Assembly: GCF_023276435.1 (NCBI RefSeq) | Contig: NZ_JALLPO010000014.1 | Coordinates: forward strand, 62,001 to 126,000 | Length of the DNA stretch: 64,000 nt | Source: Sphaerisporangium perillae | Lineage (GTDB): Bacteria > Actinomycetota > Actinomycetes > Streptosporangiales > Streptosporangiaceae | Reading direction: 5' to 3' | Shown here: piece by piece, positions 1 through 64,000 of the stretch | How the letters are laid out: every line of letters begins with the position of its first letter | Position numbering within the stretch: the first letter of the stretch is position 1 | Translations under genes and position numbers: made by a program | The notes under the pieces: generated by a model | The model's input: only the letters and a program-made list of their open reading frames with translations | Told to the model about the DNA's origin: nothing | The model's database searches: none

Positions 1-593
1 ACGAGGCCGGCGAGCACCCGGTGCACGACGACGGGGTCGAGCCCGAGCAACCGGACCGCCGCGGTGGCCGGTCCGGTGATCGAGGTGTACGCGGCGGCGA
101 GCGCCGCGTCGTGGGGCGAGCACCCGGCGGCGGCGGACACCGCGCCGAGGGCGATCGGGTGGTGGGCGCCGTCCGGTACGGCTCCCGCCAGCGTGTCCAG
201 CGCGGGGGACGGCCAGATGCGGCGCGCGCTTCTGAGCAGGAGCCTGCCCTGGGTGCGCGCGGCGTTCCGCTGCGCGGGTGAGGCCGTACGGGCATCGGCC
301 TCCGCGTCCAGCTCCCGCCACGCGCTCTCCGGGGCCGCGCCGGCGGCGGGCTCGTCCGGCCGGGTGCCCGCCTGATCCGCGGCGGCTCCGGGTGCGGTGG
401 CGAGTTCGCAGGCGGCGGCGGCGAGGGCGGCGGCGACCAGGCCGGCCGTGGTGAGCCGGCCGCGGAGGAACCGCGCCAGGTCCTCCGGGCCGGTGATCGC
501 CCCGGTTCGCACCGCCTCCTCCGCGCCTCCGGAGTGGCCGTGGCCACCGGCCGGAAGCCGGGAGTCGGCGAGTAGCAGCAGCGCCGCGTCCAT
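1..593 (-). CDS. ureF: Urease accessory protein UreF (partial, C-terminus beyond window)
   Basis: UreF is a cytoplasmic chaperone that, with UreD/H and the GTPase UreG, delivers nickel to the urease active site. The minus-strand reading starts at ATG 593-591 and runs off the left edge, about 197 residues visible. It begins with the UreF-type MDAALLLLADSRLPAGGHGHS stretch and contains the characteristic helical segments, including the later SITGPATAAVRLLGLDP run. It starts only 2 nt beyond the ureC stop, so it is the fourth gene of the ureABCF operon. A low-complexity Ala/Pro/Gly insert lies around residues 65-95, longer than in compact UreF proteins. ureG and ureD are expected to follow outside the window. 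Identity is firm from sequence and position. Confidence 0.93.
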   Translation of the reverse strand, partial: MDAALLLLADSRLPAGGHGHSGGAEEAVRTGAITGPEDLARFLRGRLTTAGLVAAALAAAACELATAPGAAADQAGTRPDEPAAGAAPESAWRELDAEADARTASPAQRNAARTQGRLLLRSARRIWPSPALDTLAGAVPDGAHHPIALGAVSAAAGCSPHDAALAAAYTSITGPATAAVRLLGLDPVVVHRVLAGL

Positions 594-595
594 GA

Positions 596-2320
596 TCAGA
601 ACAGGAAGTAGCGCTGGGCCATGGGGAGCTCCTCGGCCGGGGCGGGCTCGATGAGCTCGCCCTCCACGCGGACCGCGAACGTGTCGGGGTCCACCTCGAT
701 GGCCGGGAGCGCGTCGTTGAGCGGCATGGACTCCTTCCGCCGGGTGCGCACATCGGCGACCGGCACCAGCCGCCGGTTGATCCGCAGCCGGTCCGCCAGG
801 CCGTCCTCGATGGCGAGCGGCGCGACGAAGTGCAGGGAGGTGGCGGCCGCGGTCACCGGGGCCGCGCCGAACATGGGCCGGGGCATCACCGGCTGGGGGG
901 TGGGGATGGAGGCGTTGGCGTCGCCCATCTGCGCGTAGGCGATGACGCCGCCCTTGACCACCAGCTGCGGCTTGACCCCGAAGAACGCCGGTTCCCACAG
1001 GACGAGGTCGGCGAGCTTGCCGGCCTCGACCGAGCCGACGTGCGCGTCCAGCCCGTGGGCGATGGCCGGGCAGATCGTATATTTCGCTATATAACGCCGG
1101 GCGCGGAGGTTGTCGGCCCGGCCGTCTCCCGGCAGCGAGCCCCTGCGTCTTTTCATCACGTGCGCCGTCTGCCACGTCCTGATGATGGTCTCGCCGACCC
1201 GCCCCATCGCCTGGGAGTCCGACCCGATCATCGAGATGGCGCCGATGTCGTGCAGCACGTCCTCGGCGGCCATCGTCGTCGGCCGGATGCGCGACTCGGC
1301 GAAGGCGAGGTCCTCCGGCACGGAGGGGTTGAGGTGATGGCAGACCATCAGCATGTCGAGGTGCTCGTCGAGCGTGTTGACGGTGTGCGGGCGCGTCGGG
1401 TTGGTCGAGGACGGCAGCACGTTCGCATGCGCCGCGACGCGGATGATGTCGGGCGCGTGCCCGCCCCCCGCGCCCTCGGTGTGGTAGGCGTGGATCGTCC
1501 GGTCACCGATGGCCCGCAGCGTCGACTCGACGAAACCGGCCTCGTTCAGCGTGTCGGTGTGGATCGCGACCTGCACGCCGGTGGCGTCCGCGACGCGCAG
1601 GCAGGCGTCGATGGCGGCCGGCGTCGTGCCCCAGTCCTCATGCAGCTTGAACCCCGAGGCCCCGGCCCTGAGCTGCTCCAGCAGGCCGTCCTCGCTCACG
1701 GTGTTGCCCTTGCCGAGCAGCGCGACGTTGACGGGCATCCCGTCCATCGACTCCAGCATCCGCGCCAGGTACCACGTGCCGGTGACGGTGGTCGCCTTGG
1801 TGCCCTCGGCGGGCCCGGTGCCGCCGCCGATGACGGTGGTCACCCCGGCGGCGAGGGCCTCGTCCACGATCTGCGGGCAGATCAGGTGGACGTGCGAGTC
1901 GATCGCGCCGGCCGTGATGATCTTGCCGTTGCCCGCCAGGATCTCGGTGGAGGGGCCGATCACCAGGTCGGGGTGGACGCCGTCCATCGTGTCGGGGTTC
2001 CCGGCCTTGCCGATGGCGGTGATATGCCCGTCCCTGACCCCGATGTCGGCCTTGACCACTCCCCAGTGGTCCAGGATGACGGCTCCGGTGATCACCAGGT
2101 CGGGGGCGCCCTCGGCGCGGGTCGCCCTGGCCTGTCCCATGGACTCGCGGATGACCTTGCCGCCGCCGAACACGACCTCGTCGCCCGCGCCCTCCCGTCC
2201 CCGGGAGAGGTCGTCCGACACCTCGATGAACAGGTCGGTGTCCGCGAGCCGGATCCGGTCACCGGTCGTCGGGCCGTACAGCGCGGCGTACCGCGAACGC
2301 TCGATCGCCGGCTCACTCAT
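596..2320 (-). CDS. ureC: Urease alpha subunit UreC
   Basis: Catalytic subunit of nickel urease, hydrolysing urea to ammonia and carbamate in the cytoplasm as part of the UreABC trimer. The 574-residue product matches the family's usual length (about 570). Visible landmarks are the [19 protein letters not shown] opening, the metal-ligand HVHLICPQ segment, the KLHEDWG segment whose lysine is the carbamylated metal bridge, the HTDTLNE and [15 protein letters not shown] histidine loops, and the flap region CHHLNP. The start ATG at 2320 overlaps the ureB stop (ATGA), implying translational coupling. The open frame extends further upstream but only through ureB coding sequence. No key residue appears missing. 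Confidence 0.98.
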
Positions 2321-2667
2321 GGGGACCCCTCCACGCCCGCACGGGCGTCGAGCGGCCCGGCCCATTCGGAGCGCAGGCCGGGGACGATCCGCCGTCCGCC
2401 GATCGGCACCAGTGTCACGTCGCGCTCGATGCCGGGCTCGAACCTGACGGCCGTGCCGGCGGGCACGTCCAGGCGCCTGCCCCACGCGGCGTCCCGGTCG
2501 AAGGCCAGCCCGGGGTTCGCGGCGGCGAAATGGTAGTGCGACCCCACCTGGATCGGCCGGTCGGCGGTGTTCACCACGCGGAGGGTCAGGCGTTCGCGGC
2601 CGGGGTTCAGCGGGATGGGATCCTCGGCGTGAATGATCTCGCCGGGCGTCATGGGCGCGGACGGCAT
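2317..2667 (-). CDS. ureB: Urease beta subunit UreB
   Basis: Structural beta subunit of urease, 116 residues, matching the usual 100-120. It shows the family core [18 protein letters not shown], then [19 protein letters not shown] and [18 protein letters not shown]. The start at 2667 is preferred because GGGAGG lies four bases upstream; an internal Met at 2652 (MTPGEI) is the classical UreB N-terminus and is the alternative. The gap to ureA is 56 nt and contains two copies of a 15-nt repeat reading GATGGAGGACGGCCC, so a longer in-frame extension (MEDGPMEDG) is possible but lacks as good a ribosome site. It ends in an ATGA overlap with ureC. Confidence 0.96.
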
Positions 2668-2723
2668 GGGACCTCCCGGCGCGGGGCCGTCCTCCATCGG
2701 GCCGTCCTCCATCGGGGCGGGCG

Positions 2724-3026
2724 TCAAAGGATCGGCCGATGGACGGTGACCAGCTTCGTGCCGTCGGGGAACGTCGCCTCGATCTGCACCGATTCCAGCA
2801 TCTCGGGGATCCCCTCCATGACGTCCTCGCGGCGGAGCACCTTGCGTCCCGCCTCCATCAGATCGGCGACCGTCCGGCCGTCCCGCGCCCCCTCCAGGAG
2901 GAACGAGGCGATGATCGCGGTCGCCTCCGGATGGTTCAGGCGCAGCCCACGGGCCTGGCGCTCGCGGGCGACTCCCGCGGCGACGTGGATGAGCAGGCGT
3001 TCCTGTTCGTGTGGGGTGAGCCGCAT
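2724..3026 (-). CDS. ureA: Urease gamma subunit UreA
   Basis: First gene of the urease operon, encoding the 100-residue gamma structural subunit. The sequence begins [20 protein letters not shown] and includes [27 protein letters not shown] and the C-terminal [14 protein letters not shown], all typical of UreA, and the length is exactly that of the family. It diverges from urtA, with a 325-bp shared regulatory region. Gene order A-B-C-F is the standard actinobacterial arrangement with three separate structural subunits rather than the fused form. Confidence 0.97.
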
Positions 3027-3351
3027 GGCCGGACACTAGGCAACGACCGTTTCGGTGACGTGACGGCGTCATTTCCACTCTGTGTCGGACTTCCGCAGGC
3101 CGGTGATCGCCTCTTCCCGGCCTTCTCGATTCCATTCCCGGCAAAGCCCGCTCCCGTCCGGGCAGGTCCCGGCGATCTTCATGAGCCGCTATTCGAGCGT
3201 CTATTACGGTCGCGCTTCGCGGTCCGTTCGTGTTGTTGCGGTGAAGAGCCGGTAAACGGCAATTAACAATCGTGACGTCGGCGGGAAACCTGCCTCGATC
3301 ACCTTGGCGGCAGATGGTCGGTGCGGGGGCCGTATCGGCAAGGAGGAGTAA
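3027..3351. promoter_or_regulatory. Divergent urease / urea-transporter control region
   Basis: This 325-bp gene-free stretch separates the divergently read ureA and urtA, so it must hold both promoters. It is clearly richer in A+T than its flanks, especially around 3180-3290. A strong Shine-Dalgarno AGGAGG lies at 3341-3346, five bases before the TTG start of urtA. The nitrogen regulator GlnR is the expected controller in actinomycetes. GTAAAC (3252-3257) and GTGAC followed by GAAAC (around 3272-3289) are loosely reminiscent of GlnR half-sites, but the spacing does not match the known box, so no operator is claimed. Confidence 0.55.
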
Positions 3352-4584
3352 TTGCGAAATTCAGCTTGGCGTATCGGGGCCGCGATCGCGGTCCTGGCAA
3401 CCGGGCTCGCGGCCTGCGGTGGGGAGCCATCGACGACCACGGGCGGCACGGCCGCCGCATCGGGTGGAGGCGACACCATCAAGGTCGGGCTCCTGCACTC
3501 CCTCAGTGGCACCATGGCCATCAGCGAGGTCACCGTGCGCGACGCGGAACTGCTCGCCGTCGAGGAGATCAACAAGGCCGGCGGTGTGCTCGGCAAGCAG
3601 CTCGTCCCGGTCGCCGAGGACGGCGCGTCGGACTGGCCGACCTTCGCGGAGAAGGCCACCAAGCTGATCGCCCAGGACAAGGTGGCGACGGTGTTCGGCG
3701 GCTGGACCTCCGCGAGCCGCAAGGCCATGCTCCCGGTGTTCGAAAAGCGCAAGGCCCTGCTTTGGTACCCGGTGCAGTACGAGGGCCTGGAGAGCTCGCC
3801 GTACATCTTCTACACCGGCGCCACCACCAACCAGCAGATCGTCCCCGGCCTCGACTATCTCAAGGAAAAGGGCAAGAAGAAGATCTTCCTGGTCGGCAGC
3901 GACTACGTCTTCCCGCGTACCGCGAACAAAATCATCAAGGCGTACGCCGCGGCGAACGGAATGCAGGTTCTCGGCGAGGAATACACGCCGCTCGGCCACA
4001 CCGAATACAGCACGCTGGTGAACAAGGTCGTGGCCGCGAAGCCGGACGCGGTGTTCAACACCCTGAACGGTGACAGCAATGTCGCCTTCTTCAAGCAGCT
4101 GAAGAGCGCGGGAGTGACCGCCGAGCAGATGCCGGTCATGTCGGTGAGCGTCGCCGAGGAGGAGGTCAAGGGAATCGGTGTCGACAACATCGCCGGCCAC
4201 CTCGTGGCGTGGAACTACTACCAGACCACCGAGAACCCGGCCAACGCCAAGTTCGTCGAGGCGTTCAAGGCGAAGTACGGCGCCGACCGGGTCACCTCCG
4301 ACCCGATGGAGGCCGGCTACAACGCCGTCTACCTGTGGGCCGAGGCGGTCAAGAAGGCCGGCACGACCGAGGTCGAGGCCGTCAAGAAGGCCGCGGGAGG
4401 CATCGCGCTCGAGCGGCCCGAGGGCACGGTGACGATCGACGGCGAGAACCAGCACATGTACAAGACCGCCAGGATCGGCGTCATCGAGCCGGACGGCCAG
4501 ATCAAGGAGGTCTGGAACTCGGGCAAGCCGATCAAGCCCGATCCCTACCTGAAGACCTATTCCTGGGCCGGCGGCCTCACCTGA
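3352..4584 (+). CDS. urtA: Urea ABC transporter substrate-binding lipoprotein UrtA
   Basis: Extracytoplasmic urea receptor of the UrtABCDE importer. The 410-residue product has a lipoprotein signal (positive MRNSAWR, hydrophobic core, lipobox LAAC with the Cys near residue 22), then a Ser/Thr/Gly linker and a type I periplasmic-binding fold. Segments such as [31 protein letters not shown] and [10 protein letters not shown] are typical of UrtA/FmdD-type receptors. The TTG start is chosen because AGGAGG lies five bases upstream and translation from it gives a complete signal peptide. It heads urtABCDE and diverges from the urease operon, making uptake and hydrolysis of urea one functional unit. 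Confidence 0.95.
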
Positions 4585-4760
4585 CCGCGGCAGGGCGGTA
4601 GAGCGGTACGGCGGAACGTGGAACGTGGCCGGGTTCGAGGCGAGCCTCCACCCGGCCACTCACAAGGGACCGAGCACGAGGAGCACCCCATCAGCTACAG
4701 CGAGACGGCCGCCCGGCGGCACGCGGAATCGGCGGGGAAGGCAAGGGAGGTGGGCCCCGG

Positions 4761-5627
4761 ATGGAGGCCATAGTCAACCAGCTTCCCATCGGGCTCTCGA
4801 TCGCAGCCGTGCTGCTGCTCATCGCGCTCGGCCTGACCTTCACGTTCGGCCAGATGGGCGTGATCAACATGGCCCACGGCGAGTTCATCATGGCGGGCGC
4901 CTACACCGCCTACCTGCTCCAGGGCTGGGCGGGACGCCAGGCGGTGCTCGTCGCGCTGCCCGTGGCGTTCGTGGTGGCCGGGGTGATGGGGCTGATCCTG
5001 GAACGGGTGGCCATCCGGCACTTCTACGGCCGCCCCCTGGACACGCTCCTGCTCACCTGGGGGGTCAGCCTGGTGCTGCAGCAGCTCGCCAGGGACCTGT
5101 TCGGCGCGCCCAACGTGCAGGTGCGCGCGCCTGAGTGGCTTCAGGGCGGTGTCGGCATCCTGCCGTACAACCGGCTGTTCATCTTCGCGCTCGCCGTCGG
5201 CAGCGTCGTGGCGATCTGGGGGTACATGAACCGCACGTCCCAGGGGCGGCGCATGCAGGCGGTCATGCAGAACCGGCAACTCGCCGCCGTCAGCGGCATC
5301 AACACCGGACGGGTCGACCAGCGCACGTTCTTCATCGGCTCCGGCCTGGCGGGGATCGCCGGGGTGGCGCTCACCCTGATCGGCCCGGTCGGCCCGGCCC
5401 TCGGCACCTACTACATCGTCGACGCGTTCCTCGTCGTGGTCGCGGGCGGCCTCGGGCAGCTGCGCGGCGCGCTGATCGCGGCGGCCGCCCTGGGCCTGCT
5501 CAACTCCTACGCGGAGTTCTGGACCAACGCCAGCCTGGCCAAGGTCATCGTCTTCGTCGTCATCATCGCGTTCCTCCAGATACGGCCGCAGGGACTGTTC
5601 GTGCTCAAGGCGAGGGCCCTCACATGA
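4761..5627 (+). CDS. urtB: Urea ABC transporter permease UrtB
   Basis: Inner-membrane permease of the branched-chain-amino-acid-type (LivH) family, 288 residues with about eight hydrophobic segments. The N-terminal TFGQMGVINMAHGEFIMAGA stretch is a hallmark of UrtB/LivH. It follows urtA after a 176-bp spacer that may contain the common receptor-permease attenuation point. Its stop overlaps the urtC start (ATGA at 5624-5627). It partners UrtC to form the channel. Assignment as UrtB rather than LivH rests on the operon context with UrtA and the urease genes. Confidence 0.93.
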   Translation: MEAIVNQLPIGLSIAAVLLLIALGLTFTFGQMGVINMAHGEFIMAGAYTAYLLQGWAGRQAVLVALPVAFVVAGVMGLILERVAIRHFYGRPLDTLLLTWGVSLVLQQLARDLFGAPNVQVRAPEWLQGGVGILPYNRLFIFALAVGSVVAIWGYMNRTSQGRRMQAVMQNRQLAAVSGINTGRVDQRTFFIGSGLAGIAGVALTLIGPVGPALGTYYIVDAFLVVVAGGLGQLRGALIAAAALGLLNSYAEFWTNASLAKVIVFVVIIAFLQIRPQGLFVLKARALT

Positions 5628-6796
5628 CGACGACCGTGCGGAACGTCGTGCGGGTCGCGCCGCCGCCCGCCGGCCCGTCGTGGCGCGGCCGGCTCAGGGC
5701 GCCCGCGGTGTTCGTCCTGGTGGCCGTGCTGGCCCTGGTGGTGGCGCCGCTGCTGCTGGAGCCGTTCCGGCTCGGGCTGCTGGCCAAGTACCTCTGCTTC
5801 GGCATCGTCGCGCTCGGCATCGGGCTGGCGTGGGGGCAGGGCGGCATGCTCACCCTCGGCCAGGGGGTGTTCTTCGGGCTCGGCGGCTACGCGATGGGCA
5901 TGTACCTCAAGTTGCACGACGCGGGCGGCGACCTGCCGGACTTCATGGTGTGGAGCGGCGTGGAGAAGCTCCCTGCGCTGTGGGTCCCCTTCGAGAACCC
6001 GGTCTTCGCCGTCGCCTTCGCCGTCATCGGACCGGTCGTCCTGGCCGTCCTGCTCGGCTCGCTGGTCTTCCGGCAGCGGGTGCGCGGCGCCTACTTCGCG
6101 ATCCTGACGCAGGCGCTCGCCGCGGCGACCGTCATCCTGCTGGTCGGGCAGCAGGGGCTGACCGGCGGCACCAACGGCCTGACCAACTTCTTCGACCTGT
6201 TCGGCCAGGACCTCGCCGCCGACGGCACGCAGCGCGGGCTGTACATCGTCGTGGCGGCCGTCCTCGGCGTGCTGTACCTGGTGGCCTGGCAGCTCGTCCG
6301 CAGCCGGTTCGGCCGGTTGCTGATCGCCATCAGGGACGGCGAGGACCGGGTGCGGTTCCTCGGCTACAACCCCGCCACCGTCAAGACCGTCACCTTCGCG
6401 GTCTCGGCGGGCATGGCCGGCCTGGCTGGGGCGCTGTTCGTGCCCGTCGTCGGCATCATCTCGCCGGCCCTGCTCGGCGTGGTGCCCTCCCTGGAGCTGG
6501 TCGTCGCCGTGGCCGTGGGCGGCCGGTTCTCGCTGGCGGGAGCCGTGCTCGGCGCCGTGGTGATGGGGTACGCCAAGACCTCCTTCAGCGAGCAGTTCGC
6601 CGACGGCTGGCTCTACCTGCAAGGAGCGCTGTTCATCCTGGTCATGACCCTGGCGCCCAAGGGCATCTTCGGCCTGGCCGCCACCGCCCGCGACTTCGTC
6701 GTGTCGAGGAGGCCGCGGACGGGCCGTCCCCTGATGAGCACGGGAACCGCGGACATCGGCGGCCCCCTGATCGAGGCACAGGAGCCGCGAGCATGA
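5624..6796 (+). CDS. urtC: Urea ABC transporter permease UrtC
   Basis: Second permease of the urea importer (LivM-like), 390 residues. The N-terminal cytoplasmic stretch is followed by about ten hydrophobic segments; family features include LGIGLAWGQGGMLTLGQGVF and the cytoplasmic loop IRDGEDRVRFLGYNP, which contacts the ATPases. The start at 5624 is fixed by the ATGA overlap with urtB, although the reading frame is open upstream. The stop again overlaps the next gene (ATGA). UrtC is normally longer than LivM, consistent with this length. Confidence 0.93.
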   Translation: MTTTVRNVVRVAPPPAGPSWRGRLRAPAVFVLVAVLALVVAPLLLEPFRLGLLAKYLCFGIVALGIGLAWGQGGMLTLGQGVFFGLGGYAMGMYLKLHDAGGDLPDFMVWSGVEKLPALWVPFENPVFAVAFAVIGPVVLAVLLGSLVFRQRVRGAYFAILTQALAAATVILLVGQQGLTGGTNGLTNFFDLFGQDLAADGTQRGLYIVVAAVLGVLYLVAWQLVRSRFGRLLIAIRDGEDRVRFLGYNPATVKTVTFAVSAGMAGLAGALFVPVVGIISPALLGVVPSLELVVAVAVGGRFSLAGAVLGAVVMGYAKTSFSEQFADGWLYLQGALFILVMTLAPKGIFGLAATARDFVVSRRPRTGRPLMSTGTADIGGPLIEAQEPRA

Positions 6797-7668
6797 GCGG
6801 AGCCCTGCTGGAGGTGCGCGACCTGTCGGTGGTGTTCGACGGGTTCCGCGCCATCGACGGGATCGACCTCACGGTCGAGCAGGGGGAGCTGCGCTTCCTC
6901 ATCGGCCCGAACGGCGCCGGCAAGACCACGTTGATCGACGTGATCACCGGCCTGACCCGGCCCGCCGCGGGCTCGGTGCGGTTCGAGGGCCGGGATCTCG
7001 TCGGGCGCAAGGAACACGAGATCGTCCGCATGGGCGTGGGCCGCACGTTCCAGACCTCGGTGGTCTTCGAGCAGCTCAGCGTGGTGGAGAACCTCGACCT
7101 TGCCGCGTCGTTCCGCAGGCCGCTGTGGTCGCTGGCCCGGCGCCGCCGCGGGGTGTCCGACGCCGTCGACGCGGCCATGCGCACCACCGGCCTGGACGCG
7201 CTCGCGGACCGGCCCGCCGGCGTGCTCTCCCACGGCCAGCGGCAGTGGCTGGAGATCGGCATGCTGATCGCGCAGCGGCCCCGGCTGCTGCTGCTGGACG
7301 AGCCGGTCGCCGGGATGTCCGGCGATGAGCGGGCGCGGACGGGCGAGTTGCTCACCGAGATCGCCAAGGACCACACGGTGATCGTCGTCGAGCACGACAT
7401 GGACTTCCTGCGGCGGTACGCGTCCCAGGTGACGGTGCTGCACGAGGGCAAGGTGCTGGTGGAGGGCTCCGTCGACGAGGTCAGGGCGGACCCCCGCGTG
7501 CAGGAGGTCTACCTGGGCCGGGCGGACGACAAGAGCCGGACCGGCGGCGGCGGCGAGGGCCGCGCCGGCGGCGATGGCGATGGCCCGGCCGACGGCAGGA
7601 GCCAGGCCGGCGACGGCGAGAAGAGCAGAGGTCCGGCCGTCGGCTCGGCGGCCGGGGAGGTGAAGTGA
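6793..7668 (+). CDS. urtD: Urea ABC transporter ATPase UrtD
   Basis: Cytoplasmic ATPase (LivG-like) energising urea import. It shows Walker A GPNGAGKTT, a Q-loop region near RTFQTSVVFEQL, signature LSHGQRQWLEIGM, Walker B LLLLDEPVAGMS and a switch histidine in VIVVEHDMDF. The core matches UrtD, but an additional tail of about 45 residues, rich in Gly, Asp and Ser after EVYLGRADD, is unusual and looks like low-complexity extension. Its stop TGA (7666-7668) abuts the urtE start. The start is fixed by the ATGA overlap with urtC. Confidence 0.93.
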   Translation: MSGALLEVRDLSVVFDGFRAIDGIDLTVEQGELRFLIGPNGAGKTTLIDVITGLTRPAAGSVRFEGRDLVGRKEHEIVRMGVGRTFQTSVVFEQLSVVENLDLAASFRRPLWSLARRRRGVSDAVDAAMRTTGLDALADRPAGVLSHGQRQWLEIGMLIAQRPRLLLLDEPVAGMSGDERARTGELLTEIAKDHTVIVVEHDMDFLRRYASQVTVLHEGKVLVEGSVDEVRADPRVQEVYLGRADDKSRTGGGGEGRAGGDGDGPADGRSQAGDGEKSRGPAVGSAAGEVK

Positions 7669-8360
7669 TGCTGTCGGTACAGGGGCTTTCGGCCGGGTAC
7701 GGCAGGGCGCGGGTGCTGTTCGACGTCTCGTTCGACGTCGAGCCGGGCAGCCTCGTCTCCGTCATGGGACGCAACGGCGTGGGCAAGACCACGCTGCTCA
7801 ACACCGTGATGGGCGTGCTGCCCGCCACGGCGGGCACCGTCACGTTCGAGGGCAGGGACGTGACGCGGCTGCGGCCCGACGAGCGGGTGCGGCTCGGCCT
7901 GGGGTACGTCCCCCAGGGGCACGAGACGTTCCCGCAGCTCAGCGTGATGGGAAACCTCCAGGTGACAGTGGAGGCGTCCACCCACAAGGACAACACCGCG
8001 ATCGAGGAGGCCCTCGAGGTGTTCCCCCGGCTGAAACCGCTGCTGAAGAGGCGCGCGGGCTTCCTGTCCGGAGGTCAGCAGCAGCAGCTCGCGATGGCGC
8101 GGGCACTGGTCACCCGGCCCAAGCTGCTGATCCTGGACGAGCCGACGGAGGGCATCCAGCCGTCCATCATCCTGGAGATCGAGGAGGCCATCGAGCGGCT
8201 GCACACCTCGGGGCTGTCGGTGCTCCTGGTCGAGCAGTACCTCGATCTCGCGCTCCGGCTCGCCGACCGCTTCCTCATCCTGGACGCCGGGCACGTCGTG
8301 CGGGCGGGCACCGCCGAGGAACTGCGTGAGGAAGAGGTGCACCGCCTCCTGGCCGTCTGA
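7668..8360 (+). CDS. urtE: Urea ABC transporter ATPase UrtE
   Basis: Second ATPase (LivF-like) of the importer, 230 residues as usual for UrtE. Walker A is GRNGVGKTTLLN, the signature is LSGGQQQQLAMARAL, Walker B is LLILDEPTEGIQ and the switch histidine is replaced by Gln in LLVEQYLDLA, which is normal for LivF/UrtE proteins. ATG 7668 is chosen, with GGGGAGG at 7654-7660 giving ideal spacing; a GTG one codon earlier is possible. It is the last urt gene and converges on ctaD with an 18-bp gap. Confidence 0.94.
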   Translation: MLSVQGLSAGYGRARVLFDVSFDVEPGSLVSVMGRNGVGKTTLLNTVMGVLPATAGTVTFEGRDVTRLRPDERVRLGLGYVPQGHETFPQLSVMGNLQVTVEASTHKDNTAIEEALEVFPRLKPLLKRRAGFLSGGQQQQLAMARALVTRPKLLILDEPTEGIQPSIILEIEEAIERLHTSGLSVLLVEQYLDLALRLADRFLILDAGHVVRAGTAEELREEEVHRLLAV

Positions 8361-8378
8361 CGCGTGCGCGCCCGCCGG

Positions 8379-10046
8379 TCACTCCCGGGACCTGCCGACC
8401 CGTTGCACCTCGATGGGCAGGTGGGAGTAGTGGAGGTCGAACGCCGGGCGCTCGGAGCGTATCGGCGGGAGGCGCGTGAAGTTGTGCCGGGGCGGCGGGC
8501 AGGACGTCGCCCATTCCAGGGAGTTGCCGAAGCCCCAGGGGTCGTCGACGGTCACCTTGGGAGCGTGCCGCCAGGTATGCCAGACGTTGTACAGGAACGG
8601 CAGCGTGGAGGCGCCCAGGATGAACCCGCCGATGGACGAGATCATGTTCCCGACCTCGAAGCCCTCAGTCGGGGTGTAGTCGGCGTAGCGGCGCGGAAGA
8701 CCCTGCGCGCCGAGCCAGTGCTGCACCAGGAAGGTGGTGTGGAAGCCGATGAACAGTAGCCAGAAGTGCCACTTGCCCAGCGTGTCGTTGAGCATCTTGC
8801 CGGTGAGCTTGGGCCACCAGAAGTAGAAGCCGGAGAACATCGCGAACACGACGGTGCCGAAGACGACGTAGTGGAAGTGGGCCACCACGAAGTAGCTGTC
8901 GCTCACGTGGAAGTCCAGCGGCGGCGAGGCCAGGATGACGCCGGTGAGGCCGCCGAACAGGAACGTCACCAGGAAGCCCACCGCGAACAGCATCGCCGGC
9001 GGGAAGGTGAGCTGGCCGCGCCACATGGTGCCGATCCAGTTGAAGAACTTCACGCCGGTCGGCACGGCGATCAGGAAGGTCATGAACGAGAAGAACGGCA
9101 GCAGCACCTGGCCGGTGACGAACATGTGGTGCGCCCACACGGTCATCGACAGTCCGGCGATGGCGATCGTCGCGCCGACCAGGCCGATGTAGCCGAAGAT
9201 CGGCTTGCGGCTGAAGACCGGCAGCACCTCGGTGATGATGCCGAAGAACGGCAGCGCGATGATGTACACCTCTGGATGCCCGAAGAACCAGAACAGGTGC
9301 TGCCACAGCAGCGCCCCGCCGGTGGCGGCGTCGTAGACGTGCGCGTTCAACCTCCGGTCGGCCTCCAGGGCCAGCAGCGCCGCGGCCAGGACCGGGAAGG
9401 CGAGCAGCACCATCATGCTGGTCAGCAGGGTGTTCCAGCAGAAGATGGGCATCCGGAACATCGTCATGCCGGGCGCCCGCATGGCGATGATCGTGGTGAT
9501 GAAGTTCACCGCGCCGAGGATCGTGCCGAGACCGGACATGACCAGTCCCATGATCCACAGATCCTTGCCGATGCCGGGGGAGTACGTCTGATCGGACAGC
9601 GGGGCGTACGCCGTCCAGCCGAAGTCGGCCGCGCCGTCGGCGCTGCCGAACCCCCCCAGCGCGATGAGGCCGCCGAACAGGAACAGCCAGTAGCTGAACA
9701 TGTTGAGCCGGGGGAACGCCACGTCGGGCGCGCCGATCTGTAACGGCATGATGGCGTTGGCGAACCCGGCGAACAGGGGGGTGGCGAAGAGCAGCAGCAT
9801 GAGCGCGCCGTGCATGGTGAACATCTCGTTGTACTGCTTGTTGGTGACGAACTGGAGCCCCGGCCGGGCCAGCTCGGCCCGGATGATCATGGCCATCACG
9901 CCGGCGATCAGGAAGAACGCGAACGATGTGATGAGGTACAAGTTGCCGATCACCTTGTGATCGGTGGACGTCGCCCAGTTCAGCATCAGCCGGCCCTTGC
10001 GGGCGAGTTTGCTCACCGGCGCCGGCGCTACACGCGTGTAGATCAC
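8379..10046 (-). CDS. ctaD: Cytochrome c oxidase subunit I (aa3-type), solitary copy
   Basis: Catalytic membrane subunit of the haem-copper oxidase that reduces O2 to water, about 555 residues with twelve hydrophobic segments. Seen directly are [17 protein letters not shown] near the N-terminus, the cross-linked His-Tyr motif in [10 protein letters not shown], the CuB histidines in WAHHMFVTG and the haem ligands in [14 protein letters not shown] 10046 is chosen because GGGGGG lies four bases upstream; a GTG at 10061 is the alternative and has no ribosome site. No ctaC, ctaE or qcr genes flank it, so it is probably one of several ctaD paralogues that actinomycetes keep, dependent on subunits encoded elsewhere. 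Confidence 0.94.
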
Positions 10047-10263
10047 AAGACCCCCCGCCACGGTCTGGTCATCGTGCTACTTGTGGGTCGTAGTCCGATT
10101 ACAGCGCGCGAAAAGGGATAAATGGCGAAATAGGCGGCAAAGAGGGCGGAGTACACGGCCAGGGTTTCTTTACGGAAACACCGGCCGTGACGCGTCCGTC
10201 CCCGGCGGCCTCAGCCGGGAAACCCGCCCCGGCCGCCGGCGCGGCAGCGGGGAGTCACCGTCA

Positions 10264-10332
10264 CTCCAAGAGGACCGTCACCTCAAGGGGACCGCTCGTT
10301 CAAGGGGACCGCCGGTTCAAAGGGACCGCCGG
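10264..10332. repeat. 17-18-bp tandem repeat (4 units) downstream of DUF2630 gene
   Basis: Four head-to-tail units of 17-18 bp with core TCAAGGGGACCGC begin at 10264, 10281, 10299 and 10316, with a partial fifth at 10333. On the minus strand each unit contains a TGA and resembles the sequence just after the stop of the DUF2630 gene. The rest of the 10047-10402 interval shows nothing recognisable beyond the presumed ctaD promoter close to 10060-10130, where base composition is more A+T-rich. Confidence 0.8.
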
Positions 10333-10402
10333 TTCAGGACGTCGATGAGCAGGCGCCCGGCGGTCCAAGTGCCGCCGGGAGTCGCCGTCCTTCAGGGGGA
10401 CG

Positions 10403-10648
10403 TCACTGCTCGTAGCTCTCGACCTCGTCCACGGGCCGCGGGGTGGAGAAGTCGGGGTCCTCGCCGAACTCCCTGCGCGCCTTGCGCTGGCGCAGGAGGT
10501 CCCAGCACTGGTCCAGCGCCTCCTCCAGTTCACGGACGCGGCCCCGCTCGTCGTCCGTGGAGACCTCTCCCGTCACGACCCGCCCGCGCAGATCGTGCTC
10601 CTCCGCGATGAGGTCCTTTATCTTCGCTAGAATCTCGCCATCCTGCAT
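10403..10648 (-). CDS. DUF2630 family protein
   Basis: Small (81-residue) acidic, strongly helical cytoplasmic protein of the actinobacterial DUF2630 family. It opens MQDGEILAKIKDLIAEEHDL and carries a central ELEEALDQCWDLLRQRKARR helix, which I recognise as the family signature. The function of the family is unknown. The start at 10648 is preferred over the in-frame ATGs upstream because GGGAGG lies seven to eight bases before it. It stands alone between ctaD and the leuA leader. Confidence 0.85.
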   Translation of the reverse strand: MQDGEILAKIKDLIAEEHDLRGRVVTGEVSTDDERGRVRELEEALDQCWDLLRQRKARREFGEDPDFSTPRPVDEVESYEQ

Positions 10649-10830
10649 GGTGGTGCCTCCCATCTTCACCAGGGAGCTTACGGGGGCACAGAGGGACGAC
10701 GCCTCTCACCCCGGCTCCGGGCTCCCCGACCCCTCCCGGCATCCCGGCGCCGCGCTTCCCGCCCCCCTGCCGCACCCCTGGCCCGGCGGTCACGTATCAG
10801 GAACGGCCCAACGTCTGCTAACGTCGACGT

Positions 10831-10875
10831 ATGCTGCGCGGGCTGCTTCTTAGCTGCCGCGGCGAGGGCCTGTAA
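10831..10875 (+). CDS. leuA leader peptide (14 codons, five leucines)
   Basis: A short ORF reads MLRGLLLSCRGEGL and stops, placed 150 bp upstream of leuA. Five of fourteen codons are Leu, with three in a row, the expected signature of a leucine-sensing leader. The second half of the ORF enters the stem of the strong hairpin at 10857-10897, so ribosome position would control folding. Comparative work has described a conserved leader/pseudoknot (LEU element) upstream of leuA in most Actinobacteria; this locus fits that description. Confidence 0.8.
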   Translation: MLRGLLLSCRGEGL

Positions 10876-10897
10876 GAGGCCGGCTCCCTCGTCGCGG
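10857..10897 (+). promoter_or_regulatory. LEU-type attenuator structure upstream of leuA
   Basis: A 12-bp stem pairs 10857-10868 (CCGCGGCGAGGG) with 10886-10897 (CCCTCGTCGCGG, one G-U pair). A competing GGCC/GGCC hairpin (10867-10870 with 10878-10881) lies across its loop, consistent with the pseudoknot or alternative-fold arrangement of the actinobacterial LEU element. The first arm lies within the leader ORF, so translation through the leucine codons would prevent or allow pairing. No U-run follows, so control may act on translation initiation or elongation rather than by classical termination. This is inferred from structure and position. Confidence 0.7.
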
Positions 10898-10988
10898 AGC
10901 GAGCCATGCGCGTCGGCCGCTTGAGGGTTCAATCCCGGTGGCGACCTCTCTCTGATTGATTCAGACCAGTTCAGGCATGCCGTCCTGA

Positions 10989-12740
<1,752 letters not shown>

Positions 12741-12868
12741 TCGCGCCCGCGCACTCCGCGCCTCCGTCAGGTACACCGCGCATCCCGCAAGGTACGTACG
12801 GCACGGCGCAGCCCGGCACGACCTGCCAGGCAACGCGCCGACAGACGCCCACAAGGCACCCTGTCCTC

Positions 12869-12908
12869 CTCGACCGCGCCCTCGTCACCCGACGGAGGCG
12901 CGGTCGAG
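12869..12908 (+). terminator. Strong hairpin terminator after leuA
   Basis: A perfect 12-bp inverted repeat pairs CTCGACCGCGCC (12869-12880) with GGCGCGGTCGAG (12897-12908). Inside the 16-nt loop a further CGTC-ACCC-GACG helix can form. It lies 128 bp after the leuA stop and before the next gene, as expected for a terminator. There is no long T-run, typical of high-GC actinomycetes. Confidence 0.75.
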
Positions 12909-12944
12909 TCATCTCCGCAGAAGCCGGCCCGCTCGGACACCACG

Positions 12945-13036
12945 ACCAACGTGTCAGCAAGGTGGCGACCAGCGTCCCAGCGGACATGCGACCAGCGTGT
13001 CAGCCAGCCTGCGACCATCGTGTCGGGACGACGCCG
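12945..13036. repeat. 23-bp tandem direct repeats upstream of AAA ATPase gene
   Basis: Units of exactly 23 bp start at 12945, 12968, 12991 and 13014, each opening ACCA(a/g/t)CGTgTCag and ending in GCG (the last unit is divergent at its end). The phase is not a multiple of three, so they are not coding repeats, and they lie immediately upstream of the GTG start at 13056. Two helical turns per unit suggests binding sites for a protein on one face of the DNA. Their proximity suggests control of the downstream gene; this is inference. Confidence 0.75.
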
Positions 13037-13055
13037 TTTATGGCATGCTGAGCTG

Positions 13056-14342
13056 GTGGTCAGCACCTCACAGACTCCCTTGGGCAAGGTTCTTCCCCGG
13101 CGTGCCGAAATCGCCGTAACCCAGGCTTTGGGCGACACACGTGTCGTGCTCGTCAATGGTGCGCGCCAGTCCGGCAAGAGCACGCTGGTCCGCCTGCTCG
13201 CGAAGGGCCGGGAAGCGGAGTGGCGCAACCTCGACACGCCTGTGGTGCGTCAGGCGGCACTGGCGGATCCGGCTGGATTCGTCGCCTTCCCGGAGCTCAT
13301 GGTGATCGACGAAATCCAGCGGGTGCCCGACCTGCTCCTGGCGATCAAGGAACAGGTGGACACCGACCCGAGGCCGGGTCGCTATCTGCTGACCGGATCG
13401 GCCCGTCTGCTCGGCTTGCGGGCGCTTCCCGACGCGCTGCCCGGCCGGATGGAGACCATCGAGCTCTGGCCGTTCTCCCAAGGGGAGATCGACGGCGCCC
13501 CCGACGGCTTCGTGGACGCGTTGTTCGCCGACGGCGAGAGTCTTCGCCATACCTCGACAGTCACCCGGCCCGAGTACGCGGACCGGATAGTCCGCGGCGG
13601 GTTTCCCGAAGCCGTGGCGCGATCGAATCCTCGCCGGCGCGAGCGGTTCCTCGACTCATATGTATCCGATCTCATCTCGCGAGAGATAAGTCAGTTGTCC
13701 GAGATCGAGCGGGTATCGGAGATGCGTGCTCTGGTGCGGCTGCTGGCTGCACGGTCGGGTCAGCTTCTGGTCGCCAACACTCTGAGCAGCCGCGTCGGGC
13801 TGTCCGCCAGCACGGTCCACCGCTACCTCGCGCTGCTCGACGAGGTCTTCTTGACCAAACGGATCCCCGCGTGGTCACGCAACGTGAGTGACCGTGCGAT
13901 CGGCACTCCCAAAATCGCTTTCGTGGATTCAGGGGTGGCCGCGAACCTGCTCGGTGCCGACTCCCGGAGCCTTGTCCGGCCCGACGGCCTGTTCGGTCCG
14001 CTGCTCGAGGCGTTCGTCCTGATGGAACTGGCCCGCCAGCTGACCTGGTCGGACGAGCGTGCGGAGTTGTTCCACTACCGCACCAAGGAAAAGGTCGAAG
14101 TGGACGCCGTGCTGGAGAATCGCCAGGGTCGTGTGGTGGGCATCGAGGTGAAGGCGTCGTCGACCGTACGACCGGACGACTTCAAAGGCCTGCGTCATCT
14201 GGCCGACCGTCTGGGTGACGATTTCGTGGTGGGCGTCGTTCTTTACACCGGTAGCCAGACACTTCCGTTCGGCGAGCGCATGCGAGCCATGCCGGTGAGC
14301 GCGCTCTGGGAGGCGATGCCCGCTCACCGGCGGCCCTCGTAA
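13056..14342 (+). CDS. AAA ATPase with DUF4143 domain
   Basis: A 428-residue protein of the widespread AAA_14/DUF4143 type. The N-terminal ATPase has Walker A VNGARQSGKSTLVRLL, Walker B LMVIDEIQRVPDLLLAIKE and sensor YLLTGSARLL. The C-terminal DUF4143 part includes ISQLSEIERVSEMRALVRLL, a winged-helix-like SRVGLSASTVHRYLALL and a PD-(D/E)xK-like core EKVEVDAVLENRQGRVVGIEVKAS. Such proteins are common and variable between strains; their role is not established, though the nuclease-like core hints at DNA or defence functions. GTG 13056 is chosen because the sequence upstream consists of 23-bp non-coding repeats. It converges on the beta-lactamase gene with a 5-bp gap. Confidence 0.88.
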   Translation: MVSTSQTPLGKVLPRRAEIAVTQALGDTRVVLVNGARQSGKSTLVRLLAKGREAEWRNLDTPVVRQAALADPAGFVAFPELMVIDEIQRVPDLLLAIKEQVDTDPRPGRYLLTGSARLLGLRALPDALPGRMETIELWPFSQGEIDGAPDGFVDALFADGESLRHTSTVTRPEYADRIVRGGFPEAVARSNPRRRERFLDSYVSDLISREISQLSEIERVSEMRALVRLLAARSGQLLVANTLSSRVGLSASTVHRYLALLDEVFLTKRIPAWSRNVSDRAIGTPKIAFVDSGVAANLLGADSRSLVRPDGLFGPLLEAFVLMELARQLTWSDERAELFHYRTKEKVEVDAVLENRQGRVVGIEVKASSTVRPDDFKGLRHLADRLGDDFVVGVVLYTGSQTLPFGERMRAMPVSALWEAMPAHRRPS

Positions 14343-14347
14343 GGCGG

Positions 14348-15343
14348 CTACGGCAGCTTGCCGAGGCCGCGGGCCAGGATGGTGGCGGTGTCGGCGATGA
14401 CCTTGCTGTCGTAGGCGGCGTCGGCGGCCTTGTGATCGGTGTAGATCGCCATGATCAGCGGCGCGGCCGTCGCGGAGGTCCGGATGACGGCGATGTCGTT
14501 GGCCGCACCGTAGGAGCCGCTGCTCCCGGTCTTGTCGCCGATGGTCCAGCTCTTGGGCAGTCCGGCGCGGATGCGCTCGCTGCCGGTCTGGTTCGCGCGC
14601 AGCCAGCCCTCCAGCCGCGTCCGGTCCTCGGCCGTGAGGGCGCTTCCAAGCGTGACCTTCCGCAGGTCGCGGGCCATCCACGCGGGCGTGGTGGTGTCCC
14701 GCTTCTCCTTCGGGCTCCACTCGTTCAGCTCGGTCTCCCACCGGTCCAGGCGGGAGACCGGGTCCTTGAGGGCACGGAAGTACCGGGTCAGCCCCTTCGG
14801 ACCGCCGATCTGCTTCAGCACCATGTTGCCCGCGGTGTTGTCGCTGCGGGTGATGGCCGCCTCGCACAACTGCGCGACGGTCAGGCCGTCCTCCACGTGC
14901 TTCTCGGTGACCGGTGAGTTGTCCTTCACCTCGGCCTGCGTCCAGTGGACGACCCGGTCCATCAGCCCCGGGTCGGACGTGCGGGCCTTGTGCTGCACCG
15001 CGGCGCAGGCCATCGCCTTGAAGGTGGACAGCAGCGGGAAGCGCTCGTTCGCCCGGTAGCCGATCGACTTCCCGGTGGCCGTGTCGATGACGTACGCGCC
15101 GATGCGTCCCTGGATGGTCGCCTCCAGCGCGCGCAACTGCCGCCGTGCCTCGGCCTCGCTGGAGGTGGCGCGCAGGTCACCGAGACCTGCCTGCCCGCTC
15201 TGCGTTCCCACTGATGCCGCCGTGGACGGCGTGGTGGCCGAGGCGGTGTCCACACCGTAGGCGGTACCGGTGGCCAGGATGGCGAACGCCAGCGCGGTCG
15301 CCTTCGACGTGGCCCCGAGATGGCGGGTACGGAGGTGTCGCAT
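14348..15343 (-). CDS. Class A beta-lactamase, secreted
   Basis: Serine beta-lactamase of 331 residues with an N-terminal signal sequence (two Arg-rich stretches, hydrophobic core AFAILATGTAYG, Ala-rich cleavage region). Class A motifs are present in order: STFK (about 106-109, catalytic Ser and Lys), SDN (167-169), WETELNE with the general-base Glu (about 203) and KTG in GDKTGSSGSYG (271-273). ATG 15343 is preferred, with AAGGA five bases upstream; ATG 15349 is the alternative. It would hydrolyse penicillins and cephalosporins outside the cell. It lies downstream of a TAP-like hydrolase on the same strand, separated by a 232-bp region carrying an A+T-rich repeat pair. Confidence 0.95.
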   Translation of the reverse strand: MRHLRTRHLGATSKATALAFAILATGTAYGVDTASATTPSTAASVGTQSGQAGLGDLRATSSEAEARRQLRALEATIQGRIGAYVIDTATGKSIGYRANERFPLLSTFKAMACAAVQHKARTSDPGLMDRVVHWTQAEVKDNSPVTEKHVEDGLTVAQLCEAAITRSDNTAGNMVLKQIGGPKGLTRYFRALKDPVSRLDRWETELNEWSPKEKRDTTTPAWMARDLRKVTLGSALTAEDRTRLEGWLRANQTGSERIRAGLPKSWTIGDKTGSSGSYGAANDIAVIRTSATAAPLIMAIYTDHKAADAAYDSKVIADTATILARGLGKLP

Positions 15344-15407
15344 TCTCATCCTTACTGTTCGATCAACAGGAAGGGTGAGCAAACCAGACTGGATCAGTTG
15401 ATGTCCA

Positions 15408-15438
15408 ATATCGATATCAAAGACGCTCCGATATCGAT
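15408..15438. promoter_or_regulatory. Paired ATATCGAT boxes upstream of beta-lactamase
   Basis: Two ATATCGAT boxes occur at 15408-15415 and 15431-15438, exactly 23 bp apart, each centred on a self-complementary ATCGAT (the first extends to the ten-base palindrome ATATCGATAT). They stand out as A+T-rich in high-GC DNA and lie 65-95 bp upstream of the beta-lactamase start. This spacing suggests paired binding of a dimeric regulator. No cognate repressor gene is adjacent. Confidence 0.5.
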
Positions 15439-15575
15439 TTCCGTATGGTCCCAGCTAGCACGGCCTTTTGCCACACGGCAGGTCGGCGACAGTCCCGGCT
15501 CAAAGCTCCAAGATCGACTCATGGCCGGTTTTCCCCGGCGACCCGTGGCGGCTCGCCGGGCCCGGAAACCGGTGG

Positions 15576-17156
15576 TCAGCTCGGGATTGCGCTGCCCTCG
15601 CAGCCTCTGCCGATCCGGCCCGTCTCGAAGTACCGCACCACGTCGGCGGCGCACTCGGGCACCCGGGTGGTCGACACGTGCACGTCGTCGGCGACCGTGT
15701 AGACGGTGCCGCCGATGGCGCGCCGCGTCTGCAGCGTCCAGTCGTAGACGGACATGAACTCATACAGGTGCCCCGCCAGCACCAGTGACCCGCTGCCCCG
15801 CTTCAACGTGGCCTGCTGCACCGGCAGCGGCCAGCCGGGACACATGACACCCAGTCCCCAGGACCGGCCGGTCGCCGGATGGCGCTTCACGAGCTGCTGG
15901 TAGGCACGCCAGGCGGTGTCGAAACCGGCCCGGCTGCTGTCCTCGTTGCACCCGACCGCCAAGTTCATGGTCATGTTCAGCGTTTCGGGCGCGCCGGGCA
16001 CGGGCGTCCCCATCGGAGCGCCGAACACCTCCTTGACGGTGGGCGGGGCGGTGGTGCCCGTCGCCGTCCGCAGTTCGGCCAGCGCCTTGCCGGCGCGCGC
16101 CCACTCGGTGGAGTTGAGCTTGGCCAGATCGGCGACGGCCGAGCCGTCGATGGGCCGCTGCAGGTCGGTGTAGGTCTTGGGGCTCTTGTCGTACGCGCGG
16201 ACCAGCTTCGCCACCTCCTCGCGCACCTGCCGAGCGGTGGCACCGAGACCGTAGTTCTCATCGCGGCGGGCCAGCCAGGCGGCCATGCGCCCGAAGTCGC
16301 GCTCGGCCGCCTCCGCGCTGTCCTTGACGTGCTCGTCAAAACGGGTCCACGGCGGCGCCACGCTGTCCAGGAAGGCCCGTCCGGTGTGCTCGGGGAACTG
16401 GCTGCGGTACACCATGCCCAGATAGGTTCCCCAGGAGAAGCCGAGCAGGTTGAGCGTGCGCTCACCCAGGGCGGTCCGCACCAGGTCCAGGTCCTTGGCC
16501 ACGTTGCCGGTGGTGAGCTGTCCGAGGAAGGCGGGGTCGGAGTGTCCGCACTTCTGGTTGGCGGCGACCTGGGCGTCGTATATCTTCCTGGCCGCCTCCT
16601 TGGTCAGCGTGCCCGGCTCCTGCGGGCCTACTGGCGAGACAGGGCAGGCGACCTTGGTGCTGTACCCCACCCCGCGCGGGTCGAAGCCGATGATGTCGTA
16701 GCGCTCGTTGAGCTTGGCCATCTCCTCGTTCTTGAGCACGGCCCGCAGAATGGGGTCCAGGTATCCGCTGTTGCCCGGCCCTCCTGGCAAGACGGCGGTG
16801 GCGCCGAGCCGGTGGGCCTCGTCCGTGGCGGCCAGCCGGGTCACCGCGATGTCGATCTTCCGTCCGCCGGGGTCGCGATGGTTCAGCGGGACGCTGACCG
16901 TCCCGCACTCCAGGCGCTTCATCAGGGTGCGGAAGGCCGGAATCTGCTCCTCCGTCACGCGCAGGCTCCGGATCACCTCATCGGAGTAGGCCGGGCAGGA
17001 TTTCCACTGGACGGACGACACGCCGGAGCTCGGGCCGGGGTTCGCGGTGGCGCTCGCACTCGGGCCGGCATCAGCGGTGGCGCCTGCCGAGGAAGGATGC
17101 GCCACCAGCCCCGCCAGCGCCAGTGCCAGTGCCGTCAGTGATGTTCGGTACGTCAT
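15576..17156 (-). CDS. Secreted alpha/beta hydrolase, tripeptidyl-aminopeptidase-like
   Basis: A 526-residue secreted hydrolase of the Streptomyces tripeptidyl aminopeptidase (SlpD/E, Tap) family. After the signal peptide (MTYRTSLTALALALAGLVA) come the oxyanion region AVLPGGPGNSG, YDIIGFDPRGVGYST, the nucleophile elbow LLGFSWGTYLG, and a C-terminal TAP-like domain ending with the catalytic His in VADDVHVSTTRVPEC. It would release N-terminal peptides from extracellular proteins or hydrolyse esters. The start at 17156 gives the signal peptide; the frame is open upstream but without a plausible start. Family is confident, substrate unknown. Confidence 0.88.
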   Translation of the reverse strand: MTYRTSLTALALALAGLVAHPSSAGATADAGPSASATANPGPSSGVSSVQWKSCPAYSDEVIRSLRVTEEQIPAFRTLMKRLECGTVSVPLNHRDPGGRKIDIAVTRLAATDEAHRLGATAVLPGGPGNSGYLDPILRAVLKNEEMAKLNERYDIIGFDPRGVGYSTKVACPVSPVGPQEPGTLTKEAARKIYDAQVAANQKCGHSDPAFLGQLTTGNVAKDLDLVRTALGERTLNLLGFSWGTYLGMVYRSQFPEHTGRAFLDSVAPPWTRFDEHVKDSAEAAERDFGRMAAWLARRDENYGLGATARQVREEVAKLVRAYDKSPKTYTDLQRPIDGSAVADLAKLNSTEWARAGKALAELRTATGTTAPPTVKEVFGAPMGTPVPGAPETLNMTMNLAVGCNEDSSRAGFDTAWRAYQQLVKRHPATGRSWGLGVMCPGWPLPVQQATLKRGSGSLVLAGHLYEFMSVYDWTLQTRRAIGGTVYTVADDVHVSTTRVPECAADVVRYFETGRIGRGCEGSAIPS

Positions 17157-17244
17157 GCGGACCAGTAGTAGAGCAGCGGTGGTTTCCTTACCGTTTCCAT
17201 GAGGATGGTCGTCGATCAATGCTCACGAGCAGGTCGGCCGTCCG

Positions 17245-18273
17245 CTAAGGGCGGCGGGAAGGGAGCGGTTGGAGGGCGGGCCAGCGGGTGAGGACGCGGC
17301 CGCGCATCGCCGCGCAGAATTCGCCCAGTCCGGCGAGCCGGGCGTGGTCGCGAGTGGTCTCCGCGACGACGCCGAGACGGTGGAGCAGCCGTTGCCGTGC
17401 GGTGGCGGTGCCCCAGTGCCAGTCCTCGCGGGGGATACGGGCCAGGTGATCGATCCCCTGCCGATGGGCTTTCTCGACGAGGGCGTCGCCGCGCAGCAAC
17501 CAGCCGGCGCACGCGTCCGCGAGATCACCTTGGAGCTCGGCGCCGGTGGCGTCGCGCCAGGCCGTGCGGTACGCCTCCTCGGCGCGCCGCAGCAACGGCT
17601 CGGGAGGCGCGGTGACGCACCAGCAGGTGGGGAACCCGATGCGCAAGTAGGCCAGTTCGACGAGCCCGTCGCCCAGCGCGGCCTGTTCGAAGTCGACGAA
17701 ACGGAGCCCGCCGCTGGTGTGCAGGTCGTTGCCGGGACAGGGGTCGCCGTGCAGCAACGAGTGCCGTGCCGTCCGCTGGAGCCGGTCCACAAGGCCGCCG
17801 AGCTCGGCGGACACGGCGGCGGAGGCGGGAAGGCCGAGCTCGGCCGCCAATGCGAGGAAAGCGCTGACGTCGTCCAGGCTGGGAGGCGACCATCGCGGCA
17901 GCGCCCCGGCGTCGTCCGGCGTCGCGGTCGCGTGCAGCCGGGCCAGTGCGGCCCCGTAGCCGACCACCCAGTCTTCCGGCGGGTCATGGCTGTCCACGTA
18001 CTCCAGCACCATGACGCGCCGGCCGGGATCGGTGCCCAGGATCGCGGGCACGAGGGGCGGGTCGGCCCGTGAGGCGAGACGTAGCGCGGTGACCTCGCGG
18101 CCGAACCGGAGCGAAGCGTCCGGCCCGTCGACCATCTGCTTGATCACCACGGTGGTCCCGCCCAGCTCGGCGCGCCACACACGCGAGCGAGGGCTGCTGT
18201 CGAGCCGCCGTGCGCCAGTGGGGGAGCCCAGCCGATCCCGCAGTTCATCCCCTAACGCGGCACTCGCCCGCAT
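17245..18273 (-). CDS. Aminoglycoside phosphotransferase (APH) fold kinase
   Basis: A 342-residue protein with the APH/choline-kinase fold. The nucleotide-binding lysine lies in GTTVVIKQMVDG, the catalytic loop reads SLLHGDPCPGNDLH and the metal-binding Asp is in LRFVDFEQAALGDGLVELAY. Members phosphorylate small hydroxyl compounds (aminoglycosides, choline, sugars); the substrate cannot be told. GGAAGGG precedes two close ATG codons (18279 and 18273); the second has the better spacing. It lies between the TAP-like hydrolase and the PLP enzyme, same strand, with small gaps and no obvious functional link. Confidence 0.82.
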   Translation of the reverse strand: MRASAALGDELRDRLGSPTGARRLDSSPRSRVWRAELGGTTVVIKQMVDGPDASLRFGREVTALRLASRADPPLVPAILGTDPGRRVMVLEYVDSHDPPEDWVVGYGAALARLHATATPDDAGALPRWSPPSLDDVSAFLALAAELGLPASAAVSAELGGLVDRLQRTARHSLLHGDPCPGNDLHTSGGLRFVDFEQAALGDGLVELAYLRIGFPTCWCVTAPPEPLLRRAEEAYRTAWRDATGAELQGDLADACAGWLLRGDALVEKAHRQGIDHLARIPREDWHWGTATARQRLLHRLGVVAETTRDHARLAGLGEFCAAMRGRVLTRWPALQPLPSRRP

Positions 18274-18342
18274 GCGCATGTCCCTTCCACCCGGCGACTC
18301 GTTCCGTCAGCGGCCCAGTCGAGCTCCTGGCGGCTCCCCCTG

Positions 18343-19275
18343 TCAAGGCAAGATCTCGGCGAACGCGGCGGGTGTGATGTTGCGGCCGGTCACCAGCGCG
18401 ACGACCCGGCCGTGGATGGGGACGCGGCCCGCCAGCAGCGCCGCGACGGCGGCCGCCCCCGCTCCCTCGGCCACCAACCCGTGACTGGTGAACAGCCACC
18501 GCAGGCCGAGCATCAGTTCCCGCTCGGACACGGCGGTCAGGTGTACGCGCCGGGCGAGTATGGCCGGGGTGACGCAGCCGGGCTCGATGTTGCCGGACAT
18601 GCCGTCGGCGATGGTGGCGCCCACCTGTGTCCGGACGACCTTCCCCGCGGCCACGGACGCCGACACGGCCCGGGAGGCATGGCTCTCGACCGCGACCAGG
18701 CGTACATCGCCACGCCGTGCGCCCCACAGGGCCAGCCCCGCGGCCAGGCCGCCGCCGCCCACAGGGCAGACGACCGTCAGCGGGCCTTCGGCCTGGACGT
18801 CGAGTTCGTATCCCACGGTGGCCTGGCCGGCGATCACGTGCGGATCGTTGTAGGCCGACACGAACCTCATCCCCTGCTCCGCCAGGTCCAGCGCGTGCCG
18901 CTCGGCCTCATCGAAGCTCTCGCCGTGTTGGACGAGCTCGACAGGGAACCGGCGCAGGGCGGCGACCTTGGCGGGCGAGGCGTTGCGTGACACGACCACG
19001 GTGGCCGGGTGCCCGGTGACCTGGGAGGCGTAGGCGATGCCGAGGCCGTGGTTGCCCGCGCTGGCCGTGACCACCGGCTCATCCCCGCACACCGCCGTCA
19101 GCGCCGACAGTGCTCCCCTGACCTTGAAGGAGCCGGTGGGCTGGAAGCTCTCGAGTTTCAGCAGCGCGCCGGGGGCCAGGTCGGTGGCGACGACGGGCGT
19201 GGGGATCAGCCGTTCCCGGATCTCCCTCCAGGCCCGGTCCAGGTCGGACGGTTCCGGCGGCAGGACGGTACGCAT
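18343..19275 (-). CDS. Threonine dehydratase / serine racemase-like PLP enzyme
   Basis: Fold-type II PLP enzyme of 310 residues. The Schiff-base lysine is in FQPTGSFKVRGAL, the substrate loop is TASAGNHGLGIAYA, and the phosphate-binding glycine loop is CPVGGGGLAAGLAL. There is no C-terminal ACT-like regulatory domain, so it resembles catabolic threonine/serine ammonia-lyases, serine racemase or 3-hydroxyaspartate dehydratase rather than biosynthetic IlvA. The ATG at 19275 has GGGAAGGGAG upstream. The gene stands 70 bp from the APH-like kinase on the same strand. Exact substrate is not decidable by eye. Confidence 0.85.
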   Translation of the reverse strand: MRTVLPPEPSDLDRAWREIRERLIPTPVVATDLAPGALLKLESFQPTGSFKVRGALSALTAVCGDEPVVTASAGNHGLGIAYASQVTGHPATVVVSRNASPAKVAALRRFPVELVQHGESFDEAERHALDLAEQGMRFVSAYNDPHVIAGQATVGYELDVQAEGPLTVVCPVGGGGLAAGLALWGARRGDVRLVAVESHASRAVSASVAAGKVVRTQVGATIADGMSGNIEPGCVTPAILARRVHLTAVSERELMLGLRWLFTSHGLVAEGAGAAAVAALLAGRVPIHGRVVALVTGRNITPAAFAEILP

Positions 19276-19380
19276 CGAGCTCCCTTCCCGTGAGCGGGGT
19301 CACGTGTGCGGCGGGTACGCGCCGCAGCACGCGCTCCATCGCACCGTACGACGGCCCGCCCGCGCCAGTGCCCCCGCCGG

Positions 19381-19983
19381 TCACCGCCCGGCGGCCGGTG
19401 ACCGCTCCGGCGTGCGGCCGAGCATGGCGAGGATCTGGTCGAAACGGGTCGCATCCGCGGGTACGGCCAGGCGCGGCTGGAAGGCGGCGCCGGGTCTGTG
19501 GCGTCGTTCGTCGTCCGGGACCGCATGCGCGATCGGCCAGGCCGCCTCCACCAGCCCCGGCTCGGGCGTGAACGCGACGTCGAGCGATCGGGCGACGTCC
19601 CAGGCGTGCACCAGGTAGTCGATGAGGTGGAACCCGATGGCCTGCGCCGCGGGGAACGCCGCGCCCGTGCCGAACTCCGGCAGCGCGAACACGCGATCCA
19701 GCACGCCCTCTTCGGCGAACGCCGCGATCACGCGCTCGGCGGCTCCGGCGTAGACGGCAACGGCGTCGTCGCCGACCGGCTCCAGCCGCCACGCCTCGGG
19801 ATCGGCGCCGTTGCCCGCCGCCGCCGCCGCGAAGCCGTGGTGCTGCGCGGTCATGTGGGCGAGCAGGTCGGCCAGTGTCCAGCCGGCGCACGGCGTGGGA
19901 CGGCCGAGGTCCCCGGGCGAAGCCTTGCCGACCACGTCCAGACTCGCGAGCACCGCACGCCTGTCCAGCTCACGAACGTCCAT
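19381..19983 (-). CDS. TIGR03086-type DinB/maleylpyruvate-isomerase-fold protein
   Basis: A 200-residue protein of the actinobacterial mycothiol-dependent maleylpyruvate isomerase N-terminal (DinB-like) superfamily. Putative metal ligands are seen in LADLLAHMTAQHHGF and in AIGFHLIDYLVHAWDVARSL, the latter a typical H-x3-D-x2-H pattern of TIGR03086 proteins. Enzymatic role unknown; these often act as mycothiol- or bacillithiol-type S-transferases. The start at 19983 has GAGGAA upstream. It is divergent from a MarR gene with an 87-bp shared region containing repeated TATCATCT boxes, suggesting it is the MarR target. Confidence 0.8.
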   Translation of the reverse strand: MDVRELDRRAVLASLDVVGKASPGDLGRPTPCAGWTLADLLAHMTAQHHGFAAAAAGNGADPEAWRLEPVGDDAVAVYAGAAERVIAAFAEEGVLDRVFALPEFGTGAAFPAAQAIGFHLIDYLVHAWDVARSLDVAFTPEPGLVEAAWPIAHAVPDDERRHRPGAAFQPRLAVPADATRFDQILAMLGRTPERSPAAGR

Positions 19984-20070
19984 GAAGGTTCCTCGATCCA
20001 TTGGAATTGATAAGCGTCTGCATATCATCTACAGCTGCCTATCATCTGTCAACGCGTATAGTGACATGGC
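19984..20070. promoter_or_regulatory. MarR intergenic promoter/operator with TATCATCT repeats
   Basis: The A+T-rich 87-bp divergent region contains two direct copies of TATCATCT (20023-20030 and 20040-20047, 17 bp apart) and an inverted TGATA copy at about 20008-20012. A -10-like TATAGT lies at 20057-20062, eight bases before the GTG of the marR gene, so that mRNA is probably leaderless. The repeats are good candidates for MarR binding sites controlling both genes. Confidence 0.6.
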
Positions 20071-20508
20071 GTGACCGAGGGCCCCGATCTGGCCGCGATG
20101 ATCAGCCCGCTGAGCAGGGCGCTCATCGAGGCGGAGCTGCCTGTGCTGCGCGAGCACGGTCTGTCGATGTGGGCCTACGTGGTCCTGCTCGCGCTGGGTG
20201 CGGAGCCGCTGCGCACCCAGGCCGCGCTCGCGGAGTCCATCGGCGCGGACAAGACGCGCATCATCGGAGTGCTGGACGACCTGCAGCGCAAAGGCCTCAT
20301 CGAGCGCACCCCTGATCCCGCCGACCGGCGCGCCCGCCTCCTGTCGCTGACCGACGAGGGGCTCCGCGTACGCGGCTCCGCACAGGCCGCCATCCAGCGC
20401 AAGGAGGAACGCCTTCTCGCCCGCCTGTCCGAGGAGGACCGGCGCGGCTTCCTGCGCGCCCTGCAAACCCTCGCCGCCCTACCCCGCGAAGAGATCACCG
20501 GCACTTAG
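20071..20508 (+). CDS. MarR family transcriptional regulator
   Basis: A 145-residue winged-helix regulator. Recognition-helix region: TQAALAESIGADKTRIIGVLDDLQ; wing: RTPDPADRRARLLSLTDEG, the classic MarR D-x-R-A/R-R motif. The GTG start at 20071 follows a TATAGT -10 element with no room for a ribosome site, so the transcript is probably leaderless. It is transcribed away from the TIGR03086 gene and likely represses it and itself, responding to a small phenolic or thiol-reactive ligand; the ligand is inferred from the family only. Confidence 0.9.
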   Translation: MTEGPDLAAMISPLSRALIEAELPVLREHGLSMWAYVVLLALGAEPLRTQAALAESIGADKTRIIGVLDDLQRKGLIERTPDPADRRARLLSLTDEGLRVRGSAQAAIQRKEERLLARLSEEDRRGFLRALQTLAALPREEITGT

Positions 20509-20573
20509 CCGTGGATCTTGAAGGGTGGGGAATTCGGTGGCGGCGCGGCGAGGAAGGTCCCGATACTGTGCGC

Positions 20574-21077
20574 ATGAGCGTCGAAGTCGTGAGCGTCGCC
20601 GACCGTCCGGACCTGACCGGTGAGCTGTGGACTTTCGCGGACGGCTGGCCCAGGTTCATGCAGGAGGACCTGCTCGGGAACATGATGGGCGCGTTGCCGC
20701 GACACTTCCCGCGGCTGCAACTACTGGCCCTGAACCCGGCCGACCGGACCGTGGTGGCCAAGGCCCATGCCGTGCCGTTCCCGTGGACCGGCACTCCCGA
20801 GGAGCTGCCGGAGCGGGGCTGGGACGAGGTGCTCGGCATGGGCGTCAGGGCCGGGATGTACGGGCGCGAGACCCAGGCCGTGTCCGCGTTGGAGATCTCC
20901 ATCCGACCCCACCTGCGCGGCACCGGCCTGTCCGCCGTGGTGCTGGCCGCCTTGCGCGAGGCCGTGACCAAGGAGGGGTACGCCGATCTGTTCGCACCCG
21001 TGCGCCCCAACGGCAAGCCCGGCGAACCGCAGCGACGGGCTAACCGGCCGCCGGCCCCCACCACTCCGCTCGCGTAG
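20574..21077 (+). pseudogene. GNAT-type acetyltransferase, C-terminally truncated
   Basis: About 150 residues from MSVEVVSVADRPD match the N-terminal two thirds of an actinobacterial GNAT-like protein (LQLLALNPADRTVVAKAHAV; then SIRPHLRGTGLSAVVLAALR, an acetyl-CoA-loop-like segment). After FAPVRPNGKP the homology stops and 18 unrelated Pro/Arg-rich codons lead to a stop; the usual C-terminal third, roughly 90 residues, is missing. A 41-nt dispersed repeat lies just downstream, so a repeat-mediated deletion is plausible. The remnant is probably non-functional. Confidence 0.65.
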
Positions 21078-21134
21078 CCTGCTTCTCCTCCGTCCGGGCT
21101 TGCCTTCTGCTTGCTCGTGGGTGCCCTGTTCACC

Positions 21135-21175
21135 GGCGCCGGTACGGCGGGGCGAGGTGCGGCGAAGTCGGCGCC
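21135..21175. repeat. Dispersed 41-nt repeat, copy A
   Basis: Begins GGCGCCGG and ends TCGGCGCC, exactly 41 nt, with the shared core GGTGCGGCGA. Two further copies of identical length are at 51568-51608 and 55755-55795; A and C differ at about six positions. Similarity continues for roughly 20 nt to the right (TACGG-GGG-GACC). It lies between the truncated acetyltransferase and the DUF397 gene. Confidence 0.8.
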
Positions 21176-21216
21176 TTCGTACGGTGGGTGACCGGTCGAA
21201 CCTTTGTGGGAGTTCG

Positions 21217-21420
21217 TCAGGTGATGACGCCGTCTTTCACGCTCTTGACGAAGGTGTCCCACCCGGACCTGGCGAACACCAGGACCGGGCCCGCCGGATT
21301 CTTGCTGTCACGTACACCTCGCCGACCACCGGCGAGGTGCGCGACTTCGACGCATTCGCCACCGTCGGGTCCTGACCGAGAGGACTTACGCCATGTGGCT
21401 GCTTCCAATACCAGAGTCAT
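21217..21420 (-). CDS. DUF397 domain protein
   Basis: A 67-residue DUF397 protein with the family signature ATWRKSSRSGPDGGECVEVA and the closing WDTFVKSVKDG. Start ATG 21420 overlaps the stop of the XRE gene (ATGA), an arrangement that recurs in actinomycetes, where DUF397 proteins act with their neighbouring XRE/DUF5753 regulator, sometimes as antitoxin-like or developmental partners (family knowledge). An in-frame ATG at 21429 would add three residues. Likely co-translated with the regulator. Confidence 0.9.
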   Translation of the reverse strand: MTLVLEAATWRKSSRSGPDGGECVEVAHLAGGRRGVRDSKNPAGPVLVFARSGWDTFVKSVKDGVIT

Positions 21421-22244
21421 TTCATCCATCGCTGCATCCTGTCCTTGATCAGGCCTAGCGACTCGCGCCGGGAGAGCGCTTCGGCGCGAATCCCTTCGTA
21501 CCTGAATATTAGGGTTCTAACGTCTCCTGCACGCTCGGTTACCCGACCGAGAATTCCCGCGGATTCGACGTATGCGGTATCGGCGACTCCCTCGGCCTGT
21601 GCGATGACGAACGCGCCTGCTAGACCTGTGGTGGAGTAGGCGTCATACGGCAGGATCTGGATGATGATGTGTGGTTCCTGTCCGGCATGCAGAATGCGCT
21701 CCAGCTGGGCGGCCATTATGGCAGGGCTGCCCACAGGACGACGGAGCACTCCTTCGTCGATGACGATCCAGAGGAGGGGAGGCTTGGGGCGGTTGAGGAT
21801 GACTTGGCGCTCCATGCGGGCGGTTACCTGTTCCTCTATCTGCTCCGCCGTGACCCCCACATCGCCACTGAGGATCGCCCTCGCGTAGTCCTCGTTCTGC
21901 AGCAGGCCGGGAATCACCAAGGGCGACCAGAAACGCAGGGCTTCCGCGGTCGTCTCGATGTCGAGCCAGGGGCGGAACCACGCAGGGGCCGCGGGCCGGG
22001 CGACCATGGGCCAGAGGCGCGTGAGGGCGCCTTCGGCTTGGAGGGCCTCATCGCAGTGGCGGGCGAACTCCTCCGACGGGGATCGTCTCGCCGTCTCGAT
22101 CATGCTGATCGTGCCGAGCGAATACGGGATCGCGCGTGCGAGCCGCGACTGTGACCAGCCGCGTTCCTTCCTGTGTCGCCGCAGCTCGAAGCCGAAGAGG
22201 GCGGTCGGGGAGTCAGAGGGGTTGAGATCGCTTTCCTTTGGCAT
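21417..22244 (-). CDS. XRE-family regulator with DUF5753 domain
   Basis: A 275-residue regulator: N-terminal helix-turn-helix (LRRHRKERGWSQSRLARAIP, then SLGTISMIETARRSPSEEFA) followed by the DUF5753 sensor-like domain (PWLDIETTAEALRFWSPLVI, IPGLLQNEDYARA, and the C-terminal LIFRYEGIRAEALS). This family is abundant in mycelial actinomycetes and pairs with DUF397 proteins and HATPase kinases. GGAG lies seven bases before ATG 22244. It diverges from the HATPase gene over a 151-bp region with palindromes, probable sites of autoregulation. Confidence 0.92.
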   Translation of the reverse strand: MPKESDLNPSDSPTALFGFELRRHRKERGWSQSRLARAIPYSLGTISMIETARRSPSEEFARHCDEALQAEGALTRLWPMVARPAAPAWFRPWLDIETTAEALRFWSPLVIPGLLQNEDYARAILSGDVGVTAEQIEEQVTARMERQVILNRPKPPLLWIVIDEGVLRRPVGSPAIMAAQLERILHAGQEPHIIIQILPYDAYSTTGLAGAFVIAQAEGVADTAYVESAGILGRVTERAGDVRTLIFRYEGIRAEALSRRESLGLIKDRMQRWMK

Positions 22245-22291
22245 GGGGGGACTCCGGGGGTCCTTCCTCAGCGTTTCACCGAGGGTTTCAG

Positions 22292-22342
22292 TTAAAGCGT
22301 TAATGACTCGTTGAAGTCGATCGGCTACAAAGCGTAGTCGAT
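22292..22342. promoter_or_regulatory. Palindromes between XRE and HATPase genes
   Basis: Two dyads lie in this divergent region: TTAA-AGCG-TTAA at 22292-22303, and a 23-bp imperfect palindrome ATCG-n-CTAC-n5-GTAG-n-CGAT at 22320-22342. Both are A+T-rich compared with the flanks and sit 50-100 bp from each start codon, as expected for operators of the XRE protein. Assignment is positional. Confidence 0.5.
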
Positions 22343-22395
22343 ATCTGGCACTGTCGGGAGTCCTCGGGATCGGATTTCTTCGAACGGGTGAAACG

Positions 22396-22848
22396 ATGGA
22401 GCCAGCGAATGCGGAGCCTAAGGTTCTCGGCAGTGCGACTCTCCCCGGAGTCCGCGAATCGGTGCCATGCGCGCGTTACCAAGTACGTCAATGGCTGGGG
22501 AGCGGTCATCCTGCCATTGACGATGTCGTCCTGGCCACCTCGGAGTTGGTGACCAACGCGATCACGCATTCCGGCTGTGGCAGGGACGATTTCATCGGCA
22601 TCACTCTCGCGGAACTCGATGGCGTCCTGTTCATCGAGGTGAATGATCCAGGTTCACTGGTATCAGAGCCCGAAGTCCGGAAAGATCCCGATGCCGAGAA
22701 CGGCCGTGGCCTGCTGATCGTCCGCGAGCTCTCCCAAGAATGGGGCACCCGGGATCATGGTCCCGGCCTGGGGCGATCGGTCTGGTGCGCCATCCAGATC
22801 GCTCCCGGTGTCGAGAGCGTGGCCGTACCGGCGCCAATGCGCGGCTAG
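22396..22848 (+). CDS. ATP-binding protein, anti-sigma-factor kinase-like (HATPase_c_2)
   Basis: A 150-residue GHKL ATPase like RsbW/SpoIIAB. The N-box is VVLATSELVTNAITHSG, the G1 region IEVNDPGS and the G2 box DPDAENGRGLLIVRELSQEWG. Such single-domain kinases in actinomycetes regulate sigma factors or act with XRE-DUF397 modules. ATG 22396 is used; the ribosome site is weak. Divergent from the XRE regulator. Confidence 0.88.
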   Translation: MEPANAEPKVLGSATLPGVRESVPCARYQVRQWLGSGHPAIDDVVLATSELVTNAITHSGCGRDDFIGITLAELDGVLFIEVNDPGSLVSEPEVRKDPDAENGRGLLIVRELSQEWGTRDHGPGLGRSVWCAIQIAPGVESVAVPAPMRG

Positions 22849-22931
22849 TTCAGGGCTCGGGTACGTGCACCGGTCGGCCGCCGTAGGGCGGTGCCGGGTC
22901 GAAGCCGTGGCGCAGCGGCGAACTCGATCGG

Positions 22932-23249
22932 ATGCACGAGTTGTTCACCGCCGACGTGACCTACGACGTCACCGACCTCGGTGGCGGATCGATCGAGGGG
23001 TTGGCCGCACTTCGAGACGCGGCACTCGCACTGGGCGAGGCGAATCCCGTCGGTCACCACGTCACGAACATCGTTCTCACGCAGCTCGCCGACGATCAGG
23101 TACGCGCCCGGTCCAAGGGGATCGGCATCAACGCGGACGGCACGTGCGGGAGCGTGACCTCCGAAGACGTGATCTCGCGCGGTGATCAGGGTTGGCGCAT
23201 CAGCCATCGCAAGGTCCTCGCACGGCGAACTCCCTTGGGCGCGGAGTAA
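22932..23249 (+). pseudogene. SnoaL-like (NTF2 fold) protein, 5'-truncated
   Basis: The 105-residue reading from ATG 22932 matches the body of a SnoaL-like protein (HELFTADVTYDVTDLGGGS, VGHHVTNIVLTQLADDQVRA, GWRISHRKVLARR). Homology-like sequence continues upstream in frame (RSGELDR) but no start codon exists between there and an in-frame stop at 22884-22886, so the N-terminal helix, about 25-30 residues, has been lost. It is either a remnant or a shortened gene starting at 22932. No ribosome site is visible. Function of full-length relatives is not fixed. Confidence 0.55.
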
Positions 23250-23492
23250 CGCCACGAATGCCGGACGCCGCCTAAGGCGGGGGTCAGCGTCTCGGCCTGC
23301 CGGCGCCTCCCGGTTTCCTGCCACAGCCACATGTCGTCGCGCTGGACTCTCTCTGACGCCCTGTTCCGGTCCGGGCATCGGCGGTCACGCAGAGTACAGG
23401 CGTAACATAGTGATGTCGCTTTCGGCGCGATAGTCGTGGGTGGACTGGTTTCTCGGGGGATACGTAGTCGAGAGATTTTCTCGGGGGTACGT

Positions 23493-24953
23493 ATGTGCTC
23501 GTCCCAGGGTCCTCACAGTAGAACGGTCGTTATTGCGTTGCTAACGATCGTGGTAATCCTGGCGGCTGCCTGCGCGCCGCGGCCGCTGGCCACCCGGCAG
23601 CGGCCGGTGGTTGGCGTGACACAGGCGCCGGCGTTGCCTGGCGCGCAGCCGATCTCGGTGAATGACCGGGTGTATACCGCCGACCAGGATTCCAACACGG
23701 TTAGTGTGATCAATCCGAAGACCGACACGGTGCTGGGCACGATCGCACTGGGCAAACCGCGCATGGACGTCGACGCGGATATTCTCGGCGCGATGTACGA
23801 CGGGGAAATCGACGTCCACGGCCTCGGTTTCTCGCGCGATGGCCGGTACCTTGACGTCGTCGACGTCACCACCAACGCCGTCCACGTCATCGATACCGCC
23901 ACCAACGCCGTCGTGCACACCATCTACCTTGACCGCGCCCCACACGAAGGATTCTTCTCCGCTGATGGAAACGAACTGTGGGTCGCCGAGCGAGGCGTGG
24001 ACACCGTCGCGGTCATCGATTGGCGCCATGACCGGGTCATCGCCCGCATCCACTCCGAAGACGGCCCGTCGAAGGTGGTCTTCAGCCCAGATGGCCGGCG
24101 GGCCTACGTGAACCATCTGCGGGCCGAAGCCTTCGATGTCATCGATGTGCCCAGCCGCAAGATCATCCAGCACGTCACGGTACCGAACGTTGCTGGTGGT
24201 TCCTCCGATGAGGCGATCTCCCCCGACGGCAAAGAGATCTGGTTGGGCATGCCGGACAACGGCTATACCACCGCCGTGGTCAACGCGCAGACGTACAAGG
24301 TTGAGGCCGTCTTGAACACCGGCCCGCGGACCAACCACCCTAACTTCGTCACGGTCGATGGCGTGAACTATGCCTACATGACCGTGGGCGACCTCGGTCA
24401 GACCCTCGTCTATCGGCGCTCGACCACCGGCGGCCCACCGACGCTGGTCAATCGCATCCAAAGCCACGGTCTCGGTCCGCACGGTATCTGGCCCAGCCCG
24501 GACAACACCCGCATGTACGTGGCGCTGCAGTACTCCGACGCAGTCGACGTGATCGACACCAGATCCATGAAAGTGATCGATACCCTGCGCATTGGTCAGT
24601 CCCCGATGGCGTTGGTCTACGTCGCCCGCACCAGCCCAGGCAGCACCGCACACCTCGGTAAGCAGGGCTTGGGCATGCGCATCGAAAACCACCCCATCGA
24701 AGTGCAAGGAGTTCCCGGGGCGGCGGGGAACGCCCAAATCCGGGCACTTCCCGGAGTCGATGAAGTGGTCATCGACGTCCGGGGCCTACCGGCGAACCGT
24801 GCCTTCACCGTGTACGCCACCCGCGGCAACAACGCCACCGCGCTGCTGACCGCACACAGCAACGAGATGGGTGTGATCCCCGAAGCGCTGGCCTTCGTCT
24901 CCTTCTTCGCCAATCACTACGACAAGATCGTCCTGCGTCCCTCTACGGGATGA
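23493..24953 (+). CDS. YVTN-type beta-propeller lipoprotein
   Basis: A 486-residue exported protein with a lipoprotein signal (hydrophobic VVIALLTIVVILAAAC, lipobox Cys about residue 28). The body is a seven-bladed YncE/YVTN propeller: repeated blades such as TADQDSNTVSVINPKTDTVL, VVDVTTNAVHVIDTATNAVV, ERGVDTVAVIDWRHDRVIA and VALQYSDAVDVIDTRSMKVI. The last ~105 residues form a separate C-terminal domain of unknown role (from MRIENHPIEV). ATG 23493 is preferred; GGGGG lies seven to eight bases upstream, and a near-identical TCTCGGGGG-TACGTA segment occurs 30 bp earlier. Base composition is visibly lower in G+C than neighbours, suggesting transfer. Ligand or partner unknown. Confidence 0.85.
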   Translation: MCSSQGPHSRTVVIALLTIVVILAAACAPRPLATRQRPVVGVTQAPALPGAQPISVNDRVYTADQDSNTVSVINPKTDTVLGTIALGKPRMDVDADILGAMYDGEIDVHGLGFSRDGRYLDVVDVTTNAVHVIDTATNAVVHTIYLDRAPHEGFFSADGNELWVAERGVDTVAVIDWRHDRVIARIHSEDGPSKVVFSPDGRRAYVNHLRAEAFDVIDVPSRKIIQHVTVPNVAGGSSDEAISPDGKEIWLGMPDNGYTTAVVNAQTYKVEAVLNTGPRTNHPNFVTVDGVNYAYMTVGDLGQTLVYRRSTTGGPPTLVNRIQSHGLGPHGIWPSPDNTRMYVALQYSDAVDVIDTRSMKVIDTLRIGQSPMALVYVARTSPGSTAHLGKQGLGMRIENHPIEVQGVPGAAGNAQIRALPGVDEVVIDVRGLPANRAFTVYATRGNNATALLTAHSNEMGVIPEALAFVSFFANHYDKIVLRPSTG

Positions 24954-25011
24954 CGGTTCCGGGTGCGTTTGTGCGGTCGGCCCCCGTCGAAACGCTCAGG
25001 CCCGCCAACGA

Positions 25012-25734
25012 TCAGGCGGCCGGGGTGGGGGTGTCGAGGCCGAGGATGTGGGCTTGGGTGAGGGCGACGTGGTCGAAGGCGGCGGCGCGGTCTTGCTCGA
25101 TGACGTTCCTGTACATGCCGAACAGTTCGAAGCTCACCGTGCCGTAGATGTGCGTCCACCCCTCGAGGGCCAGGAGGATGACGTCGTCGGACAGCGGCGC
25201 GAACAGGGCCTCGCGTAGCTGCTCGGCGTCGGCGGCGAACGAGGGCGGCGCGGGTGGGAGCCCGGCGGGCGGGGGCGCCAGCTTCCCGGCCTCGTGGGCG
25301 TCGCGCAGGATGCCGGCCAGGACGATCCCGTCGCGGGCGGCCGGTGCGGCGGTGTCCTCCGGGGCGACGTAGCCGGGCACCGGTGAGCCGTGGATCAGGG
25401 CGTACTCGTGCGGATGGGCCAGCGCCCACGTGCGGATGGCCCGGCAGACGCTCATCCACCGATCGAGATGGCGGTCGCGGGGGCAGGAGGCGTCGGCGTT
25501 CTCGGTGGCGGCGCCGATGGCGTCGAACGCCTCGATGATGAGCGCGGTGAGCAGGTCGTCGCGGCTGGGGAAGTAGCGGTAGATCGCCGAGGACACCATG
25601 CCGAGCTCGCGGGCGACGGCGCGCAGGGACAGCCCCGACGCTCCCTCCACGGCCAGCTGGCGCCGCGCGACCTCCTTGATCTCACTGATCAGCTCGGCCC
25701 GGACGCGTTCCCGGGCGGTGCGACTGGCGTTCAT
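25012..25734 (-). CDS. TetR family regulator with WHG-type ligand domain
   Basis: A 240-residue repressor. N-terminal helix-turn-helix: GASGLSLRAVARELGMVSSA followed by IYRYFPSRDDLLTALI. The C-terminal region (WALAHPHEYALIHGSPVPGY) is the WHG domain typical of actinobacterial TetR proteins. It diverges from a DUF2568-epimerase pair, and the 200-bp intergenic region carries three matching palindromes. It therefore probably represses both directions, with an unknown hydrophobic ligand as inducer. Confidence 0.92.
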   Translation of the reverse strand: MNASRTARERVRAELISEIKEVARRQLAVEGASGLSLRAVARELGMVSSAIYRYFPSRDDLLTALIIEAFDAIGAATENADASCPRDRHLDRWMSVCRAIRTWALAHPHEYALIHGSPVPGYVAPEDTAAPAARDGIVLAGILRDAHEAGKLAPPPAGLPPAPPSFAADAEQLREALFAPLSDDVILLALEGWTHIYGTVSFELFGMYRNVIEQDRAAAFDHVALTQAHILGLDTPTPAA

Positions 25735-25766
25735 TTCACGACTGTATCAGAGCACCGACTTGAATC

Positions 25767-25906
25767 GAGAGCGTTGCTCTTTCATCCGGGATCACCGGCG
25801 ACCTGCGGTTGATGCTCGCGGACGAATCTGTAGCTCGCGGACGAAACGAGAGCGCTGCTCTTGACGACGGGCGCTCTCATGCGAGAGCATTGCTCTCAGA
25901 AGAGAG
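25767..25906. promoter_or_regulatory. Three GAGAGC-n3-GCTCT operators of the TetR protein
   Basis: Three 15-bp palindromes occur: GAGAGCGTTGCTCTT (25767-25781), GAGAGCGCTGCTCTT (25848-25862) and the perfect GAGAGCATTGCTCTC (25883-25897). Extra half-sites lie at about 25873 (GCTCTC) and 25901 (GAGAGC). All are between the TetR start and the DUF2568 start, so they are very probably its operators. Confidence 0.8.
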
Positions 25907-25935
25907 CGATGTAATCGTCAAGATGGGAACGCGGG

Positions 25936-26280
25936 ATGCTGAGCGTGGTCAAGGGCGCGAACCTGGCGCTGATGTTCTTCCTGGAGCTGGGCGTCTACCT
26001 GGCCGTCGGCTACTGGGGATTCACGGTCAGCCCCAACTGGGCGGTCAAGCTGCTCCTGGGCGTCGGCGGACCGGTCCTGTTCGGGGTCGTCTGGGGGGTT
26101 TTCGGGTCGCCGAAGGCGAGCGTCCCGCTACGCGGTCTCGGCCGCGTCGTCCTGGAGGTCCTCTGGTTCGGCGGTGGCGTCGCGGCGGCCGCCGCCGCCG
26201 GGCTCAGCACCACTTCAGCGGTGTTCGCCGCCCTCTTCGTCCTGAACGCCGTCCTGCGCATCGTCTGGAACCAGGTCTGA
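25936..26280 (+). CDS. DUF2568 (YrdB-like) membrane protein
   Basis: A 114-residue integral membrane protein with four hydrophobic helices (LALMFFLELGVYLAVGYWGF; VKLLLGVGGPVLFGVVWGVF; VLEVLWFGGGVAAAAAAGL; AVFAALFVLNAVLRIVW). The conserved VWGxFxSPKAxxPL stretch between helices 2 and 3 identifies the DUF2568/YrdB family. Role unknown. It is first in a two-gene unit with an NAD-dependent epimerase-like gene, immediately after the TetR operator array. Confidence 0.85.
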   Translation: MLSVVKGANLALMFFLELGVYLAVGYWGFTVSPNWAVKLLLGVGGPVLFGVVWGVFGSPKASVPLRGLGRVVLEVLWFGGGVAAAAAAGLSTTSAVFAALFVLNAVLRIVWNQV

Positions 26281-26335
26281 GCCGTCCGCCGGTCCTGCCG
26301 CGTTCAGAAGGCCACCATCAAGGAGATCGAAGATC

Positions 26336-27274
26336 ATGAGCAAGTACGTCATCGTCGGAGCAGGGCAAGTGGGTTCGCAGCTCGCGGGGTCGCTCGCGGC
26401 CGCCGGTCACGAGGTCGTCGTCGTCACCCGGTCCGGCTCCGGTCCGGCCGTCCCCGGGGTGACCCGCGTCGCGGCGGACGCCGCGGACGGCGGCCGGCTC
26501 ACCGGCATCGCCAAGGGCGCCGACGCGCTCTACAACTGCGCGAACCCCAAGTACCACCGCTGGCCGCAGGACTGGCCGCCGATCGCCGACGCGCTGCTCG
26601 CGGCCGCCGAGGACAGCGGCGCGGTGCTCGTCACGCTCAGCAACCTCTACGGGTACGGACCGGTCGACCGCCCGATGACCGAGGATCTGCCACTGAGGGC
26701 GCTCGGAGCGAAGGGAAGGGTCAGGGCGAAGATGTGGAGCGACGCGCTCGCCGCCCACCAGGCCGGACGCATCCGGATGACCGAGGTGCGGGGATCGGAC
26801 TACTTCGGCCCCGGGATGACCGACCAGTCGGTGCTGGGCGAGCGCTTCATCGGGCCCATCGTGGCCGGTAAGCCGGCGTGGGTCCCCGCGGACCCGGACC
26901 AGCCGCACAGCCTGACGTACCTGCCGGACGTGGCACAGGCTCTCGCGACGGTGGCGACGGACGAACGGGCCTGGGGTCGTGCCTGGCACGTGCCCACGGC
27001 GCCGGCGCTGACGATCAGGCAACTGGCCGGGCGCGTCGCGACGTCCGCCGGTGCCCCCGCGCCGCGGGTCAGGAGCATCCCGCACTGGGTGATGCGGGCG
27101 GCCGGGCTCGCCTCGCCGCTGCTGCGTGAGCTGGAGGAGACCCGCTACCAGTTCGTACGGCCGTTCGTCCTCGACTCCTCGGCGTTCGAGTCCACTTTCG
27201 GCATCGCGCCGACCTCGCTGGACGACGCGCTGCGGCGGACCATCGCCTGGTGGCGTACCGAGAAGGCCGCGTGA
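26336..27274 (+). CDS. NAD(P)-dependent epimerase/reductase (SDR fold)
   Basis: A 312-residue extended-SDR protein. The Rossmann glycine motif is unusual, VIVGAGQVGSQLAGSLAAAG (GxGxxGxxLA), and the catalytic Tyr is replaced or shifted (VTLSNLYGYGPVDRPM places Y two residues after N). The protein resembles NAD-dependent epimerases that act on small substrates in TetR-regulated loci. AGGAG lies nine bases before ATG 26336. Co-transcribed with DUF2568, probably under TetR control. Substrate unknown. Confidence 0.82.
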   Translation: MSKYVIVGAGQVGSQLAGSLAAAGHEVVVVTRSGSGPAVPGVTRVAADAADGGRLTGIAKGADALYNCANPKYHRWPQDWPPIADALLAAAEDSGAVLVTLSNLYGYGPVDRPMTEDLPLRALGAKGRVRAKMWSDALAAHQAGRIRMTEVRGSDYFGPGMTDQSVLGERFIGPIVAGKPAWVPADPDQPHSLTYLPDVAQALATVATDERAWGRAWHVPTAPALTIRQLAGRVATSAGAPAPRVRSIPHWVMRAAGLASPLLRELEETRYQFVRPFVLDSSAFESTFGIAPTSLDDALRRTIAWWRTEKAA

Positions 27275-27389
27275 CCGACACGATCGCGCGGCGGCGGTAA
27301 GGCCGGCCCCTGACTTTAGGTGCGACGAGGTGTGAACCGCAGCAGGGGTTCAGGCATCAAACGGGGGTCACTTCAACACGGGAGTCCCT

Positions 27390-28304
27390 TTGAAGCACCG
27401 CATATTGGTCGGCGCCGCCCTTGCCGCCGCTGTCACCGCCGCGTTCGCCGTTCCGGCCGCCGCCTCCGTCCTGGCCGGCGCCTCCGTCCAGGCCGGTACC
27501 GCGGCGCGGCCGCTCACCGGCCGGGCCGTCTACTTCGACTACAAAGCCGGCAAGTTCAGCGTCGACCGGTACGAGCCGGGCAGCGGCTTCGTCCGTATCG
27601 GCCGGCCGTCGGACAATTTCCAGTTCTCCGCTTCGCCCGACGGCAGGAAGCTCGCCTGGATCACGGTCGCCGGCAAGGTACTGGTCAAGGACGGAAGCAA
27701 GATCACGACCGTCGCGAAGGCCCCCACCGGCGGTCCGTGCGCCACGCCGACGTGGTCTTCCGACTCCAAGCAGGTGGCGTTCGTGGGCAAGGCCGACGTC
27801 GTGACGGTCGTGAACGCCGACGGCACCGGAAGGCACGCGGCCGGCAAGACCACCGGCGTCTGCCACCTCACCTGGTCCGGCAACGGCCGCTACCTCGCGG
27901 GCTACGCCGGCACCGCCGACGCCGTCTACCGGCTCGACCTGAGGACCGGCAGGGCGGCCAAGGCGAAGGGCGTCAAGCTCGTCACCCACGTGCAGAGCCT
28001 GTCACCCGATGGACGCAACGTGATCATGAGTCCTCCGGTGGACCCGGGAGCGATGGGCGACGGAGGCTGGCCTTCGAGCTTCACGCCCGTGATCGTCGAC
28101 ATGGTGACCGGCAGGAAGGTCCCGATCCCGGTCAAGGGCAGGCTCCTGGGGGCGTTCTATCTGGCCGACGGCCGCCTGGTGGTCCGGGTCGCCGGCGGGG
28201 CGCACCACACCCTGGTCGTTCTGGACAAGCAGGGCAAGGAGTCGCAGCGGCTCGGCGAGCCCGCTCAGGCGAAGAAGCAGGGCCTGTTGCAGATCGTCCC
28301 CTGA
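27390..28304 (+). CDS. Secreted WD40/TolB-like propeller protein
   Basis: A 304-residue exported protein with a clear Sec signal (MKHRILVGAALAAAVTAAFA) and repeated propeller motifs: FQFSASPDGRKLAWITVAGK, PTWSSDSKQVAFVGKADVVT, HLTWSGNGRYLAGYAGTADA, VQSLSPDGRNVIM. It resembles TolB-like six-bladed propellers without a catalytic domain; the partner is unknown. The TTG start at 27390 is supported by GGGAG five bases upstream and by the signal peptide beginning directly after it. It appears monocistronic. Confidence 0.78.
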   Translation: MKHRILVGAALAAAVTAAFAVPAAASVLAGASVQAGTAARPLTGRAVYFDYKAGKFSVDRYEPGSGFVRIGRPSDNFQFSASPDGRKLAWITVAGKVLVKDGSKITTVAKAPTGGPCATPTWSSDSKQVAFVGKADVVTVVNADGTGRHAAGKTTGVCHLTWSGNGRYLAGYAGTADAVYRLDLRTGRAAKAKGVKLVTHVQSLSPDGRNVIMSPPVDPGAMGDGGWPSSFTPVIVDMVTGRKVPIPVKGRLLGAFYLADGRLVVRVAGGAHHTLVVLDKQGKESQRLGEPAQAKKQGLLQIVP

Positions 28305-28374
28305 CGACCAGGTCGCAGGCCACGGGACCTGGTCGTTTGGCACAGAGGTGCGGAGCGGTGCTTTGATGCCGGGC

Positions 28375-28566
28375 ATGACGAATGGTCCGGTAGGAGTGAA
28401 CGTCCGCCGCGCGACGGTGGCCGACGCGGCCGCTCTCACGCGCCTTCGCGGTTCGATGTTCGAGGCCATGGGCGTCACCGTCGGCGGGGAGAACGCCGAG
28501 TGGCGCAAGCGCTCCCGTGTACGCGCGGAGGCGCTTCCGCGTCCGGGCCGTAGTCTCTCGGCATGA
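28375..28566 (+). pseudogene. GNAT acetyltransferase N-terminal remnant
   Basis: The first ~45 residues (VNVRRATVADAAALTRLRGS, then MFEAMG) are the standard N-terminal beta-alpha unit of a GNAT acetyltransferase. After EWRKRS the similarity stops and the frame ends four bases into the next gene, so more than 100 residues including the acetyl-CoA site are missing. It is most likely a decayed gene end joined to the upstream edge of the Gfo/Idh/MocA gene. Confidence 0.6.
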
Positions 28567-29579
28567 AGACGACGCGAGTGGCGATGGTCGGGCTCGGCGA
28601 CATCGCGGAGAAGGCGTACCTGCCGGTGCTGGCGGCGACGCCGGGGCTCGACCTGCTGCTCTGCACGCGCGACCGGGCGACGCTGGATCGCCTGGGTGAG
28701 GCCTACCGCCTTCCCGCGCGGTTCACCTCGGTCGAGCAGGTGGTGGCGGAGGGGATCGAGGCGGCGTTCGTCCACGCCGCGACCCGGGCGCACGTCGAGA
28801 TCGTCGACACGCTGCTGCGGGCCGGGGTGCACGTGTACGTGGACAAGCCGCTCGCGGACCACCTCGCCGGGGCCGAGAAGCTCGTCCGGCTGGCCGGTGA
28901 GCGGGGGCGGTCGCTCATGGTCGGCTTCAACAGGAGGTACGCGCCGGGGTACGCGGGGCTGCGGGAGCTGCCGCGCGACCTGGTCGTCATGCAGAAGAAC
29001 CGCGCCGGGCAACCGGATGACCCGCGCCGGGTGATCTTCGACGACTTCATCCACGTGGTGGACACCCTGCGATTCCTGGCGCCGGGCGATATTTCGGAAA
29101 TGTCGGTCGATGTGCGCGTCCGCGAAGGGTTGCTGGAGCACGTGATCCTGCGCCTCTCCGGCCCGCGAGCCGACAGCGGGGAAGCACTCGCGTCCGGTTC
29201 GCGGGTCGGTGGTGGGGGAGCGTCCGGTTCGCGGGTCGGTGGTGGGGAAGCGTCCGGCTCTCGGCCCGGCGACCGGGGAGGGTTCACGGCGATCGGGATG
29301 ATGAGCCGGGTCAGCGGGGCGAGCGAGGAGACCTGCGAGGTCATCGGGGGCGGTGCCAAGCGCCGGGTGGTCAACCTGGCCGACGTGATCGACTACGACG
29401 GCGGCGAGACGGTGACCCGGCGAGGCGACTGGATCCCGGTCGCCCGTCAGCGCGGCATCGAGCAGGTCTGCCTGGATTTCCTCGCCGCCGTACGCGAGGG
29501 ACGGATCGTCACCGCGGACGACACCCTGCGAACCCATGCGATCTGCGAGGAGATCGTGGCCGCCGCCACGACCTCCTGA
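28563..29579 (+). CDS. Gfo/Idh/MocA family oxidoreductase
   Basis: A 338-residue NAD(P)-dependent dehydrogenase of the Gfo/Idh/MocA family. The nucleotide-binding motif is VAMVGLGDIAEKAYLPVLAA, and the catalytic EKP-type motif appears as VYVDKPLADH with D for E. The C-terminal domain begins after GFNRRYAPGYAGL. Residues about 205-235 are an Ala-Ser-Gly-Ser-Arg repeat encoded by a 30-bp tandem repeat (29191-29280), an insertion not expected in the family. A -10-like TAGTCT (28552-28557) directly precedes ATG 28563, suggesting a leaderless mRNA. Sugar or cyclitol substrate is unknown. Confidence 0.88.
   Translation: MKTTRVAMVGLGDIAEKAYLPVLAATPGLDLLLCTRDRATLDRLGEAYRLPARFTSVEQVVAEGIEAAFVHAATRAHVEIVDTLLRAGVHVYVDKPLADHLAGAEKLVRLAGERGRSLMVGFNRRYAPGYAGLRELPRDLVVMQKNRAGQPDDPRRVIFDDFIHVVDTLRFLAPGDISEMSVDVRVREGLLEHVILRLSGPRADSGEALASGSRVGGGGASGSRVGGGEASGSRPGDRGGFTAIGMMSRVSGASEETCEVIGGGAKRRVVNLADVIDYDGGETVTRRGDWIPVARQRGIEQVCLDFLAAVREGRIVTADDTLRTHAICEEIVAAATTS
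29191..29280. repeat. 30-bp coding tandem repeat in oxidoreductase gene
   Basis: Three in-frame 30-bp units with core GCGTCCGGTTCGCGGGTCGG encode Ala-Ser-Gly-Ser-Arg-Val-Gly-Gly-Gly. The first two are nearly identical, the third is diverged. The repeat lies in a surface-type loop region of the Gfo/Idh/MocA protein, so copy number could vary without loss of function. Confidence 0.75.
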
Positions 29580-29719
29580 CGCACCGGCGCCACTTCGCCG
29601 GCGCCCCATCGCCGGCAGGAAACGCGCCGGGATTCCACAGGTAGACCAACGACACCCCGCATGCCACCAGTACGAGCGCCGAGGGAACGCGCGCCCTGCG
29701 CCTGCCGCCGCCGGGGGGT

Positions 29720-30727
29720 TCAGCGGGAGAGGTAGCGTTCGCCGAGTTCGCGGAGGCGGGTGTGGGCGGACTCGTAGACCTCCGGGGTGCCGAGGTAGGC
29801 CTTCGGGATCTTGGCCACCATCGTGTAGTTGGTGTCGCACACGTTCCCCACCGGCGCCTCGCCGCCCTGGCTGACGAGCTGGTAGGCGTCCAGCTGGTCG
29901 AGCCCGGTGAGCGACGACGTCCAGGTGACCAGGTCGTGCTGGCTGATCCGGTAGGCGTCCTCCAGGGGGCGCGCCGATCCGGTGGACATGAGATGGCCGT
30001 CGTCCTCCAGGCGCGGCCACGGCGTCACGACGCCCTTGATCAGCTCGACGGCGACGACGGTGTTCATGGCGGCCTCCACCGCCGTGCCGCACACCTCGCC
30101 GTGCCCCTGGCGGCAGTGGCCGTCCCCGATGGAGAACAGGCCGCCCTCGACGTTGACCCCGAGGTAGACCGTGACACCGGCCCGCAGCTCCGGGGTGTCC
30201 ATGTTCCCGCCGTGGGCGTCGGGCGTGATCGTCATCCGGGCCTCGGAGGCGGCCGGCGCCACGCCCACCGTGCCGTGCATTGGGTCGAGCGGCATCTCGA
30301 CGCTGAAGTCGCCGCGCCGGGCCTGGTAGCGGACGACCCGCCGGTCCACGTCCACCTCGTACATCCACACGACCTCTTCCAGCGGCGGCTGCAGCATCGC
30401 GGTGGTGTGCGTGCCGGTCAGTGCGCCGAAGTGGGGGAAGGTCGTGGAGACCGCCCAGTCGCGGGCCGGCTCGATGGAGATGAAGTGCAGGGCGAGGGTG
30501 TCGCCGGGCTCGGCCCCCTCGACGTGGAAGGGGCCGGTGACCGGGTTGAGGTAGGGGAACTCGCAGACCTGTGAGGGAAGGTCGTCCAGGGTGCGCACCC
30601 GCCCGCCGAAGCAGTCCTCGGTGAAGAGCTCGACGATGGAGCCGGGCTTGATCGTCCCGACGGCGGGGCGCCCGCCGAAGGTGTAGGACAGCTCGTCGGC
30701 GGCGGGGCGGTAGGAGACGACGTTCAC
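29720..30727 (-). CDS. Acetamidase/formamidase family amidase
   Basis: A 335-residue FmdA/AmdA family amidohydrolase that releases ammonia from formamide, acetamide or similar short amides. Family segments: GTIKPGSIVELFTEDCFGG, PVTGPFHVEGAEPGDTLALH, VYLGVNVEGGLFSIGDGHCR and EVCGTAVEAAM. The GTG start at 30727 is fixed by the overlap with the permease stop (GTGA). With the permease, an AmiC-like binding protein and a MarR regulator it forms an amide-utilisation locus reminiscent of the mycobacterial acetamidase operon. Confidence 0.9.
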   Translation of the reverse strand: MNVVSYRPAADELSYTFGGRPAVGTIKPGSIVELFTEDCFGGRVRTLDDLPSQVCEFPYLNPVTGPFHVEGAEPGDTLALHFISIEPARDWAVSTTFPHFGALTGTHTTAMLQPPLEEVVWMYEVDVDRRVVRYQARRGDFSVEMPLDPMHGTVGVAPAASEARMTITPDAHGGNMDTPELRAGVTVYLGVNVEGGLFSIGDGHCRQGHGEVCGTAVEAAMNTVVAVELIKGVVTPWPRLEDDGHLMSTGSARPLEDAYRISQHDLVTWTSSLTGLDQLDAYQLVSQGGEAPVGNVCDTNYTMVAKIPKAYLGTPEVYESAHTRLRELGERYLSR

Positions 30728-32151
30728 TCCGAGACCTCCGTGTTGATGGCGGACAGGGTGGGGCGCCGGCCCATGAGCGTGGAGCCGACGAGGATGACGA
30801 CGCCGATCGCGAGCCAGACGAAGCCGAGCACCTGTGCGGCGATGTTGGCGTTGATGACGACGTACAGCAGGATCAGGAAGCCGATGGCCGGGGCGATGAG
30901 GTGCCGCCACCAGTCGCGGCTGCGCTGCCGGAAGACGTAGTGCACGACGACGGACACGTGCAGGGCGAGGAAGGCGGTCATCGCGCCGAAGTTCACGAGC
31001 GTGCTGAGCAGCGAGATGCCGTCGTCACGCGTGCTCATGTAGACGCCGAGGACGAGCGACACGGCGGCGACGAGGAAGGTGGCGTTGACGGGCACCTTGT
31101 GCTTGGGGTGGACCTTGCCCAGGAAGCTCGGAAGCTGCCGGTCGCGGGCCATCGCGAACAGCAGGCGGGAGGTGGCCGCCTGGGCGACCAGCGAGTTGGC
31201 GAAGCCCCACGCTACGGCGGTGGCGATGGCGGTGAGCACGCTCAGCCAGTGGCCGCCCGCGTACGCGGCGGTGTCGTAGAAGGCCGTGCCCGCCGGGTCG
31301 CCCTTGGCGAGCAGGTCGTCGCGGTTGGGCGCGAGCAGCGCGGCCACCCAGGTCTGCACGACGAACAGCACGCCCGCCAGCGCGAGCGCGTAGACCATGG
31401 ACCGGCCGAGCTTGCGGGTGTCCTCGCGGCTCTCCTCGGCGAGCATGGAGATGCCGTCGAAGCCGAGGAAGGACAGCACCGCCACCGAGACGGCGCCGAA
31501 CACGAGCGGCCAGGAGAACGTCGAGGAGTCGAACAGCGGGCTGAGCGCGTCGCCGTGTCCCTTGCCCTGCGCGAGGGCGATGACCCCGATCACCAGGAAG
31601 ATCGCCAGCACGATCATCTCCGCCACCAGCATGATCTTGTTCATCCGGGCGGTCATCTCGATGCCGAGGTAGTTGACCACCGTGTTGAGCACGATGAAGC
31701 CGATCAGCCAGGCCCAGATCGGGATGGCGGGGACGAACGACGCCATCGCCGCGCTGGCCACCAGGTACAGCAGGGCGGGCACCAGCACGTAGTCGAGCAG
31801 GATCACCCACCCGGCCAGGAAGCCGACGGGCGCCGCGATGCCGCGTCCGGCGTAGGTGTAGACCGATCCGGCCATCGGGAACGCCTGGGCCATCTGCGCG
31901 TACGACAGCGCGGTGAACGCCATCGCGACCATGCCGATGAGGTAGGCGAGCGCGACCATGCCGCCGGAGGCCTGGAACACGCTGCCGAAGATGCCGAACG
32001 GCGCGATCGGCACCATGAAGATCAGTCCGTAGATCAGCAGGTCGGTGAAGCCCAGTGACCGCTGTAGTTCCTGCTTGTAGCCGAAGCGCTCGACGCCGGC
32101 GGCCGGTGGGGCGTCGGAGGGGGACGGCGACGTCCCGGAAGGGGAGGGCAT
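30724..32151 (-). CDS. APC-superfamily permease of amidase operon
   Basis: A 475-residue amino acid/polyamine/organocation permease with about 12-14 transmembrane segments. The TM1 motif is YGLIFMVPIAPFGIFGSVFQ; the cytoplasmic loop GFDGISMLAEESREDTRKLG is the hallmark of the family. It starts at 32151 with AAAGGAG upstream and is coupled to the amidase gene by a GTGA overlap, so it probably imports the amidase substrate (an amide, or an amino acid derivative). It is not related to the channel-type AmiS. Confidence 0.9.
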   Translation of the reverse strand: MPSPSGTSPSPSDAPPAAGVERFGYKQELQRSLGFTDLLIYGLIFMVPIAPFGIFGSVFQASGGMVALAYLIGMVAMAFTALSYAQMAQAFPMAGSVYTYAGRGIAAPVGFLAGWVILLDYVLVPALLYLVASAAMASFVPAIPIWAWLIGFIVLNTVVNYLGIEMTARMNKIMLVAEMIVLAIFLVIGVIALAQGKGHGDALSPLFDSSTFSWPLVFGAVSVAVLSFLGFDGISMLAEESREDTRKLGRSMVYALALAGVLFVVQTWVAALLAPNRDDLLAKGDPAGTAFYDTAAYAGGHWLSVLTAIATAVAWGFANSLVAQAATSRLLFAMARDRQLPSFLGKVHPKHKVPVNATFLVAAVSLVLGVYMSTRDDGISLLSTLVNFGAMTAFLALHVSVVVHYVFRQRSRDWWRHLIAPAIGFLILLYVVINANIAAQVLGFVWLAIGVVILVGSTLMGRRPTLSAINTEVSE

Positions 32152-32251
32152 GGACGGCTCCTTTTAAACGCGGGGGCAGAGCCGTACGATAGAACCAATC
32201 CTTGAAAACGAAAAGGTTTCTATAGAAAGATTTACGCCGGGGTCACGCGGG

Positions 32252-33346
32252 TTACGAGGAGGTCACGACATCGAAGTCCAGGCCGTCGGCCCGTCCCACG
32301 TAGACGCGTTGCCGCACTCTGCGGTCGCGCAGCGTCAGGCGGCCCCGGCCGCCGGTGATCGCGGTGCCGTCGGCGACCGCCTCGATGGCGGGCACGGCCG
32401 TCGTACCGGCCCGCCGGATCAGGGCCGCCAGCATCAGCACGCCCTCGTAGCATCCGTGCCCGTGCGCGTTCAGCAACGGCGCGGCGGCCCCGAACCGGCG
32501 GGTGTAGCGCTCGCCGAGGCTGAGGTTGGCGTCGGTCGCGATGCTGCCGAAGTACCCCATGGCGGCGTAGAGCTCGCCGGAGACGTCGCCGCCGATGGCC
32601 AGCAGGCCGTGCTCCTCCAGCGCCCCGCACAGCCGGGCGGTGCCGAGCCCGCTCGCCCGGAAGGCCCGGTTGAACGCGACCAGGTCGCTGCCGATGAGGT
32701 TGAGCAGCACCGCGTCGGGCCGTACCGTCGCCAGTTCCTCGAGCAGCGGAGCCATCGCCGTGGTGCCGGAGGGGACGAACCGCTCGCCGACCACCGTCGC
32801 CGACCGGGCGCGCAGATGACGGCGTGCCGAGGCGTGGACCAGGCGCGGCCAGACGTAGTCGTTGCCCAGCAGGAACCAGCGCCTCGCCCGCCTGTGCTCG
32901 ATGAGCCAGTCGAGCCCCGGGCCCACCTGCCGGGACGCCGGCTCGCCGAGGAAGTAGACCCCGGGGTTGCGGGCGCCGCCCTCGTAGGGAGGCGTGTACA
33001 CCAGGGGGGCCGCGCCGCCCACAAAGCGTTCGATCGCGACGCGCACGTCACTGGCGTGGGTGCCGACGAGCCCCTGGACGGCTCCGGCGCGCACCAGCCC
33101 GGTCACCTCGCGGGCGACCTCCGCCGGGTGCCGGCCGCCGTCGACCAGGACCAGCTCCAGCGGCCTGCCGAGCACCCCGCCGCACTCGTTCACCTCGGTG
33201 GCGGCCAGCATCGCGCAGTTGATGGCGCACGGCCCGAGCAGCCCGAGCACGCCCGAGACGGGCACCACCAGGCCGACGCGCAGCGTGTCGGCCCTCAGCA
33301 GGTGAGCTTCGAGGGGGTCGATGACCACCGTGACGGGATCGGCCAC
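32252..33346 (-). CDS. AmiC-like cytoplasmic ligand-binding protein (Peripla_BP_6)
   Basis: A 364-residue protein with the type I periplasmic-binding fold seen in UrtA and AmiC (LRVGLVVPVSGVLGLLGPCA, NECGGVLGRPLELVLVDGGR, YTPPYEGGARNPGVYFLGE, HGHGCYEGVLMLAALIRRAG). It has no signal peptide, lipobox or membrane segment, so it should stay in the cytoplasm. In Pseudomonas and mycobacteria AmiC homologues sense amides and control amidase expression, which fits this position upstream of permease and amidase. The GTG start at 33346 follows a TACTCT -10 (33357-33352) by five bases, implying a leaderless transcript. It is not likely to be a transporter receptor since no ABC permease is near. Confidence 0.82.
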   Translation of the reverse strand: MADPVTVVIDPLEAHLLRADTLRVGLVVPVSGVLGLLGPCAINCAMLAATEVNECGGVLGRPLELVLVDGGRHPAEVAREVTGLVRAGAVQGLVGTHASDVRVAIERFVGGAAPLVYTPPYEGGARNPGVYFLGEPASRQVGPGLDWLIEHRRARRWFLLGNDYVWPRLVHASARRHLRARSATVVGERFVPSGTTAMAPLLEELATVRPDAVLLNLIGSDLVAFNRAFRASGLGTARLCGALEEHGLLAIGGDVSGELYAAMGYFGSIATDANLSLGERYTRRFGAAAPLLNAHGHGCYEGVLMLAALIRRAGTTAVPAIEAVADGTAITGGRGRLTLRDRRVRQRVYVGRADGLDFDVVTSS

Positions 33347-33393
33347 GTGCAAGAGTATCCTCCAGGCGCGCTCGCGGACGAAGGGAGCCTTCA

Positions 33394-34053
33394 GTGGTGA
33401 CGGCGGGAAACCGGTCTGCCGGTGGACGGACGGAGCGCTCGATGGTGACGGCCGGTGAGGGCGGCACCGGGGCACCCGCCCCGCCGGCACGGCCCCCGGA
33501 CGCGACGGCCCCGAGGCAGCGCACGGCGACCCCGGCACGGACCCCGGACGCGACGGCCCCGAGGCAGCGCGCGGCGACCCCGGCACCGGTCCCGTCCTCG
33601 ACGACCCCGACGCAGGACGCGGGCGCGGCGACCGGTCTCGGGTCGTCGCTCGCCTACCTGCTCAGCCGCGCCGAGCGGAGCGTCAACCGGGGGCTGTCGG
33701 CGGCGCTCGCCGCCGAGGAGGTCTCCGTCGAGCAGTGGCGCATCCTCCAGGCGCTCGCCGACGGGCGCGGCCACTCGATGGGCGATCTCGCCGAGGCGGC
33801 GCTGATGCCGCATCCGACGCTGACCAAGGCCGTGGACCGGCTCGTCGAGCGGGCCGTCGTCTACCGTGGCCACGACCCGGCGGACCGCCGCAAGGTGGCG
33901 GTCTTCCTCGCGGACCGGGGCAGTGATCTTCTGGCCCGGCTGGAGGCGGGGATCGCCGAACACCACCGGGCCATCCTCACGACATACGGCTCCGCGCGCA
34001 CCGAGCAGCTCATGCACGACCTGGAGCTCCTGGTGCGCTCCCTCGACGGCTGA
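33394..34053 (+). CDS. MarR family regulator of amide locus
   Basis: A 219-residue MarR protein: HTH WRILQALADGRGHSMGDLAE, recognition helix MPHPTLTKAVDRLVERAVVY, wing RGHDPADRRKVAVFLADRG. The first ~75 residues are a disordered Ala/Pro/Thr-rich leader made of imperfect repeats (PDATAPRQRAATPA twice), unusual for MarR. GTG 33394 has AGGGAG six bases upstream; a start at 33442 (MVTAGEGG) would remove part of the leader. It diverges from the AmiC-like gene by 47 bp, so it probably controls the amidase operon, like AmiA in mycobacteria. The last 34 bp of the gene are tandemly repeated downstream. Confidence 0.87.
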   Translation: MVTAGNRSAGGRTERSMVTAGEGGTGAPAPPARPPDATAPRQRTATPARTPDATAPRQRAATPAPVPSSTTPTQDAGAATGLGSSLAYLLSRAERSVNRGLSAALAAEEVSVEQWRILQALADGRGHSMGDLAEAALMPHPTLTKAVDRLVERAVVYRGHDPADRRKVAVFLADRGSDLLARLEAGIAEHHRAILTTYGSARTEQLMHDLELLVRSLDG

Positions 34054-34118
34054 CCTGGAGCTCCTGGTGCGCTCCCTCGACGGCTGACCTGAGTTCCTGG
34101 TTCGCTCGCCCGACGGCT
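34018..34118 (+). repeat. 34-bp tandem triplication of the marR 3' end
   Basis: Units begin at 34018, 34052 and 34086. The first two are identical 34-bp blocks opening GACCTGGAGCTCCTGGTGCG; the third is 33 bp and diverged. The first unit contains the last codons of marR (Asp-Leu-Glu-Leu-Leu-Val-Arg-Ser-Leu-Asp-Gly), the stop follows at the junction, and the later units lie beyond it. Confidence 0.9.
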
Positions 34119-34183
34119 GACCTCCGTCGGCCGGCCCAGGACCTGGGCATTGTTCGGTGGGCTGGTCTCCGGGCAGCACGATT

Positions 34184-34212
34184 TTGAGCATAAGGTGCTT
34201 AACGCTGCTCAA
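34184..34212. promoter_or_regulatory. Nested palindrome upstream of PhoD-like gene
   Basis: Outer arms TTGAGCA (34184-34190) and TGCTCAA (34206-34212) enclose an inner TAAG-GTG-CTTA palindrome (34191-34201). It is placed 16 bp upstream of the GTG start and overlaps the expected promoter or leader, followed by a G-run ribosome site. It could act as an operator or an RNA hairpin controlling initiation. Confidence 0.5.
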
Positions 34213-34227
34213 AAGGGGGGGTCAACC

Positions 34228-35808
34228 GTGCCCGACTTGCTAATAGGGCCGATGCTGCGTTACGTCGACGAGTTGAGCGCGTCGATATGGGTGGAGACGA
34301 GTGACCCGTGCGAGGTCACGATCGAGGTGTCCGGCGCGCGCGCGACCGAGCGCACTTTCACCGTGCACGGTCACCACTACGCGATCGTCGACGTCGAGGA
34401 GACGGGCGCGTACGCCGTCGAGCTCGACGGGCGGCGCGTGTGGCCGCTGGAAGGCTTCCCCGACAGCCAGATCTGCCCGCTCGACGAGCTCAACCGGGTG
34501 ATCTTCGGCTCCTGCCGCACCAGCGTGCCGCACGACGACGCGCATGTGCGCACCCACGGCTACGACGTGCTCCGGGAGTACGGCCGGCGCCTCATGCAGG
34601 GGGACGACCTGCCGAGCCTGGTGATCTTCCTGGGCGACCAGGTCTACGCCGACGAGCCGTCCCAGGAGATGATCGACTACATCCGCTCCCGGCGCCAGGA
34701 CGGGCCGGAGGAGATCGTCGACTTCGAGGAGTACGCCGAGCTGTACCGGCAGGCGTGGACGGATCCGGTCGTCCGCTGGGTCCTGTCCACGGTGCCCACC
34801 GCGATGATCTTCGATGACCACGACGTGCGCGACGACTGGAACACCTCCATGGCCTGGCGGCGGACGATGGCCGAGGTGCCGTGGTGGCCGACCCGGGTGG
34901 TCTCCGCGCTCGGCGCCTACTGGGTCTACCAGCACCTCGGCAACCTCTCGCCGTCAGAGCGGAAGGCCGACCCGATGTACGCCGAGATCCGCGCGCACGA
35001 CGGGGACGGCGGCGCGGCCCTTGACGCGTTCGCCAAGAAGGCCGACGAGGACCCCTCCTCCACGCGGTGGAGCTATATGCGCGACATCGGCGGCACGCGG
35101 CTGATCATGCTGGACACCCGCTGCGCCCGCGAGCTGGACCCGGGCCACCGGCGCATGCTCGACGACGAGGAGTGGTCCTGGTTCGCCGAGCTGGCCACCG
35201 GAGACCGCGACCACCTGCTCATCGGATCCTCGGTGCCGGTGTTCCTGCCGAGCGGCATCTTCGACGTGGAGAGCTGGAACGAGGCCGTCGCGGGCGGGGC
35301 GTGGGGACGCAGGGCGGCGGCGTGGGGGGAGAAGATCCGCCAGGCGCTCGACCTGGAGCACTGGGGCGCGTTCCGGCAGTCGTTCGAGGAGCTCGGCCGC
35401 CTGCTCGTCGACGTCGCCGCGGGGCGCCGGGGCCGGCCGCCGGCCACGATCGTGCTGATGTCGGGGGACGTGCACTACTCCTACCTGGCGGCGGCGGGCC
35501 CGGCGTCGGCGGACCTCGACTCCGCGCGCATCTACCAGGCGGTCTGCTCGCCGATCCGCAACCCGCTGAGCCGCGTGCTGCGGCTGGCCAACGTGATCGG
35601 GTCGTTCGGCGTGGCGAGCCTGGTCGGCGGCATCCTGGTCCGCACGGCGAAGCTTCCCCGGCGGGCACTGCGCTGGAAGATCACCAACGGGCCGTGGTTC
35701 CCCAACGCGCTCGCGTCCCTGGAGCTCGACGGCCGTTCCGCGGTCGTGCGCTGGCACACCGCCCGTCCCGACTTCGAGGACATGACCGAGGTACGGCTCG
35801 CCCCCTGA
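34228..35808 (+). CDS. PhoD-like metallophosphatase, cytoplasmic
   Basis: A 526-residue PhoD-family metallophosphoesterase. Metal ligands are visible in LVIFLGDQVYADEP, MIFDDHDVRDDWN and the C-terminal VLMSGDVHYSYLAAA. An N-terminal beta-sandwich-like domain (residues 1-80) precedes the catalytic core, as in PhoD, but there is no Tat signal, so unlike secreted PhoD it should act inside the cell, with substrate unknown. GTG 34228 has GGGGGG at ideal distance. It converges on rocD with a 27-bp gap. The family is secure. Confidence 0.85.
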   Translation: MPDLLIGPMLRYVDELSASIWVETSDPCEVTIEVSGARATERTFTVHGHHYAIVDVEETGAYAVELDGRRVWPLEGFPDSQICPLDELNRVIFGSCRTSVPHDDAHVRTHGYDVLREYGRRLMQGDDLPSLVIFLGDQVYADEPSQEMIDYIRSRRQDGPEEIVDFEEYAELYRQAWTDPVVRWVLSTVPTAMIFDDHDVRDDWNTSMAWRRTMAEVPWWPTRVVSALGAYWVYQHLGNLSPSERKADPMYAEIRAHDGDGGAALDAFAKKADEDPSSTRWSYMRDIGGTRLIMLDTRCARELDPGHRRMLDDEEWSWFAELATGDRDHLLIGSSVPVFLPSGIFDVESWNEAVAGGAWGRRAAAWGEKIRQALDLEHWGAFRQSFEELGRLLVDVAAGRRGRPPATIVLMSGDVHYSYLAAAGPASADLDSARIYQAVCSPIRNPLSRVLRLANVIGSFGVASLVGGILVRTAKLPRRALRWKITNGPWFPNALASLELDGRSAVVRWHTARPDFEDMTEVRLAP

Positions 35809-35835
35809 AGGCGCGAGCCGTACCCTTCCCGGTTC

Positions 35836-37110
35836 CTACAGCCCCGCGAGCTCCGGCGTCTCGGAAGGCGCGGCGGGTGCGGTGGGTGCGGTGGGTGCGG
35901 ACAGCTCGGCCAGGACGTCGGCGAGCCGGTCGACGGCCCAGTTCAGGTCCTCCTCCGACACCACCAGCGGCGGCGCGAAGCGGATCGTGGAGCCGTGGGT
36001 GTCCTTGGCCAGGACCCCGTGCCGCATCAGCGCCTCGCATACCTCGCGGCCGGTGCCGATGGAGGGGTCGATGTCCACCCCGGCCCACAGGCCGCGTCCC
36101 CGTACCGCGACGACGCCGGAGCCGCTGTCGATCAGGCCGCGCAGCCGCTCGTGCAGGACCGCGCCCAGCTCCTGGGCCCGCGCCTGGTACTCGCCGGTCC
36201 GCAGCAGCTCGATGACGGCGTTGCCCACCGCGCAGGCGAGCGGGTTGCCGCCGAACGTGGAGCCGTGCTGCCCGGGCTTGATGACCCCTAGGACGTCGGC
36301 GTTCGCGACCACCGCGGACACCGGCACCACGCCGCCGCCGAGCGCCTTGCCCAGCACGTACATGTCGGGGACCACGCCTTCGTGATCGCAGGCGAAGGTG
36401 TCACCGGTGCGGCCGAGGCCCGACTGGATCTCGTCGGCGATGAACAGCACGTTGTTCTCGGTGCAGATCTCCCTGACCTGCTGGAGATACCCGGCCGGCG
36501 GCACCAGCACGCCCGCCTCGCCCTGGATGGGCTCCAGGAGCACCGCGACCGTGTCGTCGTCGATCGCCTCGCGGATCGCCTCGGCGGAGCCGTACTTCAC
36601 GATGGTGAAGCCCGGCGTCGCGGGGCCGAAGCCGTCACGGGCGTCGGGGTCGGTGGAGAAGCTGACGATCGTGGTGGTGCGGCCGTGGAAGTTGTCCTCC
36701 ATGACGATGATGTTCGCCCGGCCGGGAGCGACGCCCTTGACCTCGTACCCCCACTTGCGGGCCACCTTGATCGCGGTCTCGACGGCCTCGGCGCCGGTGT
36801 TCATCGGCAGGATCATGTCCTTGCCGCACAGGTCGGCGAGGCCCTCGCAGAAGGCCGCGAACTGGTCGTGGAAGAACGCCCGGCTGGTCAGCGTGACCCG
36901 CTGGAGCTGGTCCTGGGCCGCCTGGAGGATCTTGGGGTTGCCGTGCCCGAAGTTCAGCGAGGAGTAGCCGGCCAGGCAGTCGAGGTAGCGCCGGCCCTCC
37001 ACGTCGGTCACCCAGGCGCCGCGCGCCTCCCGGACGACGACGGGGAGCGGGTGGTAGTTGTGCGCGCTGCGCCGCTCGCTCAGCTCGATCAGTTCACGGG
37101 TCTTGCTCAT
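35836..37110 (-). CDS. rocD: Ornithine aminotransferase RocD
   Basis: A 424-residue class III PLP aminotransferase converting ornithine and 2-oxoglutarate to glutamate semialdehyde and glutamate. Diagnostic segments are SAHNYHPLPVVVREARGAWV, the LPMNTGAEAVETAIKVARKW phosphate-binding region, the ADEIQSGLGRTG catalytic Asp, and PLP lysine in VLGKALGGGVVPVSAV. The start at 37110 overlaps the ddaH stop (ATGA). The C-terminus carries a short TAPTAPAAP repeat. Coupled with ddaH it links arginine-derivative breakdown to proline/glutamate; both are probably under the upstream Lrp-type regulator. Confidence 0.95.
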   Translation of the reverse strand: MSKTRELIELSERRSAHNYHPLPVVVREARGAWVTDVEGRRYLDCLAGYSSLNFGHGNPKILQAAQDQLQRVTLTSRAFFHDQFAAFCEGLADLCGKDMILPMNTGAEAVETAIKVARKWGYEVKGVAPGRANIIVMEDNFHGRTTTIVSFSTDPDARDGFGPATPGFTIVKYGSAEAIREAIDDDTVAVLLEPIQGEAGVLVPPAGYLQQVREICTENNVLFIADEIQSGLGRTGDTFACDHEGVVPDMYVLGKALGGGVVPVSAVVANADVLGVIKPGQHGSTFGGNPLACAVGNAVIELLRTGEYQARAQELGAVLHERLRGLIDSGSGVVAVRGRGLWAGVDIDPSIGTGREVCEALMRHGVLAKDTHGSTIRFAPPLVVSEEDLNWAVDRLADVLAELSAPTAPTAPAAPSETPELAGL

Positions 37111-37907
37111 GCGCGGATCTCCAGAGTGCAGCACTTCGGACCGCCGCCGGCCTTGCGCAGCTCGCTCAGGTCGACGGGGATGACGTTGAGGCCGCGGCGC
37201 TTCAGCTCCAGGGCCAGCTCGCCGGCCTCGATGTTGATGACGACGTTGTGGCCGTCGCTGACGGCGTTGAGGCCGAGCACAGCCGCGTCGTCCGCGGAGG
37301 CGAGGACGGCGTCGGGGAACATGCGCCCGAGGACCTCCTGGCTGCCGCGTGAGAACGCGCCGGGGTAGTAGGCGACGTTACGCCCGTCGATCGGGAACAG
37401 CGCGGTGTCGAGGTGGTAGTAGCGGGGGTCGACCAACTGGAGGGTCACGACGGGACGGCCGAGGAACTCCTGGGCCTCCTTGTGGGCGGCGATGTCGGTA
37501 CGGAAGCCGGTGCCGGCCAGGATCACCTCGTCGAGGGTGAGGAAGTCGCCCTCGCCCTCGTTGGTCTGCGACGGCTCGAGCGCCGGGGTGTACCCGTTGC
37601 CGGTGAACCAGCTCAGGTAGGCGGGGCCTTCGGCGGCCCGCTCGGCGTTCGCGAACCTGGCGCCGTAGACCCGGCCGCCGACCACCAGGGCGCCGTTGGC
37701 GGCGAACACCATGTCCGGCAGGCCGTCGATCGGGTCGATCAGGCTGACCTGGTGGCCGAGCTCCTCGTAGACGTCCTTGAGCTGTTCCCACTGGCGCACG
37801 GCGGTGGTGGCGTCCGCCCCGGCGGCCGGGTCCATCCAGGGGTTGATCGCATATTCGACCGCAAAGTACTCGGGACGACACATGAGGTAATGCCGGCTGT
37901 GCGCCAT
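37107..37907 (-). CDS. ddaH: Dimethylarginine dimethylaminohydrolase / arginine-deiminase-fold enzyme
   Basis: A 266-residue guanidino-group-modifying enzyme. The family residues are seen in MCRPEYFAVEYAINPWMDPA, TNEGEGDFLTLDEV (substrate-binding Glu/Asp), YYHLDTALFPIDG (catalytic His) and the C-terminal GGGPKCCTLEI (catalytic Cys). It hydrolyses dimethylarginine or a related substrate to citrulline or ornithine; the downstream ornithine aminotransferase supports an arginine-derivative catabolic role. GGAG lies seven bases upstream of ATG 37907. An exact substrate cannot be assigned from sequence alone. Confidence 0.88.
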   Translation of the reverse strand: MAHSRHYLMCRPEYFAVEYAINPWMDPAAGADATTAVRQWEQLKDVYEELGHQVSLIDPIDGLPDMVFAANGALVVGGRVYGARFANAERAAEGPAYLSWFTGNGYTPALEPSQTNEGEGDFLTLDEVILAGTGFRTDIAAHKEAQEFLGRPVVTLQLVDPRYYHLDTALFPIDGRNVAYYPGAFSRGSQEVLGRMFPDAVLASADDAAVLGLNAVSDGHNVVINIEAGELALELKRRGLNVIPVDLSELRKAGGGPKCCTLEIRA

Positions 37908-38150
37908 CTATCACTCCGTCGGATAACGGCTGGTCAGGGATGGCTTCAGCCTAGGAACGGCGCGAGGTTCAGGCCAGGTGCGGAGCTTGCGCGCTGGTGG
38001 TGATCGGTTGCGTCGTTCGGCCCCCATGCGGTGATTCGTTGCGTTCACAGCGCATACGGTTTAGATGCGTTCGGAGGGATGACCGCGCAGGTCACGAGTT
38101 GTTTCGCCGGGATGTCGGCCAGGTGTCGGCCGCGTCGCGCAGGCCGGTGC

Positions 38151-38618
38151 TCAGGCCTCGTTCGGCACCCCGTCGCGCGCGTGCGGGGTGTCGATGAGGC
38201 GGGACAGCACGATCGCGCTCTTGGTGCGGATGACGAACGGCTCGGCGGCGACGCGCTCGATCACCTGCTCGACGTGCCGGACGTCCTTGGCGCGGATGTG
38301 CAGCAACGCGTCGGCCTCGCCGGTGATCGTGCAGGCGGAGATCACCTCGGGGTGGCGGGAGACGGCCAGGCCGATCTCGGCGGGGGAGGTCTTGCCCCGG
38401 CAGAACAGCTCCACGTACGCCTCGGTGGTCCACCCGAGCGCCGAGGGCTCCACGCGCGCGGTGAAGCCGGTGATGGCGCCGCTGCTCACCAGGCGGTCCA
38501 CCCGCCGCTTGACCGCGGGGGCCGAGAGCCCGATGCGGTGCCCGATCTCCGCATAGGTCGATCGAGCATCCTCGACCAGGGCTCCGACGATCGCACGATC
38601 AAGCGCGTCCAACTCCAC
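38151..38618 (-). CDS. Lrp/AsnC family regulator
   Basis: A 155-residue Lrp/AsnC protein: HTH STYAEIGHRIGLSAPAVKRR, followed by the RAM sensor domain (YVELFCRGKTSPAEIG, ACTITGEADALLHIRAKD). The GTG start at 38618 is preceded by TATACA (38631-38626) at seven bases, so it is probably leaderless; the open frame extends further but without promoter room. A perfect CTGTATACAG palindrome overlaps this -10, consistent with autorepression. It sits 244 bp upstream of ddaH-rocD on the same strand and likely regulates them in response to an amino acid. Confidence 0.9.
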   Translation of the reverse strand: MELDALDRAIVGALVEDARSTYAEIGHRIGLSAPAVKRRVDRLVSSGAITGFTARVEPSALGWTTEAYVELFCRGKTSPAEIGLAVSRHPEVISACTITGEADALLHIRAKDVRHVEQVIERVAAEPFVIRTKSAIVLSRLIDTPHARDGVPNEA

Positions 38619-38624
38619 GGTGAC

Positions 38625-38634
38625 CTGTATACAG
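38625..38634 (-). promoter_or_regulatory. CTGTATACAG palindrome overlapping lrp -10
   Basis: Perfect 10-bp palindrome that contains the -10-like TATACA of the leaderless Lrp gene, six bases from its GTG. Binding there would block the promoter, so autoregulation by the Lrp protein is the simplest reading. A related GTACACAG sequence lies about 20 bp upstream. Confidence 0.5.
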
Positions 38635-38762
38635 CCGGTTCGCCTGCCGTACACAGTCAGGGGGTCGCTACAGACTTTAAGTGACCACAAATTTGGCGTT
38701 ACTCTGCTCGACATGATCCATGTCAGAGGCCTGACGCCGGGAGGTCGCGTCGAACGGGATGG

Positions 38763-38808
38763 AAACGGCCGGGCACGGAGGATCGTCTTCCTCCGTGCCC
38801 GGCCGTTT
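38763..38808 (-). terminator. 20-bp-stem hairpin terminator after DUF5941 gene
   Basis: A perfect 20-bp inverted repeat (38763-38782 with 38789-38808, arms beginning AAACGGCCGGGCACGG) closes a six-base loop. It lies 46 bp beyond the stop of the DUF5941 gene and ends with TTT on the minus strand, and is the strongest terminator in the window. It isolates the phosphotransferase operon from lrp. Confidence 0.9.
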
Positions 38809-38854
38809 CACCGGGGCGGACGGGCGGCGCGCGCCGCCCGTCTCGCGTGCGTCT

Positions 38855-39574
38855 TTACGCCTTCTCAGCCTCACCGGTGGCCTGCTCAAGGGCGTCCTCA
38901 GGGGAGGCCTCCAGGTCGTCGGAGGCCTGGGCGAGCGCGGTCTGCTTGTCCAGGCGCACCCAGCTCGTGATGCTCTCCACCGCGAACAGCACCCCGAGGT
39001 ACACCGCCATGACGGCCACCACCCAGGTGAGCAGGCCGAGAGCGGCGCCCACGCCGAGCAGCAGCAGGCGGACCTCCCAGCCGAGACCGGCCTGGAACAC
39101 CCACGGGGCCGGCCAGATGCTCTGCCGCGTGCGGTACACCGTGTCGTAGGTGTGGTAGCCGACGACGTAGAGCAGCACGAACAGCAGCCACTTGGGCGTG
39201 TCGGCGGCCAGGCCGAGGACGATGATCGTGAGGAACTCGGTGCCCCTGGTCAGCGGCGGGACCAGCCAGTCGAACCGGCCGAGGTGGTCGCGCGCCGCGG
39301 TCGGCACCACCAGGGCCACCATCACCAGCACGGGGAGCAACATGATCGGCCCGGTGCCGGCGGACAGCACGCCCGTCGCGCCGATCGCCGCCACGGCGAG
39401 GAGCGCGGCCAGCCCGGAGGGCACAGGTGGCAGGCCGCGGCCCATCTTGTCGCGGAGGAGCGCGACCAGCGGGCCGTCGTCGCGGTAGGCGAGCAGACGG
39501 GCCGTCTGGACGCGGCGGCGCTCCTCGTCGGGGTCGGGAACGGGAGCCGGCGCGGCCTGCGGGTGGGTGATCAT
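38855..39574 (-). CDS. DUF5941 membrane protein
   Basis: A 239-residue membrane protein with five to six hydrophobic segments (PSGLAALLAVAAIGATGVLS, IMLLPVLVMVALVVPTA, WLLFVLLYVVGYHTY, LLLLGVGAALGLLTWVVAV) and a charged acidic tail. I recognise the DUF5941 domain, which in many actinomycetes is fused to the C-terminus of a CDP-alcohol phosphotransferase; here it is a separate gene, joined by an ATGA overlap. ATG 39574 is set by that overlap. It is the last gene of the operon before a strong terminator. Confidence 0.75.
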   Translation of the reverse strand: MITHPQAAPAPVPDPDEERRRVQTARLLAYRDDGPLVALLRDKMGRGLPPVPSGLAALLAVAAIGATGVLSAGTGPIMLLPVLVMVALVVPTAARDHLGRFDWLVPPLTRGTEFLTIIVLGLAADTPKWLLFVLLYVVGYHTYDTVYRTRQSIWPAPWVFQAGLGWEVRLLLLGVGAALGLLTWVVAVMAVYLGVLFAVESITSWVRLDKQTALAQASDDLEASPEDALEQATGEAEKA

Positions 39575-41148
39575 GCGAGCGACCTCATGAGACGTCCGGT
39601 GAGGGTATAGGTGGCCGCGACGCAACCCCAGATCACGAGCGTGAGGAACGTGACCCGGGGCTCGAACAGAGCCGCGGTGATCGCGATGGCGGCGAAGCGC
39701 TCACCGATGGGGAAGACGATCATCTTGCGGGCCCAGTGCACGGCGCGGAACCGCCCGGCCTTGGTCCACAGCTTCAGCAGTCCGCGTACGCCCGTGCTCC
39801 GCGAGACCTTGCGCTTCTCCAGCGCGTCACGCAGCGGCCGGTCGTCGGCGGCGGTCAGCGCCAGCGTCGGCAGCGGCACGGGGGGCCTGCGGCGGTTGGC
39901 GGCGCCGAAGGAGAAGTCGAGAAGGTGCCGCACCGTCTGCACCGACAGCGCGACCAGCGCCAGCGTCCACACGTCGCCCTGCCCGGCCACGAGGGAGCCG
40001 ACGGCCAGGCCGGCGAACACCACGTACTCCTTGGCACGGTCGAACGTCGCGTCGAGCCACGCGCCGAGCACGCCGAACTTGCGGGCGTAGCGGGCGACCT
40101 GGCCGTCGACGCAGTCGAACACGAAGGCGAAGTAGATGAGCAGGCCGCCCGCGACCGCGCCGGCGCGCGTGCCGGTCGCGAAGGACAGCGCCGACAGCAC
40201 GCCCAGGGCGATCGAGATGAGGGTGACCTGGTTGGGGGTGAGGCCGCGCCGCGCCGCCCACCGGGCGATGAAGCGGGAGTAGGTGCTCACGAAGTACGTG
40301 GTGAAGAAGCCGTCGGCGCCCTTGACCGCGTTGTTCAGGCGCGCGCGGTCCTCGTCGTACCCCGACATGGCGGTCACGGCCTCGTCCGCCTCGGCCTGGG
40401 AGCCGACGCGGGCGAAGAACAGGTCCCTGCGGCCGCGGATGCCGACCGAGACGCCCTTGCGCACGAGGCCGAACACCAGCAGCTGGACCAGATCGTCCTC
40501 GGGGCCGAACAAATGGGCAAGGTCGGCGAGCTCGCGCGCCGTCTCCGCCAGGGTCGCCGCGTGGCGCTGGTGCAGGTGGAGCGGGCCGAGGGCCACGGCG
40601 TTCGGCCGGGTGACCGCGTGGTGGGCCGAGCCGGCCGAGATGACGCGCGACCGTCCCGCGCGCAGCCGGACCGGGAGACCCTCCAGGAAGCGGTCACCGA
40701 TCTCGGGCTCCGCCTCCTCGATCGGGATCTCCGGCAGGAGTGGCTCGCCGTTCTCGTCCTCCTGGCGCGGCTCCTTGGCGACGAGCGCCAGCGCCGCCCG
40801 CTTGGCCTTGGTGATCTGGTAGATCAGTTCGTCGTGGATCACGACGCCGGCCGGGATGAGGAACAGGTTGTCGGTCGCCTGCTCCGCGGCGTCGGCGATC
40901 GCGCGCAGATCGGCGGCCAGGTCGGCGGACTCCACGACCTGGCCGGGGAACCGGCGGAACCCGTCGGCGTCCTGCGGCCGTGCTATGGCGACCGGCTCGG
41001 GGTCCATCGAGGCGACCTGACCGTACAGGCGGTCGAGGACGGTGGGCGAGCCGGGAAGCGACGTCAGCGCCAGGCGACCGGGCGGGACGTGTGGTTCTTC
41101 GGAACCGATCGGGCCGGGCGAGGCGCCCAGCAGGACCACGCGGGTCAT
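39571..41148 (-). CDS. CDP-alcohol phosphatidyltransferase with N-terminal nucleotidyltransferase-like domain
   Basis: A 525-residue two-domain enzyme. Residues about 1-200 resemble a sugar-nucleotidyltransferase-type region (VVLLGASPGPIGSE at the start), and the C-terminal half is a CDP-OH-P membrane domain with the signature D-x2-D-G-x2-A-R-x8-G-x3-D-x3-D seen as FDCVDGQVARYARKFG and AWLDATFDRAK. This is the architecture of inositol-phosphate/CDP-inositol-type lipid synthases; the true alcohol acceptor is not known. ATG 41148 starts the operon; DUF5941 overlaps its end. Membrane-located glycerophospholipid or phosphodiester synthesis is inferred. Confidence 0.85.
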   Translation of the reverse strand: MTRVVLLGASPGPIGSEEPHVPPGRLALTSLPGSPTVLDRLYGQVASMDPEPVAIARPQDADGFRRFPGQVVESADLAADLRAIADAAEQATDNLFLIPAGVVIHDELIYQITKAKRAALALVAKEPRQEDENGEPLLPEIPIEEAEPEIGDRFLEGLPVRLRAGRSRVISAGSAHHAVTRPNAVALGPLHLHQRHAATLAETARELADLAHLFGPEDDLVQLLVFGLVRKGVSVGIRGRRDLFFARVGSQAEADEAVTAMSGYDEDRARLNNAVKGADGFFTTYFVSTYSRFIARWAARRGLTPNQVTLISIALGVLSALSFATGTRAGAVAGGLLIYFAFVFDCVDGQVARYARKFGVLGAWLDATFDRAKEYVVFAGLAVGSLVAGQGDVWTLALVALSVQTVRHLLDFSFGAANRRRPPVPLPTLALTAADDRPLRDALEKRKVSRSTGVRGLLKLWTKAGRFRAVHWARKMIVFPIGERFAAIAITAALFEPRVTFLTLVIWGCVAATYTLTGRLMRSLA

Positions 41149-41359
41149 GTCACCCTTTCAGGCAGCGTGCGGGGGGCGTAGGCGATTATCAGGGGGTGTC
41201 GCCAGGGGGCAAAGTTTAGTGACTGTTCTTCCCAAGGATGCCATCCAGGGTTGACCCGAGATCGATTTGTCGCTTGGGGGAGTCTCGTCCCGTTTCATGA
41301 GCCCCAATGGCCGCAATCCGATTCGTCCATCGGGGGTGTCCCGTCCCTAGACTGGGCGG

Positions 41360-42088
41360 GTGAACCTGTACCGCGACGAGGGCATCGTGCTGCGCACGCA
41401 GAAGCTGGGCGAGGCCGATCGCATCGTCACGGTCCTCACCAAGCGCACGGGCAAGGTGCGGGGCGTCGCCAAGGGGGTGCGCCGCACCACCTCCAGGTTC
41501 GGCGCGCGGCTCGAACCCTTCACCCACGTCGACCTGCAGCTCCACACCGGGCGCTCGCTCGATGTGATCACCCAGGCGGAGACGCTCCGGCCGTACGGCG
41601 AGGCGCTGGTGTCCGACTACCCGCGCTACACCGCGGGCACGGCCATGCTGGAGACCGCCGACCGGCTCACCGTGGGGGAGAAGGAGCCCGCGCTCCGGCA
41701 GTTCCTGCTGCTCGTCGGAGGGCTGCGGACGCTCGTCGAGGGCGGTCACGAGGCGCGGCTGGTCCTCGACGCCTACTTCCTGCGCTCCCTCGCGGTCGCC
41801 GGGTACGCGCCCGCCCTGGACTCCTGCGCCCGCTGCTCCACCCCCGCGATCAGGGCCTTCGCCATCGCGGCGGGCGGCGTGGTGTGCGGGGGATGCCGCC
41901 CGCCGGGCGCCGCCGTGCCCGCCGCGGAGACGATCGGCCTCATGATCGCCCTGAGCCGCGGCGACTGGGACTCCGCCGACGCCTCCGAGCCCCGGCACCG
42001 CGCCGAGTGCAGCGGCCTGGTCGCGGCCTACCTGCAATGGCACCTCGAACACGGCATACGCTCGCTGCGACACGTCGAGCGCGTCTGA
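41360..42088 (+). CDS. recO: DNA repair protein RecO
   Basis: A 242-residue RecO, which loads RecA onto SSB-coated DNA in the RecFOR pathway. It begins [20 protein letters not shown] (OB-fold domain), with [19 protein letters not shown], and has a C-terminal zinc finger C-x2-C...C-x2-C (LDSCARCS and VCGGCRPP). The GTG at 41360 follows TAGACT (41348-41353) by six bases, so the transcript is probably leaderless. It precedes uppS by 29 bp, an order conserved in actinobacteria. Confidence 0.95.
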
Positions 42089-42117
42089 CCCACACCACAC
42101 CACAGGAGAAGCAGTCC

Positions 42118-42891
42118 GTGAACGTCCGCCCGCCTACCCCTCATCCCTCAGGCGCCGTCCCGCCGCCGATCCCGCGAGAGCTGGTCCCCCGGCACGTCGC
42201 GATCGTCATGGACGGCAACGGGCGGTGGGCGAAGGCCCGCGGCCTGCCGAGGACCGAAGGCCACAAGGCGGGTGAGGCCTCGCTGTTCGACGTCATCGAG
42301 GGAGCGATCGAGCTCGGCATCCCGAACCTGTCGGCCTACGCCTTCTCCACCGAGAACTGGCGGCGCTCCCCGGACGAGGTCCGCTTCCTGATGGGGTTCA
42401 ACCGCGACGTGATCCGCCGGCGCCGTGACCAGCTGCACGCCATGGGCGTGCGGGTGCGCTGGGCCGGCCGGCCGGGGCGGCTGTGGAAGAGCGTCATCAA
42501 GGAACTGCAGGACGCGGAGGAGATGACGCGGCACAACCGCACGCTGACCTTGCAGTTCTGCGTGAACTACGGCGGCAGGGCCGAGATCGTCGACGCCGCC
42601 GTGCGGTTGGCTCAGGACATCGCCGCTGGCCGGGTCAAGCCCGGCAAGGTCTCCGAGCGCACCTTCGCCCGGTACCTCGACGAGCCCGATATCCCCGACG
42701 TCGACCTCTTCGTGCGCTCCTCCGGCGAGCAGCGCACCTCCAACTTCCTGCTCTGGCAGTCGGCGTACGCCGAGATGGTGTTCCTCAACCAGCTCTGGCC
42801 CGACTTCGACCGCCGCGACCTCTGGCAGGCCTGCGAGATCTACGCCAAACGCGACCGCCGCTACGGCGGCGCCCTCCCGAACCAGGTCTGA
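42118..42891 (+). CDS. uppS: Isoprenyl transferase (undecaprenyl/decaprenyl diphosphate synthase)
   Basis: A 257-residue cis-prenyltransferase that makes the lipid carrier for peptidoglycan and other envelope polymers. Signature regions I-V are visible: [20 protein letters not shown] with catalytic Asp, [26 protein letters not shown] and [20 protein letters not shown], then [11 protein letters not shown] 42118 has AGGAGA eight bases upstream. The chain length of the product cannot be read from the sequence, hence the cautious name. Likely co-transcribed with recO. Confidence 0.95.
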
Positions 42892-42919
42892 CCCTGTTCC
42901 CGGGACAGGCTCCGGCGCC

Positions 42920-44092
42920 TCAGGGCGAGCAGTCGCAGCAGCACCCGTCGCAGTTGTCGCAGCACTTGCAGCAGTCGCCGCACCCGTCGCAGCCGCTGCA
43001 TACGTCGCAGAACCGCAGGTAGCAGCGGTCGTCGCAGGGCCGGCCGTTCCGCCGGCTCCACCGGGGCCGCCACATGCCGCACGTGAGGAACGTCACCACT
43101 CCCGCAGCCGACTTCCGCACGACTCCGGGACGCTCGTAGGAGGCTCCGGGCTCGGAACGGGCGAACGTCCGCTCCACCGCCCGCCGCACCTCGGTGCCCA
43201 GCAGCACGTCCACCAGGTGCCGGTCCTCCAGCTCCACCTCGCTCAGCGCGAGGCCCAGCCCGTGCGCCGCGTCGTCGCAGAGCCGCCGCGCCTCCTCGCG
43301 CGTGGTTCCCGTCGCGGTGAGCGGGTTGAAGGCACCGCGCTCGGCGTCGTCCGCCTGGTCCTCCACCGCGTCGAGGAGGTGGGCCAGCCGCCCGAAGAAC
43401 CGGCCCGCCTCGGCCAGCGGCGCCGAGTTGCCGGGCCTTCCCGCGAGCGTCGCGGTGTGCGCGAACGCTGCGGCGACCGCCTCCTCGGTGGGGACCGTCA
43501 GATCCAGCAGCGTGAGCCCCGCTCCGCCTTCGAGGCCGAGCCCGTGCGCCGGGCCGGGTGCGGCATCGGGGCCCCATCGGCGCTCACGCCGTACCCGTTG
43601 TTCGCCGTCGAGCCGGAATCGGCGTTCCAGGTCGAGCTGGCGGCCTGTCGCCGAGGTCAGCACGGCGACGTCGAAGCCGATCGAGGCGCCCATGCGGGTG
43701 CCGGCCTCCTCCCAGCGGGCCGCCAGCCGCCTGCGGGCCGGGCCGGTGCCCGGGGCGGCGTCGCCGTCGGCCACATGGTCGCGGAGCTTGCCCGCAGCCA
43801 GGATGAGCGAGACCGTGGCGGCGAGCCGTACGCCATGCGCACGAGCGTCCACGACGTCGGCCGACCTGAATCCGCGCAGCGCGCACGGACCGGCGGTCCG
43901 ATGCGGGGAGGCCGCCTTGCCCTGAGCCTCGGCGAGCACCGAGATGATCAGCCCGTCGTAGTTCGTGGCCAGCCGCGCCCCCTGCCCTTGCCCGTCGCGA
44001 AGGGTCAGGCAGAGGCCGCACAGGTGTGCCAGCCAGGCGCGATGCAGTGAAGGGCAGGAGTGCTGCCCACACGGGCGAATGATCCCGAACAT
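42920..44092 (-). CDS. DUF5685 family protein with Cys-rich C-terminus
   Basis: A 390-residue cytoplasmic protein of the actinobacterial DUF5685 family. The N-terminus MFGIIRPCGQHSCPSLHRAW and the CGLCLTLRDGQGQGARLATN segment carry conserved Cys, and LTLLDLTVPTEEAVAAAF and FFGRLAHLLDAVEDQADD belong to the helical body. The last 35 residues contain about 14 Cys in CxxC/CCxCC clusters (CSGCDGCGDCCKCCDNCDGC), likely a metal-binding tail. Function of the family is unknown. It converges on uppS with a 28-bp gap. ATG 44092 is the natural start. Confidence 0.85.
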   Translation of the reverse strand: MFGIIRPCGQHSCPSLHRAWLAHLCGLCLTLRDGQGQGARLATNYDGLIISVLAEAQGKAASPHRTAGPCALRGFRSADVVDARAHGVRLAATVSLILAAGKLRDHVADGDAAPGTGPARRRLAARWEEAGTRMGASIGFDVAVLTSATGRQLDLERRFRLDGEQRVRRERRWGPDAAPGPAHGLGLEGGAGLTLLDLTVPTEEAVAAAFAHTATLAGRPGNSAPLAEAGRFFGRLAHLLDAVEDQADDAERGAFNPLTATGTTREEARRLCDDAAHGLGLALSEVELEDRHLVDVLLGTEVRRAVERTFARSEPGASYERPGVVRKSAAGVVTFLTCGMWRPRWSRRNGRPCDDRCYLRFCDVCSGCDGCGDCCKCCDNCDGCCCDCSP

Positions 44093-44178
44093 CCGGCCTC
44101 GCTGAATTAAAGGCTATCTGGGGAACAGATCGTACTTTGCTACCGGAAGAAGCTGTTCCGTGCAGATCTCTCTCCTGG

Positions 44179-44331
44179 GTTCGAGCCCTGGCCGCCTCCA
44201 AGGAGATCGTGGACGGCCGCGCCGACGAGGCACGGTTCCAGGAGTGGCAGAAGGAGTCCCGTGCGGAGGCCGCCGAGGGTGTCTCCGCCTTCCTGGAACG
44301 CCGCTCGCCGCGATTCACCTGGGGCGCCTGA
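44179..44331 (+). pseudogene. Enoyl-CoA hydratase C-terminal remnant
   Basis: About 50 codons read ALAASKEIVDGRADEARFQE then a helical stretch ending GVSAFLERRSPRFTWGA, matching the last helix and tail of crotonase-family enzymes (the VAAFLEKRxPxF ending). The catalytic core is missing, and upstream codons in the same frame have no similarity. It is a 3' remnant left between the DUF5685 and CGNR genes. The rest of this 285-bp interval shows nothing recognisable. Confidence 0.6.
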
Positions 44332-44377
44332 CGCTCGGCTCACGTTTTCCGGACCGGGCGCGCGTCCGGAAGGCCGC

Positions 44378-44926
44378 CTACATCCGGCGGCGGGCGCGGT
44401 AGGCGGCGACGTGCATGCGGTTGCCGCAGGTGCGGCTGTCGCAGTAGACCCGGGAACGGTTGCGGGACTCGTCCACGAAGACCTTCTCGCAGTCGGGTGC
44501 GGCGCAGGTGCGCAGCCGCTCCCACTCGCCCTCGACCAGCAGGTGGGCCAGCGCCACCCCGCACTCGGCCGCCAGGTGCTCGGCCACCGACGCCCCCGGG
44601 GCGAAGTAGTGGACGTGCAGCGGGTAGCCGTCGTGCTCGGTCAGGCGCGCGGTGATCCGCGTCCGTTCGAGCAGGACGTTCAGCCGGGTGACCGCCGTCG
44701 GTGAGTCGGGGGCGCCGAAGACCTCCTGGAACGTCGTCCGGAGGGCGCGCACCTGATCGAGGTCGGCCGGGGCGACGTTCTCGACGCCGCTCAGCTCATG
44801 CCGCCGGACGTACGCCTCCAGGTCGTCGACGCCGGTGAGGCCGTCGGGCCCGCCCGTCTCGGGGGCGGTGTTGACCAGGTCGGCTACGGCGGCGAGCGAG
44901 CACACCATGTCATGGCTGAATGGCAT
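44378..44926 (-). CDS. CGNR zinc-finger protein (ABATE domain)
   Basis: A 182-residue protein of the CGNR/ABATE family. The C-terminal treble-clef zinc finger is seen as RLRTCAAPDCEKVFVDESRN and VYCDSRTCGNRMHVAAYRAR. The ABATE-type N-terminal part (residues 1-125) is thought to bind a small ligand, and the family is presumed to regulate transcription. AGGAGA lies five bases before ATG 44926. It is downstream of zur on the same strand with a 113-bp gap; no zinc-regulon link is shown. Confidence 0.88.
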   Translation of the reverse strand: MPFSHDMVCSLAAVADLVNTAPETGGPDGLTGVDDLEAYVRRHELSGVENVAPADLDQVRALRTTFQEVFGAPDSPTAVTRLNVLLERTRITARLTEHDGYPLHVHYFAPGASVAEHLAAECGVALAHLLVEGEWERLRTCAAPDCEKVFVDESRNRSRVYCDSRTCGNRMHVAAYRARRRM

Positions 44927-45039
44927 GTCGTCTCCTGTCGGCGGGGCGTGGGGCAGGGGAGAGGCGCCGGTGACGCGGGCGCGCTCGTTCGGCTCCACGT
45001 CGTCACGGAAGCGTATCCCGTAACGAGGGCCGCGCAAGG

Positions 45040-45429
45040 TCATCCGGCGGAGGCGACCGCCGTGCAGGAGGCACAGGTGCCGAAGACCTCGACGGTGTGC
45101 GTGATCGCGGTGAACCCGTGCTCGGCGCCCACGGCGTCCGCCCAGCGTTCGACGTCCGGCCCGGCCACCTCCACCGTGCGGCCGCAGTTGCGGCAGACCA
45201 GGTGATGGTGGTGGCCGCCGGTGGCGCAGGCGCGGTAGACGCACTCGCCGTCGTCGGTGCGCAGCACGTCGATCTGGCCCGCCTCGGCGAGCGCCTGCAA
45301 CGCGCGGTACACCGTGGTGAGGCCGATCTTGGCGCCGTCGGCACGCATCTGGGCGTAGATGTCCTGCGCGCTACGGAAACCGTCACTGTGGCGGAGCATC
45401 TCCCGCACGGCGGTTCGGCGGTTCGTCAT
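45040..45429 (-). CDS. zur: Zinc uptake regulator Zur (Fur family)
   Basis: A 129-residue Fur-family repressor. Winged helix: FRSAQDIYAQMRADGAKIGL with TTVYRALQALAEAGQIDVL; metal-binding region: GECVYRACATGGHHHHLVCR, NCGRTVEV and C-terminal CASC. The four-His run and two CxxC pairs support zinc binding, and linkage to znuACB identifies it as Zur rather than Fur. GGGGAG lies eight bases before ATG 45429. Uniquely, its start region is duplicated upstream (44-bp repeats), placing two mini-ORFs between znuB and zur. Confidence 0.93.
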   Translation of the reverse strand: MTNRRTAVREMLRHSDGFRSAQDIYAQMRADGAKIGLTTVYRALQALAEAGQIDVLRTDDGECVYRACATGGHHHHLVCRNCGRTVEVAGPDVERWADAVGAEHGFTAITHTVEVFGTCASCTAVASAG

Positions 45430-45473
45430 CGACTGGACTCCCCTGTACGGCATGGGACCGTACGTATCATCAT
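45426..45473 (-). CDS. Mini-ORF 2 between znuB and zur (15 codons)
   Basis: Reads MMIRTVPCRTGESSR and stops in an ATGA overlap with the zur start. It arises from a tandem 44-bp duplication of the zur initiation region and keeps a GGGAG ribosome site. It may serve only to couple translation from znuB to zur. Its existence as a translated peptide is unproven. Confidence 0.4.
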   Translation of the reverse strand: MMIRTVPCRTGESSR

Positions 45474-45514
45474 CGACTGGACTCCCGGGTACGGCAAAAG
45501 ACCGCACGTGTCGT
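45427..45514 (-). repeat. Tandem 44-bp duplication of zur start region
   Basis: Two head-to-tail 44-bp units (45427-45470 and 45471-45514) share CATCGACTGGACTCCC and GTACGGCA-GACCG-ACGT blocks; a partial third begins at 45515. Each carries a start codon and ribosome site on the minus strand. Confidence 0.85.
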
Positions 45515-45517
45515 CAT
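45470..45517 (-). CDS. Mini-ORF 1 between znuB and zur (15 codons)
   Basis: Reads MTTRAVFCRTRESSR, starting in an ATGA overlap with the znuB stop and ending in an overlap with mini-ORF 2. It shares the ESSR ending and CRT motif with mini-ORF 2 because both are copies of one 44-bp unit. GGAG lies upstream. Likely a by-product of duplication that preserves translational coupling; peptide not proven. Confidence 0.4.
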   Translation of the reverse strand: MTTRAVFCRTRESSR

Positions 45518-46392
45518 GGACTCATCTCCGGGGCGGCGGGGGCCGCGGTGCGCATGCTCAAGGACTGATCTCGCCGCGCGCGGCTCCGCCGCAGGAACCG
45601 GCCGGCGCCCAGGGCCAGCACGAAGCCCGCCAGCGCCAGCAGGACGATCGCCGCGCCCGGCGCGACGCTCGCGTAGAAGGCCGAGGTGAGCCCGCCGACG
45701 GTGGACACGACGCCGAGGGACATCGCCAGCAGCATGGTCGTGGTGAAACCGCGGGTCACCTGCTGGCTGGTCGCCACCGGCACCACCATCAGCGCGCTCA
45801 CCAGCAGCAGGCCGACCACGCGCATCGCGATCACGACGGTCAGCGCGGCCGTCACCGCGATGAGCAGGCTGAGGAAGCGCACCGGCAGCCCGTTGACCTT
45901 GGCCACCTCCTCGTCCTGGCAGAGCACGAACAGCTCGCGCCCGAAGGTCGCCACCACGCCCAGCACGAACGCCGCCAGCACCGCGATGACCCACACGTCC
46001 TGGGTGGTGACGCTGCTGATCGAGCCGAACAGGTAGGAGGTGAGGGTGGAGTTGCTGCCGCCGGGCGCGAGCCCGATGAGCAGCACGCCGCCCGCGATGC
46101 CGCCGTAGAACAGCAACGCCAGCGCCACGTCGCCCGTCGTACGGCCCCGGGCGCGGACCAGTTCGATCGCCACGGCGCCGAGCACGGCCACCACGACGGC
46201 GGTGAGCACCGGGGCCGTCCCCGTGAGGAACCCCAGCGCCACGCCGGTCAGCGCCACGTGGCCGATGCCGTCGCCGAGCAGGGCGAGCCGCCGCTGGACG
46301 ATGAAGGTGCCGACGGCGGGGGCGGCGAGCCCGACGAGCAGCGCCGCGATCAGCGCCCGCCACATGAAGTCGTACTGGAACATCTCGATCAC
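45514..46392 (-). CDS. znuB: Zinc ABC transporter permease ZnuB
   Basis: A 292-residue ABC-3 family metal permease with eight to nine hydrophobic segments. The N-terminal FIVQRRLALLGDGIGHVALT and the core FVLCQDEEVAKVNGLPVRFL region (ATPase contact) are characteristic. The GTG start at 46392 overlaps the znuC stop (GTGA); upstream open frame is znuC/noise. It forms the membrane channel of the zinc importer with ZnuA and ZnuC. Confidence 0.95.
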   Translation of the reverse strand: MIEMFQYDFMWRALIAALLVGLAAPAVGTFIVQRRLALLGDGIGHVALTGVALGFLTGTAPVLTAVVVAVLGAVAIELVRARGRTTGDVALALLFYGGIAGGVLLIGLAPGGSNSTLTSYLFGSISSVTTQDVWVIAVLAAFVLGVVATFGRELFVLCQDEEVAKVNGLPVRFLSLLIAVTAALTVVIAMRVVGLLLVSALMVVPVATSQQVTRGFTTTMLLAMSLGVVSTVGGLTSAFYASVAPGAAIVLLALAGFVLALGAGRFLRRSRARRDQSLSMRTAAPAAPEMSP

Positions 46393-47357
46393 TGCGTCGC
46401 TCCGGAGCTCATCGGGCCGCCGGACACATCGTAGGCGTGCGGGCGATCTTGCTCGTGCCCTGGATGCGGATGGCATCCCGTCCCGTCCGAAGGCACGCCG
46501 TCGCCGGCCGGCCCTCCGCCGAGAAGGCGCCCGTCGTCCAGGAGTCGCCCGTCGTCCAGGAGTCGCCCGTCGCCGGGAAGGTGCCCGTCGTGCCGGAACA
46601 AGTGGCCTTCGTGGCCGGCTCGATGGTCGTGGCCGACCGGGCCGTCGTGGACCACGCGGCCGTCGCGCAGGACGATCGACCGCGTGATCAGCGGGGCCAT
46701 CGGGCCGAGCTCGTGCGCCACCAGCAGCACCGTTTTCCCCTGGTCGACCAGCCTCGCGAGTGTGCCCGCCAGATGCCGCTGGCTCTCGGCGTCCACGCCC
46801 GCCGTCGGCTCGTCCATGACGAAGGTGTCCGGCTCGCCGGCCAGGGCGCGGGCGATGAGCACCCGCTGCTGCTGGCCGCCGGAGAGCAGGCCGACCGGGT
46901 CGCCCGCGCGGTCGGTGAGCCCCATGGAAGCGAGCGCCCCGGCGACCGCCGCGCGGTCCTCGGCGCTGGTGCGGCGCAGCCGGCGCTGCCGCGCGACGCG
47001 GCCGGAGGCGACCACCTCGCGGACCGTGGCGGGGACGCCCCCGCCCACCGACAGCCGCTGCGGCACGTAACCGATGCGCCACCAGTCACGGAACCGGCCG
47101 GGCGGCAAGCCGTACAGCTCGGCGGAGCCGCCCGACAGCGGGGTCAGGCCGAGAAGCGCGCGGATGAGCGTGGACTTGCCCGAGCCGTTCGCCCCGAGAA
47201 CGGCGACCACCTCACCGGCCTCGACGCGCAGGTCCACCCCGCGCAGCACGGGACGCCCGTCGAGGTCGACGTGCCCCTTGGCCATGGCGAAAGCGACCTG
47301 CGTGGCCGCGGAGGCCGCCGGCGGGGCCGGGCCGGTCGCCTGTGCTGATCGGGTCAT
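46389..47357 (-). CDS. znuC: Zinc ABC transporter ATPase ZnuC with His-rich tail
   Basis: A 322-residue ATPase. Walker A GANGSGKSTLIRALLGL, signature LLSGGQQQRVLIARALAG, Walker B FVMDEPTAGVD and switch His in VLLVAHELG are present. A C-terminal extension of about 85 residues follows the core, rich in His and Asp (HDGPVGHDHRAGHEGHLFRH; HPHPGHEQDRPHAYD), with DDGRLL repeats from an 18-bp coding repeat. It is a probable zinc-binding tail, longer than in usual ZnuC. The start at 47357 overlaps the znuA stop (ATGA); ATG 47363 is an alternative. Confidence 0.94.
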   Translation of the reverse strand: MTRSAQATGPAPPAASAATQVAFAMAKGHVDLDGRPVLRGVDLRVEAGEVVAVLGANGSGKSTLIRALLGLTPLSGGSAELYGLPPGRFRDWWRIGYVPQRLSVGGGVPATVREVVASGRVARQRRLRRTSAEDRAAVAGALASMGLTDRAGDPVGLLSGGQQQRVLIARALAGEPDTFVMDEPTAGVDAESQRHLAGTLARLVDQGKTVLLVAHELGPMAPLITRSIVLRDGRVVHDGPVGHDHRAGHEGHLFRHDGHLPGDGRLLDDGRLLDDGRLLGGGPAGDGVPSDGTGCHPHPGHEQDRPHAYDVSGGPMSSGATQ

Positions 47358-48322
47358 GAACATCCCAGTGCGGTGCGGAGGACGGAGAGGTTCGCGCGCG
47401 CGGCGGACAGGTAGTCCCCCGACTGGGGACGGCTCTCGATGGGATTGAGAACCGCCGTCTTGGCGCCGACCTCCTTGGCGAGGACTTCGGCGACCTTGGG
47501 GCTGACGAGTTCCTCGGTGAAAATGGTAGTCACTCCCTCGCGCTTGGCGACTCCGGCCACCTCGGCGATGCGCGCGGGGGAGGGTTCGGCCTCCGGGTCC
47601 AGGCCGCTGATGCCGACCTGCTTGAGCTTGTAGCGGTCGGCCAGGTAGCCGAAGGCGGCGTGCGCGGTGACGATCGTGCGGGCGGAGCACGTGCCGAGCC
47701 CCTGCTGGACCTCCTTGTCCAGCGCGCCGAGCTCCCCGGACGCCGAGGCCGCGCGGCCGGTGTAGGCGGCGGCGTGCGGCCCGTCGGCCTGTCCGAGCCT
47801 CTTGCCCAGCGCGGTCGCCGCCGTCGCGAGCCTGCTCGGGTCCAGCCACACGTGCGGGTCGTAGGAGACCTTCTCGTGGGCGTCCCCGCTCTCGGCCTGC
47901 TCCTGGGCACCGGCCGGGAGCGTGGCGAGGGCGGAGGCGACGTCGAACGCCTTGTCCTTGGCGTGCTGCTCGACGGCCTCGTCCACGGCCGGTTGGACGC
48001 CCTTGATGTAGACGATGAGGTCGGCCTGCTCGATGTCGGCGATCTGGCGCGGGGTCAGCTCCAGGTCGTGCGGCTCGACCCCGGGCCGGGTCAGCCCGGC
48101 GACCGTGATGTCCGCCCCGCCGACGCGCGTGGAGATCCACTCGAGGGGATAGAAGGCGGCCAGGACCTTCGGCTTGCCCGACCGCTCGGCCGAGGCGGAG
48201 GGGCCGGGCGAGCACGCGGCGGCGGCCAGCAGCGCGCTCGCGCCGAGCAGGAGGGCTAGCGGAGCGGAGTGGCGGCGTCGGAAGGGTTCACGTCGCTCGT
48301 TTCCGGACGAAAAGGGCATCAC
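47354..48322 (-). CDS. znuA: Zinc ABC transporter substrate-binding lipoprotein ZnuA
   Basis: A 322-residue cluster A-I metal-binding lipoprotein. The lipobox is LLAAAAC (Cys about residue 37), followed by FYPLEWISTRVGGADITVAG, the metal-site His in GVEPHDLELTPRQI and SYDPHVWLDP, TIVTAHAAFGYLADRY, and Asp/Glu residues near the C-terminus. GTG 48322 is placed at the predicted transcription start (CATACT -10 ends seven bases upstream), so it may be leaderless; ATG 48319 is next in frame. It heads the znuACB-zur operon under a Zur box. Confidence 0.94.
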   Translation of the reverse strand: MMPFSSGNERREPFRRRHSAPLALLLGASALLAAAACSPGPSASAERSGKPKVLAAFYPLEWISTRVGGADITVAGLTRPGVEPHDLELTPRQIADIEQADLIVYIKGVQPAVDEAVEQHAKDKAFDVASALATLPAGAQEQAESGDAHEKVSYDPHVWLDPSRLATAATALGKRLGQADGPHAAAYTGRAASASGELGALDKEVQQGLGTCSARTIVTAHAAFGYLADRYKLKQVGISGLDPEAEPSPARIAEVAGVAKREGVTTIFTEELVSPKVAEVLAKEVGAKTAVLNPIESRPQSGDYLSAARANLSVLRTALGCS

Positions 48323-48329
48323 GCTTCCG

Positions 48330-48359
48330 AGTATGGCGCAAAATGAAAACCGTTGTCAA
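48330..48359 (-). promoter_or_regulatory. znuA promoter with overlapping Zur box
   Basis: On the minus strand TTGACA (48359-48354) is followed by 18 bases and CATACT (48335-48330). The dyad TGAAAACCGTTGTCA (48344-48358) overlaps the -35 and matches the actinobacterial Zur box pattern (TGA-n-AAC-n-GTT-n-TCA). Repression by Zur under zinc sufficiency would block RNA polymerase, so the regulator controls its own operon. Confidence 0.82.
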
Positions 48360-48759
48360 AATCATCCAGCCGGGGCCCGGAGTCGCCCCCGCAGGGCCCT
48401 GCCGGTACATGCCCGCCGGGGGCCTCGGGGTGGGTTCAGGCGATCACGCCCGCCTGATCATCGGCGCTGACCGACGGCTCTACGGCCAGATGTGGATGGG
48501 TTTGCGGTGATCTGTCGACTCACACCATGGCCGACAGACCCCCGGTAAATCGGATGGTTGCAAGATCGACCGCGCCCTATTTGGCGCTGTCGATCAGGCG
48601 GTTCATGGGTTTGGGGGGATTTGCCGGAGTCGGCGTGTGTCGGTAGGGGTCCTCAAACCACTGGAAACCGGACTAGCCGATCATGGTGTGCGCGGACGAT
48701 ATGCGCTGAAGATCGACCGCCCCGCCCGGACCGCTCAAGGTCCCAGATGATGCTGAGCC
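48360..48759. other. Gene-free stretch between znuA promoter and DUF6703
   Basis: About 400 bp without a supportable gene. It contains several short diffuse similarities (GGATTTG/GGCGTGTG and repeated GATCGACCGC at about 48567 and 48713) but no complete repeat, RNA gene or ORF of coding character. It holds no clear terminator. It could be a decayed gene region. Confidence 0.4.
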
Positions 48760-49179
48760 TTAGAAGAGGCCGAAGCGGTCGGCAGCGACGAGGATCAGGA
48801 ACGCGACCATGGCGACGCGCAGGAGCCGCGCCCGATGGCCCAGGGACGGCCACGACATGTAGGCAAGCCAGCCCACGAAGCCGAGCACCGGCAGGACCGC
48901 GAGACCGCCCCGCCAGTCGTCCAGAGCGAAGCCCACCAGCAGCAGGATCACCAGGACCACGGGCAGGATCCAGCGCGGCAGCCCGTACAGGAAGACCAGC
49001 GGGACCGCGCTCTTGTGCTCGACCGTGCGGCGCAGCCCCGTGGCCCCCGGCGTGAGGAACCGCTCCCCGGGAGGCAACGGGCGCGCAGGCGCGCGCCGCT
49101 CGCGCGCCAGCGGGTGGGCGGGCAGGGCGCGCTTGCGGGCGGCGGGCGAGGGATCGCCGCGATGGTGCTTGTCGGCCAC
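48760..49179 (-). CDS. DUF6703 membrane protein
   Basis: A 139-residue protein with a basic N-terminus (about 60 residues, Arg/Pro/His-rich) and three hydrophobic segments (ILPVVLVILLLVGFAL, LAVLPVLGFVGWLAYMSW, VAMVAFLILVAADRF). It ends DRFGLF. I recognise it as the actinobacterial DUF6703 family, of unknown function. It starts at ATG 49179. No operon partner is visible. Confidence 0.7.
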   Translation of the reverse strand: MADKHHRGDPSPAARKRALPAHPLARERRAPARPLPPGERFLTPGATGLRRTVEHKSAVPLVFLYGLPRWILPVVLVILLLVGFALDDWRGGLAVLPVLGFVGWLAYMSWPSLGHRARLLRVAMVAFLILVAADRFGLF

Positions 49180-49203
49180 GGTTCGAGCCTAACGTCGGAG
49201 GGC

Positions 49204-49294
49204 GTCGTCCCGGCAGCCTACGGGCCCCGCTCGTGAAAGGTCGCGGCCCCGTCGTCCCGGCGGCCTACGGGCCCGCTCGTGAAAGGTCGCGGCC
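49204..49294. repeat. 47-bp tandem duplication
   Basis: Two direct copies (49204-49250 and 49251-49294) open GTCGTCCCGGC-GCCTACGGG and contain CTCGTGAAAGGTCGCGGCC; the second is three bases shorter. They lie upstream of the monooxygenase-domain gene and are non-coding. Confidence 0.85.
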
Positions 49295-49348
49295 GGCGCT
49301 GGGGCCGGTGTGTCCGGGTCGCCTGCCAGGGCTGGCATGCTGAACGGC

Positions 49349-49633
49349 ATGCTCGCCGTCATCAGGTACTCCGTTCCGGGCCCCAGGGCCGATGAGTTCG
49401 TGGAGCAGGCCAGGTCGATCCTCGGCACGCTGGCCGCCCAGGCCGGTTTCCTCCGCGGGCACATCGGCAGGTCCGTCGATGAGCCGGACCTGTGGGCGCT
49501 GGTCAGCGAGTGGGAAGGCGCCGGCTACTACCGCCGCGCGCTGGGCGCGGCGCGCATGGACATGTACCCGCTCATGACCCTGATGATCAACGAACCGAGC
49601 GCCTTCGAGATCCTCGTCAGCGACCCTGAGTGA
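49349..49633 (+). CDS. Antibiotic biosynthesis monooxygenase (ABM) domain protein
   Basis: A 94-residue ABM/ferredoxin-fold protein (LAVIRYSVPGPRADEFVEQA, FLRGHIGRSVDEPDLWALVS, EWEGAGYYRRAL). The domain is found in haem-degrading or polyketide-modifying monooxygenases and stress proteins; no specific function is shown. The start at 49349 is preferred (MLAVIRY) over ATG 49337 by family length. It precedes glyS by 135 bp on the same strand. Confidence 0.8.
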   Translation: MLAVIRYSVPGPRADEFVEQARSILGTLAAQAGFLRGHIGRSVDEPDLWALVSEWEGAGYYRRALGAARMDMYPLMTLMINEPSAFEILVSDPE

Positions 49634-49768
49634 AGCCCGTCCGGCGCGCAGTGGTGATTGTGGGCTGGTCCCGTCACAGGTTCCCCTAAGCTGGGGAGTG
49701 ATCGGGCAGGTGACGCGCCCTCTGACCGACAAACCCAACCCCGACCGCCAGCCGGATGGAGATTCTTG

Positions 49769-51157
49769 ATGGCCCGCCGTACCGACATCATGGACACGAT
49801 CGTCAGCCTCGCCAAGCGCCGCGGGCTCGTCTACCCGTCGAGCGAGATCTACGGAGGTCTGCGCGCGTCCTGGGACTACGGTCCGCTCGGCGTGGAGCTC
49901 AAGAACAACGTCAAGCGCGAGTGGTGGAAGTCCATGGTCCAGGGCCGCGAGGACGTCGTCGGCCTCGACTCCTCGGTGATCCTCGCGCGGGAGGTCTGGG
50001 AGGCCAGCGGCCACGTCAGGGAGTTCGTCGACCCGCTGACCGAGTGCCAGTCCTGCCACAAGCGTTACCGCGCCGACCACCTCGAGGAGGCCTACGCCGA
50101 GAAGCACGGCGGCAAGGCCCCCGAGAACGGCCTGGCCGACCTGACCTGCCCGAGCTGCGGCACCAAGGGCGCCTTCACCACGCCCCGCATGTTCAACGGC
50201 CTGCTCAAGACCTACCTCGGCGCCGTCGAGGACGAGTCCGGGCTCGCCTACCTGCGGCCCGAGACGGCCCAGGGCATCTTCATCAACTACCTCAACGTGC
50301 AGCAGTCGTCCCGCAAGAAGATCCCGTTCGGCATCGGCCAGATCGGCAAGTCGTTCCGCAACGAGATCACCCCGGGCAACTTCATCTTCCGCACCCGCGA
50401 GTTCGAGCAGATGGAGATGGAGTTCTTCGTCAAGCCGGGCACCGACGAGGAGTGGCACCAGTACTGGATCGACGAGCGCTTCCAGTGGTACGTCGACCTC
50501 GGCATCAACCGCGACAACCTCCGGCTGTACGAGCACCCGAAGGACAAGCTGTCGCACTACTCCAAGCGCACCGTCGACGTCGAGTACCGCTTCAACTTCA
50601 CCGGCTCCGAGTGGGGTGAGCTGGAGGGCGTGGCCAACCGCACCGACTTCGACCTCACCACGCACGCCGCGGCCTCCGGCGCCGACCTGTCGTTCTTCGA
50701 GCAGGACTCCGGCGAGCGCTACGTGCCCTACGTCATCGAGCCGGCCGCCGGCGTCGACCGGTGCACGCTGACCTTCATGATGGACGCCTACACGGTCGAC
50801 GAGGCGCCGAACGCCAAGGGGGTCATGGAGCAGCGCACGGTCATGCGGCTGGACCACAGGCTCGCCCCGGTGAAGGCCGCGGTGCTGCCCCTGTCGCGCA
50901 ACGCCGACCTCTCGCCGAAGGCCCGTGACCTGGCGACCCAGCTCCGCCGCCGCTGGAACGTCGAGTTCGACGACGCCGGGGCGATCGGCCGCCGCTACCG
51001 CCGCCAGGACGAGATCGGCACGCCGTTCTGCATCACGGTCGACTTCGACACCCTCGACGACCACGCCGTGACGATCCGCGAGCGCGACTCGATGGCCCAG
51101 AAGCGCATCGCCCTTGACCAGGTCGACTCCTACCTCCGCCAGCACCTCAACGACTGA
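49769..51157 (+). CDS. glyS: Glycine--tRNA ligase (class II, alpha2 type)
   Basis: A 462-residue homodimeric glycyl-tRNA synthetase. Motifs: [20 protein letters not shown], the motif-2 region [16 protein letters not shown] with [20 protein letters not shown], and motif 3 with its Arg near the [16 protein letters not shown] segment. A zinc-finger insertion shows CQSCHKRY and [11 protein letters not shown] precedes ATG 49769 by eight bases. An essential housekeeping gene, followed by a hairpin terminator. Confidence 0.97.
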
Positions 51158-51167
51158 CCAACCCCCA

Positions 51168-51195
51168 GGCGGCCGGGCCCTAGCCCCCGGCCGCC
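51168..51195 (+). terminator. Hairpin terminator after glyS
   Basis: GGCGGCCGGG (51168-51177) pairs perfectly with CCCGGCCGCC (51186-51195) around an eight-base loop, ten bases after the glyS stop. It lacks a T-run but is well placed to end transcription before the 88-bp repeat array. Confidence 0.75.
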
Positions 51196-51212
51196 AACGC
51201 TCACCCGCCCCC

Positions 51213-51476
51213 GAGCGCTCTAGCCGGCTCCGTGCTGGTCATGGGGGTCGAGCCGGTGCTTAGACGGTCGAGCCCGGTCGCCGAAGGCCATCCGCTACCC
51301 GAGCTTTCTAGCCGGCTCCGGGCCAGTTATAGGGGTCGAGCCGGTGCCCAGACGGTCGAGCCCGGTCGCAGAAGGCCATCCGCTACCCGAGCGCTCTAGC
51401 CGGCTCCGTGCTGGTCATGGGGGTCGAGCCGGTGCCCAGACGGTCGAGCCCGGTCGCTGAAGGCCATCCGCTACCC
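51213..51476. repeat. 88-bp tandem repeat, three copies
   Basis: Units of exactly 88 bp start at 51213, 51301 and 51389, each opening GAGC-n4-CTAGCCGGCTCC and ending ATCCGCTACCC; copies 1 and 3 are nearly identical. Inside each, AGCCGGCTC and GTCGAGCCGG can pair, so every unit can form hairpins. No spacers, so not CRISPR. The remaining intergenic DNA to 51656 contains copy B of the 41-nt repeat and nothing else recognised. Confidence 0.9.
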
Positions 51477-51567
51477 GGCGGCCCAGCCGGCATCGGCGGG
51501 TCGGTGGCCGCCGCCTGTCTTCGCTGTCTGGTGTGCTTTCTTCCGTCTGGTGTGGTGGGTACATCGG

Positions 51568-51608
51568 GGCGCCGGGTCGGCGGGGAGTGGTGCGGCGATG
51601 ACGGCGCC
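51568..51608. repeat. Dispersed 41-nt repeat, copy B
   Basis: Starts GGCGCCGG and ends ACGGCGCC, exactly 41 nt, with the shared GGTGCGGCGA core; followed by TACGGCGGGCGACCC as in copy A. Lies between the 88-bp array and the amidase gene. Confidence 0.8.
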
Positions 51609-51656
51609 CCTGTACGGCGGGCGACCCGCCGGGGGATCGTGCCGCTGGATGAACCG

Positions 51657-53654
51657 TCAGCGTGGGGCGTCCACGGATGAGGGCGTGATGAGGACGTCGT
51701 CGGCGTTGACGAAGGCCACGCGGTGGCCGAACTGCACCTGGTAGTACAGCGTGCGTCCCCTGACGACCGTGTGGGTCGCCCGGTCGAAGAATGCCGAGTA
51801 GTAGTACTCGCCGCGGGTCGCCAGCCCGACGGCGTACCGCTGCCCCTGCGGGATCGCGTACTGCAGCGGCACGATCTCCTGCACCGGCACGCCCTTCGGG
51901 TACGCCTCCGGCTCGGGGTAGGCCCTGCCGTACACCGGCACGTTCTTGAGCCCCGGCCTGGGGGAGACGACCAGCCCTGTCGCGTTGACGGCGGTGGGCG
52001 CGTCCTGCGGATTATGGAACCAGGCCCGCCGGCCGAGGTACCAGATTGCCGTCCAGTCGCCCTTCCTGCCCGCGAGGGCGTACTGCTGGCCCGTCGTCGC
52101 CCGCGCGCCGTGGTCGTAGACGTCGTAGGTCGACTCCCCGCCGGGCCTGCGCCCGACGTCCCTGACCAGGGGTGCGTCGTCGCGGGGCTCGGTGTGCAGC
52201 CAGACCGACGCCGAACCGTGCGGCGGGCAGTCCCCGCCTCCCTTGCCGCAGCCGGTGTAGCGCGGCCGGTGGCGGGCGTAGTCCGTCCTGATCGTCACCA
52301 GGCCGGCGTGCGCGCCGCCCGTGGCCTCGAACGGCCGGCCCAGCAGCTCGAAGTAGTGGCCCCAGTCCCAGTACGGCCCCGGATCCACGTGCATGCCGGC
52401 CACGGTCCCGGGAACGGTGCCCGGCACGTTGTCGTGGCCCAGGATGTGCGCCCGGTCCAGCGGGATCGCGTATCGCCTCGCGAGGTAGCGGACCAGCCGG
52501 GCCGAGCTGCGGTACATCGCCTCGGTGTACCAGGCGCCGGCCTTGGCCAGGAAGCCCTCGTGCTCGATGCCGATCGCCTTGGCGTTGACGTACCAGTTGC
52601 CGGAGTGCCAGGCGACGTCCCTGGTCCTGACGTGCTGGGCGACGTGCCCGTCGGACGAGCGGATCGTGTAGTGCCAGCTCACGTAGGACGGGTCGGCGAC
52701 CAGCTTGAGCGTCTTGCCGTAGGTCTCCTCGGTGTCGTGCAGGACGATGTAGGAGATGCGCTGGGTGCGCGGCCGGTCGGACAGGTCATGATTGCCGTAC
52801 TCGCCGCGCCCCTCCCCGAGCTTCTCGTACGGCGCGGGGCGCCACTCGCAGGCCAGGCCCGCCGGGCACTCGACGTTCCCGCTCTCGGCCTCGCCGAGCC
52901 CCAGGCGGTTCACTTGCTCCATGTGCGGAGCGATCTCCGGTGCGGCGGGTAGCGAAACCTGCCGGCCGTCGTCGGTCATCCTGCTCGCGCCCTTTCTGAG
53001 CAGGGAGAACACCTCGCCGGCGAACCGGCGGGCGGTCCCGGCGTCCGCGGCGCCGGAGTACCGGGCGACGGCGCCGTACCAGTCGGCGGCCCGCGGGCTC
53101 GCCGGCAGGCCGAGGTCCCGCTGGTAGCGGGCGAGCAGGGCGGCCCCGCCGAGCACGTTGGCGTCGGGGTCCGTCACGAGCCGGTCCACCGGGATGCCGG
53201 TCAACCCGGACGCCTCGCGGGCAGTCTCCGTCTCCGTCTCTGCCCCTGTCCCCGTTCCCGTTCCCGTCCTCATGCCCGTTCCCGCCTCCTCAGGCGCGGC
53301 GCCACCGTAGCCGGTTGCCGTGCCACCGTAGCCGGTTGCCGTGCCACCGTAGCCGGTTGCCGTGCCACCGTGGCCGGGCGCCGCGCCGGGCGTGGCGGCG
53401 AGTGCCCTTCGCACGTCCGTGAGGTGCATCGGCCCGTACCCTCCGGCGACGCTCGGCAGGCCCTGGTTGGCGTCCCAGCGGGACTCCAGGTAGGAGACGG
53501 CGAGCAGGACGCTCTCCGGCACGCCGTACGTCGCGGCGGCGGCCCGGAAGGCCTCCTGCCGGGCCCGCGTCCCGGCGTGCGCGGTGTGAGGGGACGGCAG
53601 GGTGACAAGCAGGGACGCCGCCAGCGAGGCGGCGGCGGCCGGGGTTCTGCGCAT
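51657..53654 (-). CDS. Secreted N-acetylmuramoyl-L-alanine amidase with N-terminal lysozyme-like domain
   Basis: A 665-residue cell-wall hydrolase. Signal peptide (RRTPAAAASLAASLLVTLPS) is followed by a lytic-transglycosylase-like domain (VLLAVSYLESRWDANQ, GGYGPMHLTDVR) that is interrupted by a Gly/Thr-rich tract, four copies of a GTATGYG repeat and acidic GTGTGAETETE sequence. The central Amidase_2 domain shows SYIVLHDTEETYGK, HYTIRSSDGHVAQHV, IGIEHEG and RAHILGHDNVPGT (zinc ligands). The last ~170 residues form SH3-like repeats. The start at 53654 has AAAGGG upstream. It would cleave peptidoglycan during growth or spore formation. Confidence 0.87.
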   Translation of the reverse strand: MRRTPAAAASLAASLLVTLPSPHTAHAGTRARQEAFRAAAATYGVPESVLLAVSYLESRWDANQGLPSVAGGYGPMHLTDVRRALAATPGAAPGHGGTATGYGGTATGYGGTATGYGGAAPEEAGTGMRTGTGTGTGAETETETAREASGLTGIPVDRLVTDPDANVLGGAALLARYQRDLGLPASPRAADWYGAVARYSGAADAGTARRFAGEVFSLLRKGASRMTDDGRQVSLPAAPEIAPHMEQVNRLGLGEAESGNVECPAGLACEWRPAPYEKLGEGRGEYGNHDLSDRPRTQRISYIVLHDTEETYGKTLKLVADPSYVSWHYTIRSSDGHVAQHVRTRDVAWHSGNWYVNAKAIGIEHEGFLAKAGAWYTEAMYRSSARLVRYLARRYAIPLDRAHILGHDNVPGTVPGTVAGMHVDPGPYWDWGHYFELLGRPFEATGGAHAGLVTIRTDYARHRPRYTGCGKGGGDCPPHGSASVWLHTEPRDDAPLVRDVGRRPGGESTYDVYDHGARATTGQQYALAGRKGDWTAIWYLGRRAWFHNPQDAPTAVNATGLVVSPRPGLKNVPVYGRAYPEPEAYPKGVPVQEIVPLQYAIPQGQRYAVGLATRGEYYYSAFFDRATHTVVRGRTLYYQVQFGHRVAFVNADDVLITPSSVDAPR

Positions 53655-53890
53655 CGATGACCCTTTCTCACGCGGGCACGCGCTCTCTGCGGGACTGCGT
53701 GAGCCCGGGATATCGACGGTCACCATACGGGACCTTGCCGTGCGATCCCGCTCATGTAATGCGGCGTGTCAAGAAGTGTTCCGCAGTTCAGAGCGCATTT
53801 CGGACGGCCGCCGGTGACGCTCGCCGCCGCTGTGGTCAGGTCGTGCGGGCACGCCGGCAGGCCTGTGGAGAGCCGGGACGGGCACCTCCC

Positions 53891-54166
53891 GTGCCGGCCC
53901 ATGTAACGTTCAGGCAGGCCACCCTGAAGTACGACCTGACGAGCGGCGGCTCCGGGACCTCCACCAGCGTCACCCTGCAGACCGGCCCCGGGTACGGTTG
54001 GTGCCAGTTCACATGGGGCTACCAGAACCCAAGCACGTCCGCCACGGTCGAGATCGAACTCACCTCGGGGCTGTCCTGCACGATCGAGGACCTCAAGGAC
54101 GTGCGCGGGATCTTCGTCTGGTTCAGCCCCGGCACCTTCCACGTCGACCACATCCGAGCCGAATGA
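53891..54166 (+). pseudogene. Carbohydrate-binding-type domain remnant
   Basis: A 91-codon reading from GTG 53891 resembles the last beta-sandwich domain of secreted carbohydrate-active or related proteins (YDLTSGGSGTSTSVTLQTGP, GYGWCQFTWGYQ, FVWFSPGTFHVDHIRAE). No catalytic part, no signal peptide and no ribosome site are present upstream; the upstream DNA is non-coding in character. It is probably a truncated 3' fragment. The surrounding 53655-53890 region holds the divergent amidase promoter and nothing else recognised. Confidence 0.5.
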
Positions 54167-54258
54167 AATGATACGGGCGGCGCCGTGACCGCGCCGGTGG
54201 CCATCAGACACGGCCACGGGCCTGGTCGCGGCCCCTTCGAGCCGCAAAGACGAGAGGC

Positions 54259-54286
54259 GGCGGGCGCCGTACGCGCGGCGCCCGCC
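54259..54286 (+). promoter_or_regulatory. Hairpin upstream of manA
   Basis: GGCGGGCGCC (54259-54268) pairs with GGCGCCCGCC (54277-54286) around eight bases, ending seven bases before the GAGGAG ribosome site of manA. It could be a terminator of the preceding remnant or could modulate manA initiation. Confidence 0.5.
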
Positions 54287-54303
54287 CCGACCGAGGAGCA
54301 CGT

Positions 54304-55473
54304 GTGCACCTGCTGAACAATCCCGTCAAGGACTACGCCTGGGGATCCCGCACGGACATCGCCGAGCTCACCGGCAGGCCCGACCCAGCGCCCGGCCCCG
54401 AAGCGGAGATGTGGCTCGGTGCCCACCCCTCCGGACCGTCGCTGCTCGCCGGGGACGACGGCCGCTCGCTCGCCGACCTCATCGGCGCCGACCCCCGCGG
54501 TCAGCTCGGCGCGGCGACGCTCGACAGGTTCGGCGAGCGCCTGCCCTACCTGATGAAGCTCATCGCCGTCGCCCAGCCGCTGTCCCTCCAGGTGCACCCG
54601 TCCGCCGAGCAGGCCGTCGACGGCCACGGGCGCGGTGTCTACGGCGACCCCTGGCCAAAGCCCGAGCTGGTGTGCGCGCTCACCCCCTTCACCGCGCTTG
54701 CCGGCTTCCGCCCCTGCGAGCAGGCCGCGATGCTTGTCGACCGCCTCGGCGTCCCCGACCTGAGAGAGGTCGTGTCCCTCCTCGAGGCCGGAGCGCCGCT
54801 CAAGGCGCTGGAGGCGCTTCTCGGCAAGCGGGAGTCCGCCGACCAGGTGGTGTGGGCCGCCTCCGCCGTCCACCACCCCGACTACGACCTGGTGGTACGC
54901 CTGGCCAGGCGCTATCCCGGCGACCCGGCGTGCCTGGCGCCCCTCCTGCTGAGGAAGCACGAGCTGGCTCCCGGCCAGGCCATCTTCCTCGGCGCGGGAG
55001 TGCTCCACTGCTACCTCAAGGGGTTCGGCGTGGAGATCATGGGCAGCTCCGACAACGTCATGCGCGCCGGCCTGACCCCCAAGCCGCTCCACGTCGAGGA
55101 GCTGCTGCGCATCACCGACCCCGACACGGCGCCGCTCGCGCTCCAGGCCGGCACGGACGGCGTGTACGACACCCCGGCCCCCGAGTTCCGCCTGCGCCGC
55201 CTCACCGCCAACGGCGATGGCCCCAGCCCGGGCTCCAGTGCGGGCTCCAGTGCGGGCTCCAGTACTGCGGGCCCTGGTGCGGGCCTCGGTGCCGGAGAGG
55301 TTCACCTGCCCGGCGGAGTGCCCCGCATCCTGCTGTGCACCGAGGGCACGTCCACGGTCGGCGCCACCGACCTGCGCCAGGGCGAGTCCCTGTTCATCCC
55401 GGCGAGCGAGCCCACCACCCTCGCCCGCACAACCGGCACCCTCTTCCTAGCCGAGCCTGGCACCCCCCACTGA
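54304..55473 (+). CDS. manA: Mannose-6-phosphate isomerase, class I
   Basis: A 389-residue cupin-fold phosphomannose isomerase interconverting mannose 6-phosphate and fructose 6-phosphate. Motifs: LLNNPVKDYAWGSRTDIAEL, QPLSLQVHPSAEQA (zinc ligands), PEMxGxHPSGPS-like MWLGAHPSGPSLL, and GAGVLHCYLKGFGVEIMGSS with the catalytic His and Arg region after it. Residues about 305-330 are a Gly/Ser/Ala repeat (SSAGSSAGSSTAGPG). GTG 54304 has GAGGAG six bases upstream. The last codons and stop are tandemly repeated beyond the gene. Confidence 0.94.
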   Translation: MHLLNNPVKDYAWGSRTDIAELTGRPDPAPGPEAEMWLGAHPSGPSLLAGDDGRSLADLIGADPRGQLGAATLDRFGERLPYLMKLIAVAQPLSLQVHPSAEQAVDGHGRGVYGDPWPKPELVCALTPFTALAGFRPCEQAAMLVDRLGVPDLREVVSLLEAGAPLKALEALLGKRESADQVVWAASAVHHPDYDLVVRLARRYPGDPACLAPLLLRKHELAPGQAIFLGAGVLHCYLKGFGVEIMGSSDNVMRAGLTPKPLHVEELLRITDPDTAPLALQAGTDGVYDTPAPEFRLRRLTANGDGPSPGSSAGSSAGSSTAGPGAGLGAGEVHLPGGVPRILLCTEGTSTVGATDLRQGESLFIPASEPTTLARTTGTLFLAEPGTPH

Positions 55474-55735
55474 CCCCACCCCCCGCCCCGGCCGTCCGGA
55501 CAACCGGCGCCCTTTCCTAGCCGAGCCTGGCACCCCCCACTGATCCCACCCTCGCCGTGGCCACGACCGTCGGCCTCTTCCTGCCCGAACCCAATCCCCT
55601 ACTGAGCCCACCCCCCGCCCTGGCCGCCGGCACGACTGCGGGCGGGCCTTTTCCTGGCCGAGCCTGGCACCCCCCACTGACCTCACCCCCCGCCCTGGCC
55701 GCCCGTGCGGTCGGCGTCCTCTTTCTTCCGCCGGC
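55441..55735 (+). repeat. 64-72-bp tandem repeat of manA 3' end (4 units)
   Basis: Four units begin near 55441, 55511, 55575 and 55647, with shared TTCCTAGCCGAGCCTGGCAC and CCCCCCACTGA blocks (unit 3 diverged). The first unit is the end of manA (Leu-Phe-Leu-Ala-Glu-Pro-Gly-Thr-Pro-His-stop); the later three repeat this, stop included, outside the gene. Each is followed by a CCACCCCCCGCCCTGGCC-type spacer. This fills most of the 55474-55754 interval. Confidence 0.88.
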
Positions 55736-55754
55736 ATGTCTGCCGGAATCGGTC

Positions 55755-55795
55755 GGCGCCGGGACGGTGGGACGTGGTGCGGCGAAACCGGCGCC
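55755..55795. repeat. Dispersed 41-nt repeat, copy C
   Basis: Starts GGCGCCGG and ends CCGGCGCC (perfect inverted ends), exactly 41 nt with core GGTGCGGCGA; followed by AACGGCGGGGACCGG. Lies between the manA tail repeats and the GntR operator. Confidence 0.8.
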
Positions 55796-55868
55796 GCTAA
55801 CGGCGGGGACCGGCCGGCTTCGCGGAGTGGTGTCGTGGTCAGGGTTGACAGGGATGACTCCAGCCATA

Positions 55869-55882
55869 TGCAATATATTGCA
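55869..55882 (+). promoter_or_regulatory. GntR operator TGCAATATATTGCA overlapping start codon
   Basis: A perfect 14-bp palindrome, sharply A+T-rich, whose last base is the A of the ATG start of the GntR gene. It includes a TATATT -10-like hexamer. This is the typical form of a FCD-GntR operator, so autorepression is likely, and a leaderless or near-leaderless mRNA. Confidence 0.72.
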
Positions 55883-56547
55883 TGCCGGTACCTCAAGATC
55901 GTGGGCTTGTCAGCAGGACGTTGCTCCGTGAGGATGCCTACCGGGCGATCCGGGACGCGATCGTGGACGGCACCCTCGCCCCCGGCGAGCGCCTCAACGA
56001 CGCCGATCTCGTCGGCTGGCTGGGCATCAGCCGCACACCCATCAGGGAAGCGCTGGCGCGCCTGGAGCAGGCCGGGCTCGTACAGACCAAGCCCGGGCGG
56101 TACACGATCGTCAGCCCGCTGGACGCCCGCGCCGTCCGTGACGCCCAGGCCGTGACCTCGGCCATGCATGAGCTGGCGGTGCGCCAGGCGGTGCCCGATC
56201 TCTCCGCCGCCGAGCTGGACGCCATGCGCGAGGCCAACGAGCGGTTCGCCGCCGCCCTGCGCCGCGACGACGCCGAGGCGGCCCTCGCCGCGGACGACGA
56301 CTTCCACGCGATCCCCGTCGCGGCCAGCGCGAACCTGGCGCTACGCGCGGTGCTCGAGCAGTTCACCCCCGTGCTGCGCCGCGTCGAGCGGCTGCGCTTC
56401 TCCTCGCTCAGCGGCCGTTCGTCGGTCGCCCAGCACGAAAGGATCATCGAGCTGTCCGCGGCCGGGGACGCCGAGGCGGCCGCGGCCGCGACCCGGGCCA
56501 ACTGGGAGACCCTCGTCCCGATCCTCGACACCCCCCTGTCCGGCTGA
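55882..56547 (+). CDS. GntR family regulator, FCD subfamily
   Basis: A 221-residue regulator. The winged helix is seen as YRAIRDAIVDGTLAPGERLN and GWLGISRTPIREALARLEQA, and the C-terminal FCD helical domain includes the metal-type residues in DDDFHAIPVAA and QHERIIELSAAGDAEAA. Its position 110 bp upstream of the acdS gene, same strand, suggests it controls ACC deaminase, instead of the Lrp-type AcdR used in proteobacteria. ATG 55882 is in the operator itself. The stop region is triplicated downstream. Confidence 0.9.
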   Translation: MPVPQDRGLVSRTLLREDAYRAIRDAIVDGTLAPGERLNDADLVGWLGISRTPIREALARLEQAGLVQTKPGRYTIVSPLDARAVRDAQAVTSAMHELAVRQAVPDLSAAELDAMREANERFAAALRRDDAEAALAADDDFHAIPVAASANLALRAVLEQFTPVLRRVERLRFSSLSGRSSVAQHERIIELSAAGDAEAAAAATRANWETLVPILDTPLSG

Positions 56548-56630
56548 CCGTCCACCCCGTCGACCCCCCTTGTCCGGCTGACCGTCCACCTCCGTCGACA
56601 CCCCCCTTGTCCGGCTGACCGTCCATCCCG
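56525..56630 (+). repeat. 35-36-bp tandem triplication of gntR 3' end
   Basis: Units begin at 56525, 56560 and 56595 with shared TGTCCGGCTGACCGTCCA; each holds the final codons Pro-Leu-Ser-Gly and the stop TGA. Only the first copy is inside the gene. The array fills the whole gntR-acdS gap up to the acdS ribosome site. Confidence 0.9.
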
Positions 56631-56657
56631 TTCTCCGACCGATCACCAGGAGCCGAC

Positions 56658-57665
56658 ATGTCCCTGAACGACTTCGACCGGTATCCGCTGCTCTTCGGCC
56701 CGAGCCCGGTCCACCCGCTGGACCGGCTCAGCGCGCACCTCGGCGGAGCCCGCATCTGGGCCAAGCGGGAAGACTGCAACAGCGGCCTGGCCTTCGGCGG
56801 CAACAAGACCCGGAAGCTGGAGTACCTCGTCCCCGACGCCCTGCGGCAGGGAGCCGACACCCTGGTGACCATCGGGGGAGTGCAGTCCAACCACACCCGC
56901 CAGGTGGCCGCGGTCGCCGCCAGGCTCGGCCTGAAGGCCAGGCTGGTACAGGAGAGCTGGGTCGACTGGCCCGATCCGGTCAACGACAAGGTGGGCAACA
57001 TCCTGCTGTCGCGCATCATGGGCGCCCAGGTCGAGCTGGTCGACGCCGGGTTCGGCATCGGCGTGAAGGACAGCTGGAACCGGGCGCTGGAGGAGGTGCG
57101 CGCGGCGGGTGGCACGCCGTACGCCATCCCGGCCGGCGCGTCGGACCACCCGCTGGGCGGCCTCGGCTTCGCCGGCTGGGCGCGGGAGGTCGAGGCGCAG
57201 GAGCGGGAGCTGGGCGTCTTCTTCGACACCGTGATCGTGTGCACGGTCACCGGCAGCACCCACGCCGGGATGGTCGCGGGCTTCGCCGGCCACAACCGTC
57301 CCCGCCGGGTCATCGGCATCGACGCCTCCGCCAAGCCGGAGGAGACCCGCGCCCAGGTCGAGAAGATCGCCCGCAACACCGCGGAGCTGATCGGCCTCGG
57401 CCGCGAGCTGCGCGATGACGAGATCACCGTCCTGTCGGGCTGGGCGGGGGACCGCTACGGCATTCCCGTCGACTCCACTCTGGAGGCGATCCGGCTCACC
57501 GGTGGCCTCGAAGGCGTCATCCTCGACCCGGTGTACGAGGGCAAGTCGATGGCCGGGCTGGTGGACCTGGTCCGCGACGGAGACATCCCGAAGGACTCCA
57601 ACGTCCTCTACGCGCACCTCGGCGGGCAGCCAGCCCTCAACGCCTACAGTGGCCTGTTCCGCTGA
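56658..57665 (+). CDS. acdS: 1-aminocyclopropane-1-carboxylate deaminase AcdS
   Basis: A 335-residue fold-type II PLP enzyme that opens the ring of ACC, the plant ethylene precursor, to 2-oxobutyrate and ammonia. PLP lysine is in [17 protein letters not shown] (about residue 50), with [20 protein letters not shown] and the C-terminal [11 protein letters not shown]. The Glu in DPVYEGKSM and the Leu in QPALNAY are the residues that separate true ACC deaminases from D-cysteine desulfhydrases. ATG 56658 has AGGAG upstream. Suggests a plant-associated or soil lifestyle; co-transcribed or co-regulated with gntR. Confidence 0.93.
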
Positions 57666-57722
57666 CAGTCCGGCGAAGGAGTCCGTGACCCGTAGGATCC
57701 GACTTTCCGGAGAACGCCGTCG

Positions 57723-58238
57723 GTGAAGGCAGGGACGTCTGTGAGCGTGGATCTCGGAGTCTGGTACGAGCGCACGCCCATCACCGCGGAAGAGGCGGCA
57801 CGCAAGTACGCGGCTTGGTGCGCGGGTGAATCGCTCGGCGGGTGTGGCGCGCTGCCGGACACCGCGGAGCCCTCGGCCAACGGTACGGCGACAGCCGCCG
57901 CTGAGCGGCCGGGTGGCGAGGGCACCGTCATGGGCGCCGCTGGGCCGGCGCCGGAGGTTCTGGCCTTCTACGACGCGCTGACCGGCGACTATCCCGATCT
58001 GACCGACGGCGACTACCAGACCTCCCCGTGGGCCACGCCGCTGACGGTCGGCGACGACTTCGTGGTGATGTCCATCGTCTTCCCCCGGGCCGGCGAGATC
58101 TGCCGCGCGGTCCTGGAACTGGCCGGCCGGCACAACCTGGTCTGCTTCGACCCCCGCCCCGACCACGTTCCCTTCCGGCTCCCCATGCAGACCGACCTCG
58201 ATCCTTACGGCGCGATGCTGCGGCTGCCTCTCGTCTGA
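57723..58238 (+). CDS. Hypothetical protein
   Basis: A 171-residue protein that I do not recognise. The N-terminal part (VSVDLGVWYERTPITAEEAA, KYAAWCAGESLG) and C-terminal part (FVVMSIVFPRAGEICRAVLE, NLVCFDPRPDHVPF) look globular and flank an Ala/Gly/Pro linker (residues 45-75). There is no signal peptide or membrane segment. The GTG at 57723 is used; GTG 57741 is an alternative N-terminus. Codon use is as in its neighbours, so it is a real gene. It follows acdS by 57 bp and may be co-transcribed. Confidence 0.6.
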   Translation: MKAGTSVSVDLGVWYERTPITAEEAARKYAAWCAGESLGGCGALPDTAEPSANGTATAAAERPGGEGTVMGAAGPAPEVLAFYDALTGDYPDLTDGDYQTSPWATPLTVGDDFVVMSIVFPRAGEICRAVLELAGRHNLVCFDPRPDHVPFRLPMQTDLDPYGAMLRLPLV

Positions 58239-58423
58239 CCCGAGCGCCTGGGGCACCGGCTTGGGCGGCTTGGCTGCCAACGTCGGCGACGCGGAGAAAG
58301 GCAGCCTGGGACAATTGATGCTAAATCGATCCTTTGTTGCCGGTGTGGTCGTTTAGACCGGTCCAATAGCCTCATCACGTTGGGAGACCGGAGTGGCCGG
58401 GCTTCCTCCGATAGGAGAGGTAA

Positions 58424-59170
58424 ATGGCTCTCAAGTTGCCTGGCGCGCGCATCCTCGCGATCGCCGGTGTGGGCGTGCTCGCCGGGTCGTTGGTGGCCGG
58501 CAGCGGCGCGGTGGCGTCCGCGACCGCCTCCGCCAAGGCCAAACCGATATACGCCTGCATGGACAAGACGACCAGGCTGATCCGCATCGTGGGCGTCACC
58601 ACCAAGTGCAAGGACTCCGAGGTCAAGTTCTGGTGGAACAAGGAGGGCCCGGCCGGCGCCGACGGCACGGTGGGCCCGATGGGCCCGCAAGGCGCTAAGG
58701 GCGCCAACGGCGCGCAGGGCGCGAAGGGTGACACCGGTCCGGCGGGTGCCAAGGGCGCCGATGGCAAGGACGGCGCGCAGGGTCTTAAGGGCGCCGACGG
58801 CAAGGACGGCGCGCAGGGCCCGAAGGGTGACACCGGTCCGGCCGGTCCGAAGGGCGCCGATGGCAAGGACGGCAAGGACGGCGAGGACGGCGCACGAGGC
58901 CCGCAGGGTCCCGCCGGGCCCAAGGGCGAGCCGGGTTCGGGCGGCACCGTCACCCCGACGGTGGAGAGCACGAACTTCAACTTCGGCGGCCAGGGAGGTT
59001 CCAAGATCGTCTACTGTGCCAGTGGAAAATTCGCTACAGGTGGCGGTTTCTCCAGTAGCGGCAGCGTTCAGGTGTACACCAGCGCACCGGTCATGTCCGG
59101 CGGCAAGCCGACCGGCTGGCAGGTCGAAGGAAAGAACGGCGGCGGCGCTGTGTATGTCATCTGCGTCTAG
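58424..59170 (+). CDS. Secreted collagen-like repeat protein
   Basis: A 248-residue exported protein. After the signal peptide ([20 protein letters not shown]) come a short Cys-containing head ([35 protein letters not shown]), about 32 Gly-X-Y triplets ([19 protein letters not shown] onward, with DGKDG repeats) and a C-terminal domain of about 75 residues with paired Cys. This head-collagen-tail layout is typical of actinomycete surface proteins of unknown role, presumably trimeric. GGAGAGG precedes ATG 58424. It converges on the DUF6879 gene with an 18-bp gap. Confidence 0.88.
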
Positions 59171-59188
59171 CGCACACGTCCCGGAACG

Positions 59189-59878
59189 CTAGTGGGGGCG
59201 GCGGAACCAGTGGGGGATTCCGCCGCCTTCCGTCAGCGGCGGCGCCAGCGGTACGACCTCCCGCTTGTGGTAGTCGGCCAGGTGCTCGGCCTGGTCGTAA
59301 AGGCCCATGAGCGCGTCCAGGCAGGGGCCGACCACATCCGGGCCGGTCACCCTGCGCGCCCCGGTGTGCAGGCCGATCCCGTCGTACAGCACTTCGTAGC
59401 ACAGCGAGCGAGAGAAGATCACCAGCTCCGGCAGCGGGGCGCGCCGCTCGAGGTCGTGCACGGCGCCGGCGGGCAGGACTCTGATCCGCTCGCCCGCCGC
59501 CAGCCGTAGCGCCAGGAAGTGCATCTCCCACTGCAGGTAGGGCGTGACCGGGGTCTCCACGATGCGCAGCCGACGGAACTCCGGGCTCCTGGCGTACATC
59601 TCCGCCAGCGGCGCGTACCGCTCCTGCATCAGCGCGAGCGAGCGGTCCCAGTCGCCCTCCATCATGGCGCGCCAGCTCTCGACGTCGGGCTCGTAGAACT
59701 CCTGCGCTCGTTCGAGTTTCCACATGGTGTCACGCGCGTTGGCGAAGACCTCGTCGAACTCCTCCTGGTATTCGGCGACGGGCAGAACCTCTGCTTCGGC
59801 GGTCCGAAGACGGTGGAACGGGTCCAAGACTCCTCCGTTTGCGGGCTGTTGCGGAACCAGGGTGTGTGGTCGGTTCAC
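59189..59878 (-). CDS. DUF6879 family protein (RiPP cluster)
   Basis: A 229-residue cytoplasmic protein with the DUF6879-type body (ESWRAMMEGDWDRSLALMQE, FRRLRIVETPVTPYLQWEMH, LPELVIFSRSLCYEVLYDG). Function unknown; related proteins recur with XRE/DUF397 modules. It ends the predicted peptide-modification operon. The GTG at 59878 is fixed by overlap with the stop of the membrane protease (GTGA). Confidence 0.75.
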   Translation of the reverse strand: MNRPHTLVPQQPANGGVLDPFHRLRTAEAEVLPVAEYQEEFDEVFANARDTMWKLERAQEFYEPDVESWRAMMEGDWDRSLALMQERYAPLAEMYARSPEFRRLRIVETPVTPYLQWEMHFLALRLAAGERIRVLPAGAVHDLERRAPLPELVIFSRSLCYEVLYDGIGLHTGARRVTGPDVVGPCLDALMGLYDQAEHLADYHKREVVPLAPPLTEGGGIPHWFRRPH

Positions 59879-61065
59879 TTCCGGTACGCCGTCGTGAGGC
59901 GCGAGGTGGTCAGGGCACGCCGTACGCGGTGACCATGCCGGAGCCACCACGCCCGCGCCCAGAGCGCCTGGAAACCCAGGATGACGGCCAGTGCCACCGC
60001 CGCGTCGGCGACCACGCCGGGGCCGTCCGGACGCCACAGCGTCTCCAGTGCCCGTACCAGCAGGGCCAGCGTGGCGGGCAGGGTGACGAGGACCGCGATC
60101 GAGACGCACACGACCGTCCCGAGCACGGCCAGGGGCGTGTACCAGCGCAGGACACGGCGCTCCGCCGGGGGCAGGGCGGCGAGGGGGTCCGCCCGGCGCC
60201 GGCCCGAGACGAGATGGAGCGCGTACGCGCCCGCGTCGCGGTACAGGTTCCGGCACCCGGTGAGGTCCTGCAGCACGAAGTACACGTCGGTGCGCATGAA
60301 CACCAGGAACTGCGTCGCCACCATGGTCAGCGAGGTCAGCATGACGACCGGCAGCAGCGGATGCCCGCCGGTGGCGACCATGAGCAGCACGCTGATCGCG
60401 CAGATGGTGCCGTCGAGGGTCATGCCGGCCAGGTACACCGTCAGCCGCACCCGGCGTTCCGCCAGCCAGATGCCCGAGACGTCCGTCTGCGCCGCGAGGA
60501 ACTGCAGCCGGGTTCCCAGGCGGATCCTTCCCGGGACCCCGGCGGCGCGGGCGGTCGTGAGGTGCGCGAGTTCGTGGAGCAAGATCAGGGTCCAGCCCAC
60601 CGCCACCTGCGTCAGCAGTACGACCGTGCCGTGGCTGCTCCACAGCAGGTCACGCCAGCCGGGCATGACATCGGGACGTAGGGCGAGCGTGAGGGCCCCG
60701 GCCAGGATGGTCACCGCCATGGCGAGATGGAGCCACGGGTTCAGCGTCCACCGGACGTGCCGGGCCGTCAGGCGCGGCAGGGTCGGGGGAGGCGGCACCG
60801 GTGAGCCGGTGGCACGGCCGTCGACGGCCGCGACCAGGCCCGCCTCGGTCAGCCCGGCGACGAAGCCCGCGACGTCGAGCCGCGTCCCGGTCTCCTGAAG
60901 CAGATGACGCTCGGTGTCCTCGACGGACCTGCCCTGCTGGAGCGACTGGATCGCCCGGAGTCCGGCGTGCGGCACGGCCACGAAGTCGCCGGACTCGACG
61001 CGGCCGACGATCCATTCGTCTCCGTCGCGGCGGAATCCGAGCTCGTGGAGCTGGACCAGGGTCAT
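59875..61065 (-). CDS. Membrane zinc metalloprotease with N-terminal PqqD-like domain
   Basis: A 396-residue M50-type protease. Residues 1-85 resemble a PqqD/RRE-like peptide-recognition domain (DGDEWIVGRVESGDFVAVPH), and the core has about six transmembrane segments with the HELAH zinc motif at residues 164-168 (LILLHELAHLTTARAAG) and the second metal motif in FMRTDVYFVLQDLTGCRNLY. Such proteins process or export modified peptides in RiPP clusters. It lies just downstream of the precursor peptide and a hairpin. ATG 61065. Confidence 0.85.
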   Translation of the reverse strand: MTLVQLHELGFRRDGDEWIVGRVESGDFVAVPHAGLRAIQSLQQGRSVEDTERHLLQETGTRLDVAGFVAGLTEAGLVAAVDGRATGSPVPPPPTLPRLTARHVRWTLNPWLHLAMAVTILAGALTLALRPDVMPGWRDLLWSSHGTVVLLTQVAVGWTLILLHELAHLTTARAAGVPGRIRLGTRLQFLAAQTDVSGIWLAERRVRLTVYLAGMTLDGTICAISVLLMVATGGHPLLPVVMLTSLTMVATQFLVFMRTDVYFVLQDLTGCRNLYRDAGAYALHLVSGRRRADPLAALPPAERRVLRWYTPLAVLGTVVCVSIAVLVTLPATLALLVRALETLWRPDGPGVVADAAVALAVILGFQALWARAWWLRHGHRVRRALTTSRLTTAYRK

Positions 61066-61091
61066 GATGGAGGCATCCTCCGGTGAACGAG

Positions 61092-61125
61092 GATCGGTAG
61101 GCGGGCCTGCGCCCGCCTACCGATC
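61092..61125 (-). terminator. 15-bp hairpin between precursor peptide and protease
   Basis: GATCGGTAGGCGGGC (61092-61106) pairs perfectly with 61111-61125 around a CTGC loop. It begins ten bases after the peptide stop and ends about 27 bases before the protease start. Such hairpins after RiPP precursors act as partial terminators or mRNA stabilisers that raise peptide expression over the downstream genes. Confidence 0.75.
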
Positions 61126-61134
61126 GCCGCTCGA

Positions 61135-61257
61135 TCAGTTGGAGTTGCCAGAGCTGTCAGCGGTGGTCTCGATCTTGTCGAGCCGGCGGATCGTGATCGT
61201 CGCCTTCGCTTCGCTCTCGTTCTCGGAGGGCTGGAACTCGCTTTCGCCGTGAGTCAT
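61135..61257 (-). CDS. Putative RiPP precursor peptide ending in GNSN
   Basis: A 40-residue peptide with a strong ribosome site (GGAAGG six bases before ATG 61257). The acidic leader-like half (MTHGESEFQPSENESEAK) is followed by ATITIRRLDKIETT and the tail ADSSGNSN. No Cys, so not a lanthipeptide or sactipeptide; the terminal Asn preceded by Gly-Asn-Ser resembles the microcin C precursor ending GNAN. It lies between a ThiF-like adenylating enzyme and a peptide-type protease, and is followed by a hairpin. Small size, low G+C and context support a real gene. Confidence 0.8.
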   Translation of the reverse strand: MTHGESEFQPSENESEAKATITIRRLDKIETTADSSGNSN

Positions 61258-61342
61258 ATGGCACCTTCCGTAGAGAGGCTTCTCTTGCCTGATGGGGATA
61301 CGCCGGATTTTCCGCGCCCCGGCGAACGGGGTCAAGAGGCGA

Positions 61343-62482
61343 TCAAGGCCCAGGCCCGGTAAGACCCGTCCCGAATGGCTTCGGCGGCGTCGCTTCCCGG
61401 CCGCAGACGGGGCAGTCGTCGCGGGCGGGATGGCGGACGTCGATGAGGTGGTCGGGCGCGATCAGGTTCAGGCCGCCGATGCGCCCCGGCGGGATGGCGG
61501 GGATCCCGGTGAGCTGCGTGATCACCGCGTGGGCCACGAGGTGCCCGGAGATGCCCGCCGAGGTGGCGATCACCCCTGGCCCTCCCAGGTCGACGGGCGT
61601 GCCCGGGCGGCGCCGTGCCCGCTCGCCCGCGCTGACGCACTCGTAGCACGGGTGGCCGGGCTCGTATACGCCCACCGTCACCAGCGGGCCGCTGTACCCG
61701 CCGCCCGCCCACGGGATGCCCGCGCTCGCGCACGCCCGATTGGCCCAGACGCGCAGGCCGTGGCCGCGCGGCTCGTCGGCGCAGAGCGCGAGCATGTCGG
61801 CGCCCGAGACGAGCTCCGCGAGCTCCTCCTGGCCGCCGACGCGCAGGCGTTCGCCGGTGATCGTCACGTCGGAGTTGACCGCACGGAGCCGGCGTACGGC
61901 GACATCGGCCTTGGCCCGGCCGATGTCGGCCTCTCCGTAGAGCACCTGCCGGTTCAGGTTCGACGGCTCCACCACGTCGGGGTCCACGCAGTGCAGCCGG
62001 CCGACGCCCGCGGCGGCGAGCGCCCAGGCCGCGTGGCTGCCCGTGCCGCCCAGCCCGAGCACCACCACCCGGGCGTTCCTCAGCCTCAGCTGCGCCTCCC
62101 AGCCGTGCTCGCGGGGCGCGAGGTCGACCTGCCGGAAGAAGGCGTGGTTCCTGCTGTAGCGGTCCACCTCCCGGGCGCTGAGCTCGGGCGGGGGCACGGC
62201 CGCCGCGTCCTCGAGGTAGCCCGAGGCGATGAGCTGGGCGACCAGGGACTCCGCCTGGGCGGCGGACAGTTCGCGGAAGGCGAGGGCGAGCCGCGAGGTG
62301 ATCTGCGCGACCGGCAGGGTCCCGTCCATGAGCGAGAGCGCCGCCCAGACCCACCCGTCCGGGTCGTCGATCTCCGCGGCCAGGCCGTAGATCTCCCCGC
62401 CGATGCGCACGGTGCCGTCGGCGTACCGGTGCGGCCGATGTTCGGCCTTCACCCGGGGACGAAGCAAGGACACCACCTCCAC
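61343..62482 (-). CDS. ThiF/MccB-like adenylating enzyme
   Basis: A 379-residue E1-like protein. Residues about 1-95 form a winged-helix peptide-clamp (RRE-like) domain, as in MccB (DGTVRIGGEIYGLAAEIDDP); the adenylation domain has the nucleotide motif VVVLGLGGTGSH (143-148), DPDVVEPSNLNRQVLYGEAD (174-179 the SNLNRQ motif) and a zinc site of CYEC (279) and CPVC (357). Length matches MccB (about 350). It would adenylate the C-terminus of a precursor peptide. No YcaO or dehydrogenase is near, so it is not a heterocycle-forming TOMM partner. GTG starts at 62482, 62476 or 62473 are possible. Confidence 0.85.
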   Translation of the reverse strand: MEVVSLLRPRVKAEHRPHRYADGTVRIGGEIYGLAAEIDDPDGWVWAALSLMDGTLPVAQITSRLALAFRELSAAQAESLVAQLIASGYLEDAAAVPPPELSAREVDRYSRNHAFFRQVDLAPREHGWEAQLRLRNARVVVLGLGGTGSHAAWALAAAGVGRLHCVDPDVVEPSNLNRQVLYGEADIGRAKADVAVRRLRAVNSDVTITGERLRVGGQEELAELVSGADMLALCADEPRGHGLRVWANRACASAGIPWAGGGYSGPLVTVGVYEPGHPCYECVSAGERARRRPGTPVDLGGPGVIATSAGISGHLVAHAVITQLTGIPAIPPGRIGGLNLIAPDHLIDVRHPARDDCPVCGREATPPKPFGTGLTGPGP

Positions 62483-62796
62483 CTCGAAGGATCGAGGTTC
62501 CGGCGATCATGTCAAGGGCGCGGCGGCCACCGTCCCATGGGGGCGGACCACTCACGGGCACGAATGACCAGTTGTCCGAAAAGAGGTGTCTTGCCCGTAT
62601 CCTGCCGTGGTGCTGAGTTACTACAGATCAGAGCGATGATGCCCCTTGTGATGCTCGTGCCACGCGAGCAGGTCCCGGGTGAGCGTCTTGCGGGCGAACA
62701 GGTCCTGCGCGAGCAGACCAGGCGTGAGCGCGTCCCGCGCCGGCACGTCCCGGACCCGGTGCGCGCGGCCGGACAGTACGGCGCAGGGCGAGGCTG
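62483..62796. promoter_or_regulatory. Divergent region between RiPP operon and TauE gene
   Basis: This 314-bp gene-free region must hold both promoters. A CCTCGA-AGGA-TCGAGG palindrome at 62483-62498 immediately precedes the adenylating-enzyme start and could be its operator. The stretch 62650-62790 contains degenerate GCGAGCAGGTCC-like repeats. No regulator gene is adjacent. Confidence 0.45.
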
Positions 62797-63534
62797 ATGC
62801 CGTCCCTCGACCTCGCGCAGTGGGCCGTGGTGATCTTCTCCCTCATCCTCGTGGGGGTCGCCAAGACCGGCGTCTCCGGCACCGGTACGGTCGCGGTCGC
62901 GCTGTTCGCGCTCGTGCTGCCGACGAAGAGCTCCACGGGAATGCTGCTGCCGCTGCTGCTCGTCGGCGACGTCGTCGCCGTGGTCTCCTACCGGCGCCAC
63001 GCCGACTGGCCGAAACTGCTCAGGCTCTTCCCCTGGCTCGCGGTCGGAGTCGTGGCCGGCGCCGTCGTCGTCCGCTGGGTCGACGACACACAGATGAGAA
63101 GGATCATCGGGGCGATCCTGCTGGCCTTCATCGCCATCCACTTCTGGAACCGGCGCCGCGGGCCGGAAGCGTCGCTGGGCCACAACCGCACGGCGGCCGC
63201 CCTGGCCGGGATCCTGGCCGGCTTCGCCACCATGACCGCCAACGCCGCCGGCCCCATCATGGCCGTGTACTTCCTGGCGACCGGCCTGCCGATGCTGGGC
63301 TTCCTCGGCACCAGCGCCTGGTTGTTCCTGCTGCTCAACGCCTTCAAGGTGCCGTTCAGCGTCGCGCTGGGGCTCATCACCCCCGCCACGCTGGCCTTCG
63401 CCGCCGCGACGGCCCCCGCCGTCCTCGTGGGCGCCGCGGCCGGCCGGGCGATAATCCGGCGCATCGACAGGACCTGGTTCGAACGCGTGACCCTCGCCCT
63501 CACCTTCCTCGCCGCCGTGCGCCTGATGTTCTGA
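62797..63534 (+). CDS. TauE/SafE family permease (sulfite/organosulfonate exporter type)
   Basis: A 245-residue integral membrane protein with about seven to eight hydrophobic segments. The N-terminal SLILVGVAKTGVSGTGTVAV and C-terminal GFATMTANAAGPIMAVYFLA motifs are the two internal repeats of TauE/SafE proteins. They move sulfur or carbon-oxo anions across the membrane; substrate unknown. ATG 62797 has GGGCGAGG upstream. The end of the gene is tandemly duplicated. Confidence 0.9.
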   Translation: MPSLDLAQWAVVIFSLILVGVAKTGVSGTGTVAVALFALVLPTKSSTGMLLPLLLVGDVVAVVSYRRHADWPKLLRLFPWLAVGVVAGAVVVRWVDDTQMRRIIGAILLAFIAIHFWNRRRGPEASLGHNRTAAALAGILAGFATMTANAAGPIMAVYFLATGLPMLGFLGTSAWLFLLLNAFKVPFSVALGLITPATLAFAAATAPAVLVGAAAGRAIIRRIDRTWFERVTLALTFLAAVRLMF

Positions 63535-63562
63535 CCTCGCCGCCGTGCGCCTGGTGTGCCGG
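63507..63562 (+). repeat. 28-bp tandem duplication of tauE 3' end
   Basis: 63507-63534 (the last codons plus TGA) is followed by a near copy at 63535-63562; both begin CCTCGCCGCCGTGCGCCTG. The second copy lies outside the gene and has lost the stop. Confidence 0.85.
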
Positions 63563-63583
63563 ATCCGGTGTCGCGTACGCGGG

Positions 63584-64000
63584 TCAGACGCCTCCCGTGC
63601 CGATCGCGTGCCCGATGAGGTACACGACCACGGCGGCGCCTCCGCCGATGAGCAACTGCCGTGCGCCGCCGCGTAGAGGCGCCCGGCCGTTGAGCAGCCC
63701 GAGGACGGCGCCGACCGCGAACAGGGAGGCGGCGGCCAGGATCACCGCGGTGACCAGCGCGGCGGTGCCGGAGCCGAACAGGTAGGGGATGACGACCACG
63801 ACGGCGCCGAGAGCGAAGGCGATGAGGCTGGACAGCGCGGCCGACCACGGCGAGCCGAGCTCCCCGGGATCGAGACCGAGCTCCTCGCGTGCCATGGTCT
63901 CAAGGGCGGCGTCGTGGTCCTTCATGATGGTCGTGGCGACCCGCTGCGCCTCTTCCTCGTCGAGGCCCTTGGCCCGGTAGATCAGCGCGAGCTCTTCCGC
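63584..64000 (-). CDS. VIT1/CCC1 family Fe/Mn transporter (partial, N-terminus beyond window)
   Basis: A minus-strand frame open at the right edge, 138 residues visible. The helical cytosolic region (LIYRAKGLDEEEAQRVATTI, REELGLDPGELGSPW) followed by three membrane segments (ALSSLIAFALGAVVVVIPYL, ALVTAVILAAASLFAVGAVL, LLIGGGAAVVVYLIGHAIG) is the C-terminal part of VIT1/CCC1 ferrous-iron or manganese transporters. It ends at 63584. Converges on the TauE gene. The N-terminal domain lies outside. Confidence 0.85.
   Translation of the reverse strand, partial: AEELALIYRAKGLDEEEAQRVATTIMKDHDAALETMAREELGLDPGELGSPWSAALSSLIAFALGAVVVVIPYLFGSGTAALVTAVILAAASLFAVGAVLGLLNGRAPLRGGARQLLIGGGAAVVVYLIGHAIGTGGV

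Follow-up and report, generated by a model that had tools for sequence, protein, structure and literature searches.

Enzymes of the ThiF type are relatives of the enzymes that initiate ubiquitin tagging. Five of them that act in RiPP pathways, MccB, PaaA, GrcB, EnfB and IndF, figure in two papers from 2025, and the reactions they perform differ. MccB, the RRE-ThiF enzyme of microcin C, uses ATP on the C-terminus of a short precursor, where it takes a terminal Asn. PaaA, the RRE-ThiF enzyme of pantocin A in Pantoea, belongs to a tiny gene set and works on two Glu residues, with decarboxylation; an oxygenase, PaaB, and an exporter, PaaC, accompany it. GrcB, an RRE-ThiF enzyme from the GRC-type clusters of Streptococcus, produces a thiolactone macrocycle and is described as linking a Glu inside the peptide to the Cys at its C-terminus, in clusters that also have radical SAM enzymes. 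In IndF (Streptococcus) and EnfB (Enterococcus), both RRE-ThiF enzymes, activation of the peptide C-terminus leads on to cyclisation, the nucleophile being a Trp indole or a backbone nitrogen and the cores rich in Trp and Ile. The cluster of IndF includes its own protease, of type M16, and that of EnfB several transporters.

These five are the closest characterised enzymes to one encoded in a stretch of 64,000 nucleotides from the soil actinomycete Sphaerisporangium perillae (hereafter the window). Here four genes, all on the minus strand, encode a ThiF enzyme (E, 61343..62473), a 40-residue precursor peptide (61135..61257), a membrane protease (P, 59875..61065), and a DUF6879 protein (D, 59189..59827), the same four that a preliminary description of the locus had named. 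The closest gene that looks like a transporter, TauE/SafE at 62797-63534, is divergent, and a simple scan of 58900-62900 found no terminator-like site. The set shares its tiny size with that of PaaA, but its peptides lack the pair of Glu residues as a feature, and the pantocin description consulted mentions no RRE-M50 protease. Compared with microcin C, the actinomycete cluster has a longer leader and a membrane protease, and the last residue of the peptide varies within the family. Compared with IndF and EnfB, it has an RRE-M50 protease and cores rich in Ser, Gly and Asn. The C-terminal Cys of the GRC type is missing from the window peptide and occurs in one of 98 precursors at related loci (AACPIHGDC, L046), as well as in the core SNSNGC of a distant locus, L125. 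For P, the parallels lie elsewhere. In daptide pathways, too, an intramembrane site-2 protease carries a fused RRE, and epipeptides and pearlin residues are set free by M50 proteases, but all of these differ in their modifying enzymes and precursors ("ThiF" is absent from the main text of the daptide paper), and the B1 RREs of lasso peptides (TbiB1 5v1u/5v1v, 6jx3) differ in being stand-alone RREs.

The ThiF domain of E (Pfam PF00899, E=6.5e-47) spans residues 124-330 (61493..62113). A ThiF enzyme of 379 aa had been proposed, beginning at GTG 62482 (61343-62482); the enzyme stands, but GTG 62473, which follows a GGAGG-like site, looks the likelier start and would give 376 aa. The best-scoring solved relative is PaaA (5ff5), whose match covers the RRE and part of the catalytic domain. 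The family profile of E scores marginally higher against PaaA (168.5 bits, RRE and catalytic domain) than against MccB (164.5 bits, catalytic domain only), and its catalytic domain also matches MoeB (157.6 bits) and ThiF (135 bits). The MccB-like character claimed for the enzyme is borne out by the profile search, with PaaA slightly ahead. So is its N-terminal peptide clamp: judged from the PaaA alignment, which starts at profile position 3, E appears to carry an N-terminal RRE at approximately residues 7-96 (62195..62464). At E<=0.01, PaaA-like_N was recognized in 7/20 members of the family and PqqD in 3/20; on the window enzyme alone PaaA-like_N gave E=0.042, short of the cut-off. The adenylation residues are intact. 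Arg178, Lys191, Asp236, Asp169 and Cys279/Cys282 (379-aa numbering) are identical in all 90 of 90 homologues; among them are residues that correspond, by alignment and spacing, to an Arg and a Lys that matter in PaaA and EnfB and to an Asp in EnfB.

Other roles for the enzyme were considered and set aside. It might have been the docking partner of a TOMM synthase, but TIGR03882 matched 5/20 members (E<=1e-5) and the catalytic residues are all kept. As to a phage-defence E1-E2 system, the PADLOC matches listed covered only part of the ThiF core. The resemblance to MoeB and ThiF raises the thought of sulfur-carrier activation, the peptide serving as a miniature ThiS-like carrier, and one clade of precursors (R-type, below) does have Gly last. 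Such a role is nonetheless extremely improbable: the window enzyme falls well short of the curated threshold of each NCBIfam model listed, the window peptide lacks a Gly-Gly end, and predicted RREs on both E and P go together with a kept leader and a variable tail.

The window precursor, MTHGESEFQPSENESEAKATITIRRLDKIETTADSSGNSN, has no Cys and ends in GNSN, in agreement with the 40-residue peptide first reported. Its leader motif, ITIRRLDKIETT (61162..61197), emerges from column conservation in the 98 precursors found at related loci. This 12-residue motif lies within 4.5 kb of E in 84/90 loci, against 0 matches in 2.27 Mb of 3-mer-shuffled loci; it also matched at one (L021) of 15 control loci with other ThiF genes, which turned out to carry a distant version of the set. 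Because the motif recurs beside E so regularly, the window peptide stands above chance, and the idea of a chance peptide was rejected. No second precursor motif was found in the 64-kb window. The shared leader consists of variants of IxIRxLDKxETT, after which comes a short tail, the core, of 6-11 residues (in the window ADSSGNSN, 61138..61161, a core assigned from position statistics). Close to the enzyme, then, is a short precursor with a kept leader and a variable tail, as in RRE-ThiF RiPPs. The profile of the precursor family matched 307 database proteins at E<=0.01; those among the matches listed are at most 75 aa long and hypothetical wherever named, and the shortest precursor at a locus has 18 aa. 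Within the motif, position 7 is non-acidic in 8/98 locus precursors. Position 10, the Glu of ETT (Glu30 in the window), is Glu in 96/98 and Gln in L057 and L062, which form one clade, and it is Arg or Lys in distant loci (L127, L129). Position 11 is Thr in 94 and Cys in 4.

Six of the 90 loci lack a precursor recognizable by the motif (L056, L060, L061, L121, L122, L123), as does distant L126. In L060 and L061 tiny open reading frames stand directly before E, with no match to the motif. Before counting, L048 and L051 were dropped as duplicates of L033 and L035, as was a frame-shifted second reading of the L041 motif. L047, a ThiF locus that matches in part and in which the motif finds no precursor, is outside the 90; counting it in would give 84/91. 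Counts of distinct cores combine the locus precursors with 120 listed of the 307 database precursors and leave out plasmid and distant loci (L125-L133).

Does the family make a peptidyl-nucleotide from a terminal Asn, as was at first suggested? In microcin C fashion, E would turn the C-terminal Asn into a phosphoramidate-linked nucleotide. The score against MccB and the GNSN ending of the window peptide are in keeping with this, Asn is the commonest last residue (43/98), and MFS-type transporters, identified by eye, lie near the cluster in five relatives (L036, L039, L040, L041, L057). Yet the terminal Asn, whose invariance across relatives had been made the check, is not kept. The other 55 precursors end in Ser, Gly, Ala, Thr, Asp, Cys or Met, 41/84 loci have no Asn-ending precursor, and the GNxN ending is confined to 6/84 loci, namely that of the window, another four from its genus, and L111. 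In L036 an enzyme 66% identical to the window E sits beside a core ending in NSNS. Moreover, the sequence match to MccB stops short of its RRE whereas that to PaaA reaches it, and no MccC-type exporter adjoins the cluster in the window. The claim thus does not carry over to the family, and membership in the microcin C group was rejected as a family rule even though the window peptide ends in Asn; for E itself, chemistry of this type seems improbable.

What is kept in the cores is the placement of a nucleophile. Among the matches listed, Ser or Cys occupies the third core position (+3) or the sixth counted back from the end (-6) in 78/80 distinct main-group cores (shuffle mean 33, maximum 49), though such shuffle tests are only descriptive, since the cores are rich in Ser (28%) and the sequences are kin. 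From the first Ser or Cys at or after core position 3 to the end, a ring would have 6 residues in 35/50 distinct locus cores; in another 12/50 it would have 5 or 7. Cys replaces Ser at the same site: it occupies +3 or -6 in 8/11 distinct Cys-bearing locus cores, and YCGNSNS occurs beside YSGNSNS. The exceptions are 3/88 main locus precursors that miss at both places (L087, L095, L096), the plasmid core NSPCANAS, distant cores such as QFMT and MMHTHPAALA, and the R-type clade, whose 10 loci carry 9 distinct cores, every one reading xxR...G. The R-type and distant cores, without the anchoring Ser or Cys, must therefore use another nucleophile or undergo another reaction. As for the acid to be activated, the C-terminal carboxylate is favored because it is the only one common to the precursors seen. 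Characterised relatives perform chemistry of this kind, EnfB and IndF by activating the C-terminus and GrcB by making a thiolactone. Our leading reading, which we hold tentatively and at somewhat less than an even chance, is that E adenylates the peptide C-terminus, a Ser or Cys some six residues before it closes a (thio)lactone, and P frees the product.

Alternatively, after the manner of GrcB, which according to the review text joins an internal Glu to Cys, E would adenylate the side chain of the ETT Glu, and the Ser or Cys five residues on would attack to form an internal Glu-Ser ester or Glu-Cys thioester. The near-universal Glu at position 10 agrees with this, as do the Ser or Cys at +3 in 61/80 distinct main cores and the Arg at that very place in all nine distinct R-type cores (both counts among the matches listed). 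In 39/80 distinct cores, again among the matches listed, there are 8 residues, so +3 and -6 coincide and a link from Ser to the C-terminus looks the same as one from Glu10 to Ser. In several cores of 9 or 10 residues, however, the Ser or Cys is kept at -6 while its distance from the Glu shifts, the Gln-bearing precursors of L057 and L062 stand beside enzymes with all catalytic residues, and the distant L127 and L129 have Arg or Lys in place of Glu. We consider linkage to the Glu unlikely.

Only slightly easier to credit, and in our view rather unlikely, is some other fate of the same acyl-adenylate: a macrocyclic imide or C-terminal amide as with EnfB, which is reported to produce imide or amides from one intermediate, head-to-tail cyclisation once the leader is off, or ring closure onto position 11, where Thr or Cys in 98/98 precursors constitutes an equally conserved possible nucleophile. 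The cores that lack an anchoring Ser or Cys speak for such outcomes, which leave unexplained the placed Ser or Cys of the main group and the exchange of one for the other. PaaA-like dehydration and decarboxylation of side-chain acids within the peptide is very improbable. PaaA may be the best-scoring solved relative over the RRE and catalytic domain, but according to the review text it works on two adjacent Glu residues, and Glu-Glu is absent from the window core and present, by eye, in 1/80 distinct main cores (CEEEGCEGAGG); 36/80 have neither Asp nor Glu (both counts among the matches listed).

The protease, 396 aa long, has the HExxH sequence attributed to it (HELAH, residues 164-168, 60562..60576), and its AlphaFold2 model (pLDDT 86.3) predicts an RRE fold at the N-terminus, approximately residues 1-82 (60820..61065), where a PqqD-like domain had been claimed. 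HExxH is kept in 55/55 homologues, and Peptidase_M50 matches 19/22 homologues at E<=0.01 (window P itself, E=0.03). With an RRE fold and an M50 HExxH core, P is a predicted RRE-fused site-2 protease. It is not universal: its gene is present locally in 55/90 loci by tblastn, and a match anywhere in the genome turned up in 13/23 genomes checked. The gene for D, found in 29/90 loci, is not universal either (some loci stop at contig ends). D (Pfam DUF6879, E=1e-36) likely starts at TTG 59827, after GGAGG, giving 212 aa. Its model (pLDDT 92.6) predicts a phospholipase-D-like fold, matched by Foldseek and VIA; there is no HxK motif in the sequence, and the fold match points to no function.

The cluster is probably of the RiPP type, making a small, probably modified, and likely ring-closed peptide. 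If the lactone reading is right, the RRE of E would bind the IxIRxLDK strand of the precursor, and E with ATP would adenylate the C-terminal carboxylate (Asn40 in the window). In the main group, the Ser or Cys side chain about six residues upstream would then attack to give a small ester or thioester ring, in the window from Ser35 (61153-61155), the proposed nucleophile, to Asn40; Ser36 is adjacent to Ser35. P may subsequently cut off the leader, perhaps near ETT, and release the product, with D as a putative accessory protein.

The set is common in the family of its source organism (42/150 genomes). In a sample of the phylum, with five candidates scored per genome, its enzyme was found at E<=1e-60 in at least 2/396 genomes, one of them that of the window, so at that cut the phylum as a whole does not commonly carry the set. 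Among the neighbors of 48 loci compared, no exporter or receptor recurs widely; in a few relatives, inspection by eye places MFS-type or ABC-type transporters close to the cluster. Full-text searches found no literature on the motif strings or DUF6879 and, by theme, no mention in the texts covered of a ThiF-M50 family in actinomycetes, and the main text of the ThiF-RiPP review contains none of the words Streptomyces, actinomycete, actinobacteria and Nocardia. RRE-ThiF RiPPs are already known as a kind; in the literature so sampled no description of the actinomycete relatives was found.

AgrB is a membrane protease that closes the rings of autoinducing peptides. One might imagine in actinomycetes a (thio)lactone class like those peptides, in which a soluble E1-like enzyme closes the ring, an RRE-guided intramembrane protease frees the product, and the products are strain-specific signals. 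Signals would suit better than antibiotics because the proposed rings are rich in Ser, Gly and Asn, mostly uncharged and variable in sequence, though the proposal as a whole is quite doubtful. If true, it would be a new way of making AIP-like rings, and the R-type and distant clades would represent additional reactions that E1-like enzymes perform on one shared scaffold. The ring reading makes a sharp prediction, that the peptide becomes 18 Da lighter as an ester or thioester forms with its C-terminus, and the actinomycete family supplies numerous enzyme-substrate pairs in which the precursor is very short. Should different chemistry operate in the R-type or distant clades, one scaffold would join several reactions.

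The four genes of the cluster all lie on the minus strand. The first encodes E, a ThiF-type enzyme (61343-62473/62482), the second the 40-residue precursor peptide (61135-61257), the third P, an RRE-fused M50 membrane protease (59875-61065), and the last D, a DUF6879 protein (59189-59827), with gaps in that order of 85, 69, and 47 bases. Scanning the cluster region (58900-62900) for consensus sites gave one promoter-like match, between the E and peptide genes, and no terminator-like site. Among named records, the closest matches are from Sphaerisporangium (Streptosporangiaceae). The flanking genes outward encode a collagen-repeat protein on one side and a TauE/SafE transporter on the other, neither of them among the neighbor families recurring in 48 loci compared. 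The former, a collagen Gly-X-Y repeat protein (58424-59170, plus strand), is directly 3' of the cluster on the opposite strand.

Homologs of E were compared at 90 loci (L047, L048, and L051 were left out). The sources were 60 relatives, a genome-collection scan that gave 33 loci, a set of 150 family genomes, and a phylum sample that contributed one locus. Precursors were sought within 4.5 kb of E by a 12-column leader motif, IxIRxLDKxETT, built from the first matches. They were found in 84 of the 90 loci, 98 precursors altogether. As a control, 2.27 Mb of shuffled loci contained no occurrence of the motif, and the window none beyond its precursor; of 15 control ThiF loci one matched, and it proved to carry a more divergent gene set of this type. 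Leu6 is present in all 98 precursors, Ile1 in 87, Ile3 in 92, and Arg4 in 93, while position 11 is Thr (94) or Cys (4) and position 12 Thr (88) or Ala (10). A database search with the precursor family returned 307 precursors at E≤0.01, and those named among the best 120 are all hypothetical or uncharacterized; the search with the enzyme returned at least 495 proteins at E≤1e-30. Two Pseudonocardiaceae loci (L060, L061) have tiny ORFs of 22-23 codons' worth of residues ending 10-17 bases before the matched enzyme start, which may represent a different precursor type.

By sequence, the best solved relative of E is PaaA (108.5 bits, residues 7-209, N-terminal domain included), against 101 bits for MccB (residues 96-283). 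A 20-member family profile scored PaaA at 168.5, MccB at 164.5, MoeB at 157.6, and ThiF at 135 bits, so the lead of PaaA over MccB is narrow; what distinguishes them is that the PaaA match extends across the RRE. That N-terminal domain, below threshold for the domain models in the window's E on its own, is predicted to be an RRE from the family as a whole: at E≤0.01, 7 of the 20 members match PaaA-like_N and 3 match PqqD. Cys279 and Cys282 are identical in all 90 homologs, as are Arg178, Lys191, and Asp236. By alignment and spacing, Arg178 and Lys191 are the putative counterparts of the catalytic Arg and Lys of PaaA/EnfB, and Asp236 of the Mg-binding Asp of EnfB (PMC12250964). Since these putative catalytic residues are invariant, E is expected to be catalytically active in adenylation rather than to act as a docking protein.

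The core, from ETT to the stop, is 6-11 residues long. Its last residue is Asn in 43 of the 98 precursors, Ser in 18, Gly in 17, Ala in 13, Thr in 4, and Asp, Cys, or Met in 1 each. ADSSGNSN is common to the window and four other loci of its genus, and tails beside enzymes 65-70% identical already differ (NTYSGNSNS, AVSGSIGN, TSSNSVGN). Among the 80 distinct main-group cores, 59 have Ser/Cys at -6 (six from the end), 61 at +3 (third after ETT), and 78 at either; 5000 within-core shuffles gave means of 24, 24, and 33 and maxima of 40, 41, and 49, figures that are descriptive rather than probabilities, because related sequences are not independent. Cys stands at +3 or -6 in 8 of 11 distinct Cys-bearing locus cores (TTYCGNSNS, GDLKCGNSNS, GFCGDNA, SFCATEM, GVCEHDTYNG, AACPIHGDC, SQCGDYDSVPT, CEEEGCEGAGG), the others being VCSNSTGN, ICSNSYGN, and TVLCSSSA. 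Counted apart is one enzyme clade of 10 loci (L042-L045, L116-L120, L124; support 100/95) with xxR...G tails that end in Gly and lack Ser/Cys at the main-group place. Such tails, for example GLREGG, recall ubiquitin-like C-terminal tails, and the chemistry of this clade may differ.

At E≤1e-60, 42 of the 150 family genomes carry the enzyme, against 2 of 396 in the phylum sample (best 5 candidates per genome), one of them the genome of the window. Named loci come from Sphaerisporangium, Microbispora, Streptomyces, Actinacidiphila, Actinoallomurus, Amycolatopsis, Saccharothrix, and Micromonospora. Plasmids gave 50 matches, and four of the best 20 were examined. Three of these four plasmids, from actinomycetes, carry the enzyme with four such peptides in sum, whose cores after ETT are AVCHEDVPCS, AQSCPRCA, GLPCSGNGAS, and NSPCANAS, the last with neither Ser nor Cys at +3 or -6; the Sporosarcina plasmid had no precursor-motif match. 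On that plasmid, pA38H4 (L132), a Bacillota ThiF gene (32% identity) is followed by ABC transporter genes, and a 19-residue ORF, MKIRKLSNKQVSKTAVEPR, lies just upstream.

D has a predicted phospholipase-D-like fold without the HxK motif. DUF6879, in Pfam a family of unknown function, includes 192 proteins at E≤1e-10, and its name is absent from the openly licensed papers searched. In L052-L056, L058, L059, L062, L063, L065, L068, L069, L074, L075, L077, and L080, an M14-type zinc carboxypeptidase adjoins the precursor and no DUF6879 was found; the carboxypeptidase could trim or hydrolyze the peptide C-terminus. Full-text search of the openly licensed literature found no description of this ThiF-M50-peptide family, and the main text of a 2025 review (PMC12250964) mentions neither Streptomyces, actinomycetes, nor M50. 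Related work includes RRE-Finder (PMC7470986), a 2020 RiPP review (PMC7136475), and a 2025 RRE paper (PMC12710340).

Of five ThiF loci at 31-36% identity, four retain the peptide, ThiF, and M50 set; at L126 neither peptide nor protease was found. The four precursors are very short, 18-24 residues from the nearest start: MKIEIKKVEEVETT-SNSNGC (L125), (GTG)KIEIKRVENTRLT-QLIHPDS (L127), MSITITKVEKIEAT-MMHTHPAALA (L128), and (GTG)KIEVRKVEAVKAT-QFMT (L129). These loci point to a larger superfamily.

We propose that the RRE of E would bind the precursor strand, that E would adenylate a precursor carboxylate, and that an internal nucleophile would resolve the adenylate. Published reactions offer alternatives (PMC12250964; PMC12150305). 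The strongest single rival, which we consider less likely, is a GrcB-like adenylation at Glu10, the Glu of ETT: GrcB uses a Glu, and position 10 is Glu in 96 of the 98 precursors and Gln in 2, but in two of the four distant precursors that Glu is replaced by Arg or Lys, leaving the C-terminal carboxylate as the sole acid common to all precursors seen. For that reason, and given the C-terminal activation reported for EnfB and IndF, the peptide C-terminus is the favored site of activation by E. Since a Ser or Cys stands near six from the end, and since that residue exchanges Ser for Cys, the favored product would be a Ser/Cys (thio)lactone.
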